64,000 bases of DNA from Ignavibacteria bacterium (GTDB taxonomy: Bacteria > Bacteroidota > Ignavibacteria > Tepidaquicellales > Tepidaquicellaceae), in the NCBI GenBank assembly GCA_026417495.1, contig JAOADD010000023.1, positions 1 to 64,000 on the forward strand, in the 5' to 3' direction. Position numbers and translations under genes: made by a program. Below the pieces are notes generated by a model. The model was not told the origin of the DNA. It searched no databases and saw nothing but the letters and a program-made list of their open reading frames with translations. Within the stretch, counting starts at the first letter, position 1; each line of letters starts with the position of its first letter. Positions 1 through 64,000 of this stretch are shown piece by piece.

Positions 1-85
1 AAAAAATAATCTTGATTAAAATATTTATTTTTTGTAATTTACAAGTTTGTAATTTTCAATTTTTATAAACTAAAAATAGAAAATA

Positions 86-490
86 TTGCCTACTATTAAC
101 CAATTAATTCGTAAAGGAAGACAAGTAAAGAAGTACAAAAGTAAGGCACCTGCAATGGATGGGTGTCCACAAAAAAGAGGTGTTTGTACAAGAGTTTACA
201 CAACGACACCCAAAAAACCTAATTCTGCGCTCCGGAAAGTAGCAAGGGTTAGGTTAACCAATGGAATGGAAGTGACTTCTTACATTCCGGGAGAAGGACA
301 TAATTTACAGGAGCACTCAATTGTTCTAATTAGAGGAGGAAGAGTAAAAGATTTGCCTGGTGTTCGATATCATATAATAAGAGGCGCAATTGATACGGCT
401 GGTGTTGAAGGAAGAAAGAAAGGTCGTTCTAAATACGGAACCAAGAAAGCAAAACCTTCATTGGTACAACAAAAAGAAGAAAATAAATAA
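86..490 (+). CDS. rpsL: 30S ribosomal protein S12
   Basis: Ribosomal protein uS12 of the 30S decoding centre. The 134-residue product starts [10 protein letters not shown] and carries the family blocks [13 protein letters not shown] and [13 protein letters not shown]. The lysines in PKKPNS and GRVKD, which mutate to streptomycin resistance in other bacteria, are wild type. The start is TTG: the next in-frame ATG is Met24 and would remove the conserved N-terminus. No Shine-Dalgarno is visible before it. It opens a str-type run rpsL-rpsG-fusA; rpoC normally lies just upstream, outside the window. The 85 bases ahead are AT-rich, with a small TTGTA/TACAA inverted repeat but no clear promoter. Confidence 0.97.
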
Positions 491-513
491 GAATTAATTA
501 ATTTATAAAATTA

Positions 514-981
514 ATGAGAAGGAAGAGAGCAGAAAAAAGGGAAAGAATTCCTGATCATAAGTACAACGATATTCTCGTTGGAAGATTTATTAATAATGTT
601 ATGAGGCAAGGTAAAAAGAGACTTGCTGAAAAAATTGTGTATAAAACATTTGATATAATTGCAGAGAAAACGAAAAGTGACCCATTGGAAATTTTCAATA
701 AAGCAATTAATAATGTAATGCCATCAATTGAAGTTAGGTCAAGAAGAGTTGGTGGTTCTAACTATCAAATTCCAACAGAAATTAGACCCGATAGAAGAAT
801 TGCTCTTGCTATTAAATGGATAATTAATTTTGCAAGAGCTCGAAACGAAAAATCAATGTCTATTAAGCTTGCAAATGAATTGATGGCTGCTTCAGTTGGT
901 GAAGGTGCCGCAGTTAAAAAGAAAGAAGATGTGCACAGAATGGCTGAAGCAAATAAAGCATTTGCACATTTTAAGTGGTAA
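514..981 (+). CDS. rpsG: 30S ribosomal protein S7
   Basis: Ribosomal protein uS7, the primary binder that nucleates the 30S head by contacting the 3' domain of 16S rRNA. The 155-residue product has the expected length and the family blocks KYNDILVGRFINNVM, AINNVMPSIEVRSRRVGGSNYQIP and the C-terminal HRMAEANKAFAHFKW. It begins at an ATG 23 bases after rpsL and ends 15 bases before fusA, so the three genes are almost certainly co-transcribed. S7 is the usual repressor of str operons, but no S7-type site is evident in the short rpsL-rpsG gap. No Shine-Dalgarno is visible. Confidence 0.97.
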   Translation: MRRKRAEKRERIPDHKYNDILVGRFINNVMRQGKKRLAEKIVYKTFDIIAEKTKSDPLEIFNKAINNVMPSIEVRSRRVGGSNYQIPTEIRPDRRIALAIKWIINFARARNEKSMSIKLANELMAASVGEGAAVKKKEDVHRMAEANKAFAHFKW

Positions 982-996
982 TCATCAATTTAATTT

Positions 997-3078
997 ATGC
1001 CAAGAGAAGTACCCATAGAAAAGACGCGTAATATAGGAATAATGGCGCATATTGATGCTGGTAAAACTACAACTACCGAGCGTATTCTGTATTATACAGG
1101 TAAAGTGCATAGAATAGGTGAGGTAGATGAAGGAGCTGCTACTATGGATTGGATGGAACAAGAAAAGGAACGAGGTATTACGATTACTTCAGCTGCAACT
1201 ACTTGTTATTGGAATAATCACAGAATTAACATAATAGATACTCCTGGTCATGTTGATTTTACAGCTGAAGTAGAGCGTTCTTTGAGGGTACTTGATGGTG
1301 CAGTTGCTTTATTCTGTGCCGTTGGTGGTGTAGAACCTCAATCTGAAACGGTGTGGCGACAGGCAGATAAATATAAAGTACCAAGAATTGCTTTTGTGAA
1401 TAAAATGGATAGGGTTGGTGCTGATTTCTTTAATACTATTCAAATGATGAAAGACCGCTTAAAAGCAAATGCAGTTCCAATTCAATTACCTATTGGAGTT
1501 GGTGATATGTTTTCAGGTATTATTGATTTGATAACAATGAAAGCTAGAATGTTTCATGAAGAAACGCTCGGTGCTACTTATCAGGATATTGAAATACCTT
1601 CTTCACTTATTAATCAAGCAAAAGAATATCGTCAGAAACTTCTTGAAGCTGTATCAGATATTGATGATACCCTTCTTGTTAAGTTTCTTGATGGTAAGGA
1701 GATATCTCAAGAAGAGATTATTTCTGCACTTAGGAGAGCAACTCTTGAAGTAAAAATTATTCCTGTTCTTTGTGGTTCTTCATTCAAGAATAAAGGAGTT
1801 CAAAACTTACTTGATAAAATTGTTGAATTGTTACCTTCTCCTCTTGATTTAGGTGAGGTTTATGGGCATCATATACATAAGAATGATAAGGTTGTAAGAA
1901 GAATTGCCGATGATGAAAAATTTACTGCTTTAGCATTTAAAATAATGACAGATCCATATGTTGGCAAATTAACATTTTTGAGAGTTTATTCTGGTGTGGT
2001 AAAATCTGGTGACGCGGTCTTTAATTCCACTACGGGTCGAAAGGAAAGAATAGGCAGACTGTTACAAATGCATGCAAATAGTAGAACTGAAATAAAAGAA
2101 GTTTACTGTGGTGATATTGCTGCAGCAGTTGGTTTAAAAGGGACAAAAACAGGTGATACTCTTTGTGATGAAAGTGACCCAATTATTTTAGAAAAAATTA
2201 CATTCCCCGAACCAGTGATTCAAGTTGCAATAGAACCAAAGACGAAAGCTGATGAAGAAAGGTTAGCTGACTCTCTTTCTAAGCTATCAGATGAAGACCC
2301 AACATTTAGAGTTACTACAAATGAAGAGACATCACAAACTTTGATATCAGGGATGGGTGAACTTCATCTTGAAATAATTATTGATAGGCTTAAAAGAGAA
2401 TTTAAAGTAGAAGCAAACGTTGGTAAACCACAGGTTGCTTATAAAGAAACAATAAGAAAAAGTGCGATAGCTGAAGGGAAATTTGTAAAGCAAACTGGTG
2501 GCAGAGGACAATATGGACATGTAGTTCTTGAAGTGGAACCAAACGAAAAAGGAAAAGGTTTCATATTTGAGAATTCGATCAAAGGTGGAGTAATTCCAAA
2601 AGAATATATTCCAGGTGTTGCTAAAGGAGTTGAAGAAGCAATGAGGAGTGGTGTTATTGCGGGTTATCCTATTGAAGATGTTAAAGTTACATTGTTGGAT
2701 GGATCATATCATGAAGTAGATTCATCTGAACTTGCTTTTAAAGTAGCAGCTTCCATTGCATTTAAAGAAGCAGTAAAAAAAGCAGACCCCGTTGTATTGG
2801 AACCTATTATGAGTGTCGAAGTTGTGACACCAGAAGAGTATCTTGGAGATGTTATGGGAGATTTAACTTCAAGGCATGGAAAGATCGAAGGCATTGAACA
2901 AAGAAGTGATGCTCAAGTTGTTAAAGCACTTGTTCCTCTTTCTAAAATGTTTGGATATGCTACTGCTTTAAGATCTATGACTCAAGGTAGAGCTATTTAC
3001 ACAATGCAGTTTTCTCATTATGATGAACTACCAAGTGGTATTCCAGAATCTATTGTAGAGAAAGGAAAATCTTATTAA
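997..3078 (+). CDS. fusA: Translation elongation factor G
   Basis: EF-G, the GTPase that drives ribosomal translocation and, with RRF, recycling. The 693-residue product has the full domain set. The P-loop [13 protein letters not shown] lies near residues 17-30, the switch region [11 protein letters not shown] near 60, DTPGHVDF at 81-88 and NKMD near 135; domains II-V follow, with GGRGQYGHV in domain IV and the C-terminal [16 protein letters not shown]. It follows rpsG by 15 bases without a clear Shine-Dalgarno. The ribosome recycling factor that works with EF-G is encoded at 50478-51035. Downstream is a 156-base structured spacer, then a tRNA and tuf. Confidence 0.98.
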
Positions 3079-3080
3079 AT

Positions 3081-3234
3081 TTTAGCAGGTGAATACCTGA
3101 TTGGGTCAGTTCTTTTACAAGAATGGTAACTCGTCGATTAGGTACTGAAAAAGGCGCTCTATAAAACCTTAAATGGAATAATGGTTATTTTTGATAAAGT
3201 CAGAAATAACCTGATTCCGTGTAGGTTTCCTAAT
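3081..3234 (+). other. Structured fusA-tRNA spacer, candidate RNA element
   Basis: Non-coding stretch between fusA and the tRNA that is less AT-rich than other spacers and has several hairpins. CAGGT (3087-3091) pairs with ACCTG (3095-3099). TTCTT pairs with AAGAA around 3110-3123. GGTTATTT (3183-3190) pairs with AAATAACC (3204-3211). The octamer ACCTGATT occurs at 3095-3102 and again at 3209-3216, and GGGTCAGT occurs at 3103-3110 and again at the 5' end of the tRNA (3235-3242). AACCT (3208-3212) could instead pair with AGGTT near 3222-3226, which would break the 3183-3211 hairpin. It could be a processing or attenuation element or a decayed RNA gene; I do not recognise the family. Confidence 0.4.
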
Positions 3235-3308
3235 GGGTCAGTAGCTCAGATGGTTAGAGCGCGTGCCTTATAAGCACGAGGTGGGAGGTTCAATTCCTCC
3301 CTGACCCA
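3235..3308 (+). tRNA. tRNA-Ile (anticodon UAU)
   Basis: A complete 74-base cloverleaf. Acceptor GGGTCAG pairs with CTGACCC (3301-3307), D stem GCTC/GAGC, anticodon stem CGTGC/GCACG (3262-3266/3274-3278) with loop CTTATAA, T stem GGAGG/CCTCC with loop TTCAATT, and discriminator A3308. The anticodon at 3269-3271 is TAT, which reads the isoleucine codon AUA. The body (TAGCTCAG, GGTTAGAGCGC) resembles ordinary tRNA-Ile(GAU). CCA is not encoded (CAA follows), so it must be added enzymatically. It lies 53 bases before tuf, as tRNAs often do. Most bacteria read AUA with a lysidine-modified CAU tRNA, so this anticodon is unusual. Confidence 0.93.
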
Positions 3309-3361
3309 CAAAAAATTTTTAAAAAACCTTTTATTAATAAAAAAATATAAAGGAGAACTAA

Positions 3362-4570
3362 ATGGCAAAAGAGAAATACGACGTGACGAAACCTCACGTT
3401 AATGTCGGTACCATCGGGCATGTCGACCATGGTAAAACCACGTTGACCGCTGCCATAACAATGGCTCTGGCTCGAAAAGGAAAAGCAAAAGTAAAGAAAT
3501 TTGAAGAAATTGACAAAGCACCTGAAGAAAAAGCAAGAGGTATTACTATTGCAACTGCACACGTTGAGTATGAAACTGAAAAAAGACATTATGCTCACGT
3601 TGACTGTCCCGGACATGCAGACTATATTAAGAATATGATTACAGGTGCTGCTCAAATGGATGGCTCAATTCTTGTTGTTGCCGCTACTGATGGTCCTATG
3701 CCACAAACCAGAGAGCACATTGTTCTTGCAAGACAGGTAGGTGTACCTGCAATAGTAGTGTTTTTGAATAAGGTAGATGCTGCTGATCCGGAATTACTTG
3801 ATTTGGTTGAGATGGAAGTAAGAGAACTTTTAACAAAGTATGGTTTCCCTGGTGATGAAGTTCCAGTAATTAGAGGAAGTGCATTGAAAGCTATGGAAGC
3901 TGGACTTGATGAAAACGTTCCCGCTGATGATGAAAGATTTAAATGTATTTGGGAACTTTTAGATGCTGTTGATAATTATATACCACAACCTCAAAGAGAT
4001 GTTGATAAAAGTTTCCTTATGCCTGTGGAAGATGTTTTCTCTATTACAGGTAGAGGTACTGTTGCAACAGGTAGGATTGAAAGAGGAAGAGTTAGAGTTG
4101 GTGACGAAGTTGAATTAATCGGGCTTGGTCAGCATAAGAAAACGGTTGTTACTGGTACAGAAATGTTTAATAAAACTCTTGATGAGGCAATTGCTGGTTA
4201 TAACTGTGGATTACTATTAAGAGGTATAGATAAGAAAGAAATAGAAAGAGGAATGGTACTTGCTAAACCAGGTTCTATTACACCACACAAGAAATTTGAG
4301 TGTCAGGTGTATGTGTTATCAAAAGAAGAAGGTGGTAGGCATACTCCTTTCTCATCTAACTATAGGCCACAATTCTATTTCAGAACTACTGATGTAACTG
4401 GCGTTATAACTTTACCACCAGATATTCAAATGGTTATGCCTGGAGATAATGTAGAAAGACTTCAAGTTGATTTAATCTCAGAAATCGCAATGGAAGAAGG
4501 TTTGAAATTTGCAATTAGAGAAGGTGGTAAAACAGTTGGAGCTGGTGTTGTTACTAAGATATTAGAATAA
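3362..4570 (+). CDS. tuf: Translation elongation factor Tu
   Basis: EF-Tu, the GTPase that delivers aminoacyl-tRNA to the ribosome. The 402-residue product has [15 protein letters not shown] (P-loop, near residues 19-33), [26 protein letters not shown] and the C-terminal [13 protein letters not shown] block. The ATG is preceded by a good Shine-Dalgarno (AAAGGAG, about 3350-3356), unlike most ribosomal genes here. It follows the tRNA closely and was probably transcribed with it. It precedes rpsJ by 104 bases containing a stem-loop. It is the only tuf in this window. Its partner EF-Ts is at 51810-52658. Confidence 0.98.
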
Positions 4571-4601
4571 GGAAACCGATCTGAGCAATTAATTGAAATA
4601 A

Positions 4602-4639
4602 CTTTTTCTATCCATAATATTTTTTATGGAGTGAAAAAG
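4602..4639 (+). promoter_or_regulatory. Stem-loop in the rpsJ leader
   Basis: In the tuf-rpsJ gap, CTTTTTC (4602-4608) pairs with GAAAAAG (4633-4639). TCCATAA (4611-4617) pairs with TTATGGA (4624-4630). They are separated by a 2x2 internal loop and capped by TATTTT. The hairpin ends 35 bases before the rpsJ GTG and has no U-tract, so it does not look like a terminator of tuf. S10-type operons are often autoregulated through leader structures (by L4 in E. coli), and rplD encodes L4 in this operon. Regulation by L4 here is inference. Confidence 0.45.
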
Positions 4640-4674
4640 GAAATTGTTTATATATTAAATTATAAAGCATAAAA

Positions 4675-4983
4675 GTGGCTACTCAAAAAATAAGAATAAA
4701 ACTAAAATCTTTTGATCATACTCTGCTAGATAAATGGACAGAGAAAATTATTAAGACCGTAAAACAGACAGGAGCTATTGTAAGCGGTCCAATTCCTCTG
4801 CCTACTAAGAAACGGGTCTATACAGTATTGCGCTCTCCTCATGTTGATAAGAAATCACGTGAACAATTTGAAACTCGTTCACATAAAAGAATTATTGATA
4901 TTTTAAATTCATCTAATAAGACGGTTGATGCGTTGACAAAATTAGACCCCCCTGGCGGAGTAGAAATAGAGATTAAAGTATAA
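4675..4983 (+). CDS. rpsJ: 30S ribosomal protein S10
   Basis: Ribosomal protein uS10 of the 30S head, also known as transcription factor NusE. The 102-residue product has the typical length and the blocks [44 protein letters not shown] and [13 protein letters not shown]. The start is GTG; translation from it gives MATQKIRIK, the usual N-terminus, and no ATG lies nearby in frame. No Shine-Dalgarno is visible, and a stem-loop lies 35 bases upstream. It heads the S10-type run rpsJ-rplC-rplD-rplW, with 32 bases to rplC. Confidence 0.97.
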
Positions 4984-5015
4984 TATATTAAAATTTTAAA
5001 ACGGAAATTAAATCA

Positions 5016-5660
5016 ATGATAGGTATATTAGGAAAAAAGATAGGAATGACCACCTATTTTGAGAGTTCCGGTAATGCAATTCCTTGTACAGTTGTTGAAG
5101 CTGGTCCTTGCAAAGTTACTAGAATAAGGACGAAAGAGAAAGATGGTTATGATGCTATACAATTAGGCTTTGGTATAAGAAGGGAAAAGACCGTAAGTAA
5201 ACCTGTAAGAGGGCAATATATTTATAATAAAGATAAGGGTGAAAATAAAATAGTATTACCCGTTCCAAAATATGTAAAAGAAATTCGAGAATTTCCAGTA
5301 GATAAATTAAAAATTGGTGATGAAGTAAAAGTCAATATTTTTAAAGAGGGTGATTTAGTAAAAGTGACGGGTATTTCAAAAGGCAAAGGATTTCAAGGAG
5401 TTGTTAAGAGACATGGTTTTGGTGGTGGTGTAAGGACTCATGGACAAAGTGATAGGGAAAGAGCGCCAGGTTCTATTGGAGCTAGTTCATTCCCTTCAAG
5501 GGTATGGAAAGGGCAAAGAATGGCTGGTAGAATGGGCGGCAGAAGAACAACTGTTAGGAACCTTAAAATAGTTAAAATCATTCCTGATTCAAATTTAATG
5601 TTAATTAAGGGTGCAATCCCTGGTGCTAATTCAGGTTATATAGAAATTTATAAAATATAA
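5016..5660 (+). CDS. rplC: 50S ribosomal protein L3
   Basis: Ribosomal protein uL3, an early assembly protein whose extension reaches toward the peptidyl-transferase centre. The 214-residue product starts MIGILGKKIGMT and has GKGFQGVVKRHGF, THGQSDRERAPGSIGASSFPSRVWKGQRMAGRMG and the C-terminal GAIPGANSGYIEI block. The glutamine in the THGQSDR loop aligns with the residue methylated by PrmB in other bacteria. It sits in S10-operon order, 32 bases after rpsJ and 2 bases before rplD, which suggests translational coupling of L3 and L4. Confidence 0.97.
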   Translation: MIGILGKKIGMTTYFESSGNAIPCTVVEAGPCKVTRIRTKEKDGYDAIQLGFGIRREKTVSKPVRGQYIYNKDKGENKIVLPVPKYVKEIREFPVDKLKIGDEVKVNIFKEGDLVKVTGISKGKGFQGVVKRHGFGGGVRTHGQSDRERAPGSIGASSFPSRVWKGQRMAGRMGGRRTTVRNLKIVKIIPDSNLMLIKGAIPGANSGYIEIYKI

Positions 5661-5662
5661 TA

Positions 5663-6289
5663 ATGGAACTAAAAGTATATAAAACAGATGGTACTTTATC
5701 TGATGATACAGTGAATCTTCCTGACGAAATATTCTGTATAGAACCTCATACTCATCTGATATATCAAGCGGTGAGGACATATTTATCTAACAAAAGGCAG
5801 GGCACTCATAAAACAAAAGAGAAAGGTGAGGTTAGTGGTGGTGGTAGGAAACCTTATCGACAAAAAGGGACAGGACGTGCTAGACAAGGTTCTATACGGT
5901 CTCCATTAAATAGAGGTGGCGGTACTATTTTTGGACCTAAACCTCATAAGTACTATTTAGCTATGAATAAAAAAGCAGCTAAATTAGCAAGAAAGAGTGC
6001 TTTAAGTTTAAAGGCAAGAGAGAACGAGATTATGGTTATTCAAGATTTCACTTTAAAAGAACCTAAGACTAAAGACTTATACAATATTTTAAAAGCTTTA
6101 AAACTTGATGATAAAAAGACTCTTATGCTTTTACCTGATAAGAATGAAGTGCTTTACAAGTCAGGGAGGAATATACCAAATTTGAAAATTATGATTTCTG
6201 ATAAGACTGCTACTTATGATTTGTTAAATAATAAAATGCTTTTGATTCAGAAGTCAGCGATTGAACCTTTGTGTAAACCTCTAATGTAA
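5663..6289 (+). CDS. rplD: 50S ribosomal protein L4
   Basis: Ribosomal protein uL4, which binds 23S domain I and lines the exit tunnel. In E. coli it represses its own S10 operon. The 208-residue product has the typical length and the tunnel-loop signature [22 protein letters not shown] around residues 53-74, followed by [13 protein letters not shown]. Macrolide-resistance changes in other species fall in this loop; the visible [12 protein letters not shown] is the usual form. Its ATG lies 2 bases after the rplC stop. If the stem-loop before rpsJ is an autoregulatory site, L4 is the obvious candidate ligand. Confidence 0.97.
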
Positions 6290-6293
6290 GAAA

Positions 6294-6608
6294 ATGAAAG
6301 ATTTATTAAATAGAAAGCAAATTATTATTAAACCTCTGATAACAGAGAAGAATACTGTTTTGCAAGAAAATCTCAATCAATATGCGTTTGAAGTTGCAAT
6401 GGATGCAAATAAGATAGAGATTAAGAAAGCAGTTGAGAAAAAATATAATGTGAGGGTTCTAAAAGTTAAGACTTTGATTAGAAAAGGTAAAAGTAAGACT
6501 CAATTTACAAGGCGTGGTAGGTTTAGCGGATATACAGCAGACCGAAAAAAAGCAATCGTGACTTTGCATAAAGATGATAAAATAGATTTTCTTGGAACAA
6601 CCGAATAA
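6294..6608 (+). CDS. rplW: 50S ribosomal protein L23
   Basis: Ribosomal protein uL23, at the exit-tunnel mouth, docking site for trigger factor and SRP. The 104-residue product has [12 protein letters not shown] at the N-terminus, [14 protein letters not shown] in the middle and a basic loop [15 protein letters not shown] before [13 protein letters not shown]. It starts 4 bases after rplD. In the standard S10 operon rplB follows immediately. Here the ribosomal run stops and rpoD begins 124 bases later, so rplB and the rest of S10-spc must be elsewhere. No terminator is evident after rplW, so read-through into rpoD is possible. Confidence 0.96.
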
Positions 6609-6732
6609 TTTGCTTCTAAATATATTTAATATTAATTTTTTATTTGTAAATTTCAAAATTTTTCAGCAATTGTTAATCTGAAACCTTAAAGAGCGTTTCA
6701 TAGTTTATATTAATAAAAATATCTAATACGAT

Positions 6733-7590
6733 ATGAAATTAGGTAAACAATATACAAGTAGGGAAAATCAATCAACAGATATATACCTAAAGGAGATAAG
6801 TAAAACAACTCCTTTATCTGTTGAGGAGGAGATAGAATGTGCTAAAAGAATTAGAAAAGGTGATAAAAAGGCTCTTGACTTGCTTGTAAAATCTAATTTA
6901 AGATTTGTAGTTAGTGTTGCAAAGCAATATCAAAATCAAGGTTTATCACTAAATGATTTAATTAATGAAGGGAACCTTGGTTTGATAAAAGCTGCTAAGA
7001 AGTTTGATGAAACTCGTGGCTTTAAATTTATATCTTATGCTGTTTGGTGGATAAGACAATCAATTTTACAAGCTCTCGCAGAACAGTCAAGAGTCGTCAG
7101 GTTACCATTAAATATTGTCCAACAAAAAAGTAAAATATCAAAAACTATTAGTAAACTTGAACAACAGAATGAGCGTAGTCCGAATATATTAGAGATTGCT
7201 GATGTCCTTGATATGAGTGTTCATGAAGTGCAAGAGACTCTTAAAAATTCTGGTGGTCATGTTTCTATGGACGCTCCTAATGTTCATGGTGAGGATACTA
7301 AATTGATAGACATTATGCCAGATAAGGCAGAAAAGATGCCTGATGCTCAATTAATGAGAGATTCTTTAAGAATAGAAATTGAACGTGCTTTGGATACACT
7401 TTCCCAAAGAGAAAAAGAAGTTGTTATGCTTTACTACGGTTTAGGAAAGGAAAACCCTTTAACTTTAGAAGAAATTGGCGATATTTATAAGCTTACTCGG
7501 GAAAGAGTAAGGCAAATAAAAGAAAAAGCAATTAGAAGACTGAGACAAGCTTCTAGATCGAAAGCTCTGAAATCTTATTTAGGACAATAA
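6733..7590 (+). CDS. rpoD: RNA polymerase primary sigma factor (RpoD/SigA type)
   Basis: Housekeeping sigma-70 factor that directs RNA polymerase to promoters. The 285-residue protein lacks region 1.1 and has region 1.2 ([22 protein letters not shown]). Region 2 follows with [55 protein letters not shown] (about residues 57-113). Region 3 and region 4 with [30 protein letters not shown] near the C-terminus complete it. This short architecture is typical of Bacteroidota/Chlorobiota primary sigmas. It is preceded by an AT-rich 124-base gap that probably holds its own promoter, and followed by a strong terminator. Its position after rplW is unusual. Confidence 0.95.
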
Positions 7591-7613
7591 AACTTATTAC
7601 TTTTATTTGAAAC

Positions 7614-7648
7614 TGGCTGATGATGAATTTCATCAGCCATTTTTTTTT
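7614..7648 (+). terminator. Intrinsic terminator after rpoD
   Basis: A perfect 10-bp stem, TGGCTGATGA (7614-7623) with TCATCAGCCA (7630-7639), a 6-base loop and a run of nine T (7640-7648). It lies 24 bases after the rpoD stop and its T-tract overlaps the stop codon of the convergent gene at 7647. Confidence 0.92.
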
Positions 7649-9374
7649 ACTTTATTAGAATCATCTTTTTAGTAGCAGTAAACTTTTCAGTTTGTAATTT
7701 ATAGAAATAAATCCCGCTTGTAAATTTAGAAACATCTAAAATTATTTTATAACTACCTGCTGATTGGTATGTATCAATAACCGTTGTAACTTCATGTCCT
7801 AAGATATCATATATTTTAAGACTTACTTTCCCTGAATTTGGTATGTTGTAATTAATTACAGTTGTTGTATTAAATGGATTTGGATAATTTTGTTCAAGTT
7901 GAAATTCTTTAGGTATTCCTGTATTTAAATTTTTTATAAATATTGATTGCCCTTCAATGAGATTTAAAATCTGATTAACATTAATATTGGTAAAACTTTG
8001 CACAGTTCCACTTTGCCACCTAATTAATAAACTATCAATGATAGTTGCACTTCCAAGACCAAACTCCAGAGGTAATGAGTTTTGTCCTTTTCCTCCTGAA
8101 CCACCTTCTACCTCCCTAATTTGTTTAAGATTGCCTGTTTTTATCATAACTCTAGAACCTATCGCAGAGCGATTTGTTGAAACTCCTTGTAATTTCAGGA
8201 TTATCCAATTATTTGAATTACCAGCATTATTTTTGTATAATCTATTCTCTGTTCCATTATTAACGAGATATAAGTCTAAAAATCCATCATTGTTATAATC
8301 TCCCCATGAGCAACAAGCAGAATGTCTTAAATCACCCATTCCAACTGATATAGAAACATCAGTAAATGTTGTACCATCATTTCTATACATTTTATCTTCA
8401 TAATTTTGTCCTCTTGCTACATATAAGTCAAGGTCTCCATCGTTATCATAATCAGCCCATCCACATGAATATGATTGACCCTGTTCAGCAACACCAACTT
8501 GTGGTGCCACATCGGTGAATGTTCCATCTCCATTGTTTTTGAAAAGTTGATTCATACCTGTTAAATTAGCAATAAATAAATCCATATAACCATCATTATT
8601 ATAATCACCCCATTCTGCTCCCCAGCTGTAATAATTTGTCATCAATCCTGAAGCGCTTGTCACATTAGTAAAGGTACCATTTCCATTGTTTTTGTATAAT
8701 ATACCTGTAGTGGTTGCTCCGATTGAAGTTTGATTACCACAAAACACATCTAAATCCCCATCATTATCGTAGTCAGAAGCAGCAAGGCAGAGCGTAGAAT
8801 TACTGTCTGTAAGACCAGCAGTAAATGCAACATTAGTAAAATTGTTCAAATTATCATTTCTGAACAAGTAATTATATCTCGGTGGCATTCCATTATTTGC
8901 ACACAATACATCTATTTTCCCATCCATGTTGTAATCTATCCAATTCATAGCACCACCGTAAGAAAGAAAATTCATTCCTGCATTTATAGTATTGTTCAAG
9001 AAAGCTGTACCTGTGTTTTTATAAAGTATTATACTATTCTGCCAGGCACCTATTATTATATCAATATAACCATCATTATTATAATCTGCTGCTGAAACCC
9101 CTCGTGTTGGATAAGTTATGTTTGTTCCCCAAATTGAAGATGATTCTGTAAATGATATTCCATTTGTGTTTATCCATAATTTACTTGGAGTATTATTATT
9201 TACAAGAAAAATATCAAGGAAACCATCATTATTTACATCTAAAAAAACAACTCCTTGTCCTGCACCTGCATCGTTAATCCCAAGTGTAACTGAAATATCT
9301 GTGAATGTTACCTGACTATAACAAAATGTTATTGCTGTTAAGTATAATATCGATAATAGAATAATGTTTTTCAT
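7647..9374 (-). CDS. Secreted FG-GAP/VCBS repeat protein with ASPIC/UnbV domain and T9SS sorting domain
   Basis: Predicted cell-surface or secreted protein of 575 residues. A signal peptide (MKNIILLSILYLTAITFCYSQ) is followed by seven FG-GAP/VCBS repeats with calcium-binding DxNxDGxxD cores, such as DVNNDGFLDIF, DYDNDGDLDVF and DYNNDGFLDLY. An ASPIC/UnbV module (about residues 390-480, SRVMIKTGNLKQIREVEGGSGG) comes next, then a C-terminal type IX sorting domain with NYPNPFNTTT and a final KKMILIK. FG-GAP repeats usually fold as a propeller. Binding partner unknown. It is last in a minus-strand run with the porin at 9398, 23 bases away, and converges on rpoD. Confidence 0.9.
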   Translation of the reverse strand: MKNIILLSILYLTAITFCYSQVTFTDISVTLGINDAGAGQGVVFLDVNNDGFLDIFLVNNNTPSKLWINTNGISFTESSSIWGTNITYPTRGVSAADYNNDGYIDIIIGAWQNSIILYKNTGTAFLNNTINAGMNFLSYGGAMNWIDYNMDGKIDVLCANNGMPPRYNYLFRNDNLNNFTNVAFTAGLTDSNSTLCLAASDYDNDGDLDVFCGNQTSIGATTTGILYKNNGNGTFTNVTSASGLMTNYYSWGAEWGDYNNDGYMDLFIANLTGMNQLFKNNGDGTFTDVAPQVGVAEQGQSYSCGWADYDNDGDLDLYVARGQNYEDKMYRNDGTTFTDVSISVGMGDLRHSACCSWGDYNNDGFLDLYLVNNGTENRLYKNNAGNSNNWIILKLQGVSTNRSAIGSRVMIKTGNLKQIREVEGGSGGKGQNSLPLEFGLGSATIIDSLLIRWQSGTVQSFTNINVNQILNLIEGQSIFIKNLNTGIPKEFQLEQNYPNPFNTTTVINYNIPNSGKVSLKIYDILGHEVTTVIDTYQSAGSYKIILDVSKFTSGIYFYKLQTEKFTATKKMILIK

Positions 9375-9397
9375 ATTACTTATATTAAGTTTCTTGA

Positions 9398-10471
9398 TTA
9401 GAATGATATTCCAGAAGAAATTACTATCTCTAATCTATCATTCCTGTTATTATAAAATATTTTTAATGCATCATCAAGATTCAAATATCTTGATTCAATT
9501 CTAAAATATGCTTTTTCTAGTGGTCTGTATTCAAACCCAAGACTTATTCCATTCCCTTTCATGCCCATGTTATTTGTTACTACTCCTGATAGTACCCCAT
9601 CTAAATCTTGAAAATACTCTGCTCTTAGCATAGCATTAAATTTCTTTGTTATATGGTATTTTAGATTCAATAATGCTCCGTAGACATAAGCAGATGAGCT
9701 TGAATCACTTAATTTTGAGTTTTCTTGTAAAGTTAAATCAAATAAAAATGTTGCTTCAAAATTTTTATACGGTCCAAAAGAAAATATGAAATCATTCATT
9801 AATCTCATTTTTCCAGGTACTGATGATGGCATCTCATTTCCTAAAAGGCTATTATATAAAAATTCAATGTATTCATTAGGTCTATAATAAAAATTTAAAC
9901 CAAATGATTTATTTTTATTATTATCTTCTATAGTATTAAACCCGTTTACTATATAAAAGGAACCGCCAATATTATCTTTATAATCATAACTTATTATAAT
10001 TCCACTCTGATAAAATGGTTCATAGTATGATGGAAGAGAGTAGGTACTGAATGAAGATTCGTTTGGAAATGATTCTTCTCCAAAAGGTGAAATAAAATAT
10101 CCCGCATCGATCCAGAGATTGTCATATATTTCAATTCCAATATTTGCTTCTTGAATATTTGGGTGTTCAGTTTGCCAATTCTCCTTGACTAAATCACCAT
10201 AATGTAACACAAATTTTCCCCTTGCTGCTTGTGATTTATATTCTACCGATATATTGGCAAGGTTTAATCTGAATTCATCTCTGTGAGGTGATATTGCTGA
10301 TATTTCTCTTAAAGCTTTATCTTTATCTGTATCCCATGCATAATAAAAATCCACACCACCACCTATCTTGAAATTCTTTAAAATATCTTTCAATTCTTCT
10401 TGACCTCTAACATTATAAAATATACCAAGGGCAAGTATGAAAGTTAAAAGGTAAAATATTTTTTTGGTCAT
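9398..10471 (-). CDS. Outer-membrane beta-barrel porin (BBP2-like)
   Basis: Predicted outer-membrane channel of 357 residues with a signal peptide (MTKKIFYLLTFILALGIFYNVRGQ). The rest is alternating aromatic/polar strands typical of a barrel, ending in ISSGISF with a C-terminal Phe as in many outer-membrane barrels. The segment AGYFISPFGEE, then YYEPFYQSGIIISYDYKDNIGGSFYIVNG, resembles the putative beta-barrel porin-2 family. Substrate unknown. It lies between the FG-GAP protein (23 bases) and the TPR membrane protein (29 bases), so the three are probably one transcript. Family membership is from recognition of these motifs only. Confidence 0.75.
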   Translation of the reverse strand: MTKKIFYLLTFILALGIFYNVRGQEELKDILKNFKIGGGVDFYYAWDTDKDKALREISAISPHRDEFRLNLANISVEYKSQAARGKFVLHYGDLVKENWQTEHPNIQEANIGIEIYDNLWIDAGYFISPFGEESFPNESSFSTYSLPSYYEPFYQSGIIISYDYKDNIGGSFYIVNGFNTIEDNNKNKSFGLNFYYRPNEYIEFLYNSLLGNEMPSSVPGKMRLMNDFIFSFGPYKNFEATFLFDLTLQENSKLSDSSSSAYVYGALLNLKYHITKKFNAMLRAEYFQDLDGVLSGVVTNNMGMKGNGISLGFEYRPLEKAYFRIESRYLNLDDALKIFYNNRNDRLEIVISSGISF

Positions 10472-10500
10472 TAATTAGAATTTTAATTTATTGTATGATG

Positions 10501-12519
10501 TTATTTAAGATGATTTAGTGAATCAATTTTATTTATTGCATATTCGTTCGTAGGTTCTAAATCTAAAATCATAGTAAAATATTTTTTTGCATTTTTTATA
10601 TCTCCTTTAGCTAAATAAGTATCTCCAAGTCCAGAAAGAGCAGTAATATTCTTTTTATCGTATTCTAACGCTTTAAAATAATTCTCTAGAGCTTTATCAT
10701 ATTTTCTCATTTTAAAATAATTTAATCCAATATTACAATAAGACCCTGTTCTTCCTGCTGGGTTTATTTCTATTAACTCTTGTAATATTTTTATTGATTC
10801 TTCATATTTTCCCTCCTGAAATAATTTGTATGCTTGTTCATCTAATTTATTCACAATTTCGTTACTCATTCCGGGCAATATAACCGGTGGTTCTTTCCCG
10901 CTCTTTAAATCTTCTAATAATTGTTTCGACCCCATATAGTCTGGATATATACTTTGAAGTTTTTCTAGCATTTTTATTGCTTCTGCCTTTCTACCTTGAT
11001 ATATGTACAAATTACTAAGTTGAAAATATCCATCTGGAGCTAATGAATCAATTGATATACCTTTTTTGAACCTGTATTCGGCTGAATCAAGATCTCTTCT
11101 AATAAGATAAATTAATCCTAAATTATGATGTGCAAGTACATTATTATCTCTTATTTCCAACGCTTTTTTATATCTTTTTTCTGCTTCTTCAAAGTTTTGT
11201 TTATTTGCGTATATATTACCTGAATTTACTAATAGGACTGTTCCATCTATTCCTTCTCCCGTTGCGTACAGTGAGTTGTTGTTCCACCAATCAAAATTTC
11301 TTTTATAGGTTAAATAAGATAATAACAAGATTGTAATAAAAATAATAACAACTATCCCTTTAAAATATTTCCAATGATATGTTTTTATTAAAAGATACAT
11401 AACAAGTAATGATAAGACAAATGATGGCATATATAAAAATCTCTCCGCCATCAAGTTCATTGTTGGTACAATGTTCATCACAGGTAAGAGTGAGACAAAA
11501 AAGAACAAAATGCAAAATGTAATTACATTATGTTTTTTAAAGACAAAAATGCTAAATACTACAAATCCAACAATTATTGTGATAGATATGATTACAGGTA
11601 ATTCAAATAAACTCTTTGCATCTGCAATCACACCATTGTAATGATAGAGTAAATTTATTGGTATGAATAAAAGTTTTAAATAAACAGGAATAGTTTTTAC
11701 CATAGTTCCTAACACAATACTCCAATCCATTCCATAAAAGTATAAATACTTTTCCCTTTCTGGCACATTCAGAAAAATTACATATCTTATAATTAAAAAA
11801 ATAAATGTTACTAAGACAAAATAGAGATATACCTTTATATTTTGTTTTAAAAAATTTTTCCCTTTTCTTATTAAAATCGCGTCATAAAGAAAAATCACTA
11901 CTGGTAGAGTTATTATCATTTCCTTTGTTATCAAGCCGAGAAAATATAAAACTAGTGAAGAAAACAAATATATATTTCTAAAGTTATATGTATATTTTAC
12001 GTATAGTAATAAAGAAGCAAAAAAGAATACAGTCACAAGTGAATCTGTCCTTCCACTTATCCATGTGACAGCTTCTGTATGAATTGTATGAACAGTAAAA
12101 AATAAGGTAGCTATAAACGAAAAAAACCTTTTTTTCTCTACATCCTTGAAAATATTTATTAGTAAAAAGTATAATAGAGTGCAATTCAATATATGTATCA
12201 AAATATTGGTTGTTTTAAACCCTGCGGGTTTCAGTCCCCATATCCAATAGTCTATTGCATAACTGGTTGATACAATAGGTCTGTAATATCGACCAATTAC
12301 TTTATGAAACCCTTCTTCACCAGTAAAAAACTTCGGTATATTTGATAGGGTTCTGATAGATTGATTATTTTGAACAACACTTTCGTCATCAAAAACGAAT
12401 TCCCCATATAAAGAATTTGAATAAATTAAAGAACCCCATAAAATTATAATAAATAAATATATTATACTCTCATACTTATTAAAAAAATTTCTTTGTGTTG
12501 GAGCTTTTGTTTTTTCCAA
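10501..12519 (-). CDS. TMTC-like polytopic membrane protein with C-terminal TPR repeats
   Basis: A 672-residue membrane protein. The N-terminal two thirds hold about ten to twelve hydrophobic segments, and residues about 430-670 are tetratricopeptide repeats (for example AEKRYKKALEIRDNNVLAHHNLGLIY and ALEYDKKNITALSGLGDTYLAKGD). FYRPIVSTSYAIDYW-type sequence and HTEAVTWISGR after the second and third segments are hallmarks of the bacterial relatives of eukaryotic TMTC O-mannosyltransferases (GT-C fold). Bacterial members are biochemically poorly known. It sits among genes for secreted and outer-membrane proteins, which fits a role in glycosylating exported proteins, but that is inference. Confidence 0.75.
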   Translation of the reverse strand: MEKTKAPTQRNFFNKYESIIYLFIIILWGSLIYSNSLYGEFVFDDESVVQNNQSIRTLSNIPKFFTGEEGFHKVIGRYYRPIVSTSYAIDYWIWGLKPAGFKTTNILIHILNCTLLYFLLINIFKDVEKKRFFSFIATLFFTVHTIHTEAVTWISGRTDSLVTVFFFASLLLYVKYTYNFRNIYLFSSLVLYFLGLITKEMIITLPVVIFLYDAILIRKGKNFLKQNIKVYLYFVLVTFIFLIIRYVIFLNVPEREKYLYFYGMDWSIVLGTMVKTIPVYLKLLFIPINLLYHYNGVIADAKSLFELPVIISITIIVGFVVFSIFVFKKHNVITFCILFFFVSLLPVMNIVPTMNLMAERFLYMPSFVLSLLVMYLLIKTYHWKYFKGIVVIIFITILLLSYLTYKRNFDWWNNNSLYATGEGIDGTVLLVNSGNIYANKQNFEEAEKRYKKALEIRDNNVLAHHNLGLIYLIRRDLDSAEYRFKKGISIDSLAPDGYFQLSNLYIYQGRKAEAIKMLEKLQSIYPDYMGSKQLLEDLKSGKEPPVILPGMSNEIVNKLDEQAYKLFQEGKYEESIKILQELIEINPAGRTGSYCNIGLNYFKMRKYDKALENYFKALEYDKKNITALSGLGDTYLAKGDIKNAKKYFTMILDLEPTNEYAINKIDSLNHLK

Positions 12520-12579
12520 CTTTGTTTATTTTTTGAAAATTAATTCATCTTTTTAATTTAAATAATGAGTATACCAATC

Positions 12580-14289
12580 CTATAATTTAGTCGCTACTAC
12601 TACAGTTGCTTTCACTGTTTCTACTACACCACCTTGTGAATCTACTGCTTCAAGGAAGATTATATATATTCCAAGTCTTAGCCTTTCTCCATTATCATTT
12701 AAACCATTAAAAATAATTTCTCCTTCGCTCCCACTTAATTGATTATTTAACAAAGTCCTAACAAGTCTTCCATTTACATCAAATACTTTCATTCTCAACT
12801 GAGTAATATTTGATTTCAATTTATATTTTATTACTGTAAAATCTTCAAATCCATCTCCATCTGGAGAAAAAGGATTCGGAGATATCGTAATTTCTGCGGT
12901 ACTTATAGGTATAGGTGTATAAATACTGTTCTTCTCTGCTGGTGTTCCCCCAAGCGGATTTGCACAACTACTCCAATTTTTATTATCGTCTCCTTTTAAA
13001 AGGGGATTTATACGCTCTAATGAATATCCCTTTTTATCAGAAAGATTAGGATTGTGCCATTTCGGATTATATACAAAACCTTCAACTACATTTCCAGATG
13101 CATCAAGTATTTTAACAAGTTCTCCTTCATTATTTAAACTCAAACTTGATTTAAATAATAATCTATTATCGGGTGAAATATTTCTTAACTTATCGAACCT
13201 ATTATATATTGTTGTATCTTTTGCAATTACAATAAAACATCCTGGTTTTAATTTGTTGAATACTGAATCTCCTAAATTTGTTGTGCTACTTTCTTCTGTA
13301 AACTTCCAACCTATTAAATTTATTTCCTTGTTTGTTGGGTTGTAGATTTCTACCCATTCACAGCTTATAGTGAGTGGGTCATACATTATTTCATTAATCA
13401 CAAGTCGTTCTCCAACATACACACGCCTAATTAATGTATTATTTGTTGTATCTTGGTCGGGTGCGAATATTACTTTGCCAATAAATTGCTGAACTGATGT
13501 ATCTGTGATTTTATAGAAAAAGTTATATGCAACTGAATCATTTTGATTTAAATTACCAAAAACTTGACTGTTAATAAGTTCGCTTGGTTGTGGTATACTG
13601 TCAAAATTTACATCTTTGTATACATTTAATTGAAATCCACTTGCTTGGTTTTTTCCAATATTTTTTATTAAAAACTCCATACTAACATCTTGCCCTGCAA
13701 GAGGGGAGGAGGGGGTGATTATAAACCTAACAAGTGCAAGGTCATAACTTTTTTGAGTAATAGAATTTTCCTGATTTGGAGTTGCGCCTATTGGTCTTAT
13801 GCAGCTACCCCAATTATTTTGTTGATTTGTTGGTGCACTTGCATCTTTTCGTTCTAATGATATACCACTTCCGCCACCCCAAGTGTTATTGTATGTTAGC
13901 GAATCTGATGTTGTCATATCCGCTTTATATAATACTACATTTTCGTTACCTGTATTATTTAATGCATTCCATCCTATCGATTGCAGAATTATCCCTGTTA
14001 CATTTGGATATACGGTGCGTAAGTTATTTGAATCTTCACACACAATAGCATAAGCACCAGCATTAAGTATCACACTCTGGGTTGTTATCGTTCTAATTGG
14101 GTTACTTGCTGCTGCATCTCTCCATTTCCAATTCTGCAAATTCACTGCAGTAGTTCCTACATTATATATCTCGAACCATTCTTTATTACCAGTAGTTGGT
14201 GAATACATAACTTCATTAATCACCACCTGCCCAAACACTTTCCAACTCATTATAAGTAGTATAAAAAAAATTGCTCTTCTCATGTTCAA
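12580..14289 (-). CDS. Secreted lamin-tail-domain protein with FlgD/gliding-type C-terminal domain
   Basis: Secreted protein of 569 residues with signal peptide MNMRRAIFFILLIMSWKVFGQ. Two lamin-tail domains are visible: VVINEVMYSPTTGNKEWFEIYNVG near residue 22 and LVINEIMYDPLTISCEWVEIYNPT near residue 295. A CARDB-like segment (LALVRFIITPSSPLAGQDVSMEF) lies between them. The C-terminus (ITISPNPFSPDGDGFEDFT through IYIIFLEAVD) is a FlgD-Ig-like module like those ending many Bacteroidota exported proteins, not the NYPNPFNP type. It is the first gene of a likely operon on the minus strand, 60 bases ahead of the TPR membrane protein. Function unknown. Confidence 0.85.
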   Translation of the reverse strand: MNMRRAIFFILLIMSWKVFGQVVINEVMYSPTTGNKEWFEIYNVGTTAVNLQNWKWRDAAASNPIRTITTQSVILNAGAYAIVCEDSNNLRTVYPNVTGIILQSIGWNALNNTGNENVVLYKADMTTSDSLTYNNTWGGGSGISLERKDASAPTNQQNNWGSCIRPIGATPNQENSITQKSYDLALVRFIITPSSPLAGQDVSMEFLIKNIGKNQASGFQLNVYKDVNFDSIPQPSELINSQVFGNLNQNDSVAYNFFYKITDTSVQQFIGKVIFAPDQDTTNNTLIRRVYVGERLVINEIMYDPLTISCEWVEIYNPTNKEINLIGWKFTEESSTTNLGDSVFNKLKPGCFIVIAKDTTIYNRFDKLRNISPDNRLLFKSSLSLNNEGELVKILDASGNVVEGFVYNPKWHNPNLSDKKGYSLERINPLLKGDDNKNWSSCANPLGGTPAEKNSIYTPIPISTAEITISPNPFSPDGDGFEDFTVIKYKLKSNITQLRMKVFDVNGRLVRTLLNNQLSGSEGEIIFNGLNDNGERLRLGIYIIFLEAVDSQGGVVETVKATVVVATKL

Positions 14290-15083
14290 TTTTAAATTTT
14301 TTATTAAAAAATACTCATTCCTAAATATTATAACAATTAAATAATTGCACTTTTTTTCTTCTTAAATCTTTTCCAGTTTGGTCATTTGATTTAAATATGG
14401 TTTATTTTGTTTATTAAATAATAAAAGTTTAAATCAGAAATATTCATGCATCTAATATATATCGTTATTTAATCTTTATTCATATGGTTTTTTATATATA
14501 ATATTTTTAAATCTCGATCAAAAAATAATATCACACCTATGTGAATATAAATATTTACACATCATATATTTATTGTTCATTTACAGAATTGGAATATTCA
14601 ATGCAATGGGGTGCGAATATGTAATAGTATGATTTTTAGTTTGCAAAAGTAAATTATTTTACACTGCTATTTAATATCCCTTTCTCTTTAAGTTGAAGAG
14701 CTGATTTATATATTTTATCCAATAATTCACTTAATTTTTATTTACTTTATTATACCTGATTAGATAATAGTACATTTACTTTTGTGAATCTATAAAATAC
14801 TAAATCATTTTTATTTTACAAATTTTCTTATATTATCCTGATTTCTGGGGATTCTAGTTAAACATTAATCTTTATTTTATGTTTCAAACATGCAATTTTT
14901 TTAAACTAATTTTGTAACTACAGATTTTTGGAGATCCATATTTCGGTAATACAAAAAAATGTTAACAAAACGAGATATTGCTATATATGAAAATAACATT
15001 TTTCAACATAACTAAAAAAAATATTTTACTCTAAATTCTTCGTTATGTAATATTTTTCTAAAAGCTACTTATTCAAAAAAAGA
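14290..15083. other. 794-base AT-rich intergenic region
   Basis: No open reading frame of useful length, RNA gene or clear terminator could be found. It holds the promoter side of the lamin-tail gene (minus strand) and the downstream side of the propeller gene. Composition is even poorer in G+C than the coding neighbours, with scattered short inverted repeats such as CAC/GTG around 14532-14542. It could be a decayed gene, but I see no recognisable protein fragment in either direction. Confidence 0.6.
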
Positions 15084-16448
15084 TTATTTGATAAGTATCA
15101 TTTTTTTTGTCTCTGTGTAGTTATCTGTTTGCAAACGATATAAGTAAACACCACTTGAAAAACCAACAGCTATAAAATCAATTTGATAAGTACCTGCTTT
15201 AAGTCTATCATTAACAACTGTTTTTAATTCTCTACCATTTATATCAAGTATTGTAATTTTTACATAATCTTCCTTTGGGATTTGAAATTTAATAGTAGTT
15301 GATGGATTGAAAGGATTTGGATAATTTTCAAATAATTTATACTCATCTGGTATATAATTATTTATTAATTTGATTCCTGTCGTTCCCCATCGTGCAATAT
15401 AATTTACGGTTGTCCCTCCCGACATTGTAAATCCACCACCAGCAATCAACTGTCCATTGTAAACTGATACAGTGTAAACAGAACCACTTAAGCCTGCTCC
15501 AATAGCAGACCAATTTGAACCATTCCATCTAGCAATGTTACTAGCACTATTTCCTCCTGCATTATAAAAATTTCCTCCTGCGATTAATTCATTATTATAC
15601 ACCGTTAGAGCATATACATACCAATTCATTCCGCTACCAAGTGAAGACCAAGTAGTCCCATTCCATTTTGCTATATAATTTACATTATTCCCACCAGCGG
15701 AAGTAAAATACCCCCCTGCAATTAACTCTCCATTGAATACAGTAAGAGCAGTTACTCCTTCTCCACTCAGACCACTTCCGAGAGAAGACCAATTAGCTCC
15801 ATTCCATTTCGCAATATTATTTACAGTAATTCCTCCAGCTGAAGTAAATTTCCCACCTGCAATTAATTCACCATTAAATACCGTAAGTGCTCTTACTGTT
15901 ATTCCACTAATCCCAGTACCTAAGGGAGTCCATGTAGTCCCATTCCATTTCGCTATAGGACCCGTAGAAATTGATCCAGCTATTGTGAAACTTCCACCCA
16001 CAATTAATTCTCCATTGTAAACTGTAAGGGAAAGAACATTTCCATTAGTTCCTCCTCCTACAAGTGGAGACCATCCATTATTCCACTTAGCAATATAATA
16101 AGCTGTATTCCCACCAGCTGTTGTGAAATCACCTCCAACAATCAAATCTCCATTATATACTGTAAGAGCATTTACTTGATAGTTCAAACCACTACCAAGT
16201 GGAGACCATGTAGTCCCATTCCATTTCGCAATTTTATTAACGTTATTCCCACCTGCAGTATTGAAATTTCCACCAGCAATTAACTCTCCATTGTATGTTA
16301 CGGTAGTAAAAACTAAAGTGTTCATTCCACTACCTAATGGTGACCATGACTGTGAAAATAGATTTTCATTCATTATTAAAAATAAAATGAATAATGAAGA
16401 ACAATACAATAACTTCATGCTTTTCACAACGGGAATAAAAATTTTCAT
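15084..16448 (-). CDS. Secreted seven-repeat protein (predicted beta-propeller) with T9SS sorting domain
   Basis: Secreted protein of 454 residues. The N-terminal signal region is followed by seven tandem repeats of about 46 residues (about 49-357), each of the form LTVYNGELIAGGxFTxAGG, then IAKWNGTxWSxLGSG. The seventh repeat stops at IARWGTTG without WSxLGSG. The missing piece is present at the mature N-terminus (SWSPLGSGMN, residues 34-43), as in a circular propeller closed by its N-terminal strand. Residues 358-454 are a type IX sorting domain with NYPNPFNPSTTIKF and final KKMILIK. The start is supported by AAGGAGG seven bases upstream. Ligand and role unknown. Confidence 0.88.
   Translation of the reverse strand: MKIFIPVVKSMKLLYCSSLFILFLIMNENLFSQSWSPLGSGMNTLVFTTVTYNGELIAGGNFNTAGGNNVNKIAKWNGTTWSPLGSGLNYQVNALTVYNGDLIVGGDFTTAGGNTAYYIAKWNNGWSPLVGGGTNGNVLSLTVYNGELIVGGSFTIAGSISTGPIAKWNGTTWTPLGTGISGITVRALTVFNGELIAGGKFTSAGGITVNNIAKWNGANWSSLGSGLSGEGVTALTVFNGELIAGGYFTSAGGNNVNYIAKWNGTTWSSLGSGMNWYVYALTVYNNELIAGGNFYNAGGNSASNIARWNGSNWSAIGAGLSGSVYTVSVYNGQLIAGGGFTMSGGTTVNYIARWGTTGIKLINNYIPDEYKLFENYPNPFNPSTTIKFQIPKEDYVKITILDINGRELKTVVNDRLKAGTYQIDFIAVGFSSGVYLYRLQTDNYTETKKMILIK
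15378..16304 (-). repeat. Seven tandem repeats of about 140 bp inside the propeller gene
   Basis: The seven 46-residue protein repeats are also visible in DNA: phrases such as CCATTCCATTT, AATTAACTCTCCATT and CCACCTGCAATTAA return about every 138-141 bases. The similarity at DNA level suggests fairly recent duplication or ongoing recombination between units, so repeat number may vary between strains. Confidence 0.75.
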
Positions 16449-17029
16449 AGAATTTACCTCCTTCTTGAAAAACTAATTAAATTTTTTTATAATTAATTTT
16501 AAGTTGGGTCAAATTATATTTTATATTCTCTGTTGAATTTTTTCGGTATTCTACCACCGCAAACATTTATTATTTTATAAAATCTATTTTTCATTTTAAA
16601 CATATTTTATTATTTAGTCAAGTTAATTATTAGTACTACCTTGTAAAATTTTCAATAATTAATGATAAGAAGAAAATATTATTATAATTTACTGTAAATT
16701 TGTCAAGTTAAAATATTATAAAATTAAGGGTCGCAATCGCAAATAATTTATATTTATCTTAGAATTGTTATTTTTTATAAAAAACATTTTTGAAGATTTA
16801 AAGAAGATAAAGACTTGAATTCAATGCCTCATTTTAATTTTTTTAAAATTTCTTTACATTGATATTTTAATATAAAAATAAAATTGTTGTCTCTTATGAA
16901 TATCTTTTTTTATTCTGTATAAATTTATAATTGAAGTACTTTGCACAATTATATATATAATTAAACTTATTAAATTTTTACTTGATTTAGAAAATAATTC
17001 ATCATAATTTATTTTAGGAGGTTAATATA
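16449..17029. other. 581-base divergent intergenic region
   Basis: Lies between the propeller gene (minus) and rmuC (plus), so it should hold both promoters. Very AT-rich. I find no ORF, RNA gene or strong hairpin. The only confident elements are the two ribosome binding sites at its ends: AAGGAGG on the minus strand near 16456-16462 and AGGAGG on the plus strand near 17017-17022. Confidence 0.6.
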
Positions 17030-18142
17030 ATGGAAATTGCTTTAATTATAATTTCTACCGCTATTCTAATATTACTTTTAGTTTTAGTAATTAAACTATC
17101 ATCTTCAAAGACGGTTGATTTAATGCCGCAATTAATTGACTTGAAAAATGAAATAACAACATTAAAAACAAAACAGCTTGAATCACAGACTGAATATATT
17201 GAAAAGCAACAGAAATTGCTTAATGATACTCAGAATATTATTAATAAACAATTAAATGCTATTCTTTCAACGGTTAGCGAAAACCTGACGAGAACACAAG
17301 AAAATATTACTAAACAACTTAGTTCTACTTCTTCTGTGATAAACGAAATTCAGAAGAACCTTGGTACGCTTGAAGTAACAACTAAGAACATTCAGGAAAT
17401 TGGAAAAGATATTTCTTCCCTTCAAGATCTCTTAAGAGCTCCGAAACTTCGCGGAAATATTGGTGAATATTTGCTTGAAGAACTTTTGAAAGAAATATTT
17501 CCTGCAAAGAACTACGAGTTGAAATATACTTTTAAAAATGGAACACAAGTAGATGCAATAATAAAACTTGGAGACGGTATTGTTCCTGTTGACTCAAAAT
17601 TTCCACTTGAAAGTTTTCAAAGGCTTGTATCTGCTAAAACTGAGTCAGAAAAAAAACAGCATAAAAAGGATTTCATAAAGTCTGTCAAAGATAGAATAGA
17701 TGAAATTGCTTCCAAGTATATTAACCCTGATGAAGGTACATTTGATTTCGCAATGATTTACATTCCTGCTGAAAATGTGTTCTATGAAACAATTATTAAT
17801 GATTCTCTTACAGATAAAGAGTATGAAATCTTCAACTATGCAATTAAAAAGCATGTGATTCCCGTTTCCCCAAATAGCTTTTATGCTTATCTCATGGCAC
17901 TTGTCTACGGTCTTAAAGGTATGAAAATTGAACAACAGGCAAAGCTTATTTTGGGTGAACTCTCTACCATACAATCAGCATTTTCAAAATTTTATTCAGA
18001 TTTCACGATTATTGGTAGGCATCTTTCAAATGCCTTTTCTAAATATAACGAATCTCTTAAAACTGCAGATAAATTTAATGACAAACTTTCTCAACTTACT
18101 GGTGCCAAACATGATTTACTTGAAGCTCCACCTTCTGAATAA
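17030..18142 (+). CDS. rmuC: DNA recombination protein RmuC
   Basis: RmuC family protein, 370 residues, linked in E. coli to limiting inversion at short repeats. An N-terminal membrane segment (MEIALIIISTAILILLLVLVI) is followed by a long coiled coil (about residues 25-130). The RmuC core follows with LRAPKLRGNIGEYLLEELLKEIF, then DAIIKLGDGIVPVDSKFPLESF, MIYIPAENVFYETI and VIPVSPNSFYAYLMAL. The core resembles PD-(D/E)XK nucleases, with the D...E-x-K-type residues in DAII and VDSKF. The ATG is preceded by an excellent Shine-Dalgarno (AGGAGG). It is a single-gene unit in + orientation; the following gene starts 175 bases later. Confidence 0.93.
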   Translation: MEIALIIISTAILILLLVLVIKLSSSKTVDLMPQLIDLKNEITTLKTKQLESQTEYIEKQQKLLNDTQNIINKQLNAILSTVSENLTRTQENITKQLSSTSSVINEIQKNLGTLEVTTKNIQEIGKDISSLQDLLRAPKLRGNIGEYLLEELLKEIFPAKNYELKYTFKNGTQVDAIIKLGDGIVPVDSKFPLESFQRLVSAKTESEKKQHKKDFIKSVKDRIDEIASKYINPDEGTFDFAMIYIPAENVFYETIINDSLTDKEYEIFNYAIKKHVIPVSPNSFYAYLMALVYGLKGMKIEQQAKLILGELSTIQSAFSKFYSDFTIIGRHLSNAFSKYNESLKTADKFNDKLSQLTGAKHDLLEAPPSE

Positions 18143-18317
18143 AATTTAGGAAGATATTTTTTTAATTAATTATAGTGTTATCAAATTATTGTGAATTCCT
18201 AATCTATTGTTATCGGTTTTGGAAATTCTATCGATTATTGCTGATATCACTTTATTTTATTCTTATAAATAGTTAATATCACGGTATTATATCTCTAAAT
18301 TAAATTACCTAAAAGCT

Positions 18318-20111
18318 ATGAAAAAGATTATTTTTATTTTTTCAGTTTTATTATTTACTAATCTTGCAATATCACAAACCAACTCAGTAGTTCTTAAAGA
18401 TGGTACTGGTACAATAATAAGCCAGCATAATACAATTCAATCTGCTTATGATGCAATACCTTCCACTGTGACGCAATCGTATACAATTGAAATTCTTTCT
18501 GACTATAATGGCTCCCTTGAAGTTTTTCCAATTACTTTTGGTGCAAAATCTGGAACTAGTGCAACAAATAGAATTACTCTAAGGCCTGCTCTTGGAAATT
18601 CTGGGGAAGTTATTTCGGGTAATTCCACATCTGGTATTTTAGTATTAAGTGACGCAGATTTTATTATCATAGATGGTAGACCAGGTGGAGTTGGAAATGC
18701 TCCTGATCTGAAAATTGAAAACCTTGCAACAACAGGGACTAATTCAAATACCATTGCTCTTACCAATGGAGCTACCAATAACATTATAAGATTTGTTCAT
18801 GCAGTGAACAACACTCAAAATACTGCAGGTCCGAGAACTATTGTTCTATTAACTTCTACAACTGTTGGTAATTCAAATAACATTATAACTCGTTGCAAAA
18901 TTGAAGGTGGAAGAAGTGGAGTTGGTATTGCGGGTTCAACTACTATCCCAAATGATAGTAACACAATTTCCAACTGTGAAATATTTAATTGGGGTTATGC
19001 AGGTGTATGGTTAGTTTCTGGTGCAATGAATACAAATATTGATTCCTGCAAAATTTACCAAACTGTTGGTGTTAATAATACTATAGTTTCTGGAATTATT
19101 ATGTCAACAATGTCAGGTGCTACTTATAATATAAGAAAAAATTGGATTTATGACTTACAATCTACATCTACATCTACATCTACTGTAATCAGAGGAATTT
19201 ATGCTGCTTCCCCTAATGCAGGTTCTATTTTTAATGTACAGAACAACATGGTGTCAAATACTCTCGATAACTTAAATGTACAAACTGTCACTGGTATTGA
19301 ATTTCTTGGTTCTAATGCTTATACCGCCAACATTTATTACAACACAATCCGTATTGGTGGCAATCATACAGGAGGAACTTCTGGAGCTACAACCTCTGCG
19401 GGTATAAGGATAGGTGCTTCTGCTTTAACACTTAATATGAAAAATAACATTTGCATTAATTACAGAACAGGTGGTAATGTAAATCATATTGGTTTTGCAC
19501 TGGTTTCAACAACAGGAACTCTCAATATTGATTACAATTGTTACTATGCGAATGGTACAAATAGTTTCCATGCTTACTGGGGAACAACTGGTTACAATAA
19601 TCTTTCAGATTACAAAGCTGCTGCAAGTCCAAATGAACAAAACACGGTGTTTAACAATGTAACCTTGGTTTCTGCAACGAATCTCCATTTAACAGGAGCT
19701 TCAGTTGGTGATACAAATCTGAAAGGTACCCCGATTGCTGGTATAACTACAGACTTTGATAATGATTTAAGACACCCAATCGCACCTTATAAAGGAGCTG
19801 ATGAAGTGAACATTCCTTTGTTCCATAAGAAGAATGAAACCTCGTCTTTTAATTACAATTTGTATCAAAATTATCCAAATCCATTTAACCCGACCACTGC
19901 AATTAAATTCTCACTTGCTAAAGGTGGTTTGGTTACATTGAAAGTCTATGATGTATTAGGTAGAGAAGTTGCTGAGCTTTTAAATAATAATCTTAATGCA
20001 GGTGAACATAATATCGTTTTTAATGCTTTTGATTTACCATCTGGAATCTATTTCTATAGACTAGTTGCAGGAACTTTCTCACAAACAAAGCAAATGATTC
20101 TACTTAAATAA
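18318..20111 (+). CDS. Secreted right-handed beta-helix protein with T9SS sorting domain
   Basis: Secreted protein of 597 residues. Signal peptide MKKIIFIFSVLLFTNLAISQ, then a region of short repeated strands rich in N, T, S and I (about residues 90-470: NTIALTNGATNNIIRF, NNIITRCKIEGGRSG, NTISNCEIFNWG), typical of parallel beta-helix proteins. The C-terminal type IX sorting domain (about 510-597) carries NYPNPFNPTTAIKF and SGIYFYRL. No catalytic motif is recognised; beta-helix folds in this group include polysaccharide lyases, but also adhesins. It contains an in-frame TCTACA microsatellite and is followed by a terminator. Confidence 0.85.
   Translation: MKKIIFIFSVLLFTNLAISQTNSVVLKDGTGTIISQHNTIQSAYDAIPSTVTQSYTIEILSDYNGSLEVFPITFGAKSGTSATNRITLRPALGNSGEVISGNSTSGILVLSDADFIIIDGRPGGVGNAPDLKIENLATTGTNSNTIALTNGATNNIIRFVHAVNNTQNTAGPRTIVLLTSTTVGNSNNIITRCKIEGGRSGVGIAGSTTIPNDSNTISNCEIFNWGYAGVWLVSGAMNTNIDSCKIYQTVGVNNTIVSGIIMSTMSGATYNIRKNWIYDLQSTSTSTSTVIRGIYAASPNAGSIFNVQNNMVSNTLDNLNVQTVTGIEFLGSNAYTANIYYNTIRIGGNHTGGTSGATTSAGIRIGASALTLNMKNNICINYRTGGNVNHIGFALVSTTGTLNIDYNCYYANGTNSFHAYWGTTGYNNLSDYKAAASPNEQNTVFNNVTLVSATNLHLTGASVGDTNLKGTPIAGITTDFDNDLRHPIAPYKGADEVNIPLFHKKNETSSFNYNLYQNYPNPFNPTTAIKFSLAKGGLVTLKVYDVLGREVAELLNNNLNAGEHNIVFNAFDLPSGIYFYRLVAGTFSQTKQMILLK
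19161..19183 (+). repeat. Hexanucleotide TCTACA tandem repeat
   Basis: Nearly four copies of TCTACA inside the beta-helix gene, encoding a Ser-Thr run. A 6-bp unit keeps the frame, so slippage would change length by two residues and not switch the gene off. Confidence 0.8.
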
Positions 20112-20140
20112 TAAACTAATACTATTTGTAGATAATTTAG

Positions 20141-20166
20141 GGGCTGAGTTTTTCAGCCCTTTTATT
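20141..20166 (+). terminator. Intrinsic terminator after the beta-helix gene
   Basis: GGGCTGA (20141-20147) pairs with TCAGCCC (20153-20159) around a 5-base loop. A T-rich tract starts at 20160. It lies 30 bases after the stop codon. Confidence 0.88.
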
Positions 20167-20246
20167 TTTTCTTTCTAACTTTCTGTTAATTAATTTTATT
20201 TTTAGTTTTGTAAAATTTTTTATTGTTTTTGTCTATTATAAAGCAA

Positions 20247-21134
20247 ATGAAAAGATTAATTCACATCTTTATAATTATAAATTTTGCTTTATTAAATATA
20301 AACTTTTCATTTTCTCAATACGAAAAAGTTCAATCGGATAGATACGCCATCTCTATTAATTATACACCAGTATTTAGTATTCCAGACCTATACTCTATTT
20401 TTGGTGGAGAAGATGGTTCCACTTTGAAGCTAGATTCTCGTGGTGTTACTTATGGTTTCGAATATGTTGCATTTCCAAATACAATTTTTGAAATTAAAGA
20501 TGCATTTAGAATAAAGAACTCAATTATTTACAAGGTAATTTCGGAAAACTCTCCTTACAAAACTTCTAATTATTATATTGATTCTCGTTTTGTAAAAACG
20601 ACGAATAAGAAACCTGATATTCTCAAAAAAGATTCATTAAATAAAGAAATAATTATTGAAAGGTTAAAATCAAGAGTTGGTACTCCTTATCTTTTTGGAG
20701 GAATATTTGCTTTTGGTTTTCCTGAACTGCTTGAATTCTATCCTCCCGCAGATGAGCTTTCCGATGAAATAAAACAAAAGTGGACTCTTACAGGTGTCGA
20801 TTGTTCTGGGTTGCTGTATGATGTTACCGAAAGATTTACACCTCGTAGTTCTAAAGAATTATTGCAATTTGGTGATTCGGTAGATATTGAAGGTAAAGAC
20901 CTTGATGAGATAATTAATTTATTAAGACCACTTGATATTATAGGATATGTAGGACATACTTTCTATGTTTTAGACAATAATTATATTGTGGAGTCTTCTC
21001 CAAATAGAGGAGTACATTTAGTTGAAATTGAAAAACGGCTAAGGTGGTTATTAAAAGAGAGAATTCCTGTTAATAGTTTAAATTCCTGCCCCGAAAATTC
21101 AAAATGCTTCGTTATTCGCCGTTGGTTTAAATAA
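20247..21134 (+). CDS. Secreted NlpC/P60 family hydrolase
   Basis: Predicted periplasmic or surface cysteine peptidase of the NlpC/P60 family, which usually cuts peptidoglycan stem peptides. The 295-residue product has signal peptide MKRLIHIFIIINFALLNINFSFSQ. A divergent N-terminal part that may hold SH3-like folds is followed by the C-terminal catalytic domain (about 140-290). Cys186 lies in GVDCSGLLYD and His237 in VGHTFYV; the segment RSSKELLQFGD sits between. The reading frame is open to a TTG at 20223, but the ATG at 20247 gives the clean signal peptide. The domain carries an unusual insert (about residues 160-180) before the catalytic Cys. Single gene. Confidence 0.82.
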   Translation: MKRLIHIFIIINFALLNINFSFSQYEKVQSDRYAISINYTPVFSIPDLYSIFGGEDGSTLKLDSRGVTYGFEYVAFPNTIFEIKDAFRIKNSIIYKVISENSPYKTSNYYIDSRFVKTTNKKPDILKKDSLNKEIIIERLKSRVGTPYLFGGIFAFGFPELLEFYPPADELSDEIKQKWTLTGVDCSGLLYDVTERFTPRSSKELLQFGDSVDIEGKDLDEIINLLRPLDIIGYVGHTFYVLDNNYIVESSPNRGVHLVEIEKRLRWLLKERIPVNSLNSCPENSKCFVIRRWFK

Positions 21135-21265
21135 ATTGTTTTGATTTGTATTAAGTTTTGCAAATTAATAAACTTAAGTTTAATTTCTGAAGCAGATATA
21201 AATTAAAATGTATTGATTAATTTGTTTTCTTAAATTAACTTGCTTAACTAAAAAATATAATAAAT

Positions 21266-23974
21266 GTGAAGAGAACTGTTAAGTATTATCAGGCAATTTT
21301 AGAAAGAATAATAAGTGGCATAGCATTATTTAAAGTTATAAGAGATGAAAAAAACAATGTTATTGATTTTATAATTCTTGATGCGAATAAAGCATTTGAA
21401 GAAATTACAGGTTTTAAAAGAGATATAGTTTTAGGCAGAAAAGCTTCAGAATCAATACCTAATTTTGAAAAAAGAATTAAGAGATGGTTGACTTTACCTC
21501 CTGTCGAATGTGATGATTATAGAAAAACTTTTGAATATAACTCTCTTAGTACGAATAAATGGTTTAGAATTAATGTTTTTTATTTAGACAAGGAATATTT
21601 TATAACTGAATTTCAAGAAATTACAGATTTAGTAAACGCCAGAAAAGAAACGATAGAAAGGGAATCAAACTTCCGCGAATTTTTTGATAGCCCTGGAGTG
21701 CTAAGAGCGTTGTGCAAAATTAACAATAATGAAATTTATTTTTTAGAAGTTAACAAAGAACTTGCAAAATATTTTAATTTTACACAGGAAGAAATTAGAG
21801 GTAAATCTTTTTCAGATTTGAAAATCCCAGAGCGAATAAGGACTATCTGGTTAGAAAATTTTTCAAAAAGTGAAGAGCTAAAATCACCAGTTACTTTTGA
21901 GTATTTAAACTCAAAAAATCAATGGAGATATGCTGTTTCGCATTTTATAGGAAAGGATGATTTTGGACATTCTAAATTTTCTTTAGCAATTCAGGATATC
22001 ACAGATAAAAAAAATGCTGAGCAAGAACTAAGACTAAGTGAAGAAAAGTTCTCGAAAGCATTTTCTTCTTCACCATATGCTATATGTTTTACAAGATTTG
22101 ATGATGGAACAATTCTTGATGTTAATGAAGGTTTTCTAAAAATAACGGGTTATGAATATAACCAAATTATCGGGAAGACAACACTTGAATATGGAATATG
22201 GCTTGATCCGAAAGATAGGCAAGACCTAATTAAAGAATTAACTACTAAGGGGAGAGTAGTGCAAAGGGAATACAAATTTAAGGTAAAGTCAGGAAAAGTT
22301 TTAACAGGTTTATTATCAGCTGAGTTAATAAATATTAATGATGTTAAATGTATTATTTCTAGTGTGCTGGATATTACGGAAAGGAAAAATGCTGAAATTG
22401 CTTTGAAAGAAAGTGAGGAGAGATTCAGAAAGATTTTTGATGAAGCACCAGTTGGGATGGTTTTATTAGATAACAATTTCAATTATATTAGAGTTAATAA
22501 TGCTTTTTGTAGTATGGTTAGATATAATCAGGAAGAGTTACTTAATTTATCTTTCAGAAATATTGTTGATTTTGAATATATTCCAGTTGATGAAGAATAT
22601 TACAGAAAATTATTTTCAGGTGAGATATCAGTCTACAAAACTACAAAAAAGTACATTACAAAAGATAAGAATGTGTTTTGGGGTGAATCTTCTACTAGTT
22701 TAATAAGGGATACAGAGGGCAACCCAAGTCATTTGATAGAAATGATAGAAGATGTAACCCATAAAAGAACTATTGAACAAAACCTTGTGCTTGCTAAAGA
22801 GCGTGCCGAAGAGATGAATAGAATAAAGTCTAATTTCCTTGCCCAAATGAGTCATGAATTAAGAACACCTATGGTCGGAATAATTGGCTTTTCCGATATA
22901 CTTAAAGAAAACTTGAAAGAGAAACACCTAATTGAGTTTGCTGAAAAAATCAATAAAAGCTCAAAAAGATTACTTGATACTTTGAATCAACTACTTGATT
23001 TATCTATTATAGAAGCAAAGAAACTGAAAGTAAAATATTCTACCTTCAATGTTATCAAGGAAATTAAAGATGTTGTAACTTTTTTTGAGTCGTTTGCTAA
23101 AGAAAAAAATCTTGAATTAAAGTTTGAATCGGAATATGATGATTTATTAATATATTCTGATGTTGCTTTAATCAGGCAAATACTTAACAATCTTATTAAT
23201 AATTCAATTAAGTATACTAATCAAGGACATATTAAAGTTAAATTAACTTTAGAGGAAAAGGAAAAGAGAAAATTTGTTTGTATTACAGTTGAAGATACTG
23301 GAATTGGAATTCCCAAAGAGAAGCAGGATATTATTTGGGATTCATTCAGGCAAGTAAGTGAAGGGCACGGTAGAACTTTCGAAGGGGTTGGTTTGGGTTT
23401 GACCATTACAAAAAATTTAGTTAATACTCTTGATGGCGAAATTTATCTTAAAGAAAGTAATATTGATAAAGGTTCGGTTTTTGTTGTACTACTTCCATAT
23501 TTAAGTAAAAAAAATGTTACTGATATGGATAGTATTAGTGAAGATATATCAAAACAAAGTGAAGATATTTTACACAGTGGTTTTCCACTACCTGATGTTT
23601 TATATGTTGAAGATGATAGAGAAGCTGTTATTATCGTTAATAATTTTTTAAAAGGTATTTGCAATATAGATGTTGCAATAAATGCTGTTGATGGTATAAA
23701 TCAAGCAAAAATCAAAAAATATGATATTATTTTAATGGATATCAATTTCAGGACTGGGATGGATGGACTTCAAGCGGTTGAAGAAATTAGAAAAATTCCT
23801 TGGTATGAAAATGTTCCAATTGTTGCTGTTACAGCTTTTGCAATGGATAAAGATAAAAAGGAATTTTTAGAACGGGGATGTACTCACTATATATCAAAAC
23901 CATTTAGTAGAGATGAGTTTGTAACTTTTATCAGGAATATTATTCGGAATATCAAAACTAACATCCGTAATTGA
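21266..23974 (+). CDS. Cytoplasmic hybrid histidine kinase with four PAS domains and a receiver
   Basis: Hybrid sensor kinase of 902 residues without membrane segments or signal peptide, so the input is probably intracellular. Four PAS-type domains occupy about residues 8-125, 130-255, 263-378 and 385-505. HisKA follows with MSHELRTPMVGIIGFS and the phospho-accepting His530. The HATPase domain (NNLINNSIKYT, VEDTGIGIP, GVGLGLTITKNLV) is followed by a C-terminal receiver with VEDD, Asp825 in LMDINF and the KPF lysine. It starts at a GTG, since an upstream ATG runs into a stop at once. No DNA-binding output domain is fused and no response regulator gene is adjacent. Confidence 0.93.
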   Translation: MKRTVKYYQAILERIISGIALFKVIRDEKNNVIDFIILDANKAFEEITGFKRDIVLGRKASESIPNFEKRIKRWLTLPPVECDDYRKTFEYNSLSTNKWFRINVFYLDKEYFITEFQEITDLVNARKETIERESNFREFFDSPGVLRALCKINNNEIYFLEVNKELAKYFNFTQEEIRGKSFSDLKIPERIRTIWLENFSKSEELKSPVTFEYLNSKNQWRYAVSHFIGKDDFGHSKFSLAIQDITDKKNAEQELRLSEEKFSKAFSSSPYAICFTRFDDGTILDVNEGFLKITGYEYNQIIGKTTLEYGIWLDPKDRQDLIKELTTKGRVVQREYKFKVKSGKVLTGLLSAELININDVKCIISSVLDITERKNAEIALKESEERFRKIFDEAPVGMVLLDNNFNYIRVNNAFCSMVRYNQEELLNLSFRNIVDFEYIPVDEEYYRKLFSGEISVYKTTKKYITKDKNVFWGESSTSLIRDTEGNPSHLIEMIEDVTHKRTIEQNLVLAKERAEEMNRIKSNFLAQMSHELRTPMVGIIGFSDILKENLKEKHLIEFAEKINKSSKRLLDTLNQLLDLSIIEAKKLKVKYSTFNVIKEIKDVVTFFESFAKEKNLELKFESEYDDLLIYSDVALIRQILNNLINNSIKYTNQGHIKVKLTLEEKEKRKFVCITVEDTGIGIPKEKQDIIWDSFRQVSEGHGRTFEGVGLGLTITKNLVNTLDGEIYLKESNIDKGSVFVVLLPYLSKKNVTDMDSISEDISKQSEDILHSGFPLPDVLYVEDDREAVIIVNNFLKGICNIDVAINAVDGINQAKIKKYDIILMDINFRTGMDGLQAVEEIRKIPWYENVPIVAVTAFAMDKDKKEFLERGCTHYISKPFSRDEFVTFIRNIIRNIKTNIRN

Positions 23975-24129
23975 GTAAGTATCTCATATTGCAATAAATT
24001 AGTATCAAATTGAGATGAGTTTTGAAAAGAAAATTAAAATTTTAAACATTAAATAAACCAATATTAGGGAACAAAAATTGCATTGAGTTTTATGACGAAA
24101 CCTTAAACCATACCCTCATACCGAAGTTG

Positions 24130-24161
24130 AGCGAAGTTTTCAAATAAACTTCGCTTTTTTT
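24130..24161 (+). terminator. Intrinsic terminator between kinase and HEAT-cyclophilin genes
   Basis: AGCGAAGTTT (24130-24139) pairs perfectly with AAACTTCGCT (24146-24155) around a 6-base loop, and a T-tract follows to 24161. It would stop + transcription from the kinase gene, although it is about 155 bases after the stop. On the minus strand there is no U-tract. Confidence 0.85.
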
Positions 24162-26262
24162 ATTCTTTACTAAATAAAATATTTAATATAAAATCGTTTA
24201 TATATATTTTATCAACTACCTCCTGTCCTTCAATAACTTTTCCAAATAAAGTATATCTCCCATCGAGATGATAATGTGGTGAATGCATAATGAAGAACTG
24301 ACTCCCTTCAGTATCCTTTCCAGAAGAAGCCATCCCAACTGCACCTGTTTCGAATGATGTATTAAAAATTTCTGTGCGAATTGTATATTCTGGTCCTCCC
24401 CATCCTGTACCTGAAGGATCACCACCTTGTATTACAAAATTAGGAACTACTCTATGAAATATGGTTCCATTATAATACCCACTTTCTGCAAGTCTGATAA
24501 AATTAGCTACAGTAAAAGGTGTTTCATTCAATAATAATTCAATTTTAATTTCACCTTTAGTTGTTTGAATTGTTGCAAATCTTTTATTCGAGAGTGAATT
24601 AATGTAACTCCAATCATAAAATGTTCTTCTTGCTGATAAATAAGAGTACTCTTCTCCTGTAATCTTTTTCAAAGCTTCAGAAGATAGTTTTGCAATATCA
24701 TAATCATGGTAATACAAATTCTTTTTTAGAATTTCAGTTGCTTCTTTAATCTTCAAATTACCAAATTCCTCAATAAATAATTTCATAATCTCCTTATCCT
24801 TTGGGTATTCTAGATTGTTGTAATCGTATAGTAAAACAATTTGAGTTTCATCCGAGAATCTTTTAAATTTTTCATCTCTCAATGAATTTATACATAACTC
24901 AACTATTCTTGGATCTTTTGAATTTAAAAATTCAGTAAAAATCAATCTATATTCATTATAATCATCTTCCTCTATTCTATCAATTTGTGAATTCAACAAA
25001 TCAATGAAAGCATAATAAATATCTGCTAGTATTTTATCTTGAATAAATTCTTTAAATACCATTCCCAACTCGTCCACATATTTAGTTATATCTTTTGAGA
25101 TTTGCTCTTTTAATTTCCTATAATATTTGTATGAGTTGAAATTTTTAAATGATAAAATGATGTATGGTTTCAGAGCATAATTATTTGTTTCAGAAAGATA
25201 TTTAAAGAGAAAATTTTCAGCTTTATCTTTTTTAATTTTTGAATATGAAATTATTGCTTCACCGATTTCGTAATAATTTTTGGTTTCTCTGTCTTTCAAA
25301 TATGATTCTAATTCAATAAGAATATTTTTACTTACATTATTATCAGTTGCTTGCGAAAATATTTCTCCAATTTGTTTCAAAGCGGTTATCCTAACATTTA
25401 CATTTTCATCATTTTTTGCTTTTAATAATAGTGCTGCCATTTCTTCAGAAATGATATCCTTGCTTTTTTTGGAATAATTTTGCAAAGAATTTATTATATT
25501 AACTTTAACTCTCCAATCTTTTTCTTCTGAATAGTTTTTATAAATTTCCTTCAGGTTTTTTGAATTTCCAATATATCCAAGTGCTGAATATGCCCACATC
25601 CTTGTTAGTGGGCTTTTTGATATTAAAAAATTTTTTAGATCATCCTCTACAATATTTAGTAATTTTTCATCTCTTATTCTGAAAAATGCATAAGAAATAT
25701 TATTTTCAGTTATATCCCCAAAATCTGTAGATAGTATTTTCTTTAACCATTGAATGGCTTTCTCAGATTTTATATTCCTTATTGCAAATCTAGCAATTGA
25801 TAAAGCAATTGCACAATTAATTTCATCTTCATTAATACTTTGAGATGTTATTAAATTTAGTGATGTTTCATCACCAACTTTACCAAGAGAGTTAATAATT
25901 TCTTTTTTCACTCTTATATCGTTTTCTACTTCTAAAACATTCTCAAGGATTTTTTTTGAATTAAAACACTTAATTTGCCCAAGGGTAAATGCTGCTTGTT
26001 TTCTAACCTGAGGACTATAGTGATTAAATAGAATCCCTATGGTATTTACTGATGAACTATCCTCAATGTTAGCAAGTGCATTTAGAGCTCTGATAATAAT
26101 TTCTTCATTATCGGAACTCAGATAATTTAGAAGGATATTATTATCTCCGAGCGTTCTACTATCCTGTAAAATTAATATTCCCTTAATATTTTCATTGATA
26201 AATTGTGCGAAGATATTATTTAGGGTAATAGCAATGAAAAATAATGTAATGATTTTTTTCAT
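24160..26262 (-). CDS. Exported HEAT-repeat protein fused to a cyclophilin-type peptidyl-prolyl isomerase
   Basis: Fusion protein of 700 residues with signal peptide [20 protein letters not shown], so probably periplasmic or outer-membrane associated. Residues about 25-540 are alpha-solenoid HEAT-type repeats ([63 protein letters not shown]). The C-terminal 150 residues are a cyclophilin with [51 protein letters not shown] and [23 protein letters not shown]. The Arg of FHR and the QGGD block of the active site are intact. The solenoid could present clients to the isomerase. Single gene, divergent from the next. Confidence 0.93.
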
Positions 26263-26347
26263 TTTAGATACAAATTATATAATATTTATTTTATTTAAAA
26301 ATTATATGTATTATTTTTAATTATCTATTAATTAAATAAAAACAACA

Positions 26348-28204
26348 ATGAAAAAAGTAATTTTTACAATCGTATTAATATTACTAACAGTAACTATTGC
26401 ATTTTCAGGGGATAGAATGATGCTTTTAGAATTCTTCACAAGTTCTACTTGTGGGCCCTGCGCTTCAAATAACCCTATTTTAACAGCTTTTGTTAATTCA
26501 AAAGATCCCGAAAGGTTAGCTGCTATTGCATATCATATGAACTGGCCCTCCCCTGGAAATGATCCAATGTATTTATATAATCCAAATGATAATAATGCTA
26601 GAAGGACATATTATAATGTAAACTCAATTCCACAATCATTTTTCGATGGTATTTATGGCATTAGTCCCCCATACTCTCAAAGTACTTTTCAATATTATTA
26701 TACAATGAGAGAAAATTTATTAAGCCCTGTTACAATATTACTTAAAGATAGCGTTCTTTCAGGTGATAGTATTTTAATAAGAGTTACTGTATATGGTGAA
26801 TCTTATTTATCCAATCCAAATGCTACTTTGCATATAGCTGTAATTGAAAATCATATTCACTATCAATATCCTCCAGGTACAAACGGTGAAACAGATTTCT
26901 ATTGGGTGATGAGAAGGATGTTCCCAAACGGTAATGGAAGTCCAATAACCTTGTTCCCTGGCACCTTGCAAACTGTTGAATATAGGTTCAAGAGAGATAC
27001 AATTTGGAATCAAAATCAAGTAAGTTATCTTGCATTTGTTCAAGCAGCAAATAAGGAAATTCTTGGTGCTGCAAAAAGAACAGTTAACTTTACTCTTTTA
27101 CCGTATCCAGCATACAGAGCAGTATTGCAGGGGCAAAGTGGTAGCGGAACATTTAGAGTAAGGGTTCCTCTTAAAGCAACGGGGTATAATATGCCACTTA
27201 CTTTTTCTGCTACGGTGTCGCCAAGTAATACAAATGTTACAGTAAATTTCCCGAACGGTAATACTCTTTCAAATTTGAATGATTCGTTACTTGTGCAAGT
27301 GAACTCTACTTCAGCTGCTCCTGCTGGTGTTTATCAAATTATTCTTACTGCTACAGATGCTAATAACAAGAGCCATAAAACAACAGTGTCTTACCTTATT
27401 AATAGAAATTATGTATTGGTTGGTACGAATCGTAATGGTGTGGTTCAATACAAAGTAGATGGGAATACATATACAACATATACTGTATTTGATTGGGAGG
27501 TTGGTTCATCTCATACATTACAGGCAATATCACCAATGAATTACACATCATATCAATATGTATTCCAAAATTGGAGTAATAATGGTGATACAACTCAAAC
27601 AATAACAGTAAATACGACAACAAACCAATATATAGCATACTATAAATTACAGTGGAAACTTCAAGCATCAACCAACCCAAGTGGAATTTTCCCACTAGTT
27701 AATATATCCAATGCTAATATGTATCATGATTCTGGAAGTGTTGTTACAGTCTCTATATCTCCATTACAGGTTCAGTTTAATAATAAGACGTATTACTTTA
27801 ATAGATGGGTTGGTGGGGGACAAGGATCATATAATGGAACAAATCCAACTTTTCAGGTAACTATGAATAACTTTATCAATCAGATTGCTATATTTGATAC
27901 AGTAAATATTTATGTCAAACAAATTAGTAGTGAAGTTCCTGCTAAGTATGAATTAATGCAAAATTATCCAAATCCATTTAATCCTTCAACAAAAATAAAA
28001 TTTGCTGTTCCTAAATCAGGAGTTGTTACCATAAAAGTATTTGACATTTTAGGTAGACAGGTTAATGTAGTTATGAACAATCATCTTGAGCCAGGTTACT
28101 ATGAAACAGAATTCGATGGTTCAGATTTACCAAGTGGAATCTACTTTTATAAACTTGAAGCGTTGGATTTTACTGAAATAAAATCTATGGTTTTACTCAA
28201 ATAA
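26348..28204 (+). CDS. Secreted thioredoxin-like (Omp28-type) protein with T9SS sorting domain
   Basis: Secreted protein of 618 residues. Signal peptide MKKVIFTIVLILLTVTIAFS is followed by a thioredoxin-fold segment MLLEFFTSSTCGPCASNNP with Cys35-Gly-Pro-Cys38 and, later, NSIPQSFFDG carrying the cis-Pro type motif. This layout matches Omp28-like proteins. The middle region is beta-rich and not recognised. The C-terminal type IX sorting domain (about 530-618) has NYPNPFNPSTKIKF and SGIYFYKL. The CxxC pair suggests a thiol-redox or disulfide role at the cell surface, not demonstrated. The next gene starts 28 bases downstream and may be co-transcribed. Confidence 0.85.
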   Translation: MKKVIFTIVLILLTVTIAFSGDRMMLLEFFTSSTCGPCASNNPILTAFVNSKDPERLAAIAYHMNWPSPGNDPMYLYNPNDNNARRTYYNVNSIPQSFFDGIYGISPPYSQSTFQYYYTMRENLLSPVTILLKDSVLSGDSILIRVTVYGESYLSNPNATLHIAVIENHIHYQYPPGTNGETDFYWVMRRMFPNGNGSPITLFPGTLQTVEYRFKRDTIWNQNQVSYLAFVQAANKEILGAAKRTVNFTLLPYPAYRAVLQGQSGSGTFRVRVPLKATGYNMPLTFSATVSPSNTNVTVNFPNGNTLSNLNDSLLVQVNSTSAAPAGVYQIILTATDANNKSHKTTVSYLINRNYVLVGTNRNGVVQYKVDGNTYTTYTVFDWEVGSSHTLQAISPMNYTSYQYVFQNWSNNGDTTQTITVNTTTNQYIAYYKLQWKLQASTNPSGIFPLVNISNANMYHDSGSVVTVSISPLQVQFNNKTYYFNRWVGGGQGSYNGTNPTFQVTMNNFINQIAIFDTVNIYVKQISSEVPAKYELMQNYPNPFNPSTKIKFAVPKSGVVTIKVFDILGRQVNVVMNNHLEPGYYETEFDGSDLPSGIYFYKLEALDFTEIKSMVLLK

Positions 28205-28238
28205 CTTATATCATTTTTAAAACTATTATTTTGTGATA

Positions 28239-29195
28239 ATGAAAAAATTATTATCAATAGGAATAGTCTATTTTTTAATAGTGGGTTGTGTTTTCTCTTT
28301 TAATAATAATGTTTACATTGGAATTTCTATTGAAGGGAAAAAAATTCTTTTGCAGGATCATATTTTTGCTAATGATGAATCAATTTGGAAAGAAAACGAA
28401 TATGGTTCTATATATGAAGATTATATGAATTACATAGAAAAGTTTTTGTCAAGTAAAGGATATAGTCTTCAAGATACATCATATATACTTTTTGATAAAT
28501 ATTATCCTGAGTTTAAAAAACTTACTAATATCAAAATAGGAGAGGAATTTTATTTATCTACCTCAAAAGGCATTTATAAAGCAATTGTAACGGGCTATTG
28601 TTTTGTACCTAATGATACCTATATTAATGGTAATATTTTTTATGTTGTATTGGAATATAAAGATCAGCCACAATTAGTATTAGATGAGCCTGTTATTATA
28701 TCTAAGTTTGATAAGGCAAAACAACTTATTTTGAGTCAGGAGTTTGATTATAATATTTATAATATACTTAAAAATTCTCTCAAATCATCTATTTTGGGAG
28801 AAGAAGTAAAAATTTATGATAGCGAAGAAGAAAAAGATAAATACATAACAATAGACACAATTTATGATGAGAGTGTAAAGATTTTCAAGGGTAATTTTAC
28901 TGACAGGAATAACGAACAATTTATCATTAATTTCTCTCAGCGAATTAGTTTCGAGTTTTATATTAATACTTCTTATATTACTGATAATTATGGTAACATC
29001 ATTTATAAAATGATATCCCTACAAGATAAAGACTATGGATATTTTATTGTGAAAGGAATTGCAGATATAGATGGTGATGGTTTCGATGAAATCCTTGCAG
29101 ACCAGGGTTACTATGAAGGGTCTGGTTATTATCTATATAAATATATTGAAGGTGAATTTATCGTTATTGCTGACGGTTTTATCTATGGTGTTTGA
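28239..29195 (+). CDS. Putative lipoprotein of unknown function
   Basis: Protein of 318 residues with a hydrophobic N-terminus ending in LIVGC, which fits a lipobox, so it is probably a lipoprotein. The rest is acidic and beta-rich without a domain I recognise. Near the C-terminus IADIDGDGFDEILADQGYYEGSGYYLY resembles a single FG-GAP/EF-hand-like calcium loop. The frame is open from a GTG at 28233, but the ATG at 28239 gives the standard lysine-rich signal start. It lies 28 bases after the Omp28-type gene in the same direction. Confidence 0.7.
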   Translation: MKKLLSIGIVYFLIVGCVFSFNNNVYIGISIEGKKILLQDHIFANDESIWKENEYGSIYEDYMNYIEKFLSSKGYSLQDTSYILFDKYYPEFKKLTNIKIGEEFYLSTSKGIYKAIVTGYCFVPNDTYINGNIFYVVLEYKDQPQLVLDEPVIISKFDKAKQLILSQEFDYNIYNILKNSLKSSILGEEVKIYDSEEEKDKYITIDTIYDESVKIFKGNFTDRNNEQFIINFSQRISFEFYINTSYITDNYGNIIYKMISLQDKDYGYFIVKGIADIDGDGFDEILADQGYYEGSGYYLYKYIEGEFIVIADGFIYGV

Positions 29196-29343
29196 TATTA
29201 TTGTTTTATCTAAAAGTTATACTGAGCTCTATTTTACATGATTAACCACATCCTTGTATAGGCTTAAAGTTTCAATTAAATTTGTGTATTTATATGTAAA
29301 TGTAGTTTATAAAAGAACAGAATAATTTTTTCAAAGTACTATA

Positions 29344-30960
29344 TTAAAAGTGTAGATATCCCAATCCCATATTGAAAACAATATCAACAGGAACATTTGC
29401 TGAATTAATTTTATTTAAATCAGATTTTAATTCTTCTTTTATAAATCCATCTTTTTCAATTATTGATTTTGCAAGTGAGTAATTTCCATCACCTTGAATC
29501 ATTAAAATTTGTTGTACTGAAGATATTACCGCTTCTTTCATTTTTTCGAAGTTAATGGAATACAAACCATCATTATTTCTTGTAATAGCTCCTTTCTCTT
29601 GAAAATAATAAAATCTTACCATATTTGCTTTTCCATGTGCACTTGCTGCTCCAAATCTGCAAGAACGAAAAATTCCTGTGACAAAAGTAACATAGTTGTC
29701 CATCAATTCGCCTTCTGTTAGTTCACCCATTTCATAAAGTTTAGTTACAAGAAATAACCCAAGAATATCCGCTTTTCCTTCTTCCATTGCTGAGTACATA
29801 TCTTTCAAAACTTCTCTTACAGTTCCCTGACCATTAATAGTGTTTTTAATACCAAGTCCGTGAGCCACTTCATGAAACATTGTATTTTCAAAAAATGCAT
29901 TGAACTTAACATATTTTCGCTGTTCTGGTACAATTAAAATTTCTGATATGGGAATCATAATATTATCAAATTTCGCTTTCATAACATTTTTTAATTGCAA
30001 TCTCCTAGATCCTTTTTTGAGTTGCACTTCTTCATCGTTCGGTAAGTTTATTGCTATTGTTTTACTACCTGCATTACAATCGCCTGCATAATAAATTGCA
30101 TCATAAACATTTAGATCAGATTCTAATCCTGGGGTTTCAGATTTGTATTTTTCTGCAACGGGTAATGATTTTTGCAATTCAGGTAAAAGAGCAGAAAATT
30201 TGTTTAACTTTTTACTCCACTCTATATCTTTTATCAAAACAAAAGATTCAAAAGCAGTTTTATATCCAAATAATGCATCAGTATAATTTTCAATAGGTCC
30301 AACTATAAAATCAATGTTTGATGTTTTCATATCCATCCAAGCAAAATCACTTGGTTGATAATTATCTGTAATTAATGCTTCCGCTCTTAATTGTAAATAT
30401 TTTCTTAATCCCTCATCCTCAGCGAACTCAGCTGCTTTTAGCATAAGAGAGTGTGCTTTTTTTAATTCTTTCTCATAAGCTATACTATAAGGTATTACAA
30501 TAAGCTTTCCTTCATTATTTCTTCTAAGAATTGTATAGGGACTCGTTTTATTTAAGTCATTTAATTTTTCAAACTCTTCTTTGGTCATATCTGGAGGATA
30601 AAAATTTGCACCTTTTGGTTTCTCTCCAAATCCTTTAATAAAAGGTTTCTCACCATCTAGTTGATCCCATGGACCATAATTTATTAAAATATATTTTCTT
30701 TCGTATTCATCTGTAATTTTTGAAAGCAATTCTTCTTTATCTCCATAATTTTGCAACCAAAATAGGTTATCCATAATATCTGCTATTTCTATTAAAATCG
30801 GTATCATTTTCTTTTCACTTTCACTTAACCAGCTTAAGTCAGTTGTTAAAGTTACTTGTTTATACCTCTCGACCTTTTCTTTAATGCTCATTTCTTGAGA
30901 ATATATTATATTATGTGAAAAAAGAATTATAAATATTATAACTAAAATTTTTTTAATCAT
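29344..30960 (-). CDS. Exported zinc peptidase of the dipeptidyl-peptidase III (M49) type
   Basis: Predicted zinc metallopeptidase of 538 residues with signal peptide MIKKILVIIFIILFSHNIIYSQ. The zinc site is HEVAH (His363, Glu364, His367) followed by GLG, and the third ligand lies in EEGKAD (Glu393/394), which matches the M49 pattern of HExxGH plus EExxAE/D. Here the first motif is the five-residue HExxH form, not the usual six-residue one. N-terminal WLSESEKKMIPILIEIADIMDNLFWLQ also fits the family. Substrates would be short peptides; export implies periplasmic action. A strong AAAGGAG precedes the start. A divergent zinc-ribbon gene lies upstream. Confidence 0.8.
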   Translation of the reverse strand: MIKKILVIIFIILFSHNIIYSQEMSIKEKVERYKQVTLTTDLSWLSESEKKMIPILIEIADIMDNLFWLQNYGDKEELLSKITDEYERKYILINYGPWDQLDGEKPFIKGFGEKPKGANFYPPDMTKEEFEKLNDLNKTSPYTILRRNNEGKLIVIPYSIAYEKELKKAHSLMLKAAEFAEDEGLRKYLQLRAEALITDNYQPSDFAWMDMKTSNIDFIVGPIENYTDALFGYKTAFESFVLIKDIEWSKKLNKFSALLPELQKSLPVAEKYKSETPGLESDLNVYDAIYYAGDCNAGSKTIAINLPNDEEVQLKKGSRRLQLKNVMKAKFDNIMIPISEILIVPEQRKYVKFNAFFENTMFHEVAHGLGIKNTINGQGTVREVLKDMYSAMEEGKADILGLFLVTKLYEMGELTEGELMDNYVTFVTGIFRSCRFGAASAHGKANMVRFYYFQEKGAITRNNDGLYSINFEKMKEAVISSVQQILMIQGDGNYSLAKSIIEKDGFIKEELKSDLNKINSANVPVDIVFNMGLGYLHF

Positions 30961-31068
30961 AAATCGCTCCTTTCTATTAGATAGATATATTTAAATTAAT
31001 CAATATTATTCTTGACTTCAATACTATAAAATTGTAGGTTGTATATTACATTAGTTAAAAACTTTGGC

Positions 31069-31088
31069 AATTCAAATATATTTGAATT
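31069..31088. promoter_or_regulatory. 20-bp perfect palindrome in a divergent promoter region
   Basis: AATTCAAATA followed by TATTTGAATT is a perfect palindrome between the divergent M49 peptidase and zinc-ribbon membrane-protein genes, 67 bases before the latter. It has the form of a dimeric repressor site, but a palindrome made mostly of A and T can arise by chance in such DNA. Confidence 0.3.
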
Positions 31089-31154
31089 TATTGAAAATAT
31101 TTCACATTTTGTAATGTTAGAAAATTTTTTTATACATTAATAAATAATTTTAGT

Positions 31155-31640
31155 ATGGAACAAATAAAACCTTACCTTTCAACAATCCTTTTCGGGTTAA
31201 TTTTGATTTCATTTTTTTTACCATTTGCGGGGGCTGGGATTTTCGGATTTTCTATTAATATATTAGGTATTAGTCTTGTTTTTGGTATTGGGGAATATGC
31301 AGATTTTTATTTACCTACATTCATTATTTTTTTCGTTTCCATTGCTGGATTAATTATTTCAATTGTATTTAAAGGGCAAAATAAGTTGTTAGAATTGATA
31401 TTAGGTGGAGTTATTTTTCTCTTTTTGATTATTGTTGCTATAGATGTGCCCATTGCATTGAAAATTGGGTTCTATTTTATATTGATTTTCTCACTTGCTC
31501 TTATTGGGTATAATGCTTATGAATTGTTTTTTAAAGGAAAAGCGCCTTTGGGTACGATAACAATGAAATGTCCAACATGCGGAGCAGTTGTATATTCAAA
31601 TGAAACTTTTTGCAGTCAATGTGGAGCTAAATTAAAATAA
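31155..31640 (+). CDS. Membrane protein with C-terminal zinc ribbon
   Basis: Protein of 161 residues with about four hydrophobic segments (roughly 8-30, 33-50, 54-72 and 80-125). A basic linker leads to a C-terminal zinc ribbon, MKCPTCGAVVYSNETFCSQCGAKLK, with CxxC-x11-CxxC spacing. The ribbon should face the cytoplasm. Function unknown; many such proteins pair a membrane anchor with a ribbon that binds protein or nucleic acid. The next gene, 21 bases downstream, also ends in a zinc ribbon, and the two probably form one transcript. Confidence 0.8.
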   Translation: MEQIKPYLSTILFGLILISFFLPFAGAGIFGFSINILGISLVFGIGEYADFYLPTFIIFFVSIAGLIISIVFKGQNKLLELILGGVIFLFLIIVAIDVPIALKIGFYFILIFSLALIGYNAYELFFKGKAPLGTITMKCPTCGAVVYSNETFCSQCGAKLK

Positions 31641-31661
31641 AAATCCAAATTGGAGGTAATT

Positions 31662-32057
31662 ATGTCAGATTTTTTTGATAAACTTAAAAAAGGACTTGAT
31701 GAAGGGCTAACGAAAGTAAAAGTCAAGTCCAAGCATTTAGTTGATTCAACGAAGATTAAAGGAGAAATAAGTAATTTGAATCAAAGAAAATCAGCTCTTC
31801 TTTTGACATTAGGAACTGAGTTCTATGATATGTATAAAAGTGGAACATTTGTAATTGATAAATTTAAAGATAAATTCAATGAATTAGAAAATATTGAAAA
31901 ACAAATTGAGCTGAAGGAAAAAGAGCTTGAAGAGCTAGACAAAGCTGCGGAAGAGATTATTGGAAAACAATCTCCTAAATTAAAGAAATGTAGCTGTGGA
32001 GCTGAACTCCCAATAGATGCAAAGTTCTGTACTTCATGTGGAAGTAAATTAGATTAA
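31662..32057 (+). CDS. Coiled-coil protein with C-terminal zinc ribbon
   Basis: Soluble protein of 131 residues. The N-terminal part (about 1-100) is helical and strongly charged, with a coiled coil ENIEKQIELKEKELEELDKAAEE. The C-terminus is a ribbon KCSCGAELPIDAKFCTSCGSKLD with CxC at the first knuckle, not CxxC. The frame is open from a TTG at 31650, but a GGAGG Shine-Dalgarno at 31652-31656 fits the ATG at 31662. It forms a pair with the zinc-ribbon membrane protein upstream. Function unknown. Confidence 0.8.
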   Translation: MSDFFDKLKKGLDEGLTKVKVKSKHLVDSTKIKGEISNLNQRKSALLLTLGTEFYDMYKSGTFVIDKFKDKFNELENIEKQIELKEKELEELDKAAEEIIGKQSPKLKKCSCGAELPIDAKFCTSCGSKLD

Positions 32058-32126
32058 TAAATATCAAAAATATATTAAATAATTCTTAAACGAGTTTAAA
32101 TTAAGGAAAGTAGTTATTAAAGTTGT

Positions 32127-33158
32127 TTAAAACTCTCGGTGTTTAATTATTTTATCCTGCGTTCCACCAAATATTACATCTTTTATATTTGGATTTCTAA
32201 AAAATTCATGTGGAAAGCCTAAATCAATCTTACTTACTTCATCAAGTTTACTTATAAATTCGTCGGGAATAATAAAATCTACACAACGAATCCAATCTTT
32301 AATTTGTTGTTCATATCTTGCTCCAACAATCGGAATTATAACCTGATTTCTTTGACGAGTCCAGTTAATTGCAACCTCTGCTGGTGTTCTATTTAATTCT
32401 TTAGCAATAGAGACTACTTCTTTCGCAATCTTTAATGCATATTCGCTTCTTCTCTTTGAATCTGGTGAAACTCTTCCAATGGAAGTTTTATCATCGAGAT
32501 ATTTCCCTGTTAAGGCACCACCACCAAGAACACCCCATGGAGTTACTGCTAAATCCAATGCTTTTGCCATGGGTAAAAGTTCTCGCTCTGGTGTTCGTTC
32601 TATTAAGCTGTATTCAATTTGAAGTCCTACAAAACTATGCCACCCTCGTAATTCAGCAAGGGCATTTGCTCTTGAAACAATCCATGCGGGTGTATCTGAT
32701 ATTCCTATATAGTGGACTTTACCTGAACTGATCAAATCATCTAAACTCCTCATTACTTCTTCTATTGAAGTGGTAAAATCCCACATATGTAACCATAACA
32801 AATCAATGTATTCAGTCTTTAATCTCTTTAAACTACTCTCAACTGAACGGTATAGATTTTTTCTGTGATTACCGTTAAAATTTGGATCATCTCGTCTATC
32901 GTATAAAGTATATTTTGTTGCAAGGACAAAATGATCTCTATCTGAAGCAATGAACTCACCAACCCACTTTTCACTCGTTCCTTCAGTGTATCTATTTGCA
33001 GTATCAATAAAGTTCCCACCAGCATTTACAAATACATCAAAAACTTTTTTACTATCTTCGTAACCTGCACCTAATTGCCATTCTTGCCCAAATGTCATTG
33101 TACCAAGACAAATTTCCGAAACTCTTAATCCGCTTTTACCAAATAATTTGTATTTCAT
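32127..33158 (-). CDS. Aldo/keto reductase
   Basis: NAD(P)H-dependent aldo/keto reductase of 343 residues. N-terminal MKYKLFGKSGLRVSEICLGTMTFG is followed by the tetrad Asp/Tyr in FIDTANRYTEGTSE (near residues 53-58), Lys in LATKYTL and His in LLWLHMWD. The C-terminal cofactor part has VIIPIVGARYEQQI. It resembles the AKR11/12-like reductases of bacteria that act on sugar or xenobiotic aldehydes; the actual substrate cannot be told. It is a cytosolic, single-gene unit with its own downstream region and no clear Shine-Dalgarno. Confidence 0.92.
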   Translation of the reverse strand: MKYKLFGKSGLRVSEICLGTMTFGQEWQLGAGYEDSKKVFDVFVNAGGNFIDTANRYTEGTSEKWVGEFIASDRDHFVLATKYTLYDRRDDPNFNGNHRKNLYRSVESSLKRLKTEYIDLLWLHMWDFTTSIEEVMRSLDDLISSGKVHYIGISDTPAWIVSRANALAELRGWHSFVGLQIEYSLIERTPERELLPMAKALDLAVTPWGVLGGGALTGKYLDDKTSIGRVSPDSKRRSEYALKIAKEVVSIAKELNRTPAEVAINWTRQRNQVIIPIVGARYEQQIKDWIRCVDFIIPDEFISKLDEVSKIDLGFPHEFFRNPNIKDVIFGGTQDKIIKHREF

Positions 33159-33237
33159 AGTATTATTTTTTTTCTAAAATCTATTTATATTAATTATTAA
33201 TATAAAGGAAATTATTTTAAAAAGAATTTTAAAAATA

Positions 33238-33270
33238 AAAAGGTTGCATAATTAATTTATGCAACCTTTT
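33238..33270 (-). terminator. Bidirectional-looking intrinsic terminator
   Basis: AAAAGGTTGCATA (33238-33250) pairs with TATGCAACCTTTT (33258-33270). On the minus strand a U-rich tract follows (complement of 33228-33240), ending the sialidase-like transcript. On the plus strand the tail is TTTTCATT, which is weaker; the neighbouring gene upstream on the plus strand is antisense, so the minus role is the likely one. Confidence 0.85.
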
Positions 33271-33291
33271 CATTATCAATTAGAAATTAAT

Positions 33292-35088
33292 TTATTTTAC
33301 AAGAATCATTCTTTTAGTCTCAACATATTTATCTGATTTCAATTGATAGAAATAAACTCCACTGGCTAGTTTACCACCATTAAATTCAACTTCATATTCA
33401 CCTGAATTTAATTTTCCATTGAACAATTCGGCAACTTCTTTTCCGAGAATATCGTAAACTTTTAATGAGATAACATTACCATTAGCACTTTGTGGAATTG
33501 AAAATTTGATTTTTGTTGTTGGGTTAAATGGATTTGGATAGTTTTGTTCAAGTACGAATTTGTCAGGTATTTGTGAATTTACATTTTTAATTCCTGTCCC
33601 TTGTGGATTGAAAACTTGATAGATTTGATAGACTCTATAAACTGGAGCATTGTTACTGAAACTTTGAGATCCTGGACCTCTTGTTGCTTGGAATCTGATT
33701 TTAAATGAGTTTGGAGAATTTCCAGTTGGAGAAAGTACAGGATATAATTCGTCCCATGTTTGTGTGTTTGTTAAATTCCATGGGGTTGCCCAGTTTAAAC
33801 CACCATTATCGGAATATGTAACCCAAATATCATTGAAATTGAAACCATCTAATGAATCTCCTGGTTGAAAGGCAGAAAATGCAACAACAATTCTAGAACC
33901 ATCGTCAGAGAATGCGATTGATGGATGAGATACAGGAGTAACTCCGACTTGTAGTGCTGCTCTATTAAAGAATAAATTAGTATCTGAGATTATTGTCATA
34001 TTAATTTTCCCTGCAACTTCAACTGGTACTCCACCATTTACAACAGGAGATGCAAGTAATATTTTACAACCACCAGGTGAAGATGTATTTTGCCCAGTTG
34101 CAGTTGGATATAAAGTACTCCAAACACAATACCAATTGTTGGTTCCAGGTTTATATACAGCATCATATCCAAACCATGGGCTACATACATCACCATTGAT
34201 AGTTCCATTTAATCCAAATGCTATTTGCAATGCAGCTGTAGCAGACCAGGTAGTTCCCCCATCTGTTGTTGTCCTATACCTCAAAGCATAGGCACCAGTA
34301 GTATTATCCCACCACATTACAAATTGGTGTGTCCCTGATGCATTTGCAGTATGTCTGTATCTTACATTTTGATATATGTTTGTAGGAGATACAGCTAAAG
34401 TTGTTTTATTACTAAAAGTGTTAAGTGCTACATCATATTTTACATAAAACAAACTATCATTTGAAGAAGCATCAGGTGAACTATAAGTTCCACCATATTT
34501 ATAATTTCCTATATACCATCCAAAAAAATCTCTCCCTGGTTCAGGAACATTAGCTGAAAGAAATGAACCAAGGCCAAGCATAGTCTCACTCCATGCACCT
34601 CCTCTGGAAAGAGAACCATTATATTTTCTTCCTGATATTACTACATTTCTATCTGTTCCTGCTAGGTAAGGGCATAAGTCAGGATAAGCACTTCTATTTG
34701 GTAAGAATGTAAGTTGAATGGGTGTTGACCAGTTTGCACCACCATTTACACTGTAAATATACCAGTTAATTCTTGTAGATGCACCTGTCGGATCTGTTGA
34801 ATCAACTGATGGGTATGAAACAATTATAGTATCACCAAAAACCCATAATTGATTCAGGTTTGCTCCATTTGTTTGATAATCCCAGAAGTTTGATGTGTTT
34901 GGGATTGAACCTGGATATTGTTCTATTAAATTTGGTGGAATATAACCATATCTAAAATTAGTATGTAATCTTATATTGTTAATATCATCTTTTATCGGGT
35001 CACAGTTTTGGGTGAAAATTGCTCTCTGAGCAAATAAAAAACTTATGGGAAGTAAAATAATTAATAAGAGAATGAAAATTTTTTTCAT
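33292..35088 (-). CDS. Secreted sialidase-like BNR-repeat protein with T9SS sorting domain
   Basis: Secreted protein of 598 residues with signal peptide MKKIFILLLIILLPISFLFAQ. At least three Asp-box (BNR) turns are visible: SVNGGANWSTP, TTDGGTTWSAT and YSDNGGLNWATP, the signature of six-bladed sialidase-type propellers. The sialidase arginine triad and Tyr/Glu nucleophile cannot be confirmed by eye, so an enzymatic role is open. The C-terminus (about 510-598) is a type IX sorting domain with NYPNPFNPTTKIKF and a final KRMILVK. The start has a good AAAGGAG site. Flanked by a terminator, it appears to be monocistronic. Confidence 0.85.
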   Translation of the reverse strand: MKKIFILLLIILLPISFLFAQRAIFTQNCDPIKDDINNIRLHTNFRYGYIPPNLIEQYPGSIPNTSNFWDYQTNGANLNQLWVFGDTIIVSYPSVDSTDPTGASTRINWYIYSVNGGANWSTPIQLTFLPNRSAYPDLCPYLAGTDRNVVISGRKYNGSLSRGGAWSETMLGLGSFLSANVPEPGRDFFGWYIGNYKYGGTYSSPDASSNDSLFYVKYDVALNTFSNKTTLAVSPTNIYQNVRYRHTANASGTHQFVMWWDNTTGAYALRYRTTTDGGTTWSATAALQIAFGLNGTINGDVCSPWFGYDAVYKPGTNNWYCVWSTLYPTATGQNTSSPGGCKILLASPVVNGGVPVEVAGKINMTIISDTNLFFNRAALQVGVTPVSHPSIAFSDDGSRIVVAFSAFQPGDSLDGFNFNDIWVTYSDNGGLNWATPWNLTNTQTWDELYPVLSPTGNSPNSFKIRFQATRGPGSQSFSNNAPVYRVYQIYQVFNPQGTGIKNVNSQIPDKFVLEQNYPNPFNPTTKIKFSIPQSANGNVISLKVYDILGKEVAELFNGKLNSGEYEVEFNGGKLASGVYFYQLKSDKYVETKRMILVK

Positions 35089-35213
35089 ACCTTTACTCCT
35101 TTCTTTACTTTATAACTTCAAATATAATAAAATTATATTTAAAATTTAAATATTTAATTAATGATTTTTTTCTTAACACTACTAGCTTAGCTGTATTAAA
35201 TTTAAAATTAAAA

Positions 35214-35241
35214 AAGCCATAGGGTTGTTTACCTATGGCTT
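35214..35241 (-). terminator. Intrinsic terminator after pepD
   Basis: AAGCCATAGG (35214-35223) pairs with CCTATGGCTT (35232-35241) around an 8-base loop. Read on the minus strand it is followed by a TTTTTTAATTTT tract and lies 27 bases after the pepD stop. Confidence 0.88.
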
Positions 35242-35268
35242 AAAATCAAGTTTTCAATATTAAAGTCT

Positions 35269-36729
35269 TTATTTAACAGGTATGTTTTCTAAAGTATAGA
35301 GTAAGTAATCCCAAAATTTTTGCACAGTTTCAATATTTACCATTTCATCTGGTGAATGAGGGTTCTTTATTGTAGGTCCGAAAGAAATCATATCAAGGTT
35401 AGGATAGACACCACCAATAAGTCCACATTCTAATCCTGCATGGATAGCACTTATCTTTGGTGCTTTGCCGAATTTTATTTCATATCCTTTTTTCATAACT
35501 TCTAATATTGGAGAATGGGGATTCGGTTTCCAACCTGGGTACCTACCATCAAATTGATATTCTGCTCCAGCTAATTCGAATAAACATGCTAACATTTGTT
35601 CAAGTGCTTCTTTTGCTGAATCTACTGAACTGCGAAGTAAACATCTCACCTCTATTTTTCCGTTTTCCGATTTTACAATCGCTAGGTTTGTTGATGTTTC
35701 AACTAAACCAGGCATATCATTACTCATTCTAATTACATCATTAGGGCAAGCAACAATTGAGTTTATTAATCTCTTTTGGGTATCTTCATCAATTAATTTT
35801 TCTGGTATCTCAGTTTCAACTACTTCCATTTTGAAATCTGGATCTATTGTTGCGTATTCTTTCCTTATTACTTCATACATTTCAAGAGCACATTTTTTGA
35901 GTTCCTCTGCATTCTCTTTAGGTACTACAAATGTAGCAAATGCTTCTCTTGGAATCGCATTTCTTAATGTACCACCATTTACACTGGAAAGTCTTAAGCC
36001 ATGTTTAATCTCAGCATGCTTTAAATATCTGAATAAAATTTTATTTGCATTTCCTCGATAAAGATGAATATCACATCCTGAATGTCCACCCTTTAAACCT
36101 GTAATGCTTAATTTGAATGCTACTACATTTTTAGGTGTATCAACTTCTTTATATGTAAAGAAGAAGCTTCCGTTTGTACCACCTGCACAACCAATAAATA
36201 ATTCTCCTTCATCTTCTGAATCAAGATTCAAGAGTATATCACCTTTTAAAAATCCTGGTTTCAATCCGAAAGCTCCTGTCATTCCTGTTTCTTCATCAAT
36301 TGTAAAAAGAGCTTCGATTGGACCGTGAGGAATATCTTTAGATTCAAGTATTGCAAGAGTAGTTGCAACTCCAATACCATTATCGGCACCGAGTGTTGTT
36401 CCTGTAGCTTTTACCCATTCGCCTTCAATTCTTGGTTGAATTGGATCAGTTTCAAAATTATGTTTTACATCTGAATTTGCTTGTGGAACCATATCGAGAT
36501 GTCCTTGCAAAATAACACCTTTTTTATTTTCCATACCTTTTGTTGCAGGTTTTCTTATTACCAAATTTCCTGTTTCATCAACTTCATATTCCAAATTATT
36601 TTTCTTTGCAAAGTTAATTACATATTCTCTTAACTTTGCTTCGTGTTTTGATGGATGTGGAATCGAACATATTTCCTCAAAAATTTCCCAAACACGAGTT
36701 GGCTTGAGATTTCCAAGAATTTTTCCCAT
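35269..36729 (-). CDS. pepD: Aminoacyl-histidine dipeptidase (M20C)
   Basis: Cytosolic zinc dipeptidase of 486 residues that cleaves Xaa-His and other dipeptides. Metal ligands and catalytic residues of the M20 family are visible: LQGHLDMVPQ near residue 76, TTLGADNGIG with the bridging Asp near 117, DEETGMTGA (catalytic Glu and ligand) near 147, and LNLDSEDEG and HAGLECGL near 432. The length matches PepD. It lies 3 bases after a PqqD-like gene, which in turn is 2 bases after an OPT peptide transporter, so the operon imports peptides and finishes their hydrolysis. A terminator follows. Confidence 0.95.
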   Translation of the reverse strand: MGKILGNLKPTRVWEIFEEICSIPHPSKHEAKLREYVINFAKKNNLEYEVDETGNLVIRKPATKGMENKKGVILQGHLDMVPQANSDVKHNFETDPIQPRIEGEWVKATGTTLGADNGIGVATTLAILESKDIPHGPIEALFTIDEETGMTGAFGLKPGFLKGDILLNLDSEDEGELFIGCAGGTNGSFFFTYKEVDTPKNVVAFKLSITGLKGGHSGCDIHLYRGNANKILFRYLKHAEIKHGLRLSSVNGGTLRNAIPREAFATFVVPKENAEELKKCALEMYEVIRKEYATIDPDFKMEVVETEIPEKLIDEDTQKRLINSIVACPNDVIRMSNDMPGLVETSTNLAIVKSENGKIEVRCLLRSSVDSAKEALEQMLACLFELAGAEYQFDGRYPGWKPNPHSPILEVMKKGYEIKFGKAPKISAIHAGLECGLIGGVYPNLDMISFGPTIKNPHSPDEMVNIETVQKFWDYLLYTLENIPVK

Positions 36730-36732
36730 ATA

Positions 36733-37083
36733 TTATTCCTTTTTTAATTCTTTAAAATAAATAAAACTGTTTTGATATAACAATGTAAGAAATTTTAAAG
36801 TTCTTTGTTCTGCTTGAATTAACTCTTCTCCGAACTCATTTTGCAATCTTTTTATTATTTCCTCAACTTTGCTGTTACCATCAATATACTTCCAAACAGA
36901 TGAACCAATTTTGTCCAGTGAGATTCTTATATTAGGTGGTTTACTTTTTGGAATTAACCATTGTAAAAATTTACTTTTAAATTTAGGAAAAACTATGGTT
37001 ATTAAACCATTCTGCTCTTCAAAGTTTTTATTATGAACAGGTGTTAATTCCAAAAAGTTAATATTTTTTTTCTTTTTAAACAT
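36733..37083 (-). CDS. PqqD-like protein
   Basis: Small protein of 116 residues with the PqqD-like fold signature: IRISLDKIGSSVWKYIDGNSKVEEIIKRLQNEFGE (about residues 50-85), preceded by a basic strand segment IVFPKFKSKFLQWLIPKSK. PqqD-type domains bind leader peptides for radical-SAM and other RiPP enzymes (the RRE fold), but no such enzyme or precursor peptide is seen here. It lies between the OPT transporter (2 bases) and pepD (3 bases) and must be translated with them. A role in handling an imported peptide is inference. Confidence 0.8.
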   Translation of the reverse strand: MFKKKKNINFLELTPVHNKNFEEQNGLITIVFPKFKSKFLQWLIPKSKPPNIRISLDKIGSSVWKYIDGNSKVEEIIKRLQNEFGEELIQAEQRTLKFLTLLYQNSFIYFKELKKE

Positions 37084-37085
37084 TA

Positions 37086-39140
37086 TTACATTCCTGCACT
37101 TGGTGGAGCTGGTTCATCTTCTGAACCACGATTCTTGATTGGAACGATTATTAAGATTAATGTTAAAATCACCAATACTGCAATACCGATTATAACAGGT
37201 GGTTCTTTGAATATTTCAGGTACCACTCCAGCAATGCGGAATGGAGCAAATCCCAAACCAGTAAGAGCTTCTCCTGCAATCAAACCAGAAGCTAAGAGTA
37301 TCCCAATGTTTTCTATTCTGACTTTCTGCGAATCGGAATATTTTTTCTTTTCAACAATCAAGTCAACAACACCTTTTATTAAACCACCCACAAAAATTGC
37401 AAATGTGGTTTCTAATGGAAGGTACATACCAACAGCAACAAGCATTGGACTTTTCACTTGCATCATTATAAATGCAAGACCCATGAATAATCCAACTATA
37501 ATTAATGGCCAAGCCATTTGTCCTCCAATAATACCTTGGGAAAGCATAGCCATTAGTCCAGCTTGTGGAGCAGCAAGATTTTTACTCCCGAATCCTCCAG
37601 TATAACCCTGCTGTTGACCTTGAACAATGTCTGCTTGGTTCAACATATTCAATACATAAAACATAACAAGACCAGAAATTACAACTCCAATAATATTACC
37701 AACCTGCATTTTCCAAGGAGTACCTCCTAAGAGATGCCCTGCTTTTAAGTCCTGTAACATTTCTCCTGCTACTGCTGCTGAAACGCAAACAATAGCAGCA
37801 ACTCCAAGAACAGCAGATACACCACCTTGTTGAGCATCTACACCAATTAAGACGAGTATCAAAGCAGTGGTTATTAAAGCTGTTAATGTTAATCCACTTA
37901 TTGGATTATTACTAGAACCAATAATACCCACTAAATAACCCGAAATTGCAGCGAAGAAGAATGCAAGAATTATTAATATTGTTGCTGATACTATAGCAGG
38001 GATTAGTCCTGTATTGAATACAAAATATGTAATTAAGAATGTTACAACTGCGGATGCTATAATACCAATAATGATCCAGAAAAATGGTAAATCTCTTTCA
38101 GTTCTGATAATTTCTACTTGTGAACCCGTTGCAGCTTTTTTTACATCCCCGAAAGATCTTTTCAAGCCAGCATATAAAGATTTTCTCATTTTGAATAATG
38201 TATAAAAAGCTCCCATTAACATACCACCAATTGCAATCGGGCGTATAATATATCTCCAGATTTGTGTAATTTGAAATGCAGGGTCAGAGACTTTTTCTAA
38301 AGGGTGTCCATGTGTTTTTGCCCAATTCATTAAGAAAACTTCTACATTTATATATGGGTAAAGAAAATAGTAAATTATAGGAGTTAATAGTCCCCATGCT
38401 AATAAGCCACCACTGAAGTTTAGTGATGCATATTTTGGACCTATTATGTACCCTACACCAGTATATGCGGGGCTAAACCCAGGAGAACTTAAAAGCATGC
38501 CACCTTCTGCTTTGAAAAAGGTACCAGGAATTAATGTTTTGTGGAAAAAGCCATAAAATTTTTCCCAGGTAGCAAATAGTTTTAATTGTGCAAAAAATTG
38601 TATTACGGCACCTACACCCATAGCACTGAAAAGGTACTTTGCACCAGAACCTCCCTTTTGACCTGATTTGTGTATCTCTGCAGCTGCAGTTGATTCAGGA
38701 AAAAGTAAATCTTTATCTTCTACCATAACTCTTCTTAAGAGAGCAACAAACATTATCCCAAGAACGCCACCAGTAATTAAAATAATTGTCGCAGTTAAGT
38801 AATTGTTAATCGTGATATTCTGAGGATCCCAAATTTTTGCTATGAAAAATGCAGGTAATGTGAAAATAGCACCTGCTGCTACTGATTCTCCAATGGATCC
38901 AACAGTACGAACAAAATTCTCCTCCAGAATATTACTTTTAAATAATCTCAAAATTGCCATTCCAAGAACTGCAGCAGGGTAGGTTGCTGCAATTGTCATT
39001 CCTGCTTTTAAGCCCAGGTATGCATTTGCAGCTCCGAGAACAACGGCAAGTATCAAACCTAAAATTAATCCTCTGATAGTAAATTCTACCAGATTCGTTT
39101 CAGGAGAGATAAAAGGTACAAATTTTTTTTCTTCTGCCAT
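37086..39140 (-). CDS. OPT family oligopeptide transporter
   Basis: Inner-membrane oligopeptide:proton symporter of the OPT family, 684 residues with about 15-16 hydrophobic segments. Family features are the N-terminal LILAVVLGAANAYLGLKAGMTIAATYPAAVLGMAILR, the SIGESVAAGAIFTLPA helix, LLFPESTAAAEIHK and, near the C-terminus, YLPLETTFAIFVGG and GLIAGEALTGLG. It should import small peptides that the cytosolic PepD downstream degrades. First gene of the three-gene minus-strand operon. The 179-base region upstream is shared with the divergent nth gene. Confidence 0.93.
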   Translation of the reverse strand: MAEEKKFVPFISPETNLVEFTIRGLILGLILAVVLGAANAYLGLKAGMTIAATYPAAVLGMAILRLFKSNILEENFVRTVGSIGESVAAGAIFTLPAFFIAKIWDPQNITINNYLTATIILITGGVLGIMFVALLRRVMVEDKDLLFPESTAAAEIHKSGQKGGSGAKYLFSAMGVGAVIQFFAQLKLFATWEKFYGFFHKTLIPGTFFKAEGGMLLSSPGFSPAYTGVGYIIGPKYASLNFSGGLLAWGLLTPIIYYFLYPYINVEVFLMNWAKTHGHPLEKVSDPAFQITQIWRYIIRPIAIGGMLMGAFYTLFKMRKSLYAGLKRSFGDVKKAATGSQVEIIRTERDLPFFWIIIGIIASAVVTFLITYFVFNTGLIPAIVSATILIILAFFFAAISGYLVGIIGSSNNPISGLTLTALITTALILVLIGVDAQQGGVSAVLGVAAIVCVSAAVAGEMLQDLKAGHLLGGTPWKMQVGNIIGVVISGLVMFYVLNMLNQADIVQGQQQGYTGGFGSKNLAAPQAGLMAMLSQGIIGGQMAWPLIIVGLFMGLAFIMMQVKSPMLVAVGMYLPLETTFAIFVGGLIKGVVDLIVEKKKYSDSQKVRIENIGILLASGLIAGEALTGLGFAPFRIAGVVPEIFKEPPVIIGIAVLVILTLILIIVPIKNRGSEDEPAPPSAGM

Positions 39141-39319
39141 AATTAAATTATTTTATTAAATGGATTATTTAGTAATATGTTGTATAAATTTTTGTGGGTC
39201 AAATTAAGAATTTTAAAAAGTAAAAATATGAATAAAAATAATTCAAAAAAAGTAAAATAAATTACTTTTTTCAAAAAAATTAATAATTTATTTTTATTTT
39301 TTAACTTTACCTTTTAAAG

Positions 39320-40051
39320 TTGGACTTACTACTAAAAATCATTGAAATTTTAGAAAAAGAATATAAAGAAATAAAGAAATACTCCATTAGTTGTAAAGAG
39401 AATAATATTTTAGATGTTTTAATTGCTACAAAATTATCACAGAATACAACTGATAAAACGGCTTATATTGCTTTTAATAACTTAAAAAGAAAATACTTAA
39501 ATTGGTCTGATTTAATGAATGAAGATTTAGAAAAAATAAAAAAGGAAATAAGAATATGTGGGATGGCTAATACAAAATCAAAAGATATCAAGAATATTTT
39601 GAGAAAAATCTATAAGAAATACAATTCTTTTGATTTAAGTTTTTTAAATAATTATACCAATGAGCAAATATATAATGAACTTTTAAGTTTTAAAGGTGTT
39701 GGGTTAAAAACAGCTTCCTGTGTTTTAGCATTTGCATTGGGAAGAGATGTATTTCCCGTTGATACACATATACATAGAATATTAAATAGAATAGGTCTTA
39801 TTAAGACTGTAAGTCCTGATAAAACGTTTACTGCTATTTCAGATAAAATTCCAAATGGTAAGAAATTGTTTTTGCATCGGTGTTTAATAAGATTTGGACG
39901 GAGTATATGTAGGGCGAGAAACCCATTATGTAATGATTGTTTTTTAAATAATTTTTGTGAATATAGAGAAAAGTTAGATAAATCGAAAACAATGAGTAAA
40001 AAAAAGAATATTTCTAAATACAATAATTTTCTAGTCCTGGAAAACATTTAA
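39320..40051 (+). CDS. nth: Endonuclease III
   Basis: Bifunctional DNA glycosylase/AP lyase that removes oxidised pyrimidines. The 243-residue product has the helix-hairpin-helix LLSFKGVGLKTASCVLAFALG with catalytic Lys130, the catalytic Asp148 in PVDTHIHRI, and the [4Fe-4S] cluster motif Cx6Cx2Cx5C in CRARNPLCNDCFLNNFC. A C-terminal basic tail of about 30 residues (EKLDKSKTMSKKKNISKY) follows the cluster loop. The start is TTG; no upstream or nearby ATG is in frame. Its stop TAA overlaps the ATG of the first glycosyltransferase (TAATG), so it is coupled to the LPS-type cluster. Confidence 0.95.
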   Translation: MDLLLKIIEILEKEYKEIKKYSISCKENNILDVLIATKLSQNTTDKTAYIAFNNLKRKYLNWSDLMNEDLEKIKKEIRICGMANTKSKDIKNILRKIYKKYNSFDLSFLNNYTNEQIYNELLSFKGVGLKTASCVLAFALGRDVFPVDTHIHRILNRIGLIKTVSPDKTFTAISDKIPNGKKLFLHRCLIRFGRSICRARNPLCNDCFLNNFCEYREKLDKSKTMSKKKNISKYNNFLVLENI

Positions 40052-41094
40052 TGGAGATTAATTATAAAGAAATAAAAAAAGTACTTGTCATTAAGTTTTT
40101 TGGAATTGGTGATGTAATACTTTCAATTCCAGTTTTAAAAAATTTAAGAGAATTTTTCCCTGATGCAGAAATAAATTTTTTAACAACATTGAATTGCCGT
40201 GATGTACTATATGGTAATCCGTATATTAATCGTGTTCTAACTTTCAATAAAGTAACAGATAAATCATTTTGTCTGTTAAAAACTATTAGAAAACAAAATT
40301 ATGATTTAGTTATAGATTTATTCTGTAATCCAAGGACAGCGCTAATAACTTTTACAAGTAAAGCGAAATATAAGGTCGGGTATGATTTTCCTAAAAGAAA
40401 ATATGCTTATAATATAAAGGTACCAGTGAGTGATAAACTTGAGTCAAGTCATAATCTTGAAATCAATTTACTCGCATTGAGTACAATTGGTGTCACTATC
40501 AAATACAAAGAGTTTTTGATTCCTCTTGAAGAAGCGCATTTTAGTTTTGCTGATAATTTTTTTTCAAAGAATAGTATTCCAAATCCTGTTATCGGTATTA
40601 TTATTTCAGGTGGTTGGGAAGCAAAAAAATACAAAGTAAAAGATTATATTGAATTGATACATTTGATTAGAAAAAATTATAATATTAAATTTGTATTAAT
40701 TTGGGGAACAGAAAGAGAATTAAAAGAGTGTATAGAGATTTATGAACACCATAAAGATTATTGTTATATAATTCCAGAAACAAGTTTAAAATATACAGCA
40801 GCTATAATTAAAAAGTGTTCATTCATCATTGCAAATGATTCAGGATTATTACATCTCGCAGCCGCTGTTGGAGTACCTGTTTTAGGAATTTATGGTCCAA
40901 CAAGCCCTGTTCAACAAGGTCCATATGGAGGGATACATGAAGTAGTAGTGTATGACAAATTAAGTTGTTTGAATTGTGCATATTTGAGTTGCCCAATTGG
41001 AAATATTTGCATGACTGAACTACCAAAAGAAAACATAATTCAAAAATTACAATTATTAATTAATAAAAATAAAATAATTCTTCCAACACATTAG
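40051..41094 (+). CDS. Glycosyltransferase family 9 (heptosyltransferase-like)
   Basis: GT9 (GT-B fold) protein of 347 residues. VLVIKFFGIGDVILSIPVLKNLREFFPDAEINFLT at the N-terminus and IANDSGLLHLAAAVGVPVLGIYGPTSPVQQGPYG at the C-terminus (about 272-305) are the classical heptosyltransferase blocks. It likely adds heptose or a related sugar to lipopolysaccharide at the inner membrane. A Cys cluster CLNCAYLSCPIGNICM near the C-terminus is shared by many GT9 proteins. It starts on the last base of the nth stop codon and is followed by two more GT9 genes, so the three form a surface-glycan unit. Confidence 0.88.
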   Translation: MEINYKEIKKVLVIKFFGIGDVILSIPVLKNLREFFPDAEINFLTTLNCRDVLYGNPYINRVLTFNKVTDKSFCLLKTIRKQNYDLVIDLFCNPRTALITFTSKAKYKVGYDFPKRKYAYNIKVPVSDKLESSHNLEINLLALSTIGVTIKYKEFLIPLEEAHFSFADNFFSKNSIPNPVIGIIISGGWEAKKYKVKDYIELIHLIRKNYNIKFVLIWGTERELKECIEIYEHHKDYCYIIPETSLKYTAAIIKKCSFIIANDSGLLHLAAAVGVPVLGIYGPTSPVQQGPYGGIHEVVVYDKLSCLNCAYLSCPIGNICMTELPKENIIQKLQLLINKNKIILPTH

Positions 41095-41099
41095 TGATA

Positions 41100-42125
41100 A
41101 TGAATATGCAAAAAAGAATATTGGTAGTAAGAACAGATAGGCTTGGAGATGTGATTATGATTACTCCTATTGTCAGGGAAATTAAGAAAACTTTTCCTAA
41201 TTCTTATGTATCGGTTCTGACAAGACCACAAACTTCAGAAGTATTTAAATATAATCCTTATGTTGATTCTATTATTACCGATGATTTATCAAAAGAAAGT
41301 TTTTGGGATGTGGTCGTTAAAATTAAAGAACAGAAATTTACACATGGATTACTAGTTTTACCGACTGAAAGAGCTGCATTTCAAATGTTTTTTGGTGGTG
41401 TAAGAAAAAAATATATGACGGGATTTAGACTATATAACCTCATTACATTTTTCAGGGGAGTATCAAGAAAAAAATATAGAGATCTTAAACACGAAGCGGA
41501 TTATTGTATGGATTTAGCAAGAAAGATTGGTGTGAAAACAAACAATATAAAAGTTGAGTTATTTATTTCCGAAGAAGAAAAAATGAAAGCTGATAAAATG
41601 TTAATTGAAAATGGAGTGCCATTAGATTCTTTTAAAATTTTTATACATACAGGTTCAGGAAACTCAGCACCTAATTGGTCAGAAGATAAATATTTAATTT
41701 TTATTAAAGAAATTATAAATAAGTTTAAAGATAAAAATATTTCAATAATTCTTACAGCGAGAGAAATGACAGAGAAATTTTTATTAGAAATTAAGAATTT
41801 AAATTACAATAGAATTTTTAATTTGACAAATGTTTTAATAACAGTTAGGGATTTAATTTTAGGGATTTCAAAAGCAGATTTATTTATATCTTCGTCTACA
41901 GGTCCTGCTCATATTGCAGATGCACTCGATAAAAAAGCGATTGTTTTACATTGTCATAGAAATGTAAGTTCTGCTAAGCATTGGGGAATGCTCAATGATA
42001 AATCCGTAAATCTTGAGGTAAGTGAAGATTATTGTGAAACAAATTGTAGCAAAGATAAAAAGGATTGTAAATTTGAAAATGGGATTCAAATTGAAGAAGT
42101 TTTAAATTATATAAATATTAATTAA
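41100..42125 (+). CDS. Glycosyltransferase family 9 (heptosyltransferase-like)
   Basis: GT9 protein of about 341 residues. RILVVRTDRLGDVIMITPIVREIKKTFPNSYVSVLTRP at the N-terminus, FIHTGSGNSAPNWSEDKY in the middle and ADLFISSSTGPAHIADALDKKAIVLHCH near 275 are typical. A C-terminal Cys/Lys cluster CETNCSKDKKDC follows. A GTG at 41094 overlaps the previous stop (TAGTG) and ATGs lie at 41100 and 41106; I chose 41100. Middle gene of three consecutive GT9 genes, probably adding successive sugars to an LPS core. Acceptor unknown. Confidence 0.87.
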   Translation: MNMQKRILVVRTDRLGDVIMITPIVREIKKTFPNSYVSVLTRPQTSEVFKYNPYVDSIITDDLSKESFWDVVVKIKEQKFTHGLLVLPTERAAFQMFFGGVRKKYMTGFRLYNLITFFRGVSRKKYRDLKHEADYCMDLARKIGVKTNNIKVELFISEEEKMKADKMLIENGVPLDSFKIFIHTGSGNSAPNWSEDKYLIFIKEIINKFKDKNISIILTAREMTEKFLLEIKNLNYNRIFNLTNVLITVRDLILGISKADLFISSSTGPAHIADALDKKAIVLHCHRNVSSAKHWGMLNDKSVNLEVSEDYCETNCSKDKKDCKFENGIQIEEVLNYININ

Positions 42126-42129
42126 CTTT

Positions 42130-43284
42130 ATGGAAATCAAAACCCCTGATTGCAAGAAATTTTCTGGTTATAAACCATGTTATCCATATAAAAATTGTTA
42201 TGAAGATGGTTGTGCAGATCTTAGTGACGAGAATAGAATCGGTAAAAAAATTCTTATTATTTCTTTAGATGCACTTGGAAATGTGCTTGATAATACACCA
42301 ATTCTTTATTCATTAAAAAGAAAATATCCTGTCTCAACTATATTTTGGATAACGATGCCAAGAGCAAAAGATATTTTGTTCAATAATCATTTAATTGACA
42401 AAATTTATGTTTGGACGGATATCGATAGAATGATATTGAGAAACATAAAATTTGATTTATTACTTAATGCAGATAAGTCTGATTACGCTTGTGCATTTGC
42501 GAATGAAATTTCTGCAGAGAGAAAACTCGGATTCCTTTTAAATCAAGATGGAAAAATTATTCCTGCTAATGAAAGCGCTTTATACTCATATAGACTTGGC
42601 TTGAATGACAAATTGAAATTTAGAGAAAATACTAAAACTGGAGTGGAAATAATTCACGAGGTTTTTGAACTTGAATACAAGCGCGATCCTTATATTTTTA
42701 ATTTCACAAATGAAGAAAAATATTTTATTGAGAGTTATAAGGCAGAAATAAACTATAACCCTGATATAATATATGTAGGTATTAATACAGGATGTTCGGA
42801 ATTATTTCCCAATAAAAAAATGACTATTGAACAGCACATTGAATTAATTAAATTATTATTACAAAAGGAAAAATATATCATTCTATTGTTAGGTGGAAAA
42901 GAAGATACTGAGAGAAATGATATTATCTATAACGCTTTCAATGATTATGAGAAAAAAAGAATTATAAATACTCCAACTAATTTAGGTATTCGAAAGGGCG
43001 CTTGTTTTATGGACATTTCTGATATTGTAATTTCTGGTGATAGCTTTGGTATGCATTTGGCAATTGCGTTAAGAAAATATGTAATTGCTTGGTTTGGGTT
43101 ATCCTGTTGGGCAGAAGTTGAACTTTATGATAATGGTGTCAAAATTATTCCAGAAGGTCTTGATTGTGCCCCTTGCTGGAAGAGAGAATGCCCGTATAAT
43201 CTTGAGTGTGTAAAAATGATAAATTTAAATGAAATTGTTAAATATGTATTTGCATTTAAAAAACAAATTGCAAGTAGGTCATAA
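42130..43284 (+). CDS. Glycosyltransferase family 9 with Cys-rich N-terminal extension
   Basis: GT9-type protein of 384 residues. It begins with a Cys-rich extension, TPDCKKFSGYKPCYPYKNCYEDGC (residues about 5-28), ahead of the usual ILIISLDALGNVLDNTPILYSLKRKYP. The GT-B C-terminal half has GINTGCSELFPNKKM, DIVISGDSFGMHLAIALRKYVIAWFGLSCW and the Cys cluster CAPCWKRECPYNLECV. The N-terminal DC..F.G.KPC pattern is known from heptosyltransferase-like proteins of several phyla and may bind metal with the C-terminal cluster. It starts 4 bases after the previous gene and overlaps the aminotransferase gene. Substrate unknown. Confidence 0.82.
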   Translation: MEIKTPDCKKFSGYKPCYPYKNCYEDGCADLSDENRIGKKILIISLDALGNVLDNTPILYSLKRKYPVSTIFWITMPRAKDILFNNHLIDKIYVWTDIDRMILRNIKFDLLLNADKSDYACAFANEISAERKLGFLLNQDGKIIPANESALYSYRLGLNDKLKFRENTKTGVEIIHEVFELEYKRDPYIFNFTNEEKYFIESYKAEINYNPDIIYVGINTGCSELFPNKKMTIEQHIELIKLLLQKEKYIILLLGGKEDTERNDIIYNAFNDYEKKRIINTPTNLGIRKGACFMDISDIVISGDSFGMHLAIALRKYVIAWFGLSCWAEVELYDNGVKIIPEGLDCAPCWKRECPYNLECVKMINLNEIVKYVFAFKKQIASRS

Positions 43285-44377
43285 AATTCAAATTTATAAA
43301 CCATTCCTGAAAGGTAGTGAGAAAAAATATATAAATGAATGTATAAAATCTAATTATGTTTCATCTAAGGGGAAGTTTGTTACACAATTCGAACTGAGAT
43401 TTGCTGAATATATTGGAGTAAAATATGCAACTAGTTGTTGTAATGGAACTTGTGCATTGCAACTTGCAATTGCATCGCTTTATATTGGAAAGGGAGACGA
43501 GGTAATATTACCAAGCTTGACTTTTATCGCAACAGCGAACAGTGTAATTAATAACGGTGCAAGACCTGTTATTGTAGATGTTGGTGATGATTGGCAAATT
43601 AACCCTGAAGAGGTAAGAAAAAAAATAAATAAGAGGACAAAAGCAATTATTGCTGTTCATCTCTATGGATTCCCTTGTAATCTTGATGAATTACTTAAAA
43701 TTTCTCAGGATTATGAAGTATATCTTATTGAAGATTGTGCTGAAGCTATTGGTAATACTTACAATGGTAGACGTTTAGGGTCTATTGGTGATGTTGCTGC
43801 TTTTAGTTTTTATGGTAACAAAACAATTACTACAGGTGAAGGTGGAATGCTAACAACAAATAATTATAAAATATTCAAGAAAGCAAGTCAGATGAAAATG
43901 CATGGAGCTGTTAAAATGGATAATTACTACTTTGTCTCTTTTGGTTTCAATTACAGAATGACAAATTTATCTGCAGCTATCGGATTGGCACAATTAGAAA
44001 AGATCGACAAAATTATCGAAAGAAAAAGGAAAATTGAAGAAAAATATAGAAAATATTTAAAAAATTTACCCATTACCTTTTATAACCTTGATAATTCAAA
44101 AAACATTTATTGGTTAGTGACTGTTTTAGTGGAGAATACAAGAGTTAGAAATAGATTGAGAAAATTTTTAACACTTAATGGGATTGAAACTCGTCCATTT
44201 TTTTATCCCTTACATACTTTACCTATGTTTAAGAGCGAAGATATTAAATGTCCTGTAGCTGAAAGTATTGCTGGTAGGGGAATTAGTCTTCCAAGTTTCC
44301 CAGGTTTACGAGACAAAGATATAAAATATATATGTGATAAGATTAATGAATTTTACGGAATTACGAAATTGAAATAG
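43229..44377 (+). CDS. DegT/DnrJ/EryC1/StrS family PLP-dependent sugar aminotransferase
   Basis: PLP-dependent aminotransferase of 382 residues that makes amino sugars from nucleotide keto-sugars. IYKPFLKGSEKKYINECIKSNYVSSKGKFVTQFE, the EVILPSLTFIATANSVI block, LIEDCAEAIG and the PLP-lysine block FYGNKTITTGEGGM (Lys198) are clear; it resembles GDP-perosamine or UDP-4-amino sugar synthases. The ATG at 43229 overlaps the preceding glycosyltransferase by 56 bases. A TTG at 43268 gives a shorter and more family-like N-terminus, so the start is uncertain. Last gene of the glycan run before prs. Confidence 0.88.
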   Translation: MKLLNMYLHLKNKLQVGHKIQIYKPFLKGSEKKYINECIKSNYVSSKGKFVTQFELRFAEYIGVKYATSCCNGTCALQLAIASLYIGKGDEVILPSLTFIATANSVINNGARPVIVDVGDDWQINPEEVRKKINKRTKAIIAVHLYGFPCNLDELLKISQDYEVYLIEDCAEAIGNTYNGRRLGSIGDVAAFSFYGNKTITTGEGGMLTTNNYKIFKKASQMKMHGAVKMDNYYFVSFGFNYRMTNLSAAIGLAQLEKIDKIIERKRKIEEKYRKYLKNLPITFYNLDNSKNIYWLVTVLVENTRVRNRLRKFLTLNGIETRPFFYPLHTLPMFKSEDIKCPVAESIAGRGISLPSFPGLRDKDIKYICDKINEFYGITKLK

Positions 44378-44426
44378 ATAATTGATTTTAATAATTTTGA
44401 TAATAGTATAATTTAATAAAAATAAA

Positions 44427-45365
44427 ATGAAAAATTTCCCATTAAAGGTTTTTGCTGGTAGAAATTCTCAAGAGTTAGGTGAAAAAATTTGTAAGGTTTT
44501 AAAAATAAAATTAGGAAAAGTTTTATTTAAAACTTTTTCTGATGGAGAGGTTTGGGTCAAATATGATGAGAATATAAGAGGTGCTGATGTTTTTATTGTT
44601 CAATCTACAAATTCTCCTGCTGAGAATTTACTTGAGTTACTTATTATGATAGATGCGGCAAAGCGCTCTTCAGCAAAAAGGGTCAATGCTGTTATTCCAT
44701 ATTTCGGATATGCGAGGCAGGATAGAAAAGATCAACCAAGAGCTTCCATAACCGCTAAATTAATTGCAAATTTGCTTGAAAAAGCTGGTGCGGATAGAGT
44801 TATTACTATGGATTTACATGCACCTCAAATTCAAGGTTTTTTTGATGTACCTGTTGATCATTTATATGGTTCAGCAATTTTTTTAAAACACTTTGTAAAT
44901 ATGAAATTGAAAAATCTTGCTGTAGCAGCACCTGATGTAGGTAGTGTAAAGATGGCAAGGGCTTATGCTAAAAATTTGCATTCTGATTTAATATTAATTG
45001 ATAAGAGAAGGCCAAAACCTAATGTTGCTGTTGTTATGAATGTTATCGGAGAAGTAAAAGGAAAAAATGTTATAATTATTGACGATTTAATAGATACTGG
45101 TGGTACATTTTGTAATGCGGTAAAGATCTTGAAGGAAAAAGGAGCTAAAGAAATTTATGGGGCTTGTACTCACCCTATTCTTTCGGGGCATGCAATAAGT
45201 GATATTGAAAATTTACCGTTGAAAAAGTTATTTGTTACAGATACAATACCATTGAAAAAAACCGCAAAAAATATTGAAGTTATGACCGTGTCAAAGATAT
45301 TTGCAGAAGCAATTAAAAGAACCAATTTAAATAAATCTATTAGTTCATTATTCAACGTAATATAA
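44427..45365 (+). CDS. prs: Ribose-phosphate pyrophosphokinase
   Basis: PRPP synthetase of 312 residues, making the phosphoribosyl donor for nucleotide, histidine and tryptophan synthesis. Family blocks are present: the N-terminal FAGRNSQELGEKICK, FSDGEVWVKYDENIRGADVFIVQS, VIPYFGYARQDRK, DLHAPQIQGFFDVPVDHLY and the PRPP-loop VIIIDDLIDTGGT. Length and order match class I enzymes. It follows the aminotransferase by 49 bases and ends 87 bases before the E2 gene. No special link to the glycan cluster is evident. Confidence 0.96.
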   Translation: MKNFPLKVFAGRNSQELGEKICKVLKIKLGKVLFKTFSDGEVWVKYDENIRGADVFIVQSTNSPAENLLELLIMIDAAKRSSAKRVNAVIPYFGYARQDRKDQPRASITAKLIANLLEKAGADRVITMDLHAPQIQGFFDVPVDHLYGSAIFLKHFVNMKLKNLAVAAPDVGSVKMARAYAKNLHSDLILIDKRRPKPNVAVVMNVIGEVKGKNVIIIDDLIDTGGTFCNAVKILKEKGAKEIYGACTHPILSGHAISDIENLPLKKLFVTDTIPLKKTAKNIEVMTVSKIFAEAIKRTNLNKSISSLFNVI

Positions 45366-45452
45366 TGTAACATTTATTCCTGAAATTTTGTTATAATAAT
45401 ATAAATTTATAATAGTTAATTAATTAATAAAGTTTATTATAGGAGGTCTAAA

Positions 45453-46766
45453 ATGATAATAGATATAATAATGCCTAAAATGGGTGAATCCATTATGGAA
45501 GGTACCATATTGAAATGGTTGAAGAATGTAGGTGATAAAGTAGAAAAAGATGAAGCACTATTAGAAATTTCAACAGATAAAGTGGATACAGAAATACCAT
45601 CTCCTGAGTCAGGTATACTTGTGGAAATTTTATACAAGGAAAATGAAGTAGTTGAAGTTGGAAAAGTTATCGCAAGACTTGAAACAGAAGCAACAGAAAA
45701 AATAGAGATTAAAGAAGAAAAGAAGAAAGAGGAAAAAATAGATTTACACGAAGAAGAAAAAATTCAAGAGCCTGAAATAACTTCTGTCGTTGTAGAAAAA
45801 GGAACTCGGTTTTATTCTCCACTTGTGTTAAATATAGCTAAACAGGAGGGTATTTCAATATCTGAACTGGAAACTATAAAAGGCTCTGGATTAGAGGGAA
45901 GAGTTACTAAGAAAGATATTCTCGAATATATAAATCAAAGGAAACAAAAGAAAGAAGAAATAACCCTACCGAAAGAAGAAAAAGTAATCCAAGAGCCTAT
46001 TGTGAAAGAGCCTATAAAAATTGAGAAACCAAAGACCGTTATTGATTATAATGAAGAGGGAATAAGTGTATTTGAGTTTGATAACATAAGGCAGAAAATG
46101 GCTGAACATATGGTGCAATCTGTAAGTATATCACCTCATGTTAATTCTATTGCTGAGTGTGATTTATCAGCAGTTGAGAAAATAAGAAAAAAACTTAAAG
46201 ATGATTTCGAGAAGAAAGAAGGTTTCAAGTTAACATATATGCCATTTATTGCAGATGCAGTTGTAAAAGCATTAAAAGATTTTCCATTAATAAATTCTGT
46301 TATCGATAATACTTCTATACCCTTTAAAGCTATTATTAAAAGTAGGGTTAATCTTGGAATTGCAGTTGCTATGGATAATGGTGGTTTAATAGTACCTGTG
46401 ATAAAAGAAGCTGATGGTAAAAATCTTGTAGGTTTAGCAAGAGCAATTAATGATTTGGGTAGGAGAGCAAAGATTAAAAAACTGACTTTAGATGAAATAC
46501 AGGGTGGTACATTTACAATTTCAAATTATGGAGTATTTGGTAATATTATCGGAACTATGATAATTAATCAACCACAAATTGCAATTCTCGGAGTTGGTGC
46601 AGTAAAGAAAAGACCAGTTGTCCTAGAAACTGAAGATGGTGATTTCGTCGTTATTAAGCCTATGGTTTATCTAACACTTTCATTTGACCATCGTTTAATT
46701 GATGGTGCGCTTGGAGGAAAATTCCTGATGAGAGTTGTACACTATCTTGAGAATTATACTTTATAA
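45453..46766 (+). CDS. Dihydrolipoamide acyltransferase (2-oxoacid dehydrogenase E2)
   Basis: E2 core of a 2-oxoacid dehydrogenase complex, 437 residues. Lipoyl domain with Lys43 in EISTDKVDTEIPSP, a Lys/Glu-rich linker, a peripheral-subunit-binding domain (about 130-165: RFYSPLVLNIAKQEGISISELETIKGSGLEGRVTKKDI), a second linker, and the catalytic domain with VNLGIAVAMDNGGLIVPVI. The active site is SFDHRLIDG with His413 and Asp417. Pyruvate, 2-oxoglutarate or branched-chain specificity cannot be told. The ATG has an AGGAGG site with ideal spacing. E1 and E3 genes are not adjacent. Confidence 0.92.
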   Translation: MIIDIIMPKMGESIMEGTILKWLKNVGDKVEKDEALLEISTDKVDTEIPSPESGILVEILYKENEVVEVGKVIARLETEATEKIEIKEEKKKEEKIDLHEEEKIQEPEITSVVVEKGTRFYSPLVLNIAKQEGISISELETIKGSGLEGRVTKKDILEYINQRKQKKEEITLPKEEKVIQEPIVKEPIKIEKPKTVIDYNEEGISVFEFDNIRQKMAEHMVQSVSISPHVNSIAECDLSAVEKIRKKLKDDFEKKEGFKLTYMPFIADAVVKALKDFPLINSVIDNTSIPFKAIIKSRVNLGIAVAMDNGGLIVPVIKEADGKNLVGLARAINDLGRRAKIKKLTLDEIQGGTFTISNYGVFGNIIGTMIINQPQIAILGVGAVKKRPVVLETEDGDFVVIKPMVYLTLSFDHRLIDGALGGKFLMRVVHYLENYTL

Positions 46767-46784
46767 AATCAAAATAAATTTCAA

Positions 46785-48569
46785 ATGAAAAATTTAATTA
46801 AATTATCCGTATTGCTGTTTGTTTTTATTCTGAGTTTTTCTTTATTTGCACAGGAAATACCCGATGCAAAGTACTGGATTATATTTAAAGATAAGGGAAT
46901 ATATGATTACACAGTTGATATGACTCCAGGGTCAGAGGCCTATGAATTAGCTAAAAGTTTACTATCTGAACGAGCAATAAACAGAAGGATGAAAGTGCTT
47001 GGTGAAGAACGATTAGTAGATTTCAGAGATTTACCTTTAGAACAAAAATATATTGATGATTTATCAAGTAAGGGAATTTCAATCATTGCTAAATCCAAAT
47101 GGTTTAATGGAGTTAGTGCATATCTTACACCTTCTCAAATTGATGTTGTTAAAAATCTTGACTATGTTGCTGAATTAAGATTATTAGGTAAAAATTATAA
47201 GAACTCTATAAAGTTTGTAAAGCCTGAAATAACTGATTATATAACTATTTTCGAACTTGAAAAGGATGTTTTGGATGATAAATATGATTATGGAAAATCC
47301 TATAAACAAATGAAAATGATAAATGTTCCAATGGTTCATAATCTTGGGATTATTGGCAAAGGTGTTATGATAGCAAGTTTTGATAGTGGTTTTGAATGGA
47401 GGGATCACGAAGCTACAAGAAATTTGAACATAACTGATGAATATGATTTTATTAATAAAGACCCGAAAACTTATAATGAATCAAATCAAACTTATGTAGA
47501 TAAGACTGATCAAAGTACACACGGTACTGCAACTTTATCCAACCTTGCAGGCTTTAAACCTGGGAAGTTGATTGGTCCTGCATTTGGTTCAGAAATTATC
47601 CTTGCTAAAACAGAGTATGTTCCGACGGAAACTCCAATGGAAGAAGATTTCTTTTTAGAAGCTACTGAATGGGCTGAGGCAAAAGGAGTAGATGTAATTT
47701 CAACTTCGCTTGGATATCGGACTTTTGATGAACCGTTCAACAAAAATTCATATCAGTATGAGCATTATAATGGAAGAACAGCAATAACAACACTTGCAGC
47801 AGCAAGAGCTGTTTACCTTGGTGTTTGTTTTGTTGCATCGGCAGGGAATAATGGACAGATGATACCACCATCATTAGGTTCTCCTGGAGATGGAGACTCT
47901 GTAATTTCTGTGGGAGCTGTTGATCTAAACGGTGTAATAGCAAACTTTAGTTCTAATGGACCTACTCCTGATGGCAGAATTAAACCTGATGTAGTTGCAC
48001 CTGGTGTTAGAAATTATGTAGCACTTGGGAAAAATTTGACGGGAAATGATTCATCTTATGGAGGAATGAATGGTACTTCTTTTTCTTGTCCTCTGACAGC
48101 TGGCGTCTGTGCTTTGATTCTTTCTGCGCATCCTGAATTGACCCCGATGCAAGTTAGAGAAGCATTAAGAAATACAGCTGATAGAGCTGGTAATCCTGAT
48201 AATATCTATGGGTGGGGATTAATCAATGCTTATAAAGCCATTACATATTGGGGACCTGCATGGAGTAACGTCCCCGAGGTGGAAATAAATGGTGACAAAG
48301 TTAAAATAAGCATATCTGTTGCATCTAAAAGTAAAATTGAACCTGATTATATCAAAATATTATATACTACTGAAGAAGGTAATGAAAATTATATATCAAA
48401 AATTATGGATCCCGTTGAATTAAATGGTGATGGAAATAATTCAGGTTTATACACTGTTACACTTGAAAATATTGATGACCCGTATAAGTTAAGATTTTTC
48501 TTCACTTGCAGGAATAAGGAAGATGATTGGTATTATCCTATAAAATATCCTTTTGAAATTAACGAATAA
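46785..48569 (+). CDS. Exported subtilisin-like serine peptidase (S8)
   Basis: Secreted serine peptidase of 594 residues with signal peptide MKNLIKLSVLLFVFILSFSLFAQ and an inhibitor-like pro-region (about 30-165). The catalytic domain carries the triad Asp200 (ASFDSGF), His246 (STHGTATL) and Ser432 (GMNGTSFSCPL), with the oxyanion Asn in ASAGNNGQ. The domain is followed by a beta-rich tail of about 100 residues. Unlike its secreted neighbours it lacks a type IX sorting domain, so it may stay in the periplasm or be exported another way. It starts 18 bases after the E2 stop and converges on gmhA with only 11 bases between. Confidence 0.92.
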   Translation: MKNLIKLSVLLFVFILSFSLFAQEIPDAKYWIIFKDKGIYDYTVDMTPGSEAYELAKSLLSERAINRRMKVLGEERLVDFRDLPLEQKYIDDLSSKGISIIAKSKWFNGVSAYLTPSQIDVVKNLDYVAELRLLGKNYKNSIKFVKPEITDYITIFELEKDVLDDKYDYGKSYKQMKMINVPMVHNLGIIGKGVMIASFDSGFEWRDHEATRNLNITDEYDFINKDPKTYNESNQTYVDKTDQSTHGTATLSNLAGFKPGKLIGPAFGSEIILAKTEYVPTETPMEEDFFLEATEWAEAKGVDVISTSLGYRTFDEPFNKNSYQYEHYNGRTAITTLAAARAVYLGVCFVASAGNNGQMIPPSLGSPGDGDSVISVGAVDLNGVIANFSSNGPTPDGRIKPDVVAPGVRNYVALGKNLTGNDSSYGGMNGTSFSCPLTAGVCALILSAHPELTPMQVREALRNTADRAGNPDNIYGWGLINAYKAITYWGPAWSNVPEVEINGDKVKISISVASKSKIEPDYIKILYTTEEGNENYISKIMDPVELNGDGNNSGLYTVTLENIDDPYKLRFFFTCRNKEDDWYYPIKYPFEINE

Positions 48570-48580
48570 TTTCTCTTATT

Positions 48581-49165
48581 TTAAGAACCATATAATGTTC
48601 TTTCTGTGAGTTCAGTAAGAATATGTCCTACTGTTATATGTGCTTCTTGTATTCGTTGGACATTATTTGATGGAATTAATATATAAGAATCACATTCATT
48701 AATTAGTTTTCCTCCCCCCATCCCAAGTAAACAAATTCTTGTAATAGCCATTTCTTTTGCTTTTCTCATTGCTTTGATGATATTCATTGAGTTACCACTT
48801 GTTGATATGCCAAAAAGTATATCACCTTTTTTTCCAATACCTTCGACATTTCTCATAAAGATATTTTCAAATCCGATATCATTTCCACCAGCTGTTAAAT
48901 TTGAACAATCCGTAGAAAGTGCAATTGCAGCTATTGCTGGTCTTTGGAGGTCATGGGCGAGTCTTATCATTAGTTCTGTTGCTATATGTTGTGCGTCAGC
49001 TGCACTTCCTCCATTACCGCATAACATAATCTTGTTCCCATTTCTTATACAATTGCAAAATAGATCAGCAACTTCTATTATTTGATTTAAACAGTGTTCG
49101 ATCACAAGGGTTTTAACATTCGCACTTTCTTTTAAAGAGTCAATTATGAATTTTTTCTTATCCAA
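48581..49165 (-). CDS. gmhA: Sedoheptulose 7-phosphate isomerase (SIS domain)
   Basis: Phosphoheptose isomerase of 194 residues, the first step of ADP-heptose synthesis for the LPS inner core. SIS-domain blocks are clear: KIMLCGNGGSAADAQHIATELMIRL (near 45-70), IALSTDCSNLTAGGNDIGFENIF, ILFGISTSGNSMNIIKAM and the C-terminal QEAHITVGHILTELTE with the metal/substrate His. It starts 11 bases after waaA on the minus strand and ends the translation-LPS operon rplM to gmhA. Three GT9 glycosyltransferases at 40051-43284 may use the heptose. Confidence 0.93.
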   Translation of the reverse strand: MDKKKFIIDSLKESANVKTLVIEHCLNQIIEVADLFCNCIRNGNKIMLCGNGGSAADAQHIATELMIRLAHDLQRPAIAAIALSTDCSNLTAGGNDIGFENIFMRNVEGIGKKGDILFGISTSGNSMNIIKAMRKAKEMAITRICLLGMGGGKLINECDSYILIPSNNVQRIQEAHITVGHILTELTERTLYGS

Positions 49166-49176
49166 CTTTTGATTTT

Positions 49177-50466
49177 TTAATTTAATGTTAAATGGTTAAT
49201 TATTTTTTCTGCTGTACCAAGAGTGTGCCTAAATATTTCATTACACTTTTTAGAAAGTTCATCTCTTTTTTTTCTATCTGATAATAATTCTCGAAATTTC
49301 CTGTAAAAATCTCTTTTGTCTTTAACTAGTATTCCACATCCTGTTCTTAATAACAGTTCATCTTCGTCTGAGTTTTTAACTAAATTTGAAAAAAATACTG
49401 GTACATTAAAAATTATAGGTTCTAAAATATTATGTAATCCTGTTCTAAAGCCACCTCCTACATAACTTAAATATGCAATTGAATATAGTTTTGATAATTT
49501 GCCTATACTGTCAACTATTATTAAATTTTGATTATTATATTTATTTAATTCCGAATATCTAATAAAACTTAGATTTCGAAACTTCGTGGAAATCTTTTTT
49601 TCTATTGCAGATATTTTTGTTTCTTTAGGTTCATGCGGAACCAGTACTGTTAATAGATTTTTTTCATAACATAAAATTCGGTCTATAACGGGCAAAACAA
49701 CATCTTCATCATCCTTCCAAGAGCTACCAATCACAAAAACTTTTTTATCTTTATATATTTGCTCTGGTATTACATTTTCACCTTTAAAGTCTTTCAAAGT
49801 TTGATATACTCGTTCATATTTAGAATCACCAACAAGAATAATTTTGCTTTTATATTTTTTTAACTTTTTCTTAAAGTTTATTTCGTCATCTTCATCTATA
49901 ACGAAGATAATATCTACCATTCTGTACATTGCTTTTTTAAAAGAGCTTGCTATTATTGATTTCCAGAATATATCTTTTTCATCAAATCTGGCATTTGCAA
50001 CTATGATTTTTATTTTTCTTTTTCTAGCTTGATATAAAAAATTAAACCATAAGTCGTATCTCATTAATATTATTAAATCTGGATTTAATAAATTTAAAAA
50101 TTTCTTAACCTGAGGAATTGAATCAAAAGGAATATATAGTTTTGTAATTTCATTATAAGGAAGCTTTGCATTATTGTATCCTGATGGAGAGAAAAAAGTA
50201 ATTATTATTTTATAATTTTTATTTATTAATTGTTCTACAAGAGGTAAAGATTGTTGATATTCTCCCAATGATGAGCAATGTATTATAACTTTCTTTTTAT
50301 TACAAGAATTTAAAGCAGGAATGATACTTTCTAAAATTTTGTTTGTATCCCGTCTACCTTTAATTCCAATCCTTGCTTTTTCGTTAAAGATTGATACTAT
50401 ATTAAATATTAACCAAAAAAGTGGTAGGAGAATAATATTATAAACCCAATACCAGAATTTTATCAT
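49177..50466 (-). CDS. waaA: 3-deoxy-D-manno-octulosonic acid (Kdo) transferase
   Basis: Inner-membrane glycosyltransferase of 429 residues that adds Kdo to lipid A (GT30). An N-terminal membrane anchor (WYWVYNIILLPLFWLIFNIV) is followed by GRRDTNKI, the HCSSLGEYQQSLPLVEQLI block with the catalytic Glu, GDSKYERVYQTL and LNKYNNQNLIIVDSIGKLSKLYSIAYLSYVGGGFRTGLHNILEP near 310-355. It lies 11 bases after frr and 11 bases before gmhA, so LPS core synthesis is co-transcribed with the translation genes. Mono- or bifunctionality cannot be read from sequence. Confidence 0.94.
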   Translation of the reverse strand: MIKFWYWVYNIILLPLFWLIFNIVSIFNEKARIGIKGRRDTNKILESIIPALNSCNKKKVIIHCSSLGEYQQSLPLVEQLINKNYKIIITFFSPSGYNNAKLPYNEITKLYIPFDSIPQVKKFLNLLNPDLIILMRYDLWFNFLYQARKRKIKIIVANARFDEKDIFWKSIIASSFKKAMYRMVDIIFVIDEDDEINFKKKLKKYKSKIILVGDSKYERVYQTLKDFKGENVIPEQIYKDKKVFVIGSSWKDDEDVVLPVIDRILCYEKNLLTVLVPHEPKETKISAIEKKISTKFRNLSFIRYSELNKYNNQNLIIVDSIGKLSKLYSIAYLSYVGGGFRTGLHNILEPIIFNVPVFFSNLVKNSDEDELLLRTGCGILVKDKRDFYRKFRELLSDRKKRDELSKKCNEIFRHTLGTAEKIINHLTLN

Positions 50467-50477
50467 AATTAACTGAA

Positions 50478-51035
50478 CTATACTTCCATAATTTCTTTTT
50501 CTTTTTTTGCGAGCAAGTTATCTATTTCTTTTATATACTTATCTGTAAGCTTTTGTAATTCCTGCTCAGCATGTTTTCTATCATCTTCTGAAATATGTTC
50601 TTCTTTTTCCGTTTTTTTGAGCTTTTCTATTTTATCTCTTCTTATATTTCTTATTGATATTCGACCATCTTCTGCTAATTTCTTTACAAGTTTAACTAAT
50701 TCTCTTCTCCTCTCTTCATTTAGTGGGGGAATTGGTACTCTTATAATATTTCCATCATTTACGGGGTTTAGCCCCAAGTTTGAATTCAGAATTGCTTTTT
50801 CAATATCATTAATAATGGTTTTGTCCCAAGGTTGTATTGCTATTGTATGATAATCTGGAGTTGATAATGTCCCCACTTGATTTAGAGGAGTTGGAGTCCC
50901 GTAATAATCTATTTTAATACCTTCTAATAGCGAAATTGATGCTTTACCTGTTCTTATTTTATTGAACTCTTGATTTACATGTTCAACAGCTTTTGACATT
51001 TTTTCCGCCGCTAATTTTAATATATCTTTAATCAT
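50478..51035 (-). CDS. frr: Ribosome recycling factor
   Basis: RRF, the L-shaped protein that splits the post-termination ribosome with EF-G. The 185-residue product has MSKAVEHVNQEFNKIRTGKAS, PLNQVGTLSTPDYHTIAIQPWD, INDIEKAILNSNLGLNPVNDGNIIRVPIPPLNEERRRELVK and the C-terminal ISIRNIRRDKIEKLKK helix. Standard length. It sits in the common order rpsB-tsf-pyrH-frr, 31 bases after pyrH and 11 before waaA. An ATG starts it without a clear Shine-Dalgarno. Confidence 0.97.
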   Translation of the reverse strand: MIKDILKLAAEKMSKAVEHVNQEFNKIRTGKASISLLEGIKIDYYGTPTPLNQVGTLSTPDYHTIAIQPWDKTIINDIEKAILNSNLGLNPVNDGNIIRVPIPPLNEERRRELVKLVKKLAEDGRISIRNIRRDKIEKLKKTEKEEHISEDDRKHAEQELQKLTDKYIKEIDNLLAKKEKEIMEV

Positions 51036-51066
51036 AACTTATTTTTTTAAATTATTGATTAAAATA

Positions 51067-51780
51067 TTATTTTACTGTTGTCCCTATTTTATAGCCTTGG
51101 ATTATTTTCTTTAAATTATCTTCTTTATTCATGTTGAATACGATTATTGGCAAATTATTTTCCTTACAAAGTGTAATAGCGGTTAAATCCATCACTTTAA
51201 GATTTTTTTCAATTACTTCATCAAAACTTAATTCACTGTAAAATTTTGCATTTTTATTTTTCTCAGGATCTGAGTCATATATACCATCTACTCGAGTTCC
51301 TTTCAATATAAGTTCAGCATTAATTTCAACTGCTCTTAAAGCCGCTGCTGTGTCAGTTGTAAAATAAGGATCACCTGTACCCGCTGCAAAAATCACTATT
51401 CGCTTTTTTTCTAAGTGACGAATTGCCCTCCTAATTAATAATGGTTCAGCAACTTCCTCCATTCTTATTGCAGATTGCAATCTTGTATATATACCTTTAG
51501 CTTCTAATGCGCTTTGTAAAGCAAGCGAGTTTATTACAGTGGCTAACATTCCCATCTGGTCTCCAGTGAATCTATTTATACCATATTTCGTAGCTGGTAA
51601 TCCCCTAAATATATTACCTCCCCCAATAACTACACCAATTTCGACATTAAGTTTTGCTACTTTTACTATTTCATTTGCAATATAATCAACAATATTATAA
51701 TCAATTCCGCTTTTTCCACTCCCCTGCAAAGATTCACCACTTAACTTTAAAAGTATTCGGTGGTATTTTTTTCTATTCAT
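51067..51780 (-). CDS. pyrH: UMP kinase
   Basis: Bacterial UMP kinase (amino-acid kinase fold), which makes UDP for pyrimidine nucleotide synthesis. The 237-residue product has [52 protein letters not shown] and [20 protein letters not shown], then [17 protein letters not shown]. It lies 29 bases after tsf and 31 before frr on the minus strand. In related genomes it shares this operon. Start ATG, weak ribosome binding site. Confidence 0.97.
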
Positions 51781-51809
51781 TATATATTTTTTGAATTATA
51801 TAAAGGTAT

Positions 51810-52658
51810 TTACATACCAAGTTGAAATCTCACAATTTCAACGACTTCAAATCTTGTCCCATTTTCTTTTTCAAATCTCTTTATTAATTCACCAATGGTT
51901 AAATTTGCTTCATTTATATATTCTTGTTCGAGTAAACAATTTTCCTGATAGAATTTTTCTAATTTATTTTCAACTATTTTTTGGATTATGTGTTCGGGTT
52001 TATTTTCTCCTTTTGCTACTGTAACATATATCTCTTTTTCTTTTTCAAGTACTTCTGTTGGTATACCATCTCTAGTGATAGCCATTGGGTTCATCGCAAC
52101 CACTTGCATAGAGATTTTATTCCCAAGGTCGTATGATGAATCTGTATATTCACCTCTAACAATAACCAAACCTCCAAGTTTACTGCCAAAGTGTAGATAA
52201 GAAGAAACAAATCCATCACTAATTTCTACAAATTTAACTCTTCTCAGTTCAACTTTTTCTCCGACACTCGCTACTAAATCATCTATATTATCTTTAACTG
52301 TTAGATTATTCTCATCTTTTGTTTTTAAAGCATCATCAACATTCTTTACTTTATTCTTTAAACATATATTAGCGATTTTTTCTGATAATTTTTGGAATTT
52401 TTCTCCTTTAGACACGAAATCTGTCTCACAATTTAATTCAATAATGGATGCAGATTTTTTGTCTTCACTTACTGCAATTTTAACAGCTCCTTCTTTAGCT
52501 ACTTTTTCTGCTCTTTTTGCTGCTGTTGCTGCTCCCTTTTTTCTCAAATATTCTATTGCTTTTTCTATATCGCCACCTGTTTCAATCAATGCCTCTTTAC
52601 AATTTGCCATTCCGGCACCTGTTTTCTCTCTTAATTCTTTAATTAATTTTATATCCAT
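51810..52658 (-). CDS. tsf: Translation elongation factor Ts
   Basis: EF-Ts, the nucleotide exchange factor of EF-Tu. The 282-residue product starts DIKLIKELREKTGAGMANCKEALIETGGDIEKAIEYLRKKG, then has the conserved ELNCETDFVSK block. The core subdomains with KISMQVVAMNP (near 180) and the dimerisation part follow. Length is within the family range. It lies 30 bases after rpsB and 29 before pyrH on the minus strand; its partner EF-Tu is at 3362-4570. Confidence 0.97.
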   Translation of the reverse strand: MDIKLIKELREKTGAGMANCKEALIETGGDIEKAIEYLRKKGAATAAKRAEKVAKEGAVKIAVSEDKKSASIIELNCETDFVSKGEKFQKLSEKIANICLKNKVKNVDDALKTKDENNLTVKDNIDDLVASVGEKVELRRVKFVEISDGFVSSYLHFGSKLGGLVIVRGEYTDSSYDLGNKISMQVVAMNPMAITRDGIPTEVLEKEKEIYVTVAKGENKPEHIIQKIVENKLEKFYQENCLLEQEYINEANLTIGELIKRFEKENGTRFEVVEIVRFQLGM

Positions 52659-52688
52659 TTTACTATTATATTTTTTATTATTTAAAGG

Positions 52689-53423
52689 TTATTCCTCTTT
52701 TTCTGCCATTTCTTCTGTTTCATCTTGTACCCTTGTATTTAGTAAGTTATTTCCTTCTATAACTGCTTCAGAAATTGCTCTGGTTATTATCTCAATTGAT
52801 TTTACTGCATCATCATTAGCAGGGATTACATAGTCAACTAAATCTGGATCACAATTTGTATCGACTATTGCAATTGTTGGGATATTTAATTTCCTTGCCT
52901 CATCAACTGCAATATGCTCTTTTTTAATATCTACTATATATAATGCACCAGGCAATTTGGTCATTTTGATTATACCATTTAATACTTTCTCCATTTTTTC
53001 CTTTTCACGAATTAACTTCAGCCTTTCTTTCTTTATATATTTTTCTAATTCTCCCGATTCTTCAGCTTTCTGTAAATCAGTTAATCTTTTTATACTTTTT
53101 CTTACAGTATTAAAATTGGTTAACATTCCACCAAGCCATCTCTCACAAACATAAAAAGAATCACATTTTTCAGCATATTCTTTAATTATCGCTTTTGCCT
53201 GTTTCTTAGTCCCAACGAAAAGAATTTTTTTACCTTCAGCAACCATTTTAGTTACAGCGTTACATGCTTCATCTATTAATTTTGCAGTTTTATTTAAATC
53301 TATAATATGGACGCCATTTCGCTCCATAAAAATATAGGGCTTCATTTTAGGATTCCATCTTCTAGTTAAATGGCCAAAATGAGAGCCCGCTAAAAGTAGA
53401 TCTTCAAATTGTACTCTTGTCAT
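52689..53423 (-). CDS. rpsB: 30S ribosomal protein S2
   Basis: Ribosomal protein uS2 at the head-body junction of the 30S, needed for S1 docking. The 244-residue product has MTRVQFEDLLLAGSHFGHLTRRWNPKMKPYIFMERNGVHIIDLNKT, the GTKKQAKAII block, CERWLGGMLTNFNTV and IVDTNCDPDLVDYVIPANDDAVKSI. The start has a strong AAAGGAG site about 9 bases upstream. A 216-base leader separates it from rpsI and contains a nested stem-loop (53501-53566), which suggests regulation apart from rplM-rpsI. S2 represses rpsB-tsf in E. coli. Confidence 0.97.
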   Translation of the reverse strand: MTRVQFEDLLLAGSHFGHLTRRWNPKMKPYIFMERNGVHIIDLNKTAKLIDEACNAVTKMVAEGKKILFVGTKKQAKAIIKEYAEKCDSFYVCERWLGGMLTNFNTVRKSIKRLTDLQKAEESGELEKYIKKERLKLIREKEKMEKVLNGIIKMTKLPGALYIVDIKKEHIAVDEARKLNIPTIAIVDTNCDPDLVDYVIPANDDAVKSIEIITRAISEAVIEGNNLLNTRVQDETEEMAEKEE

Positions 53424-53500
53424 GTTGTTTCTCCTTTCGTAATTAAGCCTAACCTTACCCTTCTATTCATATTCAGGTTTGTTGGCTTTTGTTATTCTTC

Positions 53501-53566
53501 TACTCTCGTCATTTTCTGTTCACATCCATTTTTCTATGGACACGGGTGAAGCAGAATCGGAGAGTA
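53501..53566 (-). promoter_or_regulatory. Candidate structured rpsB leader RNA
   Basis: Read on the minus strand, this 66-base element folds into four nested helices. The outer helix is TACTCTC with GAGAGTA (53560-53566 with 53501-53507). Inside are TTCTG with CAGAA (53552-53556 with 53514-53518), then TTCAC with GTGAA (53546-53550 with 53519-53523), and TCCAT with ATGGA (53536-53540 with 53525-53529) closing a 6-base loop. Bulges lie on one side (CACGG at 53541-53545). No U-tract follows and the rpsB start is 77 bases away, so it is more likely a leader than a terminator. Ribosomal protein S2 is the obvious candidate ligand, by analogy with S2 autoregulation elsewhere. Confidence 0.55.
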
Positions 53567-53639
53567 TGTATTTTTAAGGTTTTTAAAAAGTTTATTTAAT
53601 AATGTTAAAAAGAAAAAAATTTGTTTTATAAAAAATACA

Positions 53640-54035
53640 TTACCTTTTAGAGAATTGAAATCTCTTCCTTGCTTTTGGTCGTCCGTATTTTTTCCTTTCT
53701 ACCATTCTCGGATCGCGTGTTAAATATCCCTTTTCTCGTAGTATAGGTCTATAGTCTGGATTTATTGCAACAAGTGAACGAGCAATTCCTAATCTTATTG
53801 CTTCTGTTTGTCCTCTAACACCACCACCAAAAACATTGACAGAAATGTCAAACATTCCCTCGGTATTAGTTACTTTTAAAGGTAGTAATGTATCTTTAAG
53901 AAAGTCTTCTGATTTTAAGTATTGCAGAGCATCTTTGTCATTTATTATATAATTACCTTTTCCAGGTATTAATTTGACTCTGGCAACAGCAGTCTTTCTT
54001 CTTCCTACTTTAATATTACTTGGTTGCTTTATCAT
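53640..54035 (-). CDS. rpsI: 30S ribosomal protein S9
   Basis: Ribosomal protein uS9, whose C-terminal tail reaches the P-site tRNA. The 131-residue product has GRRKTAVARVKLIPGKGNYIIN, VFGGGVRGQTEAIRLGIARSLV and the diagnostic C-terminal ERKKYGRPKARKRFQFSKR ending in Arg. It lies 13 bases after rplM on the minus strand. The following 216 bases to rpsB hold a structured leader, so transcription may continue or restart there. No terminator with a U-tract was seen after rpsI. Confidence 0.97.
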   Translation of the reverse strand: MIKQPSNIKVGRRKTAVARVKLIPGKGNYIINDKDALQYLKSEDFLKDTLLPLKVTNTEGMFDISVNVFGGGVRGQTEAIRLGIARSLVAINPDYRPILREKGYLTRDPRMVERKKYGRPKARKRFQFSKR

Positions 54036-54048
54036 TAATTCTATAAAT

Positions 54049-54504
54049 TTATAAGTTAATTTTTTCTGGTTTCTGAGCTAAATGGGGATGTTCACTTCCC
54101 CTATAAACTTTCAATTTATGAAATAGTTTATTTCCGAGCTTTGTTTTTGGTAACATTCTTTTTACAGCTAATTCAATAACTCTTTCTGGATGTTTCTCTA
54201 TCAATTCTTTAAATGTCCTTACTTTTTGTCCACCAGGATATCGTGAATGAGTAATGTAAGTTTTTAGGTCCGGTCTTTTTCCCGTTAATTTTACCTTTTC
54301 TGCGTTTATTACAATTACATTATCTCCAAGGTCAGCATTAGGAGTAAATAGCGGTGTGTGTTTACCTCTTATTATCTTTGCTATTTCACTTGCTAATCTT
54401 CCAAGGACTTTTCCATCTGCATCTACGAGATACCATTTTTCTGGTTTATCCCTTTTAGTTGCGAATTTTGTAATCCGTATAGATTGTCTTATAGCTTTTT
54501 TCAT
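54049..54504 (-). CDS. rplM: 50S ribosomal protein L13
   Basis: Ribosomal protein uL13, an early 50S assembly protein. The 151-residue product has KWYLVDADGKVLGRLASEIAKIIRGKHTPLFTPNADLGDNVIVINAEKV and YITHSRYPGGQKVRTFKELIEKHPERVIELAVKRMLP, then the C-terminal KLKVYRGSEHPHLAQKPEKI. First gene of the minus-strand run rplM to gmhA. The upstream 208 bases carry a stem-loop ending 23 bases before the ATG and should contain the operon promoter. It is divergent from the TonB-dependent receptor gene at 54713. Confidence 0.97.
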   Translation of the reverse strand: MKKAIRQSIRITKFATKRDKPEKWYLVDADGKVLGRLASEIAKIIRGKHTPLFTPNADLGDNVIVINAEKVKLTGKRPDLKTYITHSRYPGGQKVRTFKELIEKHPERVIELAVKRMLPKTKLGNKLFHKLKVYRGSEHPHLAQKPEKINL

Positions 54505-54527
54505 ATTATAATTTTAAAAACACTAAA

Positions 54528-54574
54528 AATATCATTAATCATTTAAAAAATCAATGAATTCGGTAAATGATATT
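54528..54574 (-). promoter_or_regulatory. Stem-loop in the rplM leader
   Basis: AATATCATT (54528-54536) pairs perfectly with AATGATATT (54566-54574), and inside it TCATT (54539-54543) pairs with AATGA (54553-54557). On the minus strand this 47-base hairpin ends 23 bases before the rplM start. L13 leaders are known in Firmicutes; whether this is an L13-responsive site is unproven. AT-rich stems arise by chance more readily than GC-rich ones. Confidence 0.35.
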
Positions 54575-54712
54575 AAATTTTTATCAAAATTTTATCTATC
54601 AGTTATTAAACTTTTTTTCTTTTTAATTTGTCATATTATTTGATAAAAAGTAATTTTTATTAATTTTATTTTGTTTTAAATAAGTGTAAATTATAAATAT
54701 ATAAATATTAAT

Positions 54713-57181
54713 ATGAGAAACCTTATTTCAAAAACATTAATTATTTTTCTTTCTTTGGTGTTTTTTTCAAACTTATCTATTGCTCAACCTAAAAATATCA
54801 AAGGTAAAATAAGTGGTACGGTTGTTGATGCTAAATCTAATTCTCCACTTGCTTCTGCTACAATCCAGGTATTTAATATAAAAGATTCATCTCTTGCTAC
54901 TGGAGGAACTTCTGAGGCAAACGGAGACTTTTTGATTACAGATATTCCTGCTGGAGCATATTTTTTAAAAGTTAGTTATATTGGATATAACACTGCTGTC
55001 ATAAAAAATATAATGATTACGGGTAAAAATCCCGATATAAACCTTGGAACAATTAAATTAGAAGTAAGTTCTGAAGTAACGGAAGAAATAGAGGTTACTT
55101 CTGAAGTACCTGTTATGAAGATGGAGTTTGAGAAAAAAGTTTATGATGTTAAGAAGACCATAATTGCGGAAAGTGGCACTGCAATTGATGTTCTAAAAAA
55201 TATACCTTCTGTAACTGTGGATAACGACGGAAATGTAAGTATAAGAGGGAGCCAAAATGTTAGAATTTTAATTGATGGGAAACCATCAGGTTTGCAAACT
55301 GGGGATAATGCTACAATACTTGAACAAATCCCTGCAAATAATATTGAAAGAATAGAAATTATTAATAACCCTTCTGCTAAATACGAAGCTGAAGGTATGG
55401 CGGGAATTATTAATATTATATTGAAAAAGAGTCCTGAATCAGTTGGTTATAATGGAAATATAAACTTAAATGCTGGAACACAAGACAAGTATAGCACTTC
55501 CCTTGGGTTCAATTATAAGAAAAATGAATTTGGAATTTCTCTAAATTATAGTTTTCGTTCCTTTAGAATGTTAGGTGTTGGTGATGGCTTAAGATATAAC
55601 TATTTCAATGATTCACTTTATTTACTTGATCAGAGCATAGATTTTAATAATAAGATGCAATCTCATTTTGGCACACTTGGGTTTGATTATGATGTTTCTA
55701 AGAAAACGAATTTGAATCTTACTATCAATATAGATACAAGAAATCGTAAAAGAAATGAATACAACTTTAGCAAAACATCTGATATTAATAAAAACTTACA
55801 GCAAGTATTTTCGACATCAAGCTTAAATGAAATGCTTGGTAAACATTTTGAATCTACATTAAATTTTAAAACAAGTTTTTCCAAACCTAAACAAGAGCTA
55901 ACATCTTCTTTGAATTTTTCTTATCATGAGCATAAAAATGATGTTGATTTTAGTAAACAAGATTATACTACTAATATAACACCAATACCCAACCCATTTT
56001 TAGAACACGATATAAGCAAGGATATTACAAAACTCTTGACTTTTCAAATTGATTACACTCATCCATTAAGTGAAGATGTGAAATTGGATTTTGGGTATAA
56101 ATTAAATGCGAGGAAGATGGATAATAATATGCAATATGAGACTTATAATTATAGCACATCACAGTGGGTGTATGATTTAACTCGTTCAAATGAATTTCTT
56201 TACAATGATTATATAAATGCTTTATATGGTGTCTTTGCATACAAATATAAAGATTTTGGAGTACAGGGTGGTATTCGGCTCGAACATACTACAAATGATT
56301 TTAAATTGAGTAATTCTAACAAGACATATAAAACAGATTATCTTGATTTCTTTCCTTCTCTTAATTTAACTCAAAAACTTGGCAATACAAATGAATTTCA
56401 AATTGGTTATGCTCGTCGTATAAACAGACCGAGAGCATGGGATTTGAATCCTTTTGTAGATTATTCTGATCCTCTGAATTTAAGAACAGGTAATCCTGAA
56501 CTAAAACCTGAATATATACATTCTTTTGAAACAAGTTATATTAAATATCTTCCTTTCGCATCTATCACTACAAGTGTGTTCTATAAAAGAGCTTCTGATG
56601 TCATTAATAGATTTGGCTATATAGATTCTAATGGTGTTTCGACTATGACTTTTAAGAATATTGCAAAATCAAATTCTTATGGTTTTGAACTTATTTTTCA
56701 AGGTGCAATTCAAAAATGGTGGACTGCAATAGGTAGTTTTAGTTATTTCAGGACTGATATAAGTGGGAATGATGGGTATAGGGATATTACCAATAGTAGT
56801 TACAGTTGGACTGCAAAATTACTTTCTTCAATTAGTATTAAAAATTGGTTCGATTTGCAATTTGCTTACAATTACTTTGGTAAAATGGTTATGTTACAAG
56901 GGTCAATGGAACCACTTCAATCACTTGATATTGCTGTTAAAAAGGACTTTTTTAATAAAAGGTTTAGTGTTATGTTCAGGGTTGCTGATGTATTTAAAAC
57001 AAGTGAATTCAAATTCACAACGAATGGTACAGGCTTCAGTTCTAATTTTTCTAGAAATAGAGACTCAAGAATTGCATTTTTAACATTGACATATAAATTT
57101 GGAACTGATATTAAAGATAGTAAAAAATCGAGGAGAAAAGGTAACGAGAATAATGATGATGAAAGAGAGATGGAATTTTAG
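54713..57181 (+). CDS. TonB-dependent outer-membrane receptor with carboxypeptidase-regulatory-like N-terminus
   Basis: Outer-membrane beta-barrel receptor of 822 residues. Signal peptide MRNLISKTLIIFLSLVFFSNLSIAQ is followed by a carboxypeptidase-regulatory-like domain (about 30-115: GKISGTVVDAKSNSPLASATIQVF). The plug (about 120-230) has AIDVLKNIPSVTVDNDGNVSIRGSQNVRILIDGKPSG and IERIEIINNPSAKYEAEGMAGIINIILKK. A large barrel follows in which NEFQIGYARRINRPRAWDLNPF is visible. This is the outer-membrane protein beta-barrel family common in Bacteroidota. The ligand is unknown, and no SusD-like partner or siderophore gene is adjacent. Confidence 0.92.
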   Translation: MRNLISKTLIIFLSLVFFSNLSIAQPKNIKGKISGTVVDAKSNSPLASATIQVFNIKDSSLATGGTSEANGDFLITDIPAGAYFLKVSYIGYNTAVIKNIMITGKNPDINLGTIKLEVSSEVTEEIEVTSEVPVMKMEFEKKVYDVKKTIIAESGTAIDVLKNIPSVTVDNDGNVSIRGSQNVRILIDGKPSGLQTGDNATILEQIPANNIERIEIINNPSAKYEAEGMAGIINIILKKSPESVGYNGNINLNAGTQDKYSTSLGFNYKKNEFGISLNYSFRSFRMLGVGDGLRYNYFNDSLYLLDQSIDFNNKMQSHFGTLGFDYDVSKKTNLNLTINIDTRNRKRNEYNFSKTSDINKNLQQVFSTSSLNEMLGKHFESTLNFKTSFSKPKQELTSSLNFSYHEHKNDVDFSKQDYTTNITPIPNPFLEHDISKDITKLLTFQIDYTHPLSEDVKLDFGYKLNARKMDNNMQYETYNYSTSQWVYDLTRSNEFLYNDYINALYGVFAYKYKDFGVQGGIRLEHTTNDFKLSNSNKTYKTDYLDFFPSLNLTQKLGNTNEFQIGYARRINRPRAWDLNPFVDYSDPLNLRTGNPELKPEYIHSFETSYIKYLPFASITTSVFYKRASDVINRFGYIDSNGVSTMTFKNIAKSNSYGFELIFQGAIQKWWTAIGSFSYFRTDISGNDGYRDITNSSYSWTAKLLSSISIKNWFDLQFAYNYFGKMVMLQGSMEPLQSLDIAVKKDFFNKRFSVMFRVADVFKTSEFKFTTNGTGFSSNFSRNRDSRIAFLTLTYKFGTDIKDSKKSRRKGNENNDDEREMEF

Positions 57182-57205
57182 TATATTGCAGTAAAATAAG
57201 TTTGG

Positions 57206-58708
57206 ATGAAATTACCCCGTGTAAAACTACATAATCAAATTCTGATTGGTCTTTTACTCGGGGTTTTTTTTGGTGCAATTTTTTCTATTAATCCTCATAA
57301 AATTGTAATTAGAACAGCCAGTGGGGAAGAGTTAGTATCAAATTGGAGTGAAATTACTTTCCTTAAAGATTCAATGCCGCAAATCGTTTTTTACTCCAAT
57401 GAACAGACACAAATTATTAAATTTTCCAAAGGATTTATCTCATCTTCTGAACATTTTTCTAGAAATGTTTTAGTAAAATATCCTGATGGGTCTAGTAAGG
57501 TGTTTTATCAAATTACAGCTATCGATAAAGTGAAAACTATTGGTGTTATGTTGAAACCAATTGGCGATATATTTATCAGATTGCTAAATATGATTGCAAT
57601 TCCACTCGTACTTGCTTCTTTGATTGTTGGAGCTGCTTCTTTATCAGATTTAAAAAATGTTGCGAAAATTGGTGGTAAAACTATTTCATTTTACTTGATG
57701 ACGGCAATTATTGCAATTACAGCAGGGCTTGTAATTGCTAACCTTATTCAACCCGGTCACTTTATGCCTGAAGAGAATAAAGAAAAACTTTTAGTAGCTT
57801 TTCAGGAAGAAGCACGAAGTAAAATTGAACAAAATGTTTCAATAAATGTTGTTGATTTCATTGTTAATATTGTACCAAGGAATCCATTTGCAGCAATTGC
57901 AAATGGGGATTTCTTACCAATTGTTTTTTTCTCAATTATGATTGGGGTTTTTCTAACACAAATTCCACAAAAAAAATCTCAACCGGTGATTAACTTTTTT
58001 GAAGGTATTTCGGAAGGTTTAATTTTCATGGTTGGTAAAATTATGTACATTGCTCCCTATGCTGTATTTACTCTTATTGCAGCTACTGTTGCTGAATTTG
58101 GGTTTAACATTTTACAATCACTTTTACTTTATACGATAACGGTAATTATTGGTTTATTGTTTATAACCTTTATTGAATATCCTACTTTACTAAAAATTTT
58201 TACTAAAATTAAAGTCAAAGATTTCTTTTCAACACAAAAAAAAGTCATTGCAGTTGCTTTTTCAACTTCTTCTTCCGCTGCAACCCTTCCAGTGACTATG
58301 GAGATTTGCGAAAAGAATCTTGGGGTACCAAACAAAATTGCAAGTTTCGTTCTACCACTCGGTACGACAATAAACATGGATGGTACTGCGTTATATCAAG
58401 CTGTTGCTGCTATGTTTATTGCTCAAGTTTACGGTTTTGATTTAAATATTACTCAACAAATTACCATTGTAATTACTGCTGTACTTGCTGCAATTGGTAC
58501 TGCTCCTGTTCCAGGGATTGGTTTAATTACACTTATCGTTATATTAAGGTCAGTTGGTATTCCTGAAGAAGGTATTGCTCTTATTATAGGAGTTGATAGA
58601 TTGCTGGATATGTGTAGAACTGTTCCAAATGTAATCGCTGATTCACTTGCATGCGTTGTTATTGCGAAAAGTGAAGGGGAACTCGGTCCGATAAAACTGG
58701 AAACTTAA
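57206..58708 (+). CDS. Dicarboxylate/amino acid:cation symporter (SDF/DAACS family) with enlarged first loop
   Basis: Sodium- or proton-coupled dicarboxylate/glutamate symporter of 500 residues. The diagnostic serine-rich and NMDGT motifs are present: AFSTSSSAATLPVTMEICE (about 350-368) and LPLGTTINMDGTALYQAVAAMFIAQ, then RLLDMCRTVPNVIADSLA. The N-terminal helix (about 9-25) and the conserved LKPIGDIFIRLLNMIAIPLVLASLIVGAASL (about 116-146) are separated by about 90 polar residues (TASGEELVSNWSEI through YQITAIDKVKTIG). This is far longer than the short loop of GltP-like proteins and should lie outside the inner membrane. It starts 24 bases after the receptor gene and may be co-transcribed. 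Confidence 0.93.
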   Translation: MKLPRVKLHNQILIGLLLGVFFGAIFSINPHKIVIRTASGEELVSNWSEITFLKDSMPQIVFYSNEQTQIIKFSKGFISSSEHFSRNVLVKYPDGSSKVFYQITAIDKVKTIGVMLKPIGDIFIRLLNMIAIPLVLASLIVGAASLSDLKNVAKIGGKTISFYLMTAIIAITAGLVIANLIQPGHFMPEENKEKLLVAFQEEARSKIEQNVSINVVDFIVNIVPRNPFAAIANGDFLPIVFFSIMIGVFLTQIPQKKSQPVINFFEGISEGLIFMVGKIMYIAPYAVFTLIAATVAEFGFNILQSLLLYTITVIIGLLFITFIEYPTLLKIFTKIKVKDFFSTQKKVIAVAFSTSSSAATLPVTMEICEKNLGVPNKIASFVLPLGTTINMDGTALYQAVAAMFIAQVYGFDLNITQQITIVITAVLAAIGTAPVPGIGLITLIVILRSVGIPEEGIALIIGVDRLLDMCRTVPNVIADSLACVVIAKSEGELGPIKLET

Positions 58709-58788
58709 TTAAAATCTTGGAAAAAGATATTATTACAAGACTTTGTCCTTTTTATTCCCTAAAAACTATTCTAATATAGAATTTAAAA

Positions 58789-59127
58789 TTACTTCTGACT
58801 GTTATCAGTCAAATTTTCTCCTATTGCTCGCAATATATCCCACGAGTAAATTCCTGTATTGTGTCCGTCTTTCCAGATGATATTTACTGCATAATTTCCA
58901 ACTGGTACAATTTTTTCTATTTCATAGAAACCCACAGGTTTAAAAGGTGCTTTTATAGGGATATAATCTGCTTCTACTTTTCCTTCTCCATTGCATGTTG
59001 CACATGGACATTTATCTCTAAGTACTGTTAATGGTATTTCATCAGCTCTACCGTCATTCCATCTAACCAATATTGTTTTCCCAAGTCTTTTTATTCTTGT
59101 TGGTCTATACTTATTCACTGATTCCAT
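58789..59127 (-). CDS. DUF971 domain protein
   Basis: Small cytosolic protein of 112 residues matching the DUF971 family (the N-terminal domain of gamma-butyrobetaine hydroxylases): PTRIKRLGKTILVRWNDGRADEIPLTVLRDKCPCATCNGEGK, then YAVNIIWKDGHNTGIYSWDILRAIGEN. The CPCATC cysteines sit where the family often binds a metal, and related domains accompany Fe-S or Mrp-type ATPases. Stand-alone members are common but their role is not established. Single gene on the minus strand, convergent with the symporter. Confidence 0.85.
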   Translation of the reverse strand: MESVNKYRPTRIKRLGKTILVRWNDGRADEIPLTVLRDKCPCATCNGEGKVEADYIPIKAPFKPVGFYEIEKIVPVGNYAVNIIWKDGHNTGIYSWDILRAIGENLTDNSQK

Positions 59128-59296
59128 ATAATAAAATAAGATAATTATTTTTTAATTTTTCTTAAAAATACATAAATTAACTTAATTTGAAAAGTTAATA
59201 TTTATTAAGAATATTCTTAAAATTTAATTTTTTTCATTCTTTTAAATTAAAAAGACTTGAATGGAACGGGCTATTCTGTTAATTTTTTTAATAATT

Positions 59297-59791
59297 ATGA
59301 AAATCTATAAATATATTTTTTTGCTTACAGTTTTAACTGTTGAAACAATTATTTTCAGTTGTGGAAAAAATGACAATCCCACAAATCCCACATACATTAA
59401 TACAGAAATCTGGAACTTTATTTATAATAACGATACAAATCTTAAACAGTTTAATATTTTCAAAAGGAAAACAGATAGTTCAGTTGTTATTGCGGGGACC
59501 TGGAAATTCTGGTTTGATACTTCAAAAGTAATTTGTCCGTTTTTTGATGCTTCAGTATTGTTTTTGAATGACTCAATAATTCGATTTTTTGGAAACGGAA
59601 ATGCTTTTTGCGCTAAATTTTTAGAGATACAACAACAAAACTCAACTTTTAATCTGGTAGTTGATGGTATTTTCAATAATGGTTTTGGATCTGGTAAATG
59701 GCAAATTACATTTACAAATCCTTTCTGGCCCTCCTCCGATAGTGGAATCTATTCTGCTTCGAGAACAAATGGTTCTGGTATTTTTCCCTAA
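59297..59791 (+). CDS. Putative lipoprotein of unknown function
   Basis: Protein of 164 residues with a typical lipoprotein signal: MKIYKYIFLLTVLTVETIIFSC, where IFSC is an acceptable lipobox. The mature part is beta-rich with KDSSVVIAGTWKFWFDTS-like strands and no domain I recognise. The frame is open from an ATG at 59261, but the start at 59297 gives the clean signal. It stands alone between the DUF971 gene (divergent) and a 313-base AT-rich spacer. An anchored outer-membrane or periplasmic role is likely from the signal only. Confidence 0.65.
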   Translation: MKIYKYIFLLTVLTVETIIFSCGKNDNPTNPTYINTEIWNFIYNNDTNLKQFNIFKRKTDSSVVIAGTWKFWFDTSKVICPFFDASVLFLNDSIIRFFGNGNAFCAKFLEIQQQNSTFNLVVDGIFNNGFGSGKWQITFTNPFWPSSDSGIYSASRTNGSGIFP

Positions 59792-60104
59792 TATTTTTAC
59801 TATTTCATATAATATTTTAAATATTTTTTTAGGGATTTTATTATATTAAGATAAATTTTTTGCTTTACATAATATTAACTTAGATTAATTTTATTATTTT
59901 TTCAAAATTTTTTCTCAAAAAGTAAATTTATTTTAAATTTTAAAAATTATCATCCGCATAAAGTAATTTAATTCAGTCTCAAATTTAGATTTAAATTAAT
60001 ATTTTGAGACTTTATTAAAACATATGTAAGAAATTTTACTAATATTTAATAAAAATAAATATGGCATTGTTTTTGCAATTATTTTTTGTAAAAAATATAA
60101 AAAA
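59792..60104. other. 313-base AT-rich spacer with a weak hairpin
   Basis: No gene or RNA was found. The only structure is AGTCTCAAA (59975-59983) pairing with TTTGAGACT (60003-60011) over a 19-base loop, followed by TTATT, which may act as a weak terminator for the lipoprotein gene. The remainder is AT-rich and should hold the promoter of the gene at 60105. Confidence 0.5.
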
Positions 60105-60584
60105 ATGAATTACAAAACTTTAATCTTCATTTTCATCCTACTTATAAGTGGATGCATATTTGCTCAATCAGCAATTTTACCTGATTTTGAAAGCGTATTA
60201 AATTCTAAGGTTGGTATTCCTTATGATAATTTGGTCCCTGCAAACCCTGAAAAATTTACTGTAAGGTTTACCTGTTCATTTGTGAAATTAACTTGGATTC
60301 CAAATAAAAATGATGATCCCGTTATTATTGCTTATAATTCTGTGAATAAATTTGGTACTCTTACGGACGGTAAAGAATATGAGGTTGGAGATATTCTACC
60401 CGATGGTGCAAAAATAGTATACATTGGAACTTGTGAACATTTCAGACATTTTAATCCACCTTCTGAAAATTGCTATTATAAGATTTGGTCGTTCAATAAG
60501 AATTTTATATACTCATCTGGAATCCAGGCAACCTGTATTGATGAATCGTTGATTAACTCCGTGATAAATTTTATTACTAATTAG
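60105..60584 (+). CDS. Small exported protein of unknown function
   Basis: Protein of 159 residues with an N-terminal signal (MNYKTLIFIFILLISGCIFAQ). The sequence ISGC also fits a lipobox, so it could be a lipoprotein. The mature part has DFESVLNSKVGIPYDNLVPANPEKFTVRF and ends SLINSVINFITN; I recognise no domain. It is unlinked to its neighbours: 313 and 154 bases of spacer flank it. After it, GGG-T-ATTTTT pairs with AAAAAT-CCC near 60633-60655, but no T-tract follows. Confidence 0.65.
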   Translation: MNYKTLIFIFILLISGCIFAQSAILPDFESVLNSKVGIPYDNLVPANPEKFTVRFTCSFVKLTWIPNKNDDPVIIAYNSVNKFGTLTDGKEYEVGDILPDGAKIVYIGTCEHFRHFNPPSENCYYKIWSFNKNFIYSSGIQATCIDESLINSVINFITN

Positions 60585-60738
60585 AATATCTAAAAATAAT
60601 TTTAAGATTTTTCTTTATAGTTTTTTAAAAGGGGGTATTTTTTGTAAAAAATCCCTATCTCAATTTAATTAAGTCATCATTATTTAAATTGATTTAATTT
60701 AAAAATTTAATTATGATAGGATAAAAATTTTTTATAAT

Positions 60739-61650
60739 ATGGAAAATTATTTGAGTACAGAATATTGGTCAAACTTGCTGAATAAAGCTGTAGATTGGTT
60801 AATTCAACATGCTCCTTCCATCATTGTTTTAATCATTTTACTATTTGTATCTCTGAAGCTATTTACTTTTCTAATAAAAAGGATAAAAAAGATTATTATT
60901 AAAAAAGTTGAAAAAAGTTCTCTTGATAAAATTGAATCTGAAAAGAGAATTAACACTCTTATGAGCATTATTTGTAAAACTGGTAGAGTAACTATCTGGA
61001 TAATATTCTTAATGATGTTACTAAAAACTATTGGAGTAGATATAGCCCCTATTTTGGCAGGAGCTGGTATTTTGGGATTAGCTATTGGATTTGGTGCACA
61101 ATCTCTTATTAAAGATGTAATTTCTGGTTTTTTTATACTTCTTGAAAATCAAATTAGAGTTGGTGATATTGCAACTATTAATGGAATTACTGGAACTGTT
61201 GAAGAAATTCAATTAAGAACCGTTATTCTTAGAGATATGACTGGCGTAGTACATATATTTGAAGCAGGAAAAATTGATTCACTTGCAAACATAACTAAAG
61301 AGTGGTCAGCAAGCATCTTAGATATTCCTATCGCTTATAAAGAGAATATTGATGAAGTTATTAAAATTATGAATGATGTTGCTGATGAACTTTATAAAGA
61401 TGAGAATCATAAGGATAAATTCCTTGCCCCATTTGAAATTTTTGGTTTAGAAAAATTTGATGAATCTGCTATTATTATTCGTGCAAGAATGAAAACTGTT
61501 CCACATCAACAATGGGCACTTGCTAGAGAGTATAGAAAAAGATTAAAAGCAGTATTCGATGAGAAAAATATTGAAATACCATTCAACCATATCTCACTTT
61601 ATTGGGGAGAGAAATCTAAACCATTGAGAGTTGAAGTAATAAAAAAATGA
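60739..61650 (+). CDS. Small-conductance mechanosensitive ion channel (MscS family)
   Basis: MscS-type channel of 303 residues that opens under membrane tension to release solutes on osmotic downshock. Three membrane segments (about 22-42, 72-90 and 95-117) lead to the pore helix ILAGAGILGLAIGFGAQSLIKDVISGFFILLENQIRVGD (about 105-143), the family's best conserved stretch with its Gly/Ala pattern. The beta-domain TVEEIQLRTVILRDMTGVVHIFEAG and a C-terminal alpha/beta cytoplasmic domain ending in YWGEK follow. It is a single-gene unit with no visible Shine-Dalgarno. Confidence 0.95.
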   Translation: MENYLSTEYWSNLLNKAVDWLIQHAPSIIVLIILLFVSLKLFTFLIKRIKKIIIKKVEKSSLDKIESEKRINTLMSIICKTGRVTIWIIFLMMLLKTIGVDIAPILAGAGILGLAIGFGAQSLIKDVISGFFILLENQIRVGDIATINGITGTVEEIQLRTVILRDMTGVVHIFEAGKIDSLANITKEWSASILDIPIAYKENIDEVIKIMNDVADELYKDENHKDKFLAPFEIFGLEKFDESAIIIRARMKTVPHQQWALAREYRKRLKAVFDEKNIEIPFNHISLYWGEKSKPLRVEVIKK

Positions 61651-62032
61651 GTATGTTGCTTGATGTTTTTTATTTAATAAATCTTGCAACTATTTTTAAA
61701 TATAAATAATTTCAAACTTTATCAATTTATAATAATACCTTTTAAATTTCGAAAAGTTCAATTTCAATAATATTATTGTTCTTTAACTGGCAAATCTATT
61801 AATATTGATTATTGAAGTAAGTGATTTTATAAATTAATTTGAATAATCTTTTTCTTATTCATAGTTTTTTAAATCAATGGGGTATATTAATATTTTATTT
61901 TATTGAATTATATTTTCCATTAATTTGAACCATATAATTTCTGCAATTTTGTGGAAATTTTTGATAAATATTTTTTATTTATTTTTATCATGAATTTTAA
62001 AGGATTTTTTTAAAAACTTAAATCACAAAAAA
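61651..62032. other. 382-base AT-rich spacer
   Basis: Between mscS and the ARPP-1 gene I see no gene, RNA or convincing terminator. It is almost entirely A and T with short poly-T runs and must contain the ARPP-1 promoter. Confidence 0.55.
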
Positions 62033-62944
62033 ATGCGTATCAAAACAATTGACTTTCAGAAAGCCAAATCTTTAAGCATTGTCCAATTCTGTTCGGAACA
62101 AGTAGATTCTTTTAACTATGTTTCTGTGGGGTATGCTATTGATAAAAACTTGATTGAAATTAAAGAAATAAATCAAGCAGGTAGTGTAAATACTATTTTT
62201 GTAATTAACAAATCTAATGATTATGTTTTTTTTATGGATGGTGATGTTCTGAAAGGAGCAAAACAAAATAGAGTACTTAACACTTCAATTTTAGTTAAAC
62301 CAAATTCTAAAACTGAAATTCCTGTAAGTTGTGTTGAAGCTGGGAGGTGGAGATTTAGAACTTCTAGATTTCGAGATTCAGATTTTGTAGCTTCTCCAAC
62401 TATGAGGTCGGAAAAAGCTATAGATGTTCTTCATTCTCTTAAAAGTAATAGAGGGTTTATGGCAAATCAAGGAAATGTGTGGAATAAAGTTGATTTTTCC
62501 GCAAAAAAATTGGGTGTGTATTCTGATACTAGTGATTATTCAGAAATTTTTGAAAAGAAACAGAAATATTTTAAGGAATATCTTGATTCTTTTGTTGCCA
62601 ACAGTGATGCAAATGGTCTTGCAATATTTATGAAAAATAAATTGCTCAGTATTGATTTATTTAATCGTAGAGATATCTTTTCAGAGTATTTCCCTAAGAT
62701 AATCAAGGGTGCTGCAATTGAAGCATATAATATGAAAGAAGAAAATGGAATAGCTGAGAGTGAAGCATTTTATAAATTAAATAATTTTTTTGATAAGTAT
62801 GAAAATATTGAAAAGGTTACCCACAATTCTGTTGGAGCTGGAGTTGAGAAGAGGTTTGAAAATAAATTTATTACAGGTTTTGAGTTAGAATATGAAGGAA
62901 AAACTATCCATTTTGCTGCAATGCAATTAGAGGAAAATCTATAA
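62033..62944 (+). CDS. ARPP-1 domain protein
   Basis: Protein of 303 residues without signal or membrane segment. The pattern VFFMDGDVLKGAKQNRVLNTSILVKPNSKTEIPVSCVEAGRWRF (about 67-110), with conserved GD, K-G-A-KQNR-N and CVE-GRW, is the ARPP-1 domain (ARG and rhodanese-phosphatase-superfamily associated). The C-terminal part FAAMQLEENL closes it. Its biochemical role is not established, though the conserved Cys may be reactive. No phosphatase or rhodanese gene is adjacent here. A GC-rich hairpin follows 13 bases after the stop. Confidence 0.85.
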   Translation: MRIKTIDFQKAKSLSIVQFCSEQVDSFNYVSVGYAIDKNLIEIKEINQAGSVNTIFVINKSNDYVFFMDGDVLKGAKQNRVLNTSILVKPNSKTEIPVSCVEAGRWRFRTSRFRDSDFVASPTMRSEKAIDVLHSLKSNRGFMANQGNVWNKVDFSAKKLGVYSDTSDYSEIFEKKQKYFKEYLDSFVANSDANGLAIFMKNKLLSIDLFNRRDIFSEYFPKIIKGAAIEAYNMKEENGIAESEAFYKLNNFFDKYENIEKVTHNSVGAGVEKRFENKFITGFELEYEGKTIHFAAMQLEENL

Positions 62945-62957
62945 ACTTTAAATTTTC

Positions 62958-62993
62958 ACTCCCGCACCATACTCTATTGTTTGGTGCGGGAGT
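62958..62993 (+). terminator. GC-rich hairpin after the ARPP-1 gene
   Basis: ACTCCCGCACCA (62958-62969) pairs perfectly with TGGTGCGGGAGT (62982-62993) around a 12-base loop, which is striking in this AT-rich DNA. No clear T-tract follows on either strand, so it is a non-canonical terminator or an RNA 3'-end stabiliser. Confidence 0.6.
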
Positions 62994-63145
62994 AAATTAA
63001 ACAATTGTAATGATTAATCTTGGAAATTATATGAATGTAAAATTTCGAAACAACATGTTTTTAAATTAACTTGTTTAAAAATAATAGTAGACTCTTAAAA
63101 TTTGATTTTGTATGAATTTGAAGAAAAAAGGTACAAATTTTTTAA

Positions 63146-63208
63146 TTGACTTTTAAAAAAATTATTTACAATCTTACCTTCAAATAATTTTATGATATCA
63201 AGGGTAAG
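63146..63208 (+). promoter_or_regulatory. Candidate promoter and inverted repeat before cas6
   Basis: TTGACT (63146-63151) and TACAAT (63167-63172) resemble a sigma-70 promoter with a short 15-base spacer. Just downstream, CTTACCTT (63173-63180) is the near-mirror of AAGGGTAAG (63200-63208) with one extra base, a possible operator or leader hairpin. Both are weak evidence alone. Confidence 0.3.
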
Positions 63209-63232
63209 AAATATTGGTGAAGGAGTAATTAA

Positions 63233-64000
63233 ATGAGGTTTAAATTAACACTGAAACAAAATAAAGAAAATCAACTAATCCCCTTCAATTATCAATACTA
63301 CCTTTCTTGTTTTATTTATAAAACTATTGCCCGTGCAAATTCGGATTATGCTGAATGGTTACATGATCAAGCTTTTAGCTCCGGATATAAAAAATTTAAA
63401 TTATTTTCATTCTCTAGATTAAACATTCCTCAATTTGAATGTGAAGGGATGTATATAAAAATCTTATCACCTTATCTTTATTTGATTATAACTATGCTTG
63501 TTGATGAAATTGCCGAAAATATTGTACTTGGCCTCTTTCAAAATCAACAAATGTTTATCAACAATGGTGATGAACTTGCTATTTTCAGAATTAAGTATGT
63601 AGAACGATTACCCGACCCACAATTTACAGAAACAATGCATTTTAAGACTTTATCTCCCATTTTGATTAAGAAAAAGGAAAAAATCAACGGTGTTGATAAA
63701 GTTATTTTCCTTAGACCAGATGACGAAGATTACTTTCAATATTTAAAAACGAACCTTGAAGAGAAATATATAACTTTTGCACAGAAGAACAATACTAAAA
63801 TTCCCGAAAGGTCACTCGACTCATTTAAATTACTTGATCGTTACAAACCAGACTTAATCACAATAAAAGAAGGCAACCAAAATGAAGTAAAACTCAAAGC
63901 ATATAATATGACATTTGAATTAACTGGCTCACCCGAGATGATGCGCATCGGGTATGAAGCAGGTTTTGGTGTAAATAACAGTTTAGGCCTTGGCTGCGTA
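63233..64000 (+). CDS. cas6: CRISPR-associated endoribonuclease Cas6 (partial, runs off the right edge)
   Basis: Open frame of 256 codons from an ATG with an AAGGAG site, with no stop before the window end. The product matches Cas6, which cuts CRISPR precursor RNA in the repeat. The N-terminal ferredoxin-like part has NYQYYLSCFIYKTIARANSDYAEWLHDQAF with His44, in the place of the general-base His of Cas6, then Lys53/54 and KLFSFSRL. The C-terminal glycine-rich GFGVNNSLGLG is the Cas6 hallmark. Cas6 is usually about 220-270 residues, so little is missing. No CRISPR repeat is visible upstream. Confidence 0.92.
   Translation, partial: MRFKLTLKQNKENQLIPFNYQYYLSCFIYKTIARANSDYAEWLHDQAFSSGYKKFKLFSFSRLNIPQFECEGMYIKILSPYLYLIITMLVDEIAENIVLGLFQNQQMFINNGDELAIFRIKYVERLPDPQFTETMHFKTLSPILIKKKEKINGVDKVIFLRPDDEDYFQYLKTNLEEKYITFAQKNNTKIPERSLDSFKLLDRYKPDLITIKEGNQNEVKLKAYNMTFELTGSPEMMRIGYEAGFGVNNSLGLGCV

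Follow-up and report, generated by a model that had tools for sequence, protein, structure and literature searches.

The window, by which we mean the whole analysed stretch of 64,000 nucleotides from the genome of an uncultured Ignavibacteria bacterium, ends inside an open reading frame on its forward strand. That frame and the features leading up to it are the following, where G002 is the sister genome described below.

60739 to 61650, + strand: MscS-type channel gene, 77% identical to the gene adjoining cas6 in G002
62033 to 62944, + strand: ARPP-1 (PF20208) gene, directly upstream of cas6 on the same strand
63219 to 63225, + strand: ribosome-binding-like site AAGGAG ahead of the cas6 ATG, from direct reading of the sequence
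63233 to 64000, + strand: cas6, first 256 codons, with the 3' end lost where the contig stops at 64001

The cas6 frame opens with ATG behind a GGAG motif at about 63221 and runs through 256 codons without a stop, as the preliminary description had it, because contig C11 (G000:C11) ends at base 64,001; the gene has been cut by the assembly and not merely by the window. Since the G002 orthologue has 270 residues, about 14 codons are missing.

An HMM search upholds the earlier identification of the product. The ORF scores 112.5 bits with NCBIfam TIGR01877, above the equivalog cut-off of 58.65, and exceeds the cut-offs of Pfam PF01881 (96.4 bits against 23) and PF21350 (62.1 bits against 27), PADLOC matches it to Cas6b with E=4e-66, and the nearest solved structures by sequence are 5yi6 (E=5e-24) and the P. 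furiosus Cas6 3pkm/3i4h (E=2e-17). The catalytic triad of PfuCas6 is Tyr31/His46/Lys52 (PMC3652601). When the ORF is aligned to 3pkm and 5yi6, its Tyr29 and His44 fall on Tyr31 and His46, and its Lys53 comes close to the aligned Lys52; all three residues are invariant in an alignment of eight homologues, with His44 exactly at the position first given for it. The 2 motifs singled out in the preliminary description, KKFKLFSFSRL and GFGVNNSLGLG, are both present, and K53, K56, F58, F60, G244, G246, S250, G252, and G254 within them are invariant among the eight homologues. The likeness to known Cas6 proteins thus covers the whole length of the match, the Tyr/His/Lys active site, the glycine-rich C-terminal loop, and, in relatives, a position adjoining type III effector genes; there is no functional difference, only the final codons lying outside the assembly. 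The ORF is a genuine Cas6, which by family is predicted to be a crRNA-processing endoribonuclease.

It is the single cas gene visible in the window, where, in agreement with the preliminary description, there is no repeat array and the 13 cas and associated genes in the sister locus have no match among the other ORFs. That isolation is what could be said for the ORF being a RAMP protein that is like Cas6 but takes no part in CRISPR. Against this stand the TIGR01877 equivalog score, the invariant catalytic residues, and the orthologues located in the cas operons of relatives, which reduce the chance of such a protein to almost nothing; as far as sequence allows, that reading is refuted. The MscS-type channel gene is a syntenic landmark for the cas6 flank and lies outside the CRISPR system.

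The gene between the channel and cas6 deserves a separate remark. ARPP-1 is rejected as a dedicated CRISPR gene, being widespread (63 of 294 genomes of the class) and, in G002, missing from the corresponding position and found 420 kb from cas6. It is inside or beside a cas operon in our own genome (G000), G015, G040, and G244, with the same adjacency to cas6 in G015. Of 37 cas-positive cases, 7 have ARPP-1 at most 15 kb from cas1 or cas6, where no more than 0.8 would be expected; this count takes in our own genome, which prompted it, and a distance limit that was set after the data had been seen. We take this proximity as a lead only, and an association of ARPP-1 with the CRISPR locus as possible but unproven.

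To see what a complete version of the locus looks like, we turn to relatives. Among 59 genomes searched for Cas6 relatives, 7 were positive besides our own, and the closest is G002 (CP054675.1, Ignavibacteria bacterium Ch128a), a genome of the same genus assembled as a single contig of 2,403,876 bp. Its Cas6 is 75% identical to the one in the window. The order of genes from there is cas6, cas10/csm1, csm2, csm3, csm4, csm5, a Card1-like CARF nuclease, csx20, a second Card1-like nuclease, an NE0113 CARF protein, cas1, cas2, a tetratricopeptide repeat (TPR) protein of 591 residues, and an array of 141 repeats at 1029054 to 1038746. The Cas10/Csm1 of 774 residues scores 486 bits against TIGR02578 (cut-off 170), with its HD motif at residue 21 and GGDD around 580; Csm2 to Csm4 have PADLOC matches; Csm5, 551 residues long, scores 112.9 bits against TIGR01899, above cut-off; and both Card1-like proteins have the CARF-PD(D/E)xK architecture. 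With a Csm1 bearing both the cyclase GGDD and the HD motif, and with Csm2, Csm3, Csm4, and Csm5 all present, G002 is a type III-A genome. In gene order and family matches, its locus is like type III-A (Csm) systems that have Card1/Can2-type CARF nucleases and a Csx20 ring nuclease; unlike them, it has a conserved TPR protein after cas2 and a long Csm5. The cas6 in G002 has the same MscS-side flank as the cas6 in the window, which bears out the earlier suggestion that the window ends where a CRISPR-Cas locus opens, and the choice once left between types I and III for a stand-alone Cas6 narrows to type III, most likely III-A.

Our own genome (2.19 Mb in 76 contigs, 99.8% complete, 1.0% contaminated) holds the rest of the locus on 2 further contigs. 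C27, of 7,891 bp, starts with the C-terminal part of csx20 and continues with a Card1-like nuclease, the NE0113-family CARF protein, cas1, cas2, and the TPR gene. This set is 67-83% identical to its G002 counterparts (Cas1 78%), the Cas1 is of the Cas1b type, on which the Cas1b call for this locus is based, and a search of the assembly found no second cas1. C60 ends in the array, of which it holds 2 complete repeats and the opening part of a third; the outermost complete repeat is degenerate, as repeats at distal array ends are. C60 also carries 6 genes at 65-84% identity to the left flank of G002, placed just before a gene for a 319-residue RtcR-CARF protein, and C11 carries 5 genes (window 57206 to 61650) plus cas6 at 60-85% identity to the right flank. 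Because both flanks are syntenic with G002, the contigs can be ordered as C11, C27, and C60. An exact match to the 2 spacers was sought in IMG/VR and not found. The features outside the window are these.

L013:409-2181, - strand: gene for the TPR protein of 590 residues, directly behind cas2, contig C27
L013:3572-5052, - strand: genes for 3 small helical proteins (126, 151, and 140 residues), between the NE0113 CARF gene and cas1, contig C27
L023:6220-7179, - strand: gene for the RtcR-type CARF protein, about 1 kb from the distal array end, contig C60
L016:1433-3046, L017:12577-14214, and L018:1242-2821: DUF4407 loci of relatives

The RtcR-type protein has a 44% identical relative near ARPP-1 and cas6 in G015 (L019:13531-14457). 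The 3 small helical proteins are carried by C27 and absent from G002, and these unannotated proteins before cas1 are a further point in which our own genome is unlike the type III-A systems named above. They have no Pfam or PADLOC match, their relatives lie at the corresponding position in G017, G018, and G023, and a fair model of the family (pLDDT 82) gave no PDB fold match. A DUF4407 membrane protein with a partner of about 190-205 residues sits just before cas1 in the III-A loci of G011, G018, and G023; DUF4407 is before cas1 in G015 too and is absent from our own locus.

The preliminary description placed effector genes and an array downstream of cas6. The cas1/cas2 end on C27 and the array end on C60 are in line with this, but cas10 and csm2-5 are not found in the assembly. 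Projected onto G002, the window cas6 breaks off at L014:14594 and C27 sets in within csx20 at L014:6625, leaving a gap of 7,968 bp, in which G002 has cas10/csm1 and csm2-csm5. A genome-wide search for cas10 and RAMP genes, the RAMP part of which was positive in four control genomes, found none elsewhere in our assembly. The contig ends do not overlap: a 19-nt stretch near the end of C11 has no second copy, and no 15-mers are common to the ends of C11, C27, and C60. We infer that the gap of about 8 kb between C11 and C27 contains the effector module (cas10/csm1 and csm2-5), which the assembly lacks without the cell necessarily doing so. Since that module is observed in the sister genome and not in our own, the subtype III-A of our own genome is likewise an assignment carried over from G002.

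How might the gap be filled otherwise? Modules can be swapped, because the distant relatives G244 (L103) and G089 (L114) keep cas1-cas2-TPR and csx20/Card1-like genes while carrying Cmr-like genes in the effector slot; a III-B (Cmr) or other module in place of Csm would also fit the lack of cas10 and csm genes in the assembly. Even so, G002, which belongs to the same genus and has identical flanks, a 75% identical Cas6, and a 78% identical Cas1, is III-A, and Csm-type genes are carried by all the remaining loci of the family in which the TPR gene is kept and the effectors lie on the same contig (G011, G018, and G023), so that we consider a non-Csm module improbable. A true loss of the module from the lineage, with Cas6, cas1, and cas2 as remnants or acting in trans for another locus, is more improbable again. 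The genome is 99.8% complete yet without cas10 and RAMP genes, as a loss would have it; but C11 and C27 both end in mid-gene, in cas6 and csx20, as assembly breaks do, and metagenome assemblies commonly break, or drop a contig, at variable CRISPR loci. Furthermore, the Cas6, cas1, and CARF genes are intact over the stretch that can be read, and the genome has no second cas1.

Hence, we regard it as very probable that the ORF at the window end is the Cas6 of a chromosomal type III-A (Csm) locus, split over C11, C27, and C60, with cas10/csm1 and csm2-5 lost in the gap between contigs. The 30-nt repeat read on the gene strand is ATTTGAATTGAACCATAGTGGAATTGAGAC, and its folding is weak (-1.7 kcal/mol, z -0.2). 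A poorly folding repeat is expected for substrates of PfuCas6-type enzymes. The last eight bases, ATTGAGAC, resemble what we take to be the usual 5' handle of Cas6-processed crRNAs.

In type III systems generally, Cas6 processes the array transcript into crRNAs, which direct the Csm complex to phage transcripts; Cas10 breaks down DNA and makes cyclic oligoadenylate, CARF proteins respond, and Csx20 removes the signal. Applied to this locus, the scheme would have Cas6 cut the pre-crRNA inside the nearly unstructured repeats, leaving each crRNA with a putative 8-nt 5' handle AUUGAGAC, and hand the crRNA to the Csm complex. On meeting a complementary phage RNA, the complex would let Cas10, whose HD and GGDD motifs are intact in G002, degrade DNA and make cyclic oligoadenylate. 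The CARF domains would sense this and switch on the Card1-like nucleases; the signal would be destroyed by Csx20 and perhaps also by the NE0113 protein. New spacers would be added by Cas1-Cas2, probably together with the neighbouring TPR protein. Of these families, Csx20 has demonstrated cA4 ring-nuclease activity (PMC12409355), and Can2/Card1 are cA4-activated nucleases that degrade both DNA and RNA (PMC11229360).

The type III locus itself is mostly ordinary, and the main point of interest is its one unusual part, the TPR protein. A profile built from five such proteins was run against 294 genomes of the class at E <= 1e-20, finding relatives in 15. In all 15 the gene is on the same contig as cas1, with less than 1 kb between the matched stretches and with cas2 beside it; the order is cas1-cas2-TPR in 14 and cas2-cas1-TPR in G017. 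The effector modules it accompanies are III-A (for example in G002, G011, G018, G148, G241, and G282) as well as III-B-like (G244 and G089). In Anaerolineae and Poribacteria there are more distant relatives, and these lie away from cas genes, which suggests that a general TPR protein was recruited to the cas locus.

The predicted structure of the protein (pLDDT 84) is a TPR superhelix with an N-terminal section of about 120 residues that is alpha/beta. Its fold matches are to general TPR superhelices only (LGN and consensus TPRs), a comparison by which the N-terminal section was barely tested. Pfam on the orthologues from L014 and L017 gives TPR-type matches only, and NCBIfam on the C27 protein gives weak TPR matches only. 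The nearest known case is that of the CAPP-TPR proteins, CRISPR-associated primase-polymerases with a TPR domain, which are encoded with cas1-cas2 and reported to bind Cas1 (PMC8211822). The protein described here is like them in bearing TPRs and being encoded with cas1-cas2, but unlike them in that the scans detected no AEP/Prim-Pol domain. The literature that we searched has no description of a cas2-linked TPR protein of this kind, though an earlier one may exist.

From the position of the gene we guess at a role in adaptation. Within the class, it occurs only beside cas1-cas2, and it stays with the adaptation module whether the locus is III-A or III-B, so it would probably bind Cas1-Cas2, the leader, or pre-spacers. 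That it is an undescribed spacer-acquisition component of Cas1b-type loci in this class is a tentative proposal, which we hold at slightly short of an even chance.

As a locus, this is one more type III-A system, rightly recognised from one truncated gene and with its missing parts now located, and has little significance in itself. The testable lead is the TPR protein, which, in the genomes sampled from the class, never occurs uncoupled from cas1-cas2, whatever the effector type. Should it indeed act in adaptation, the small group of accessory proteins made up of Cas4, Csn2, reverse transcriptases, and CAPPs would gain a member.
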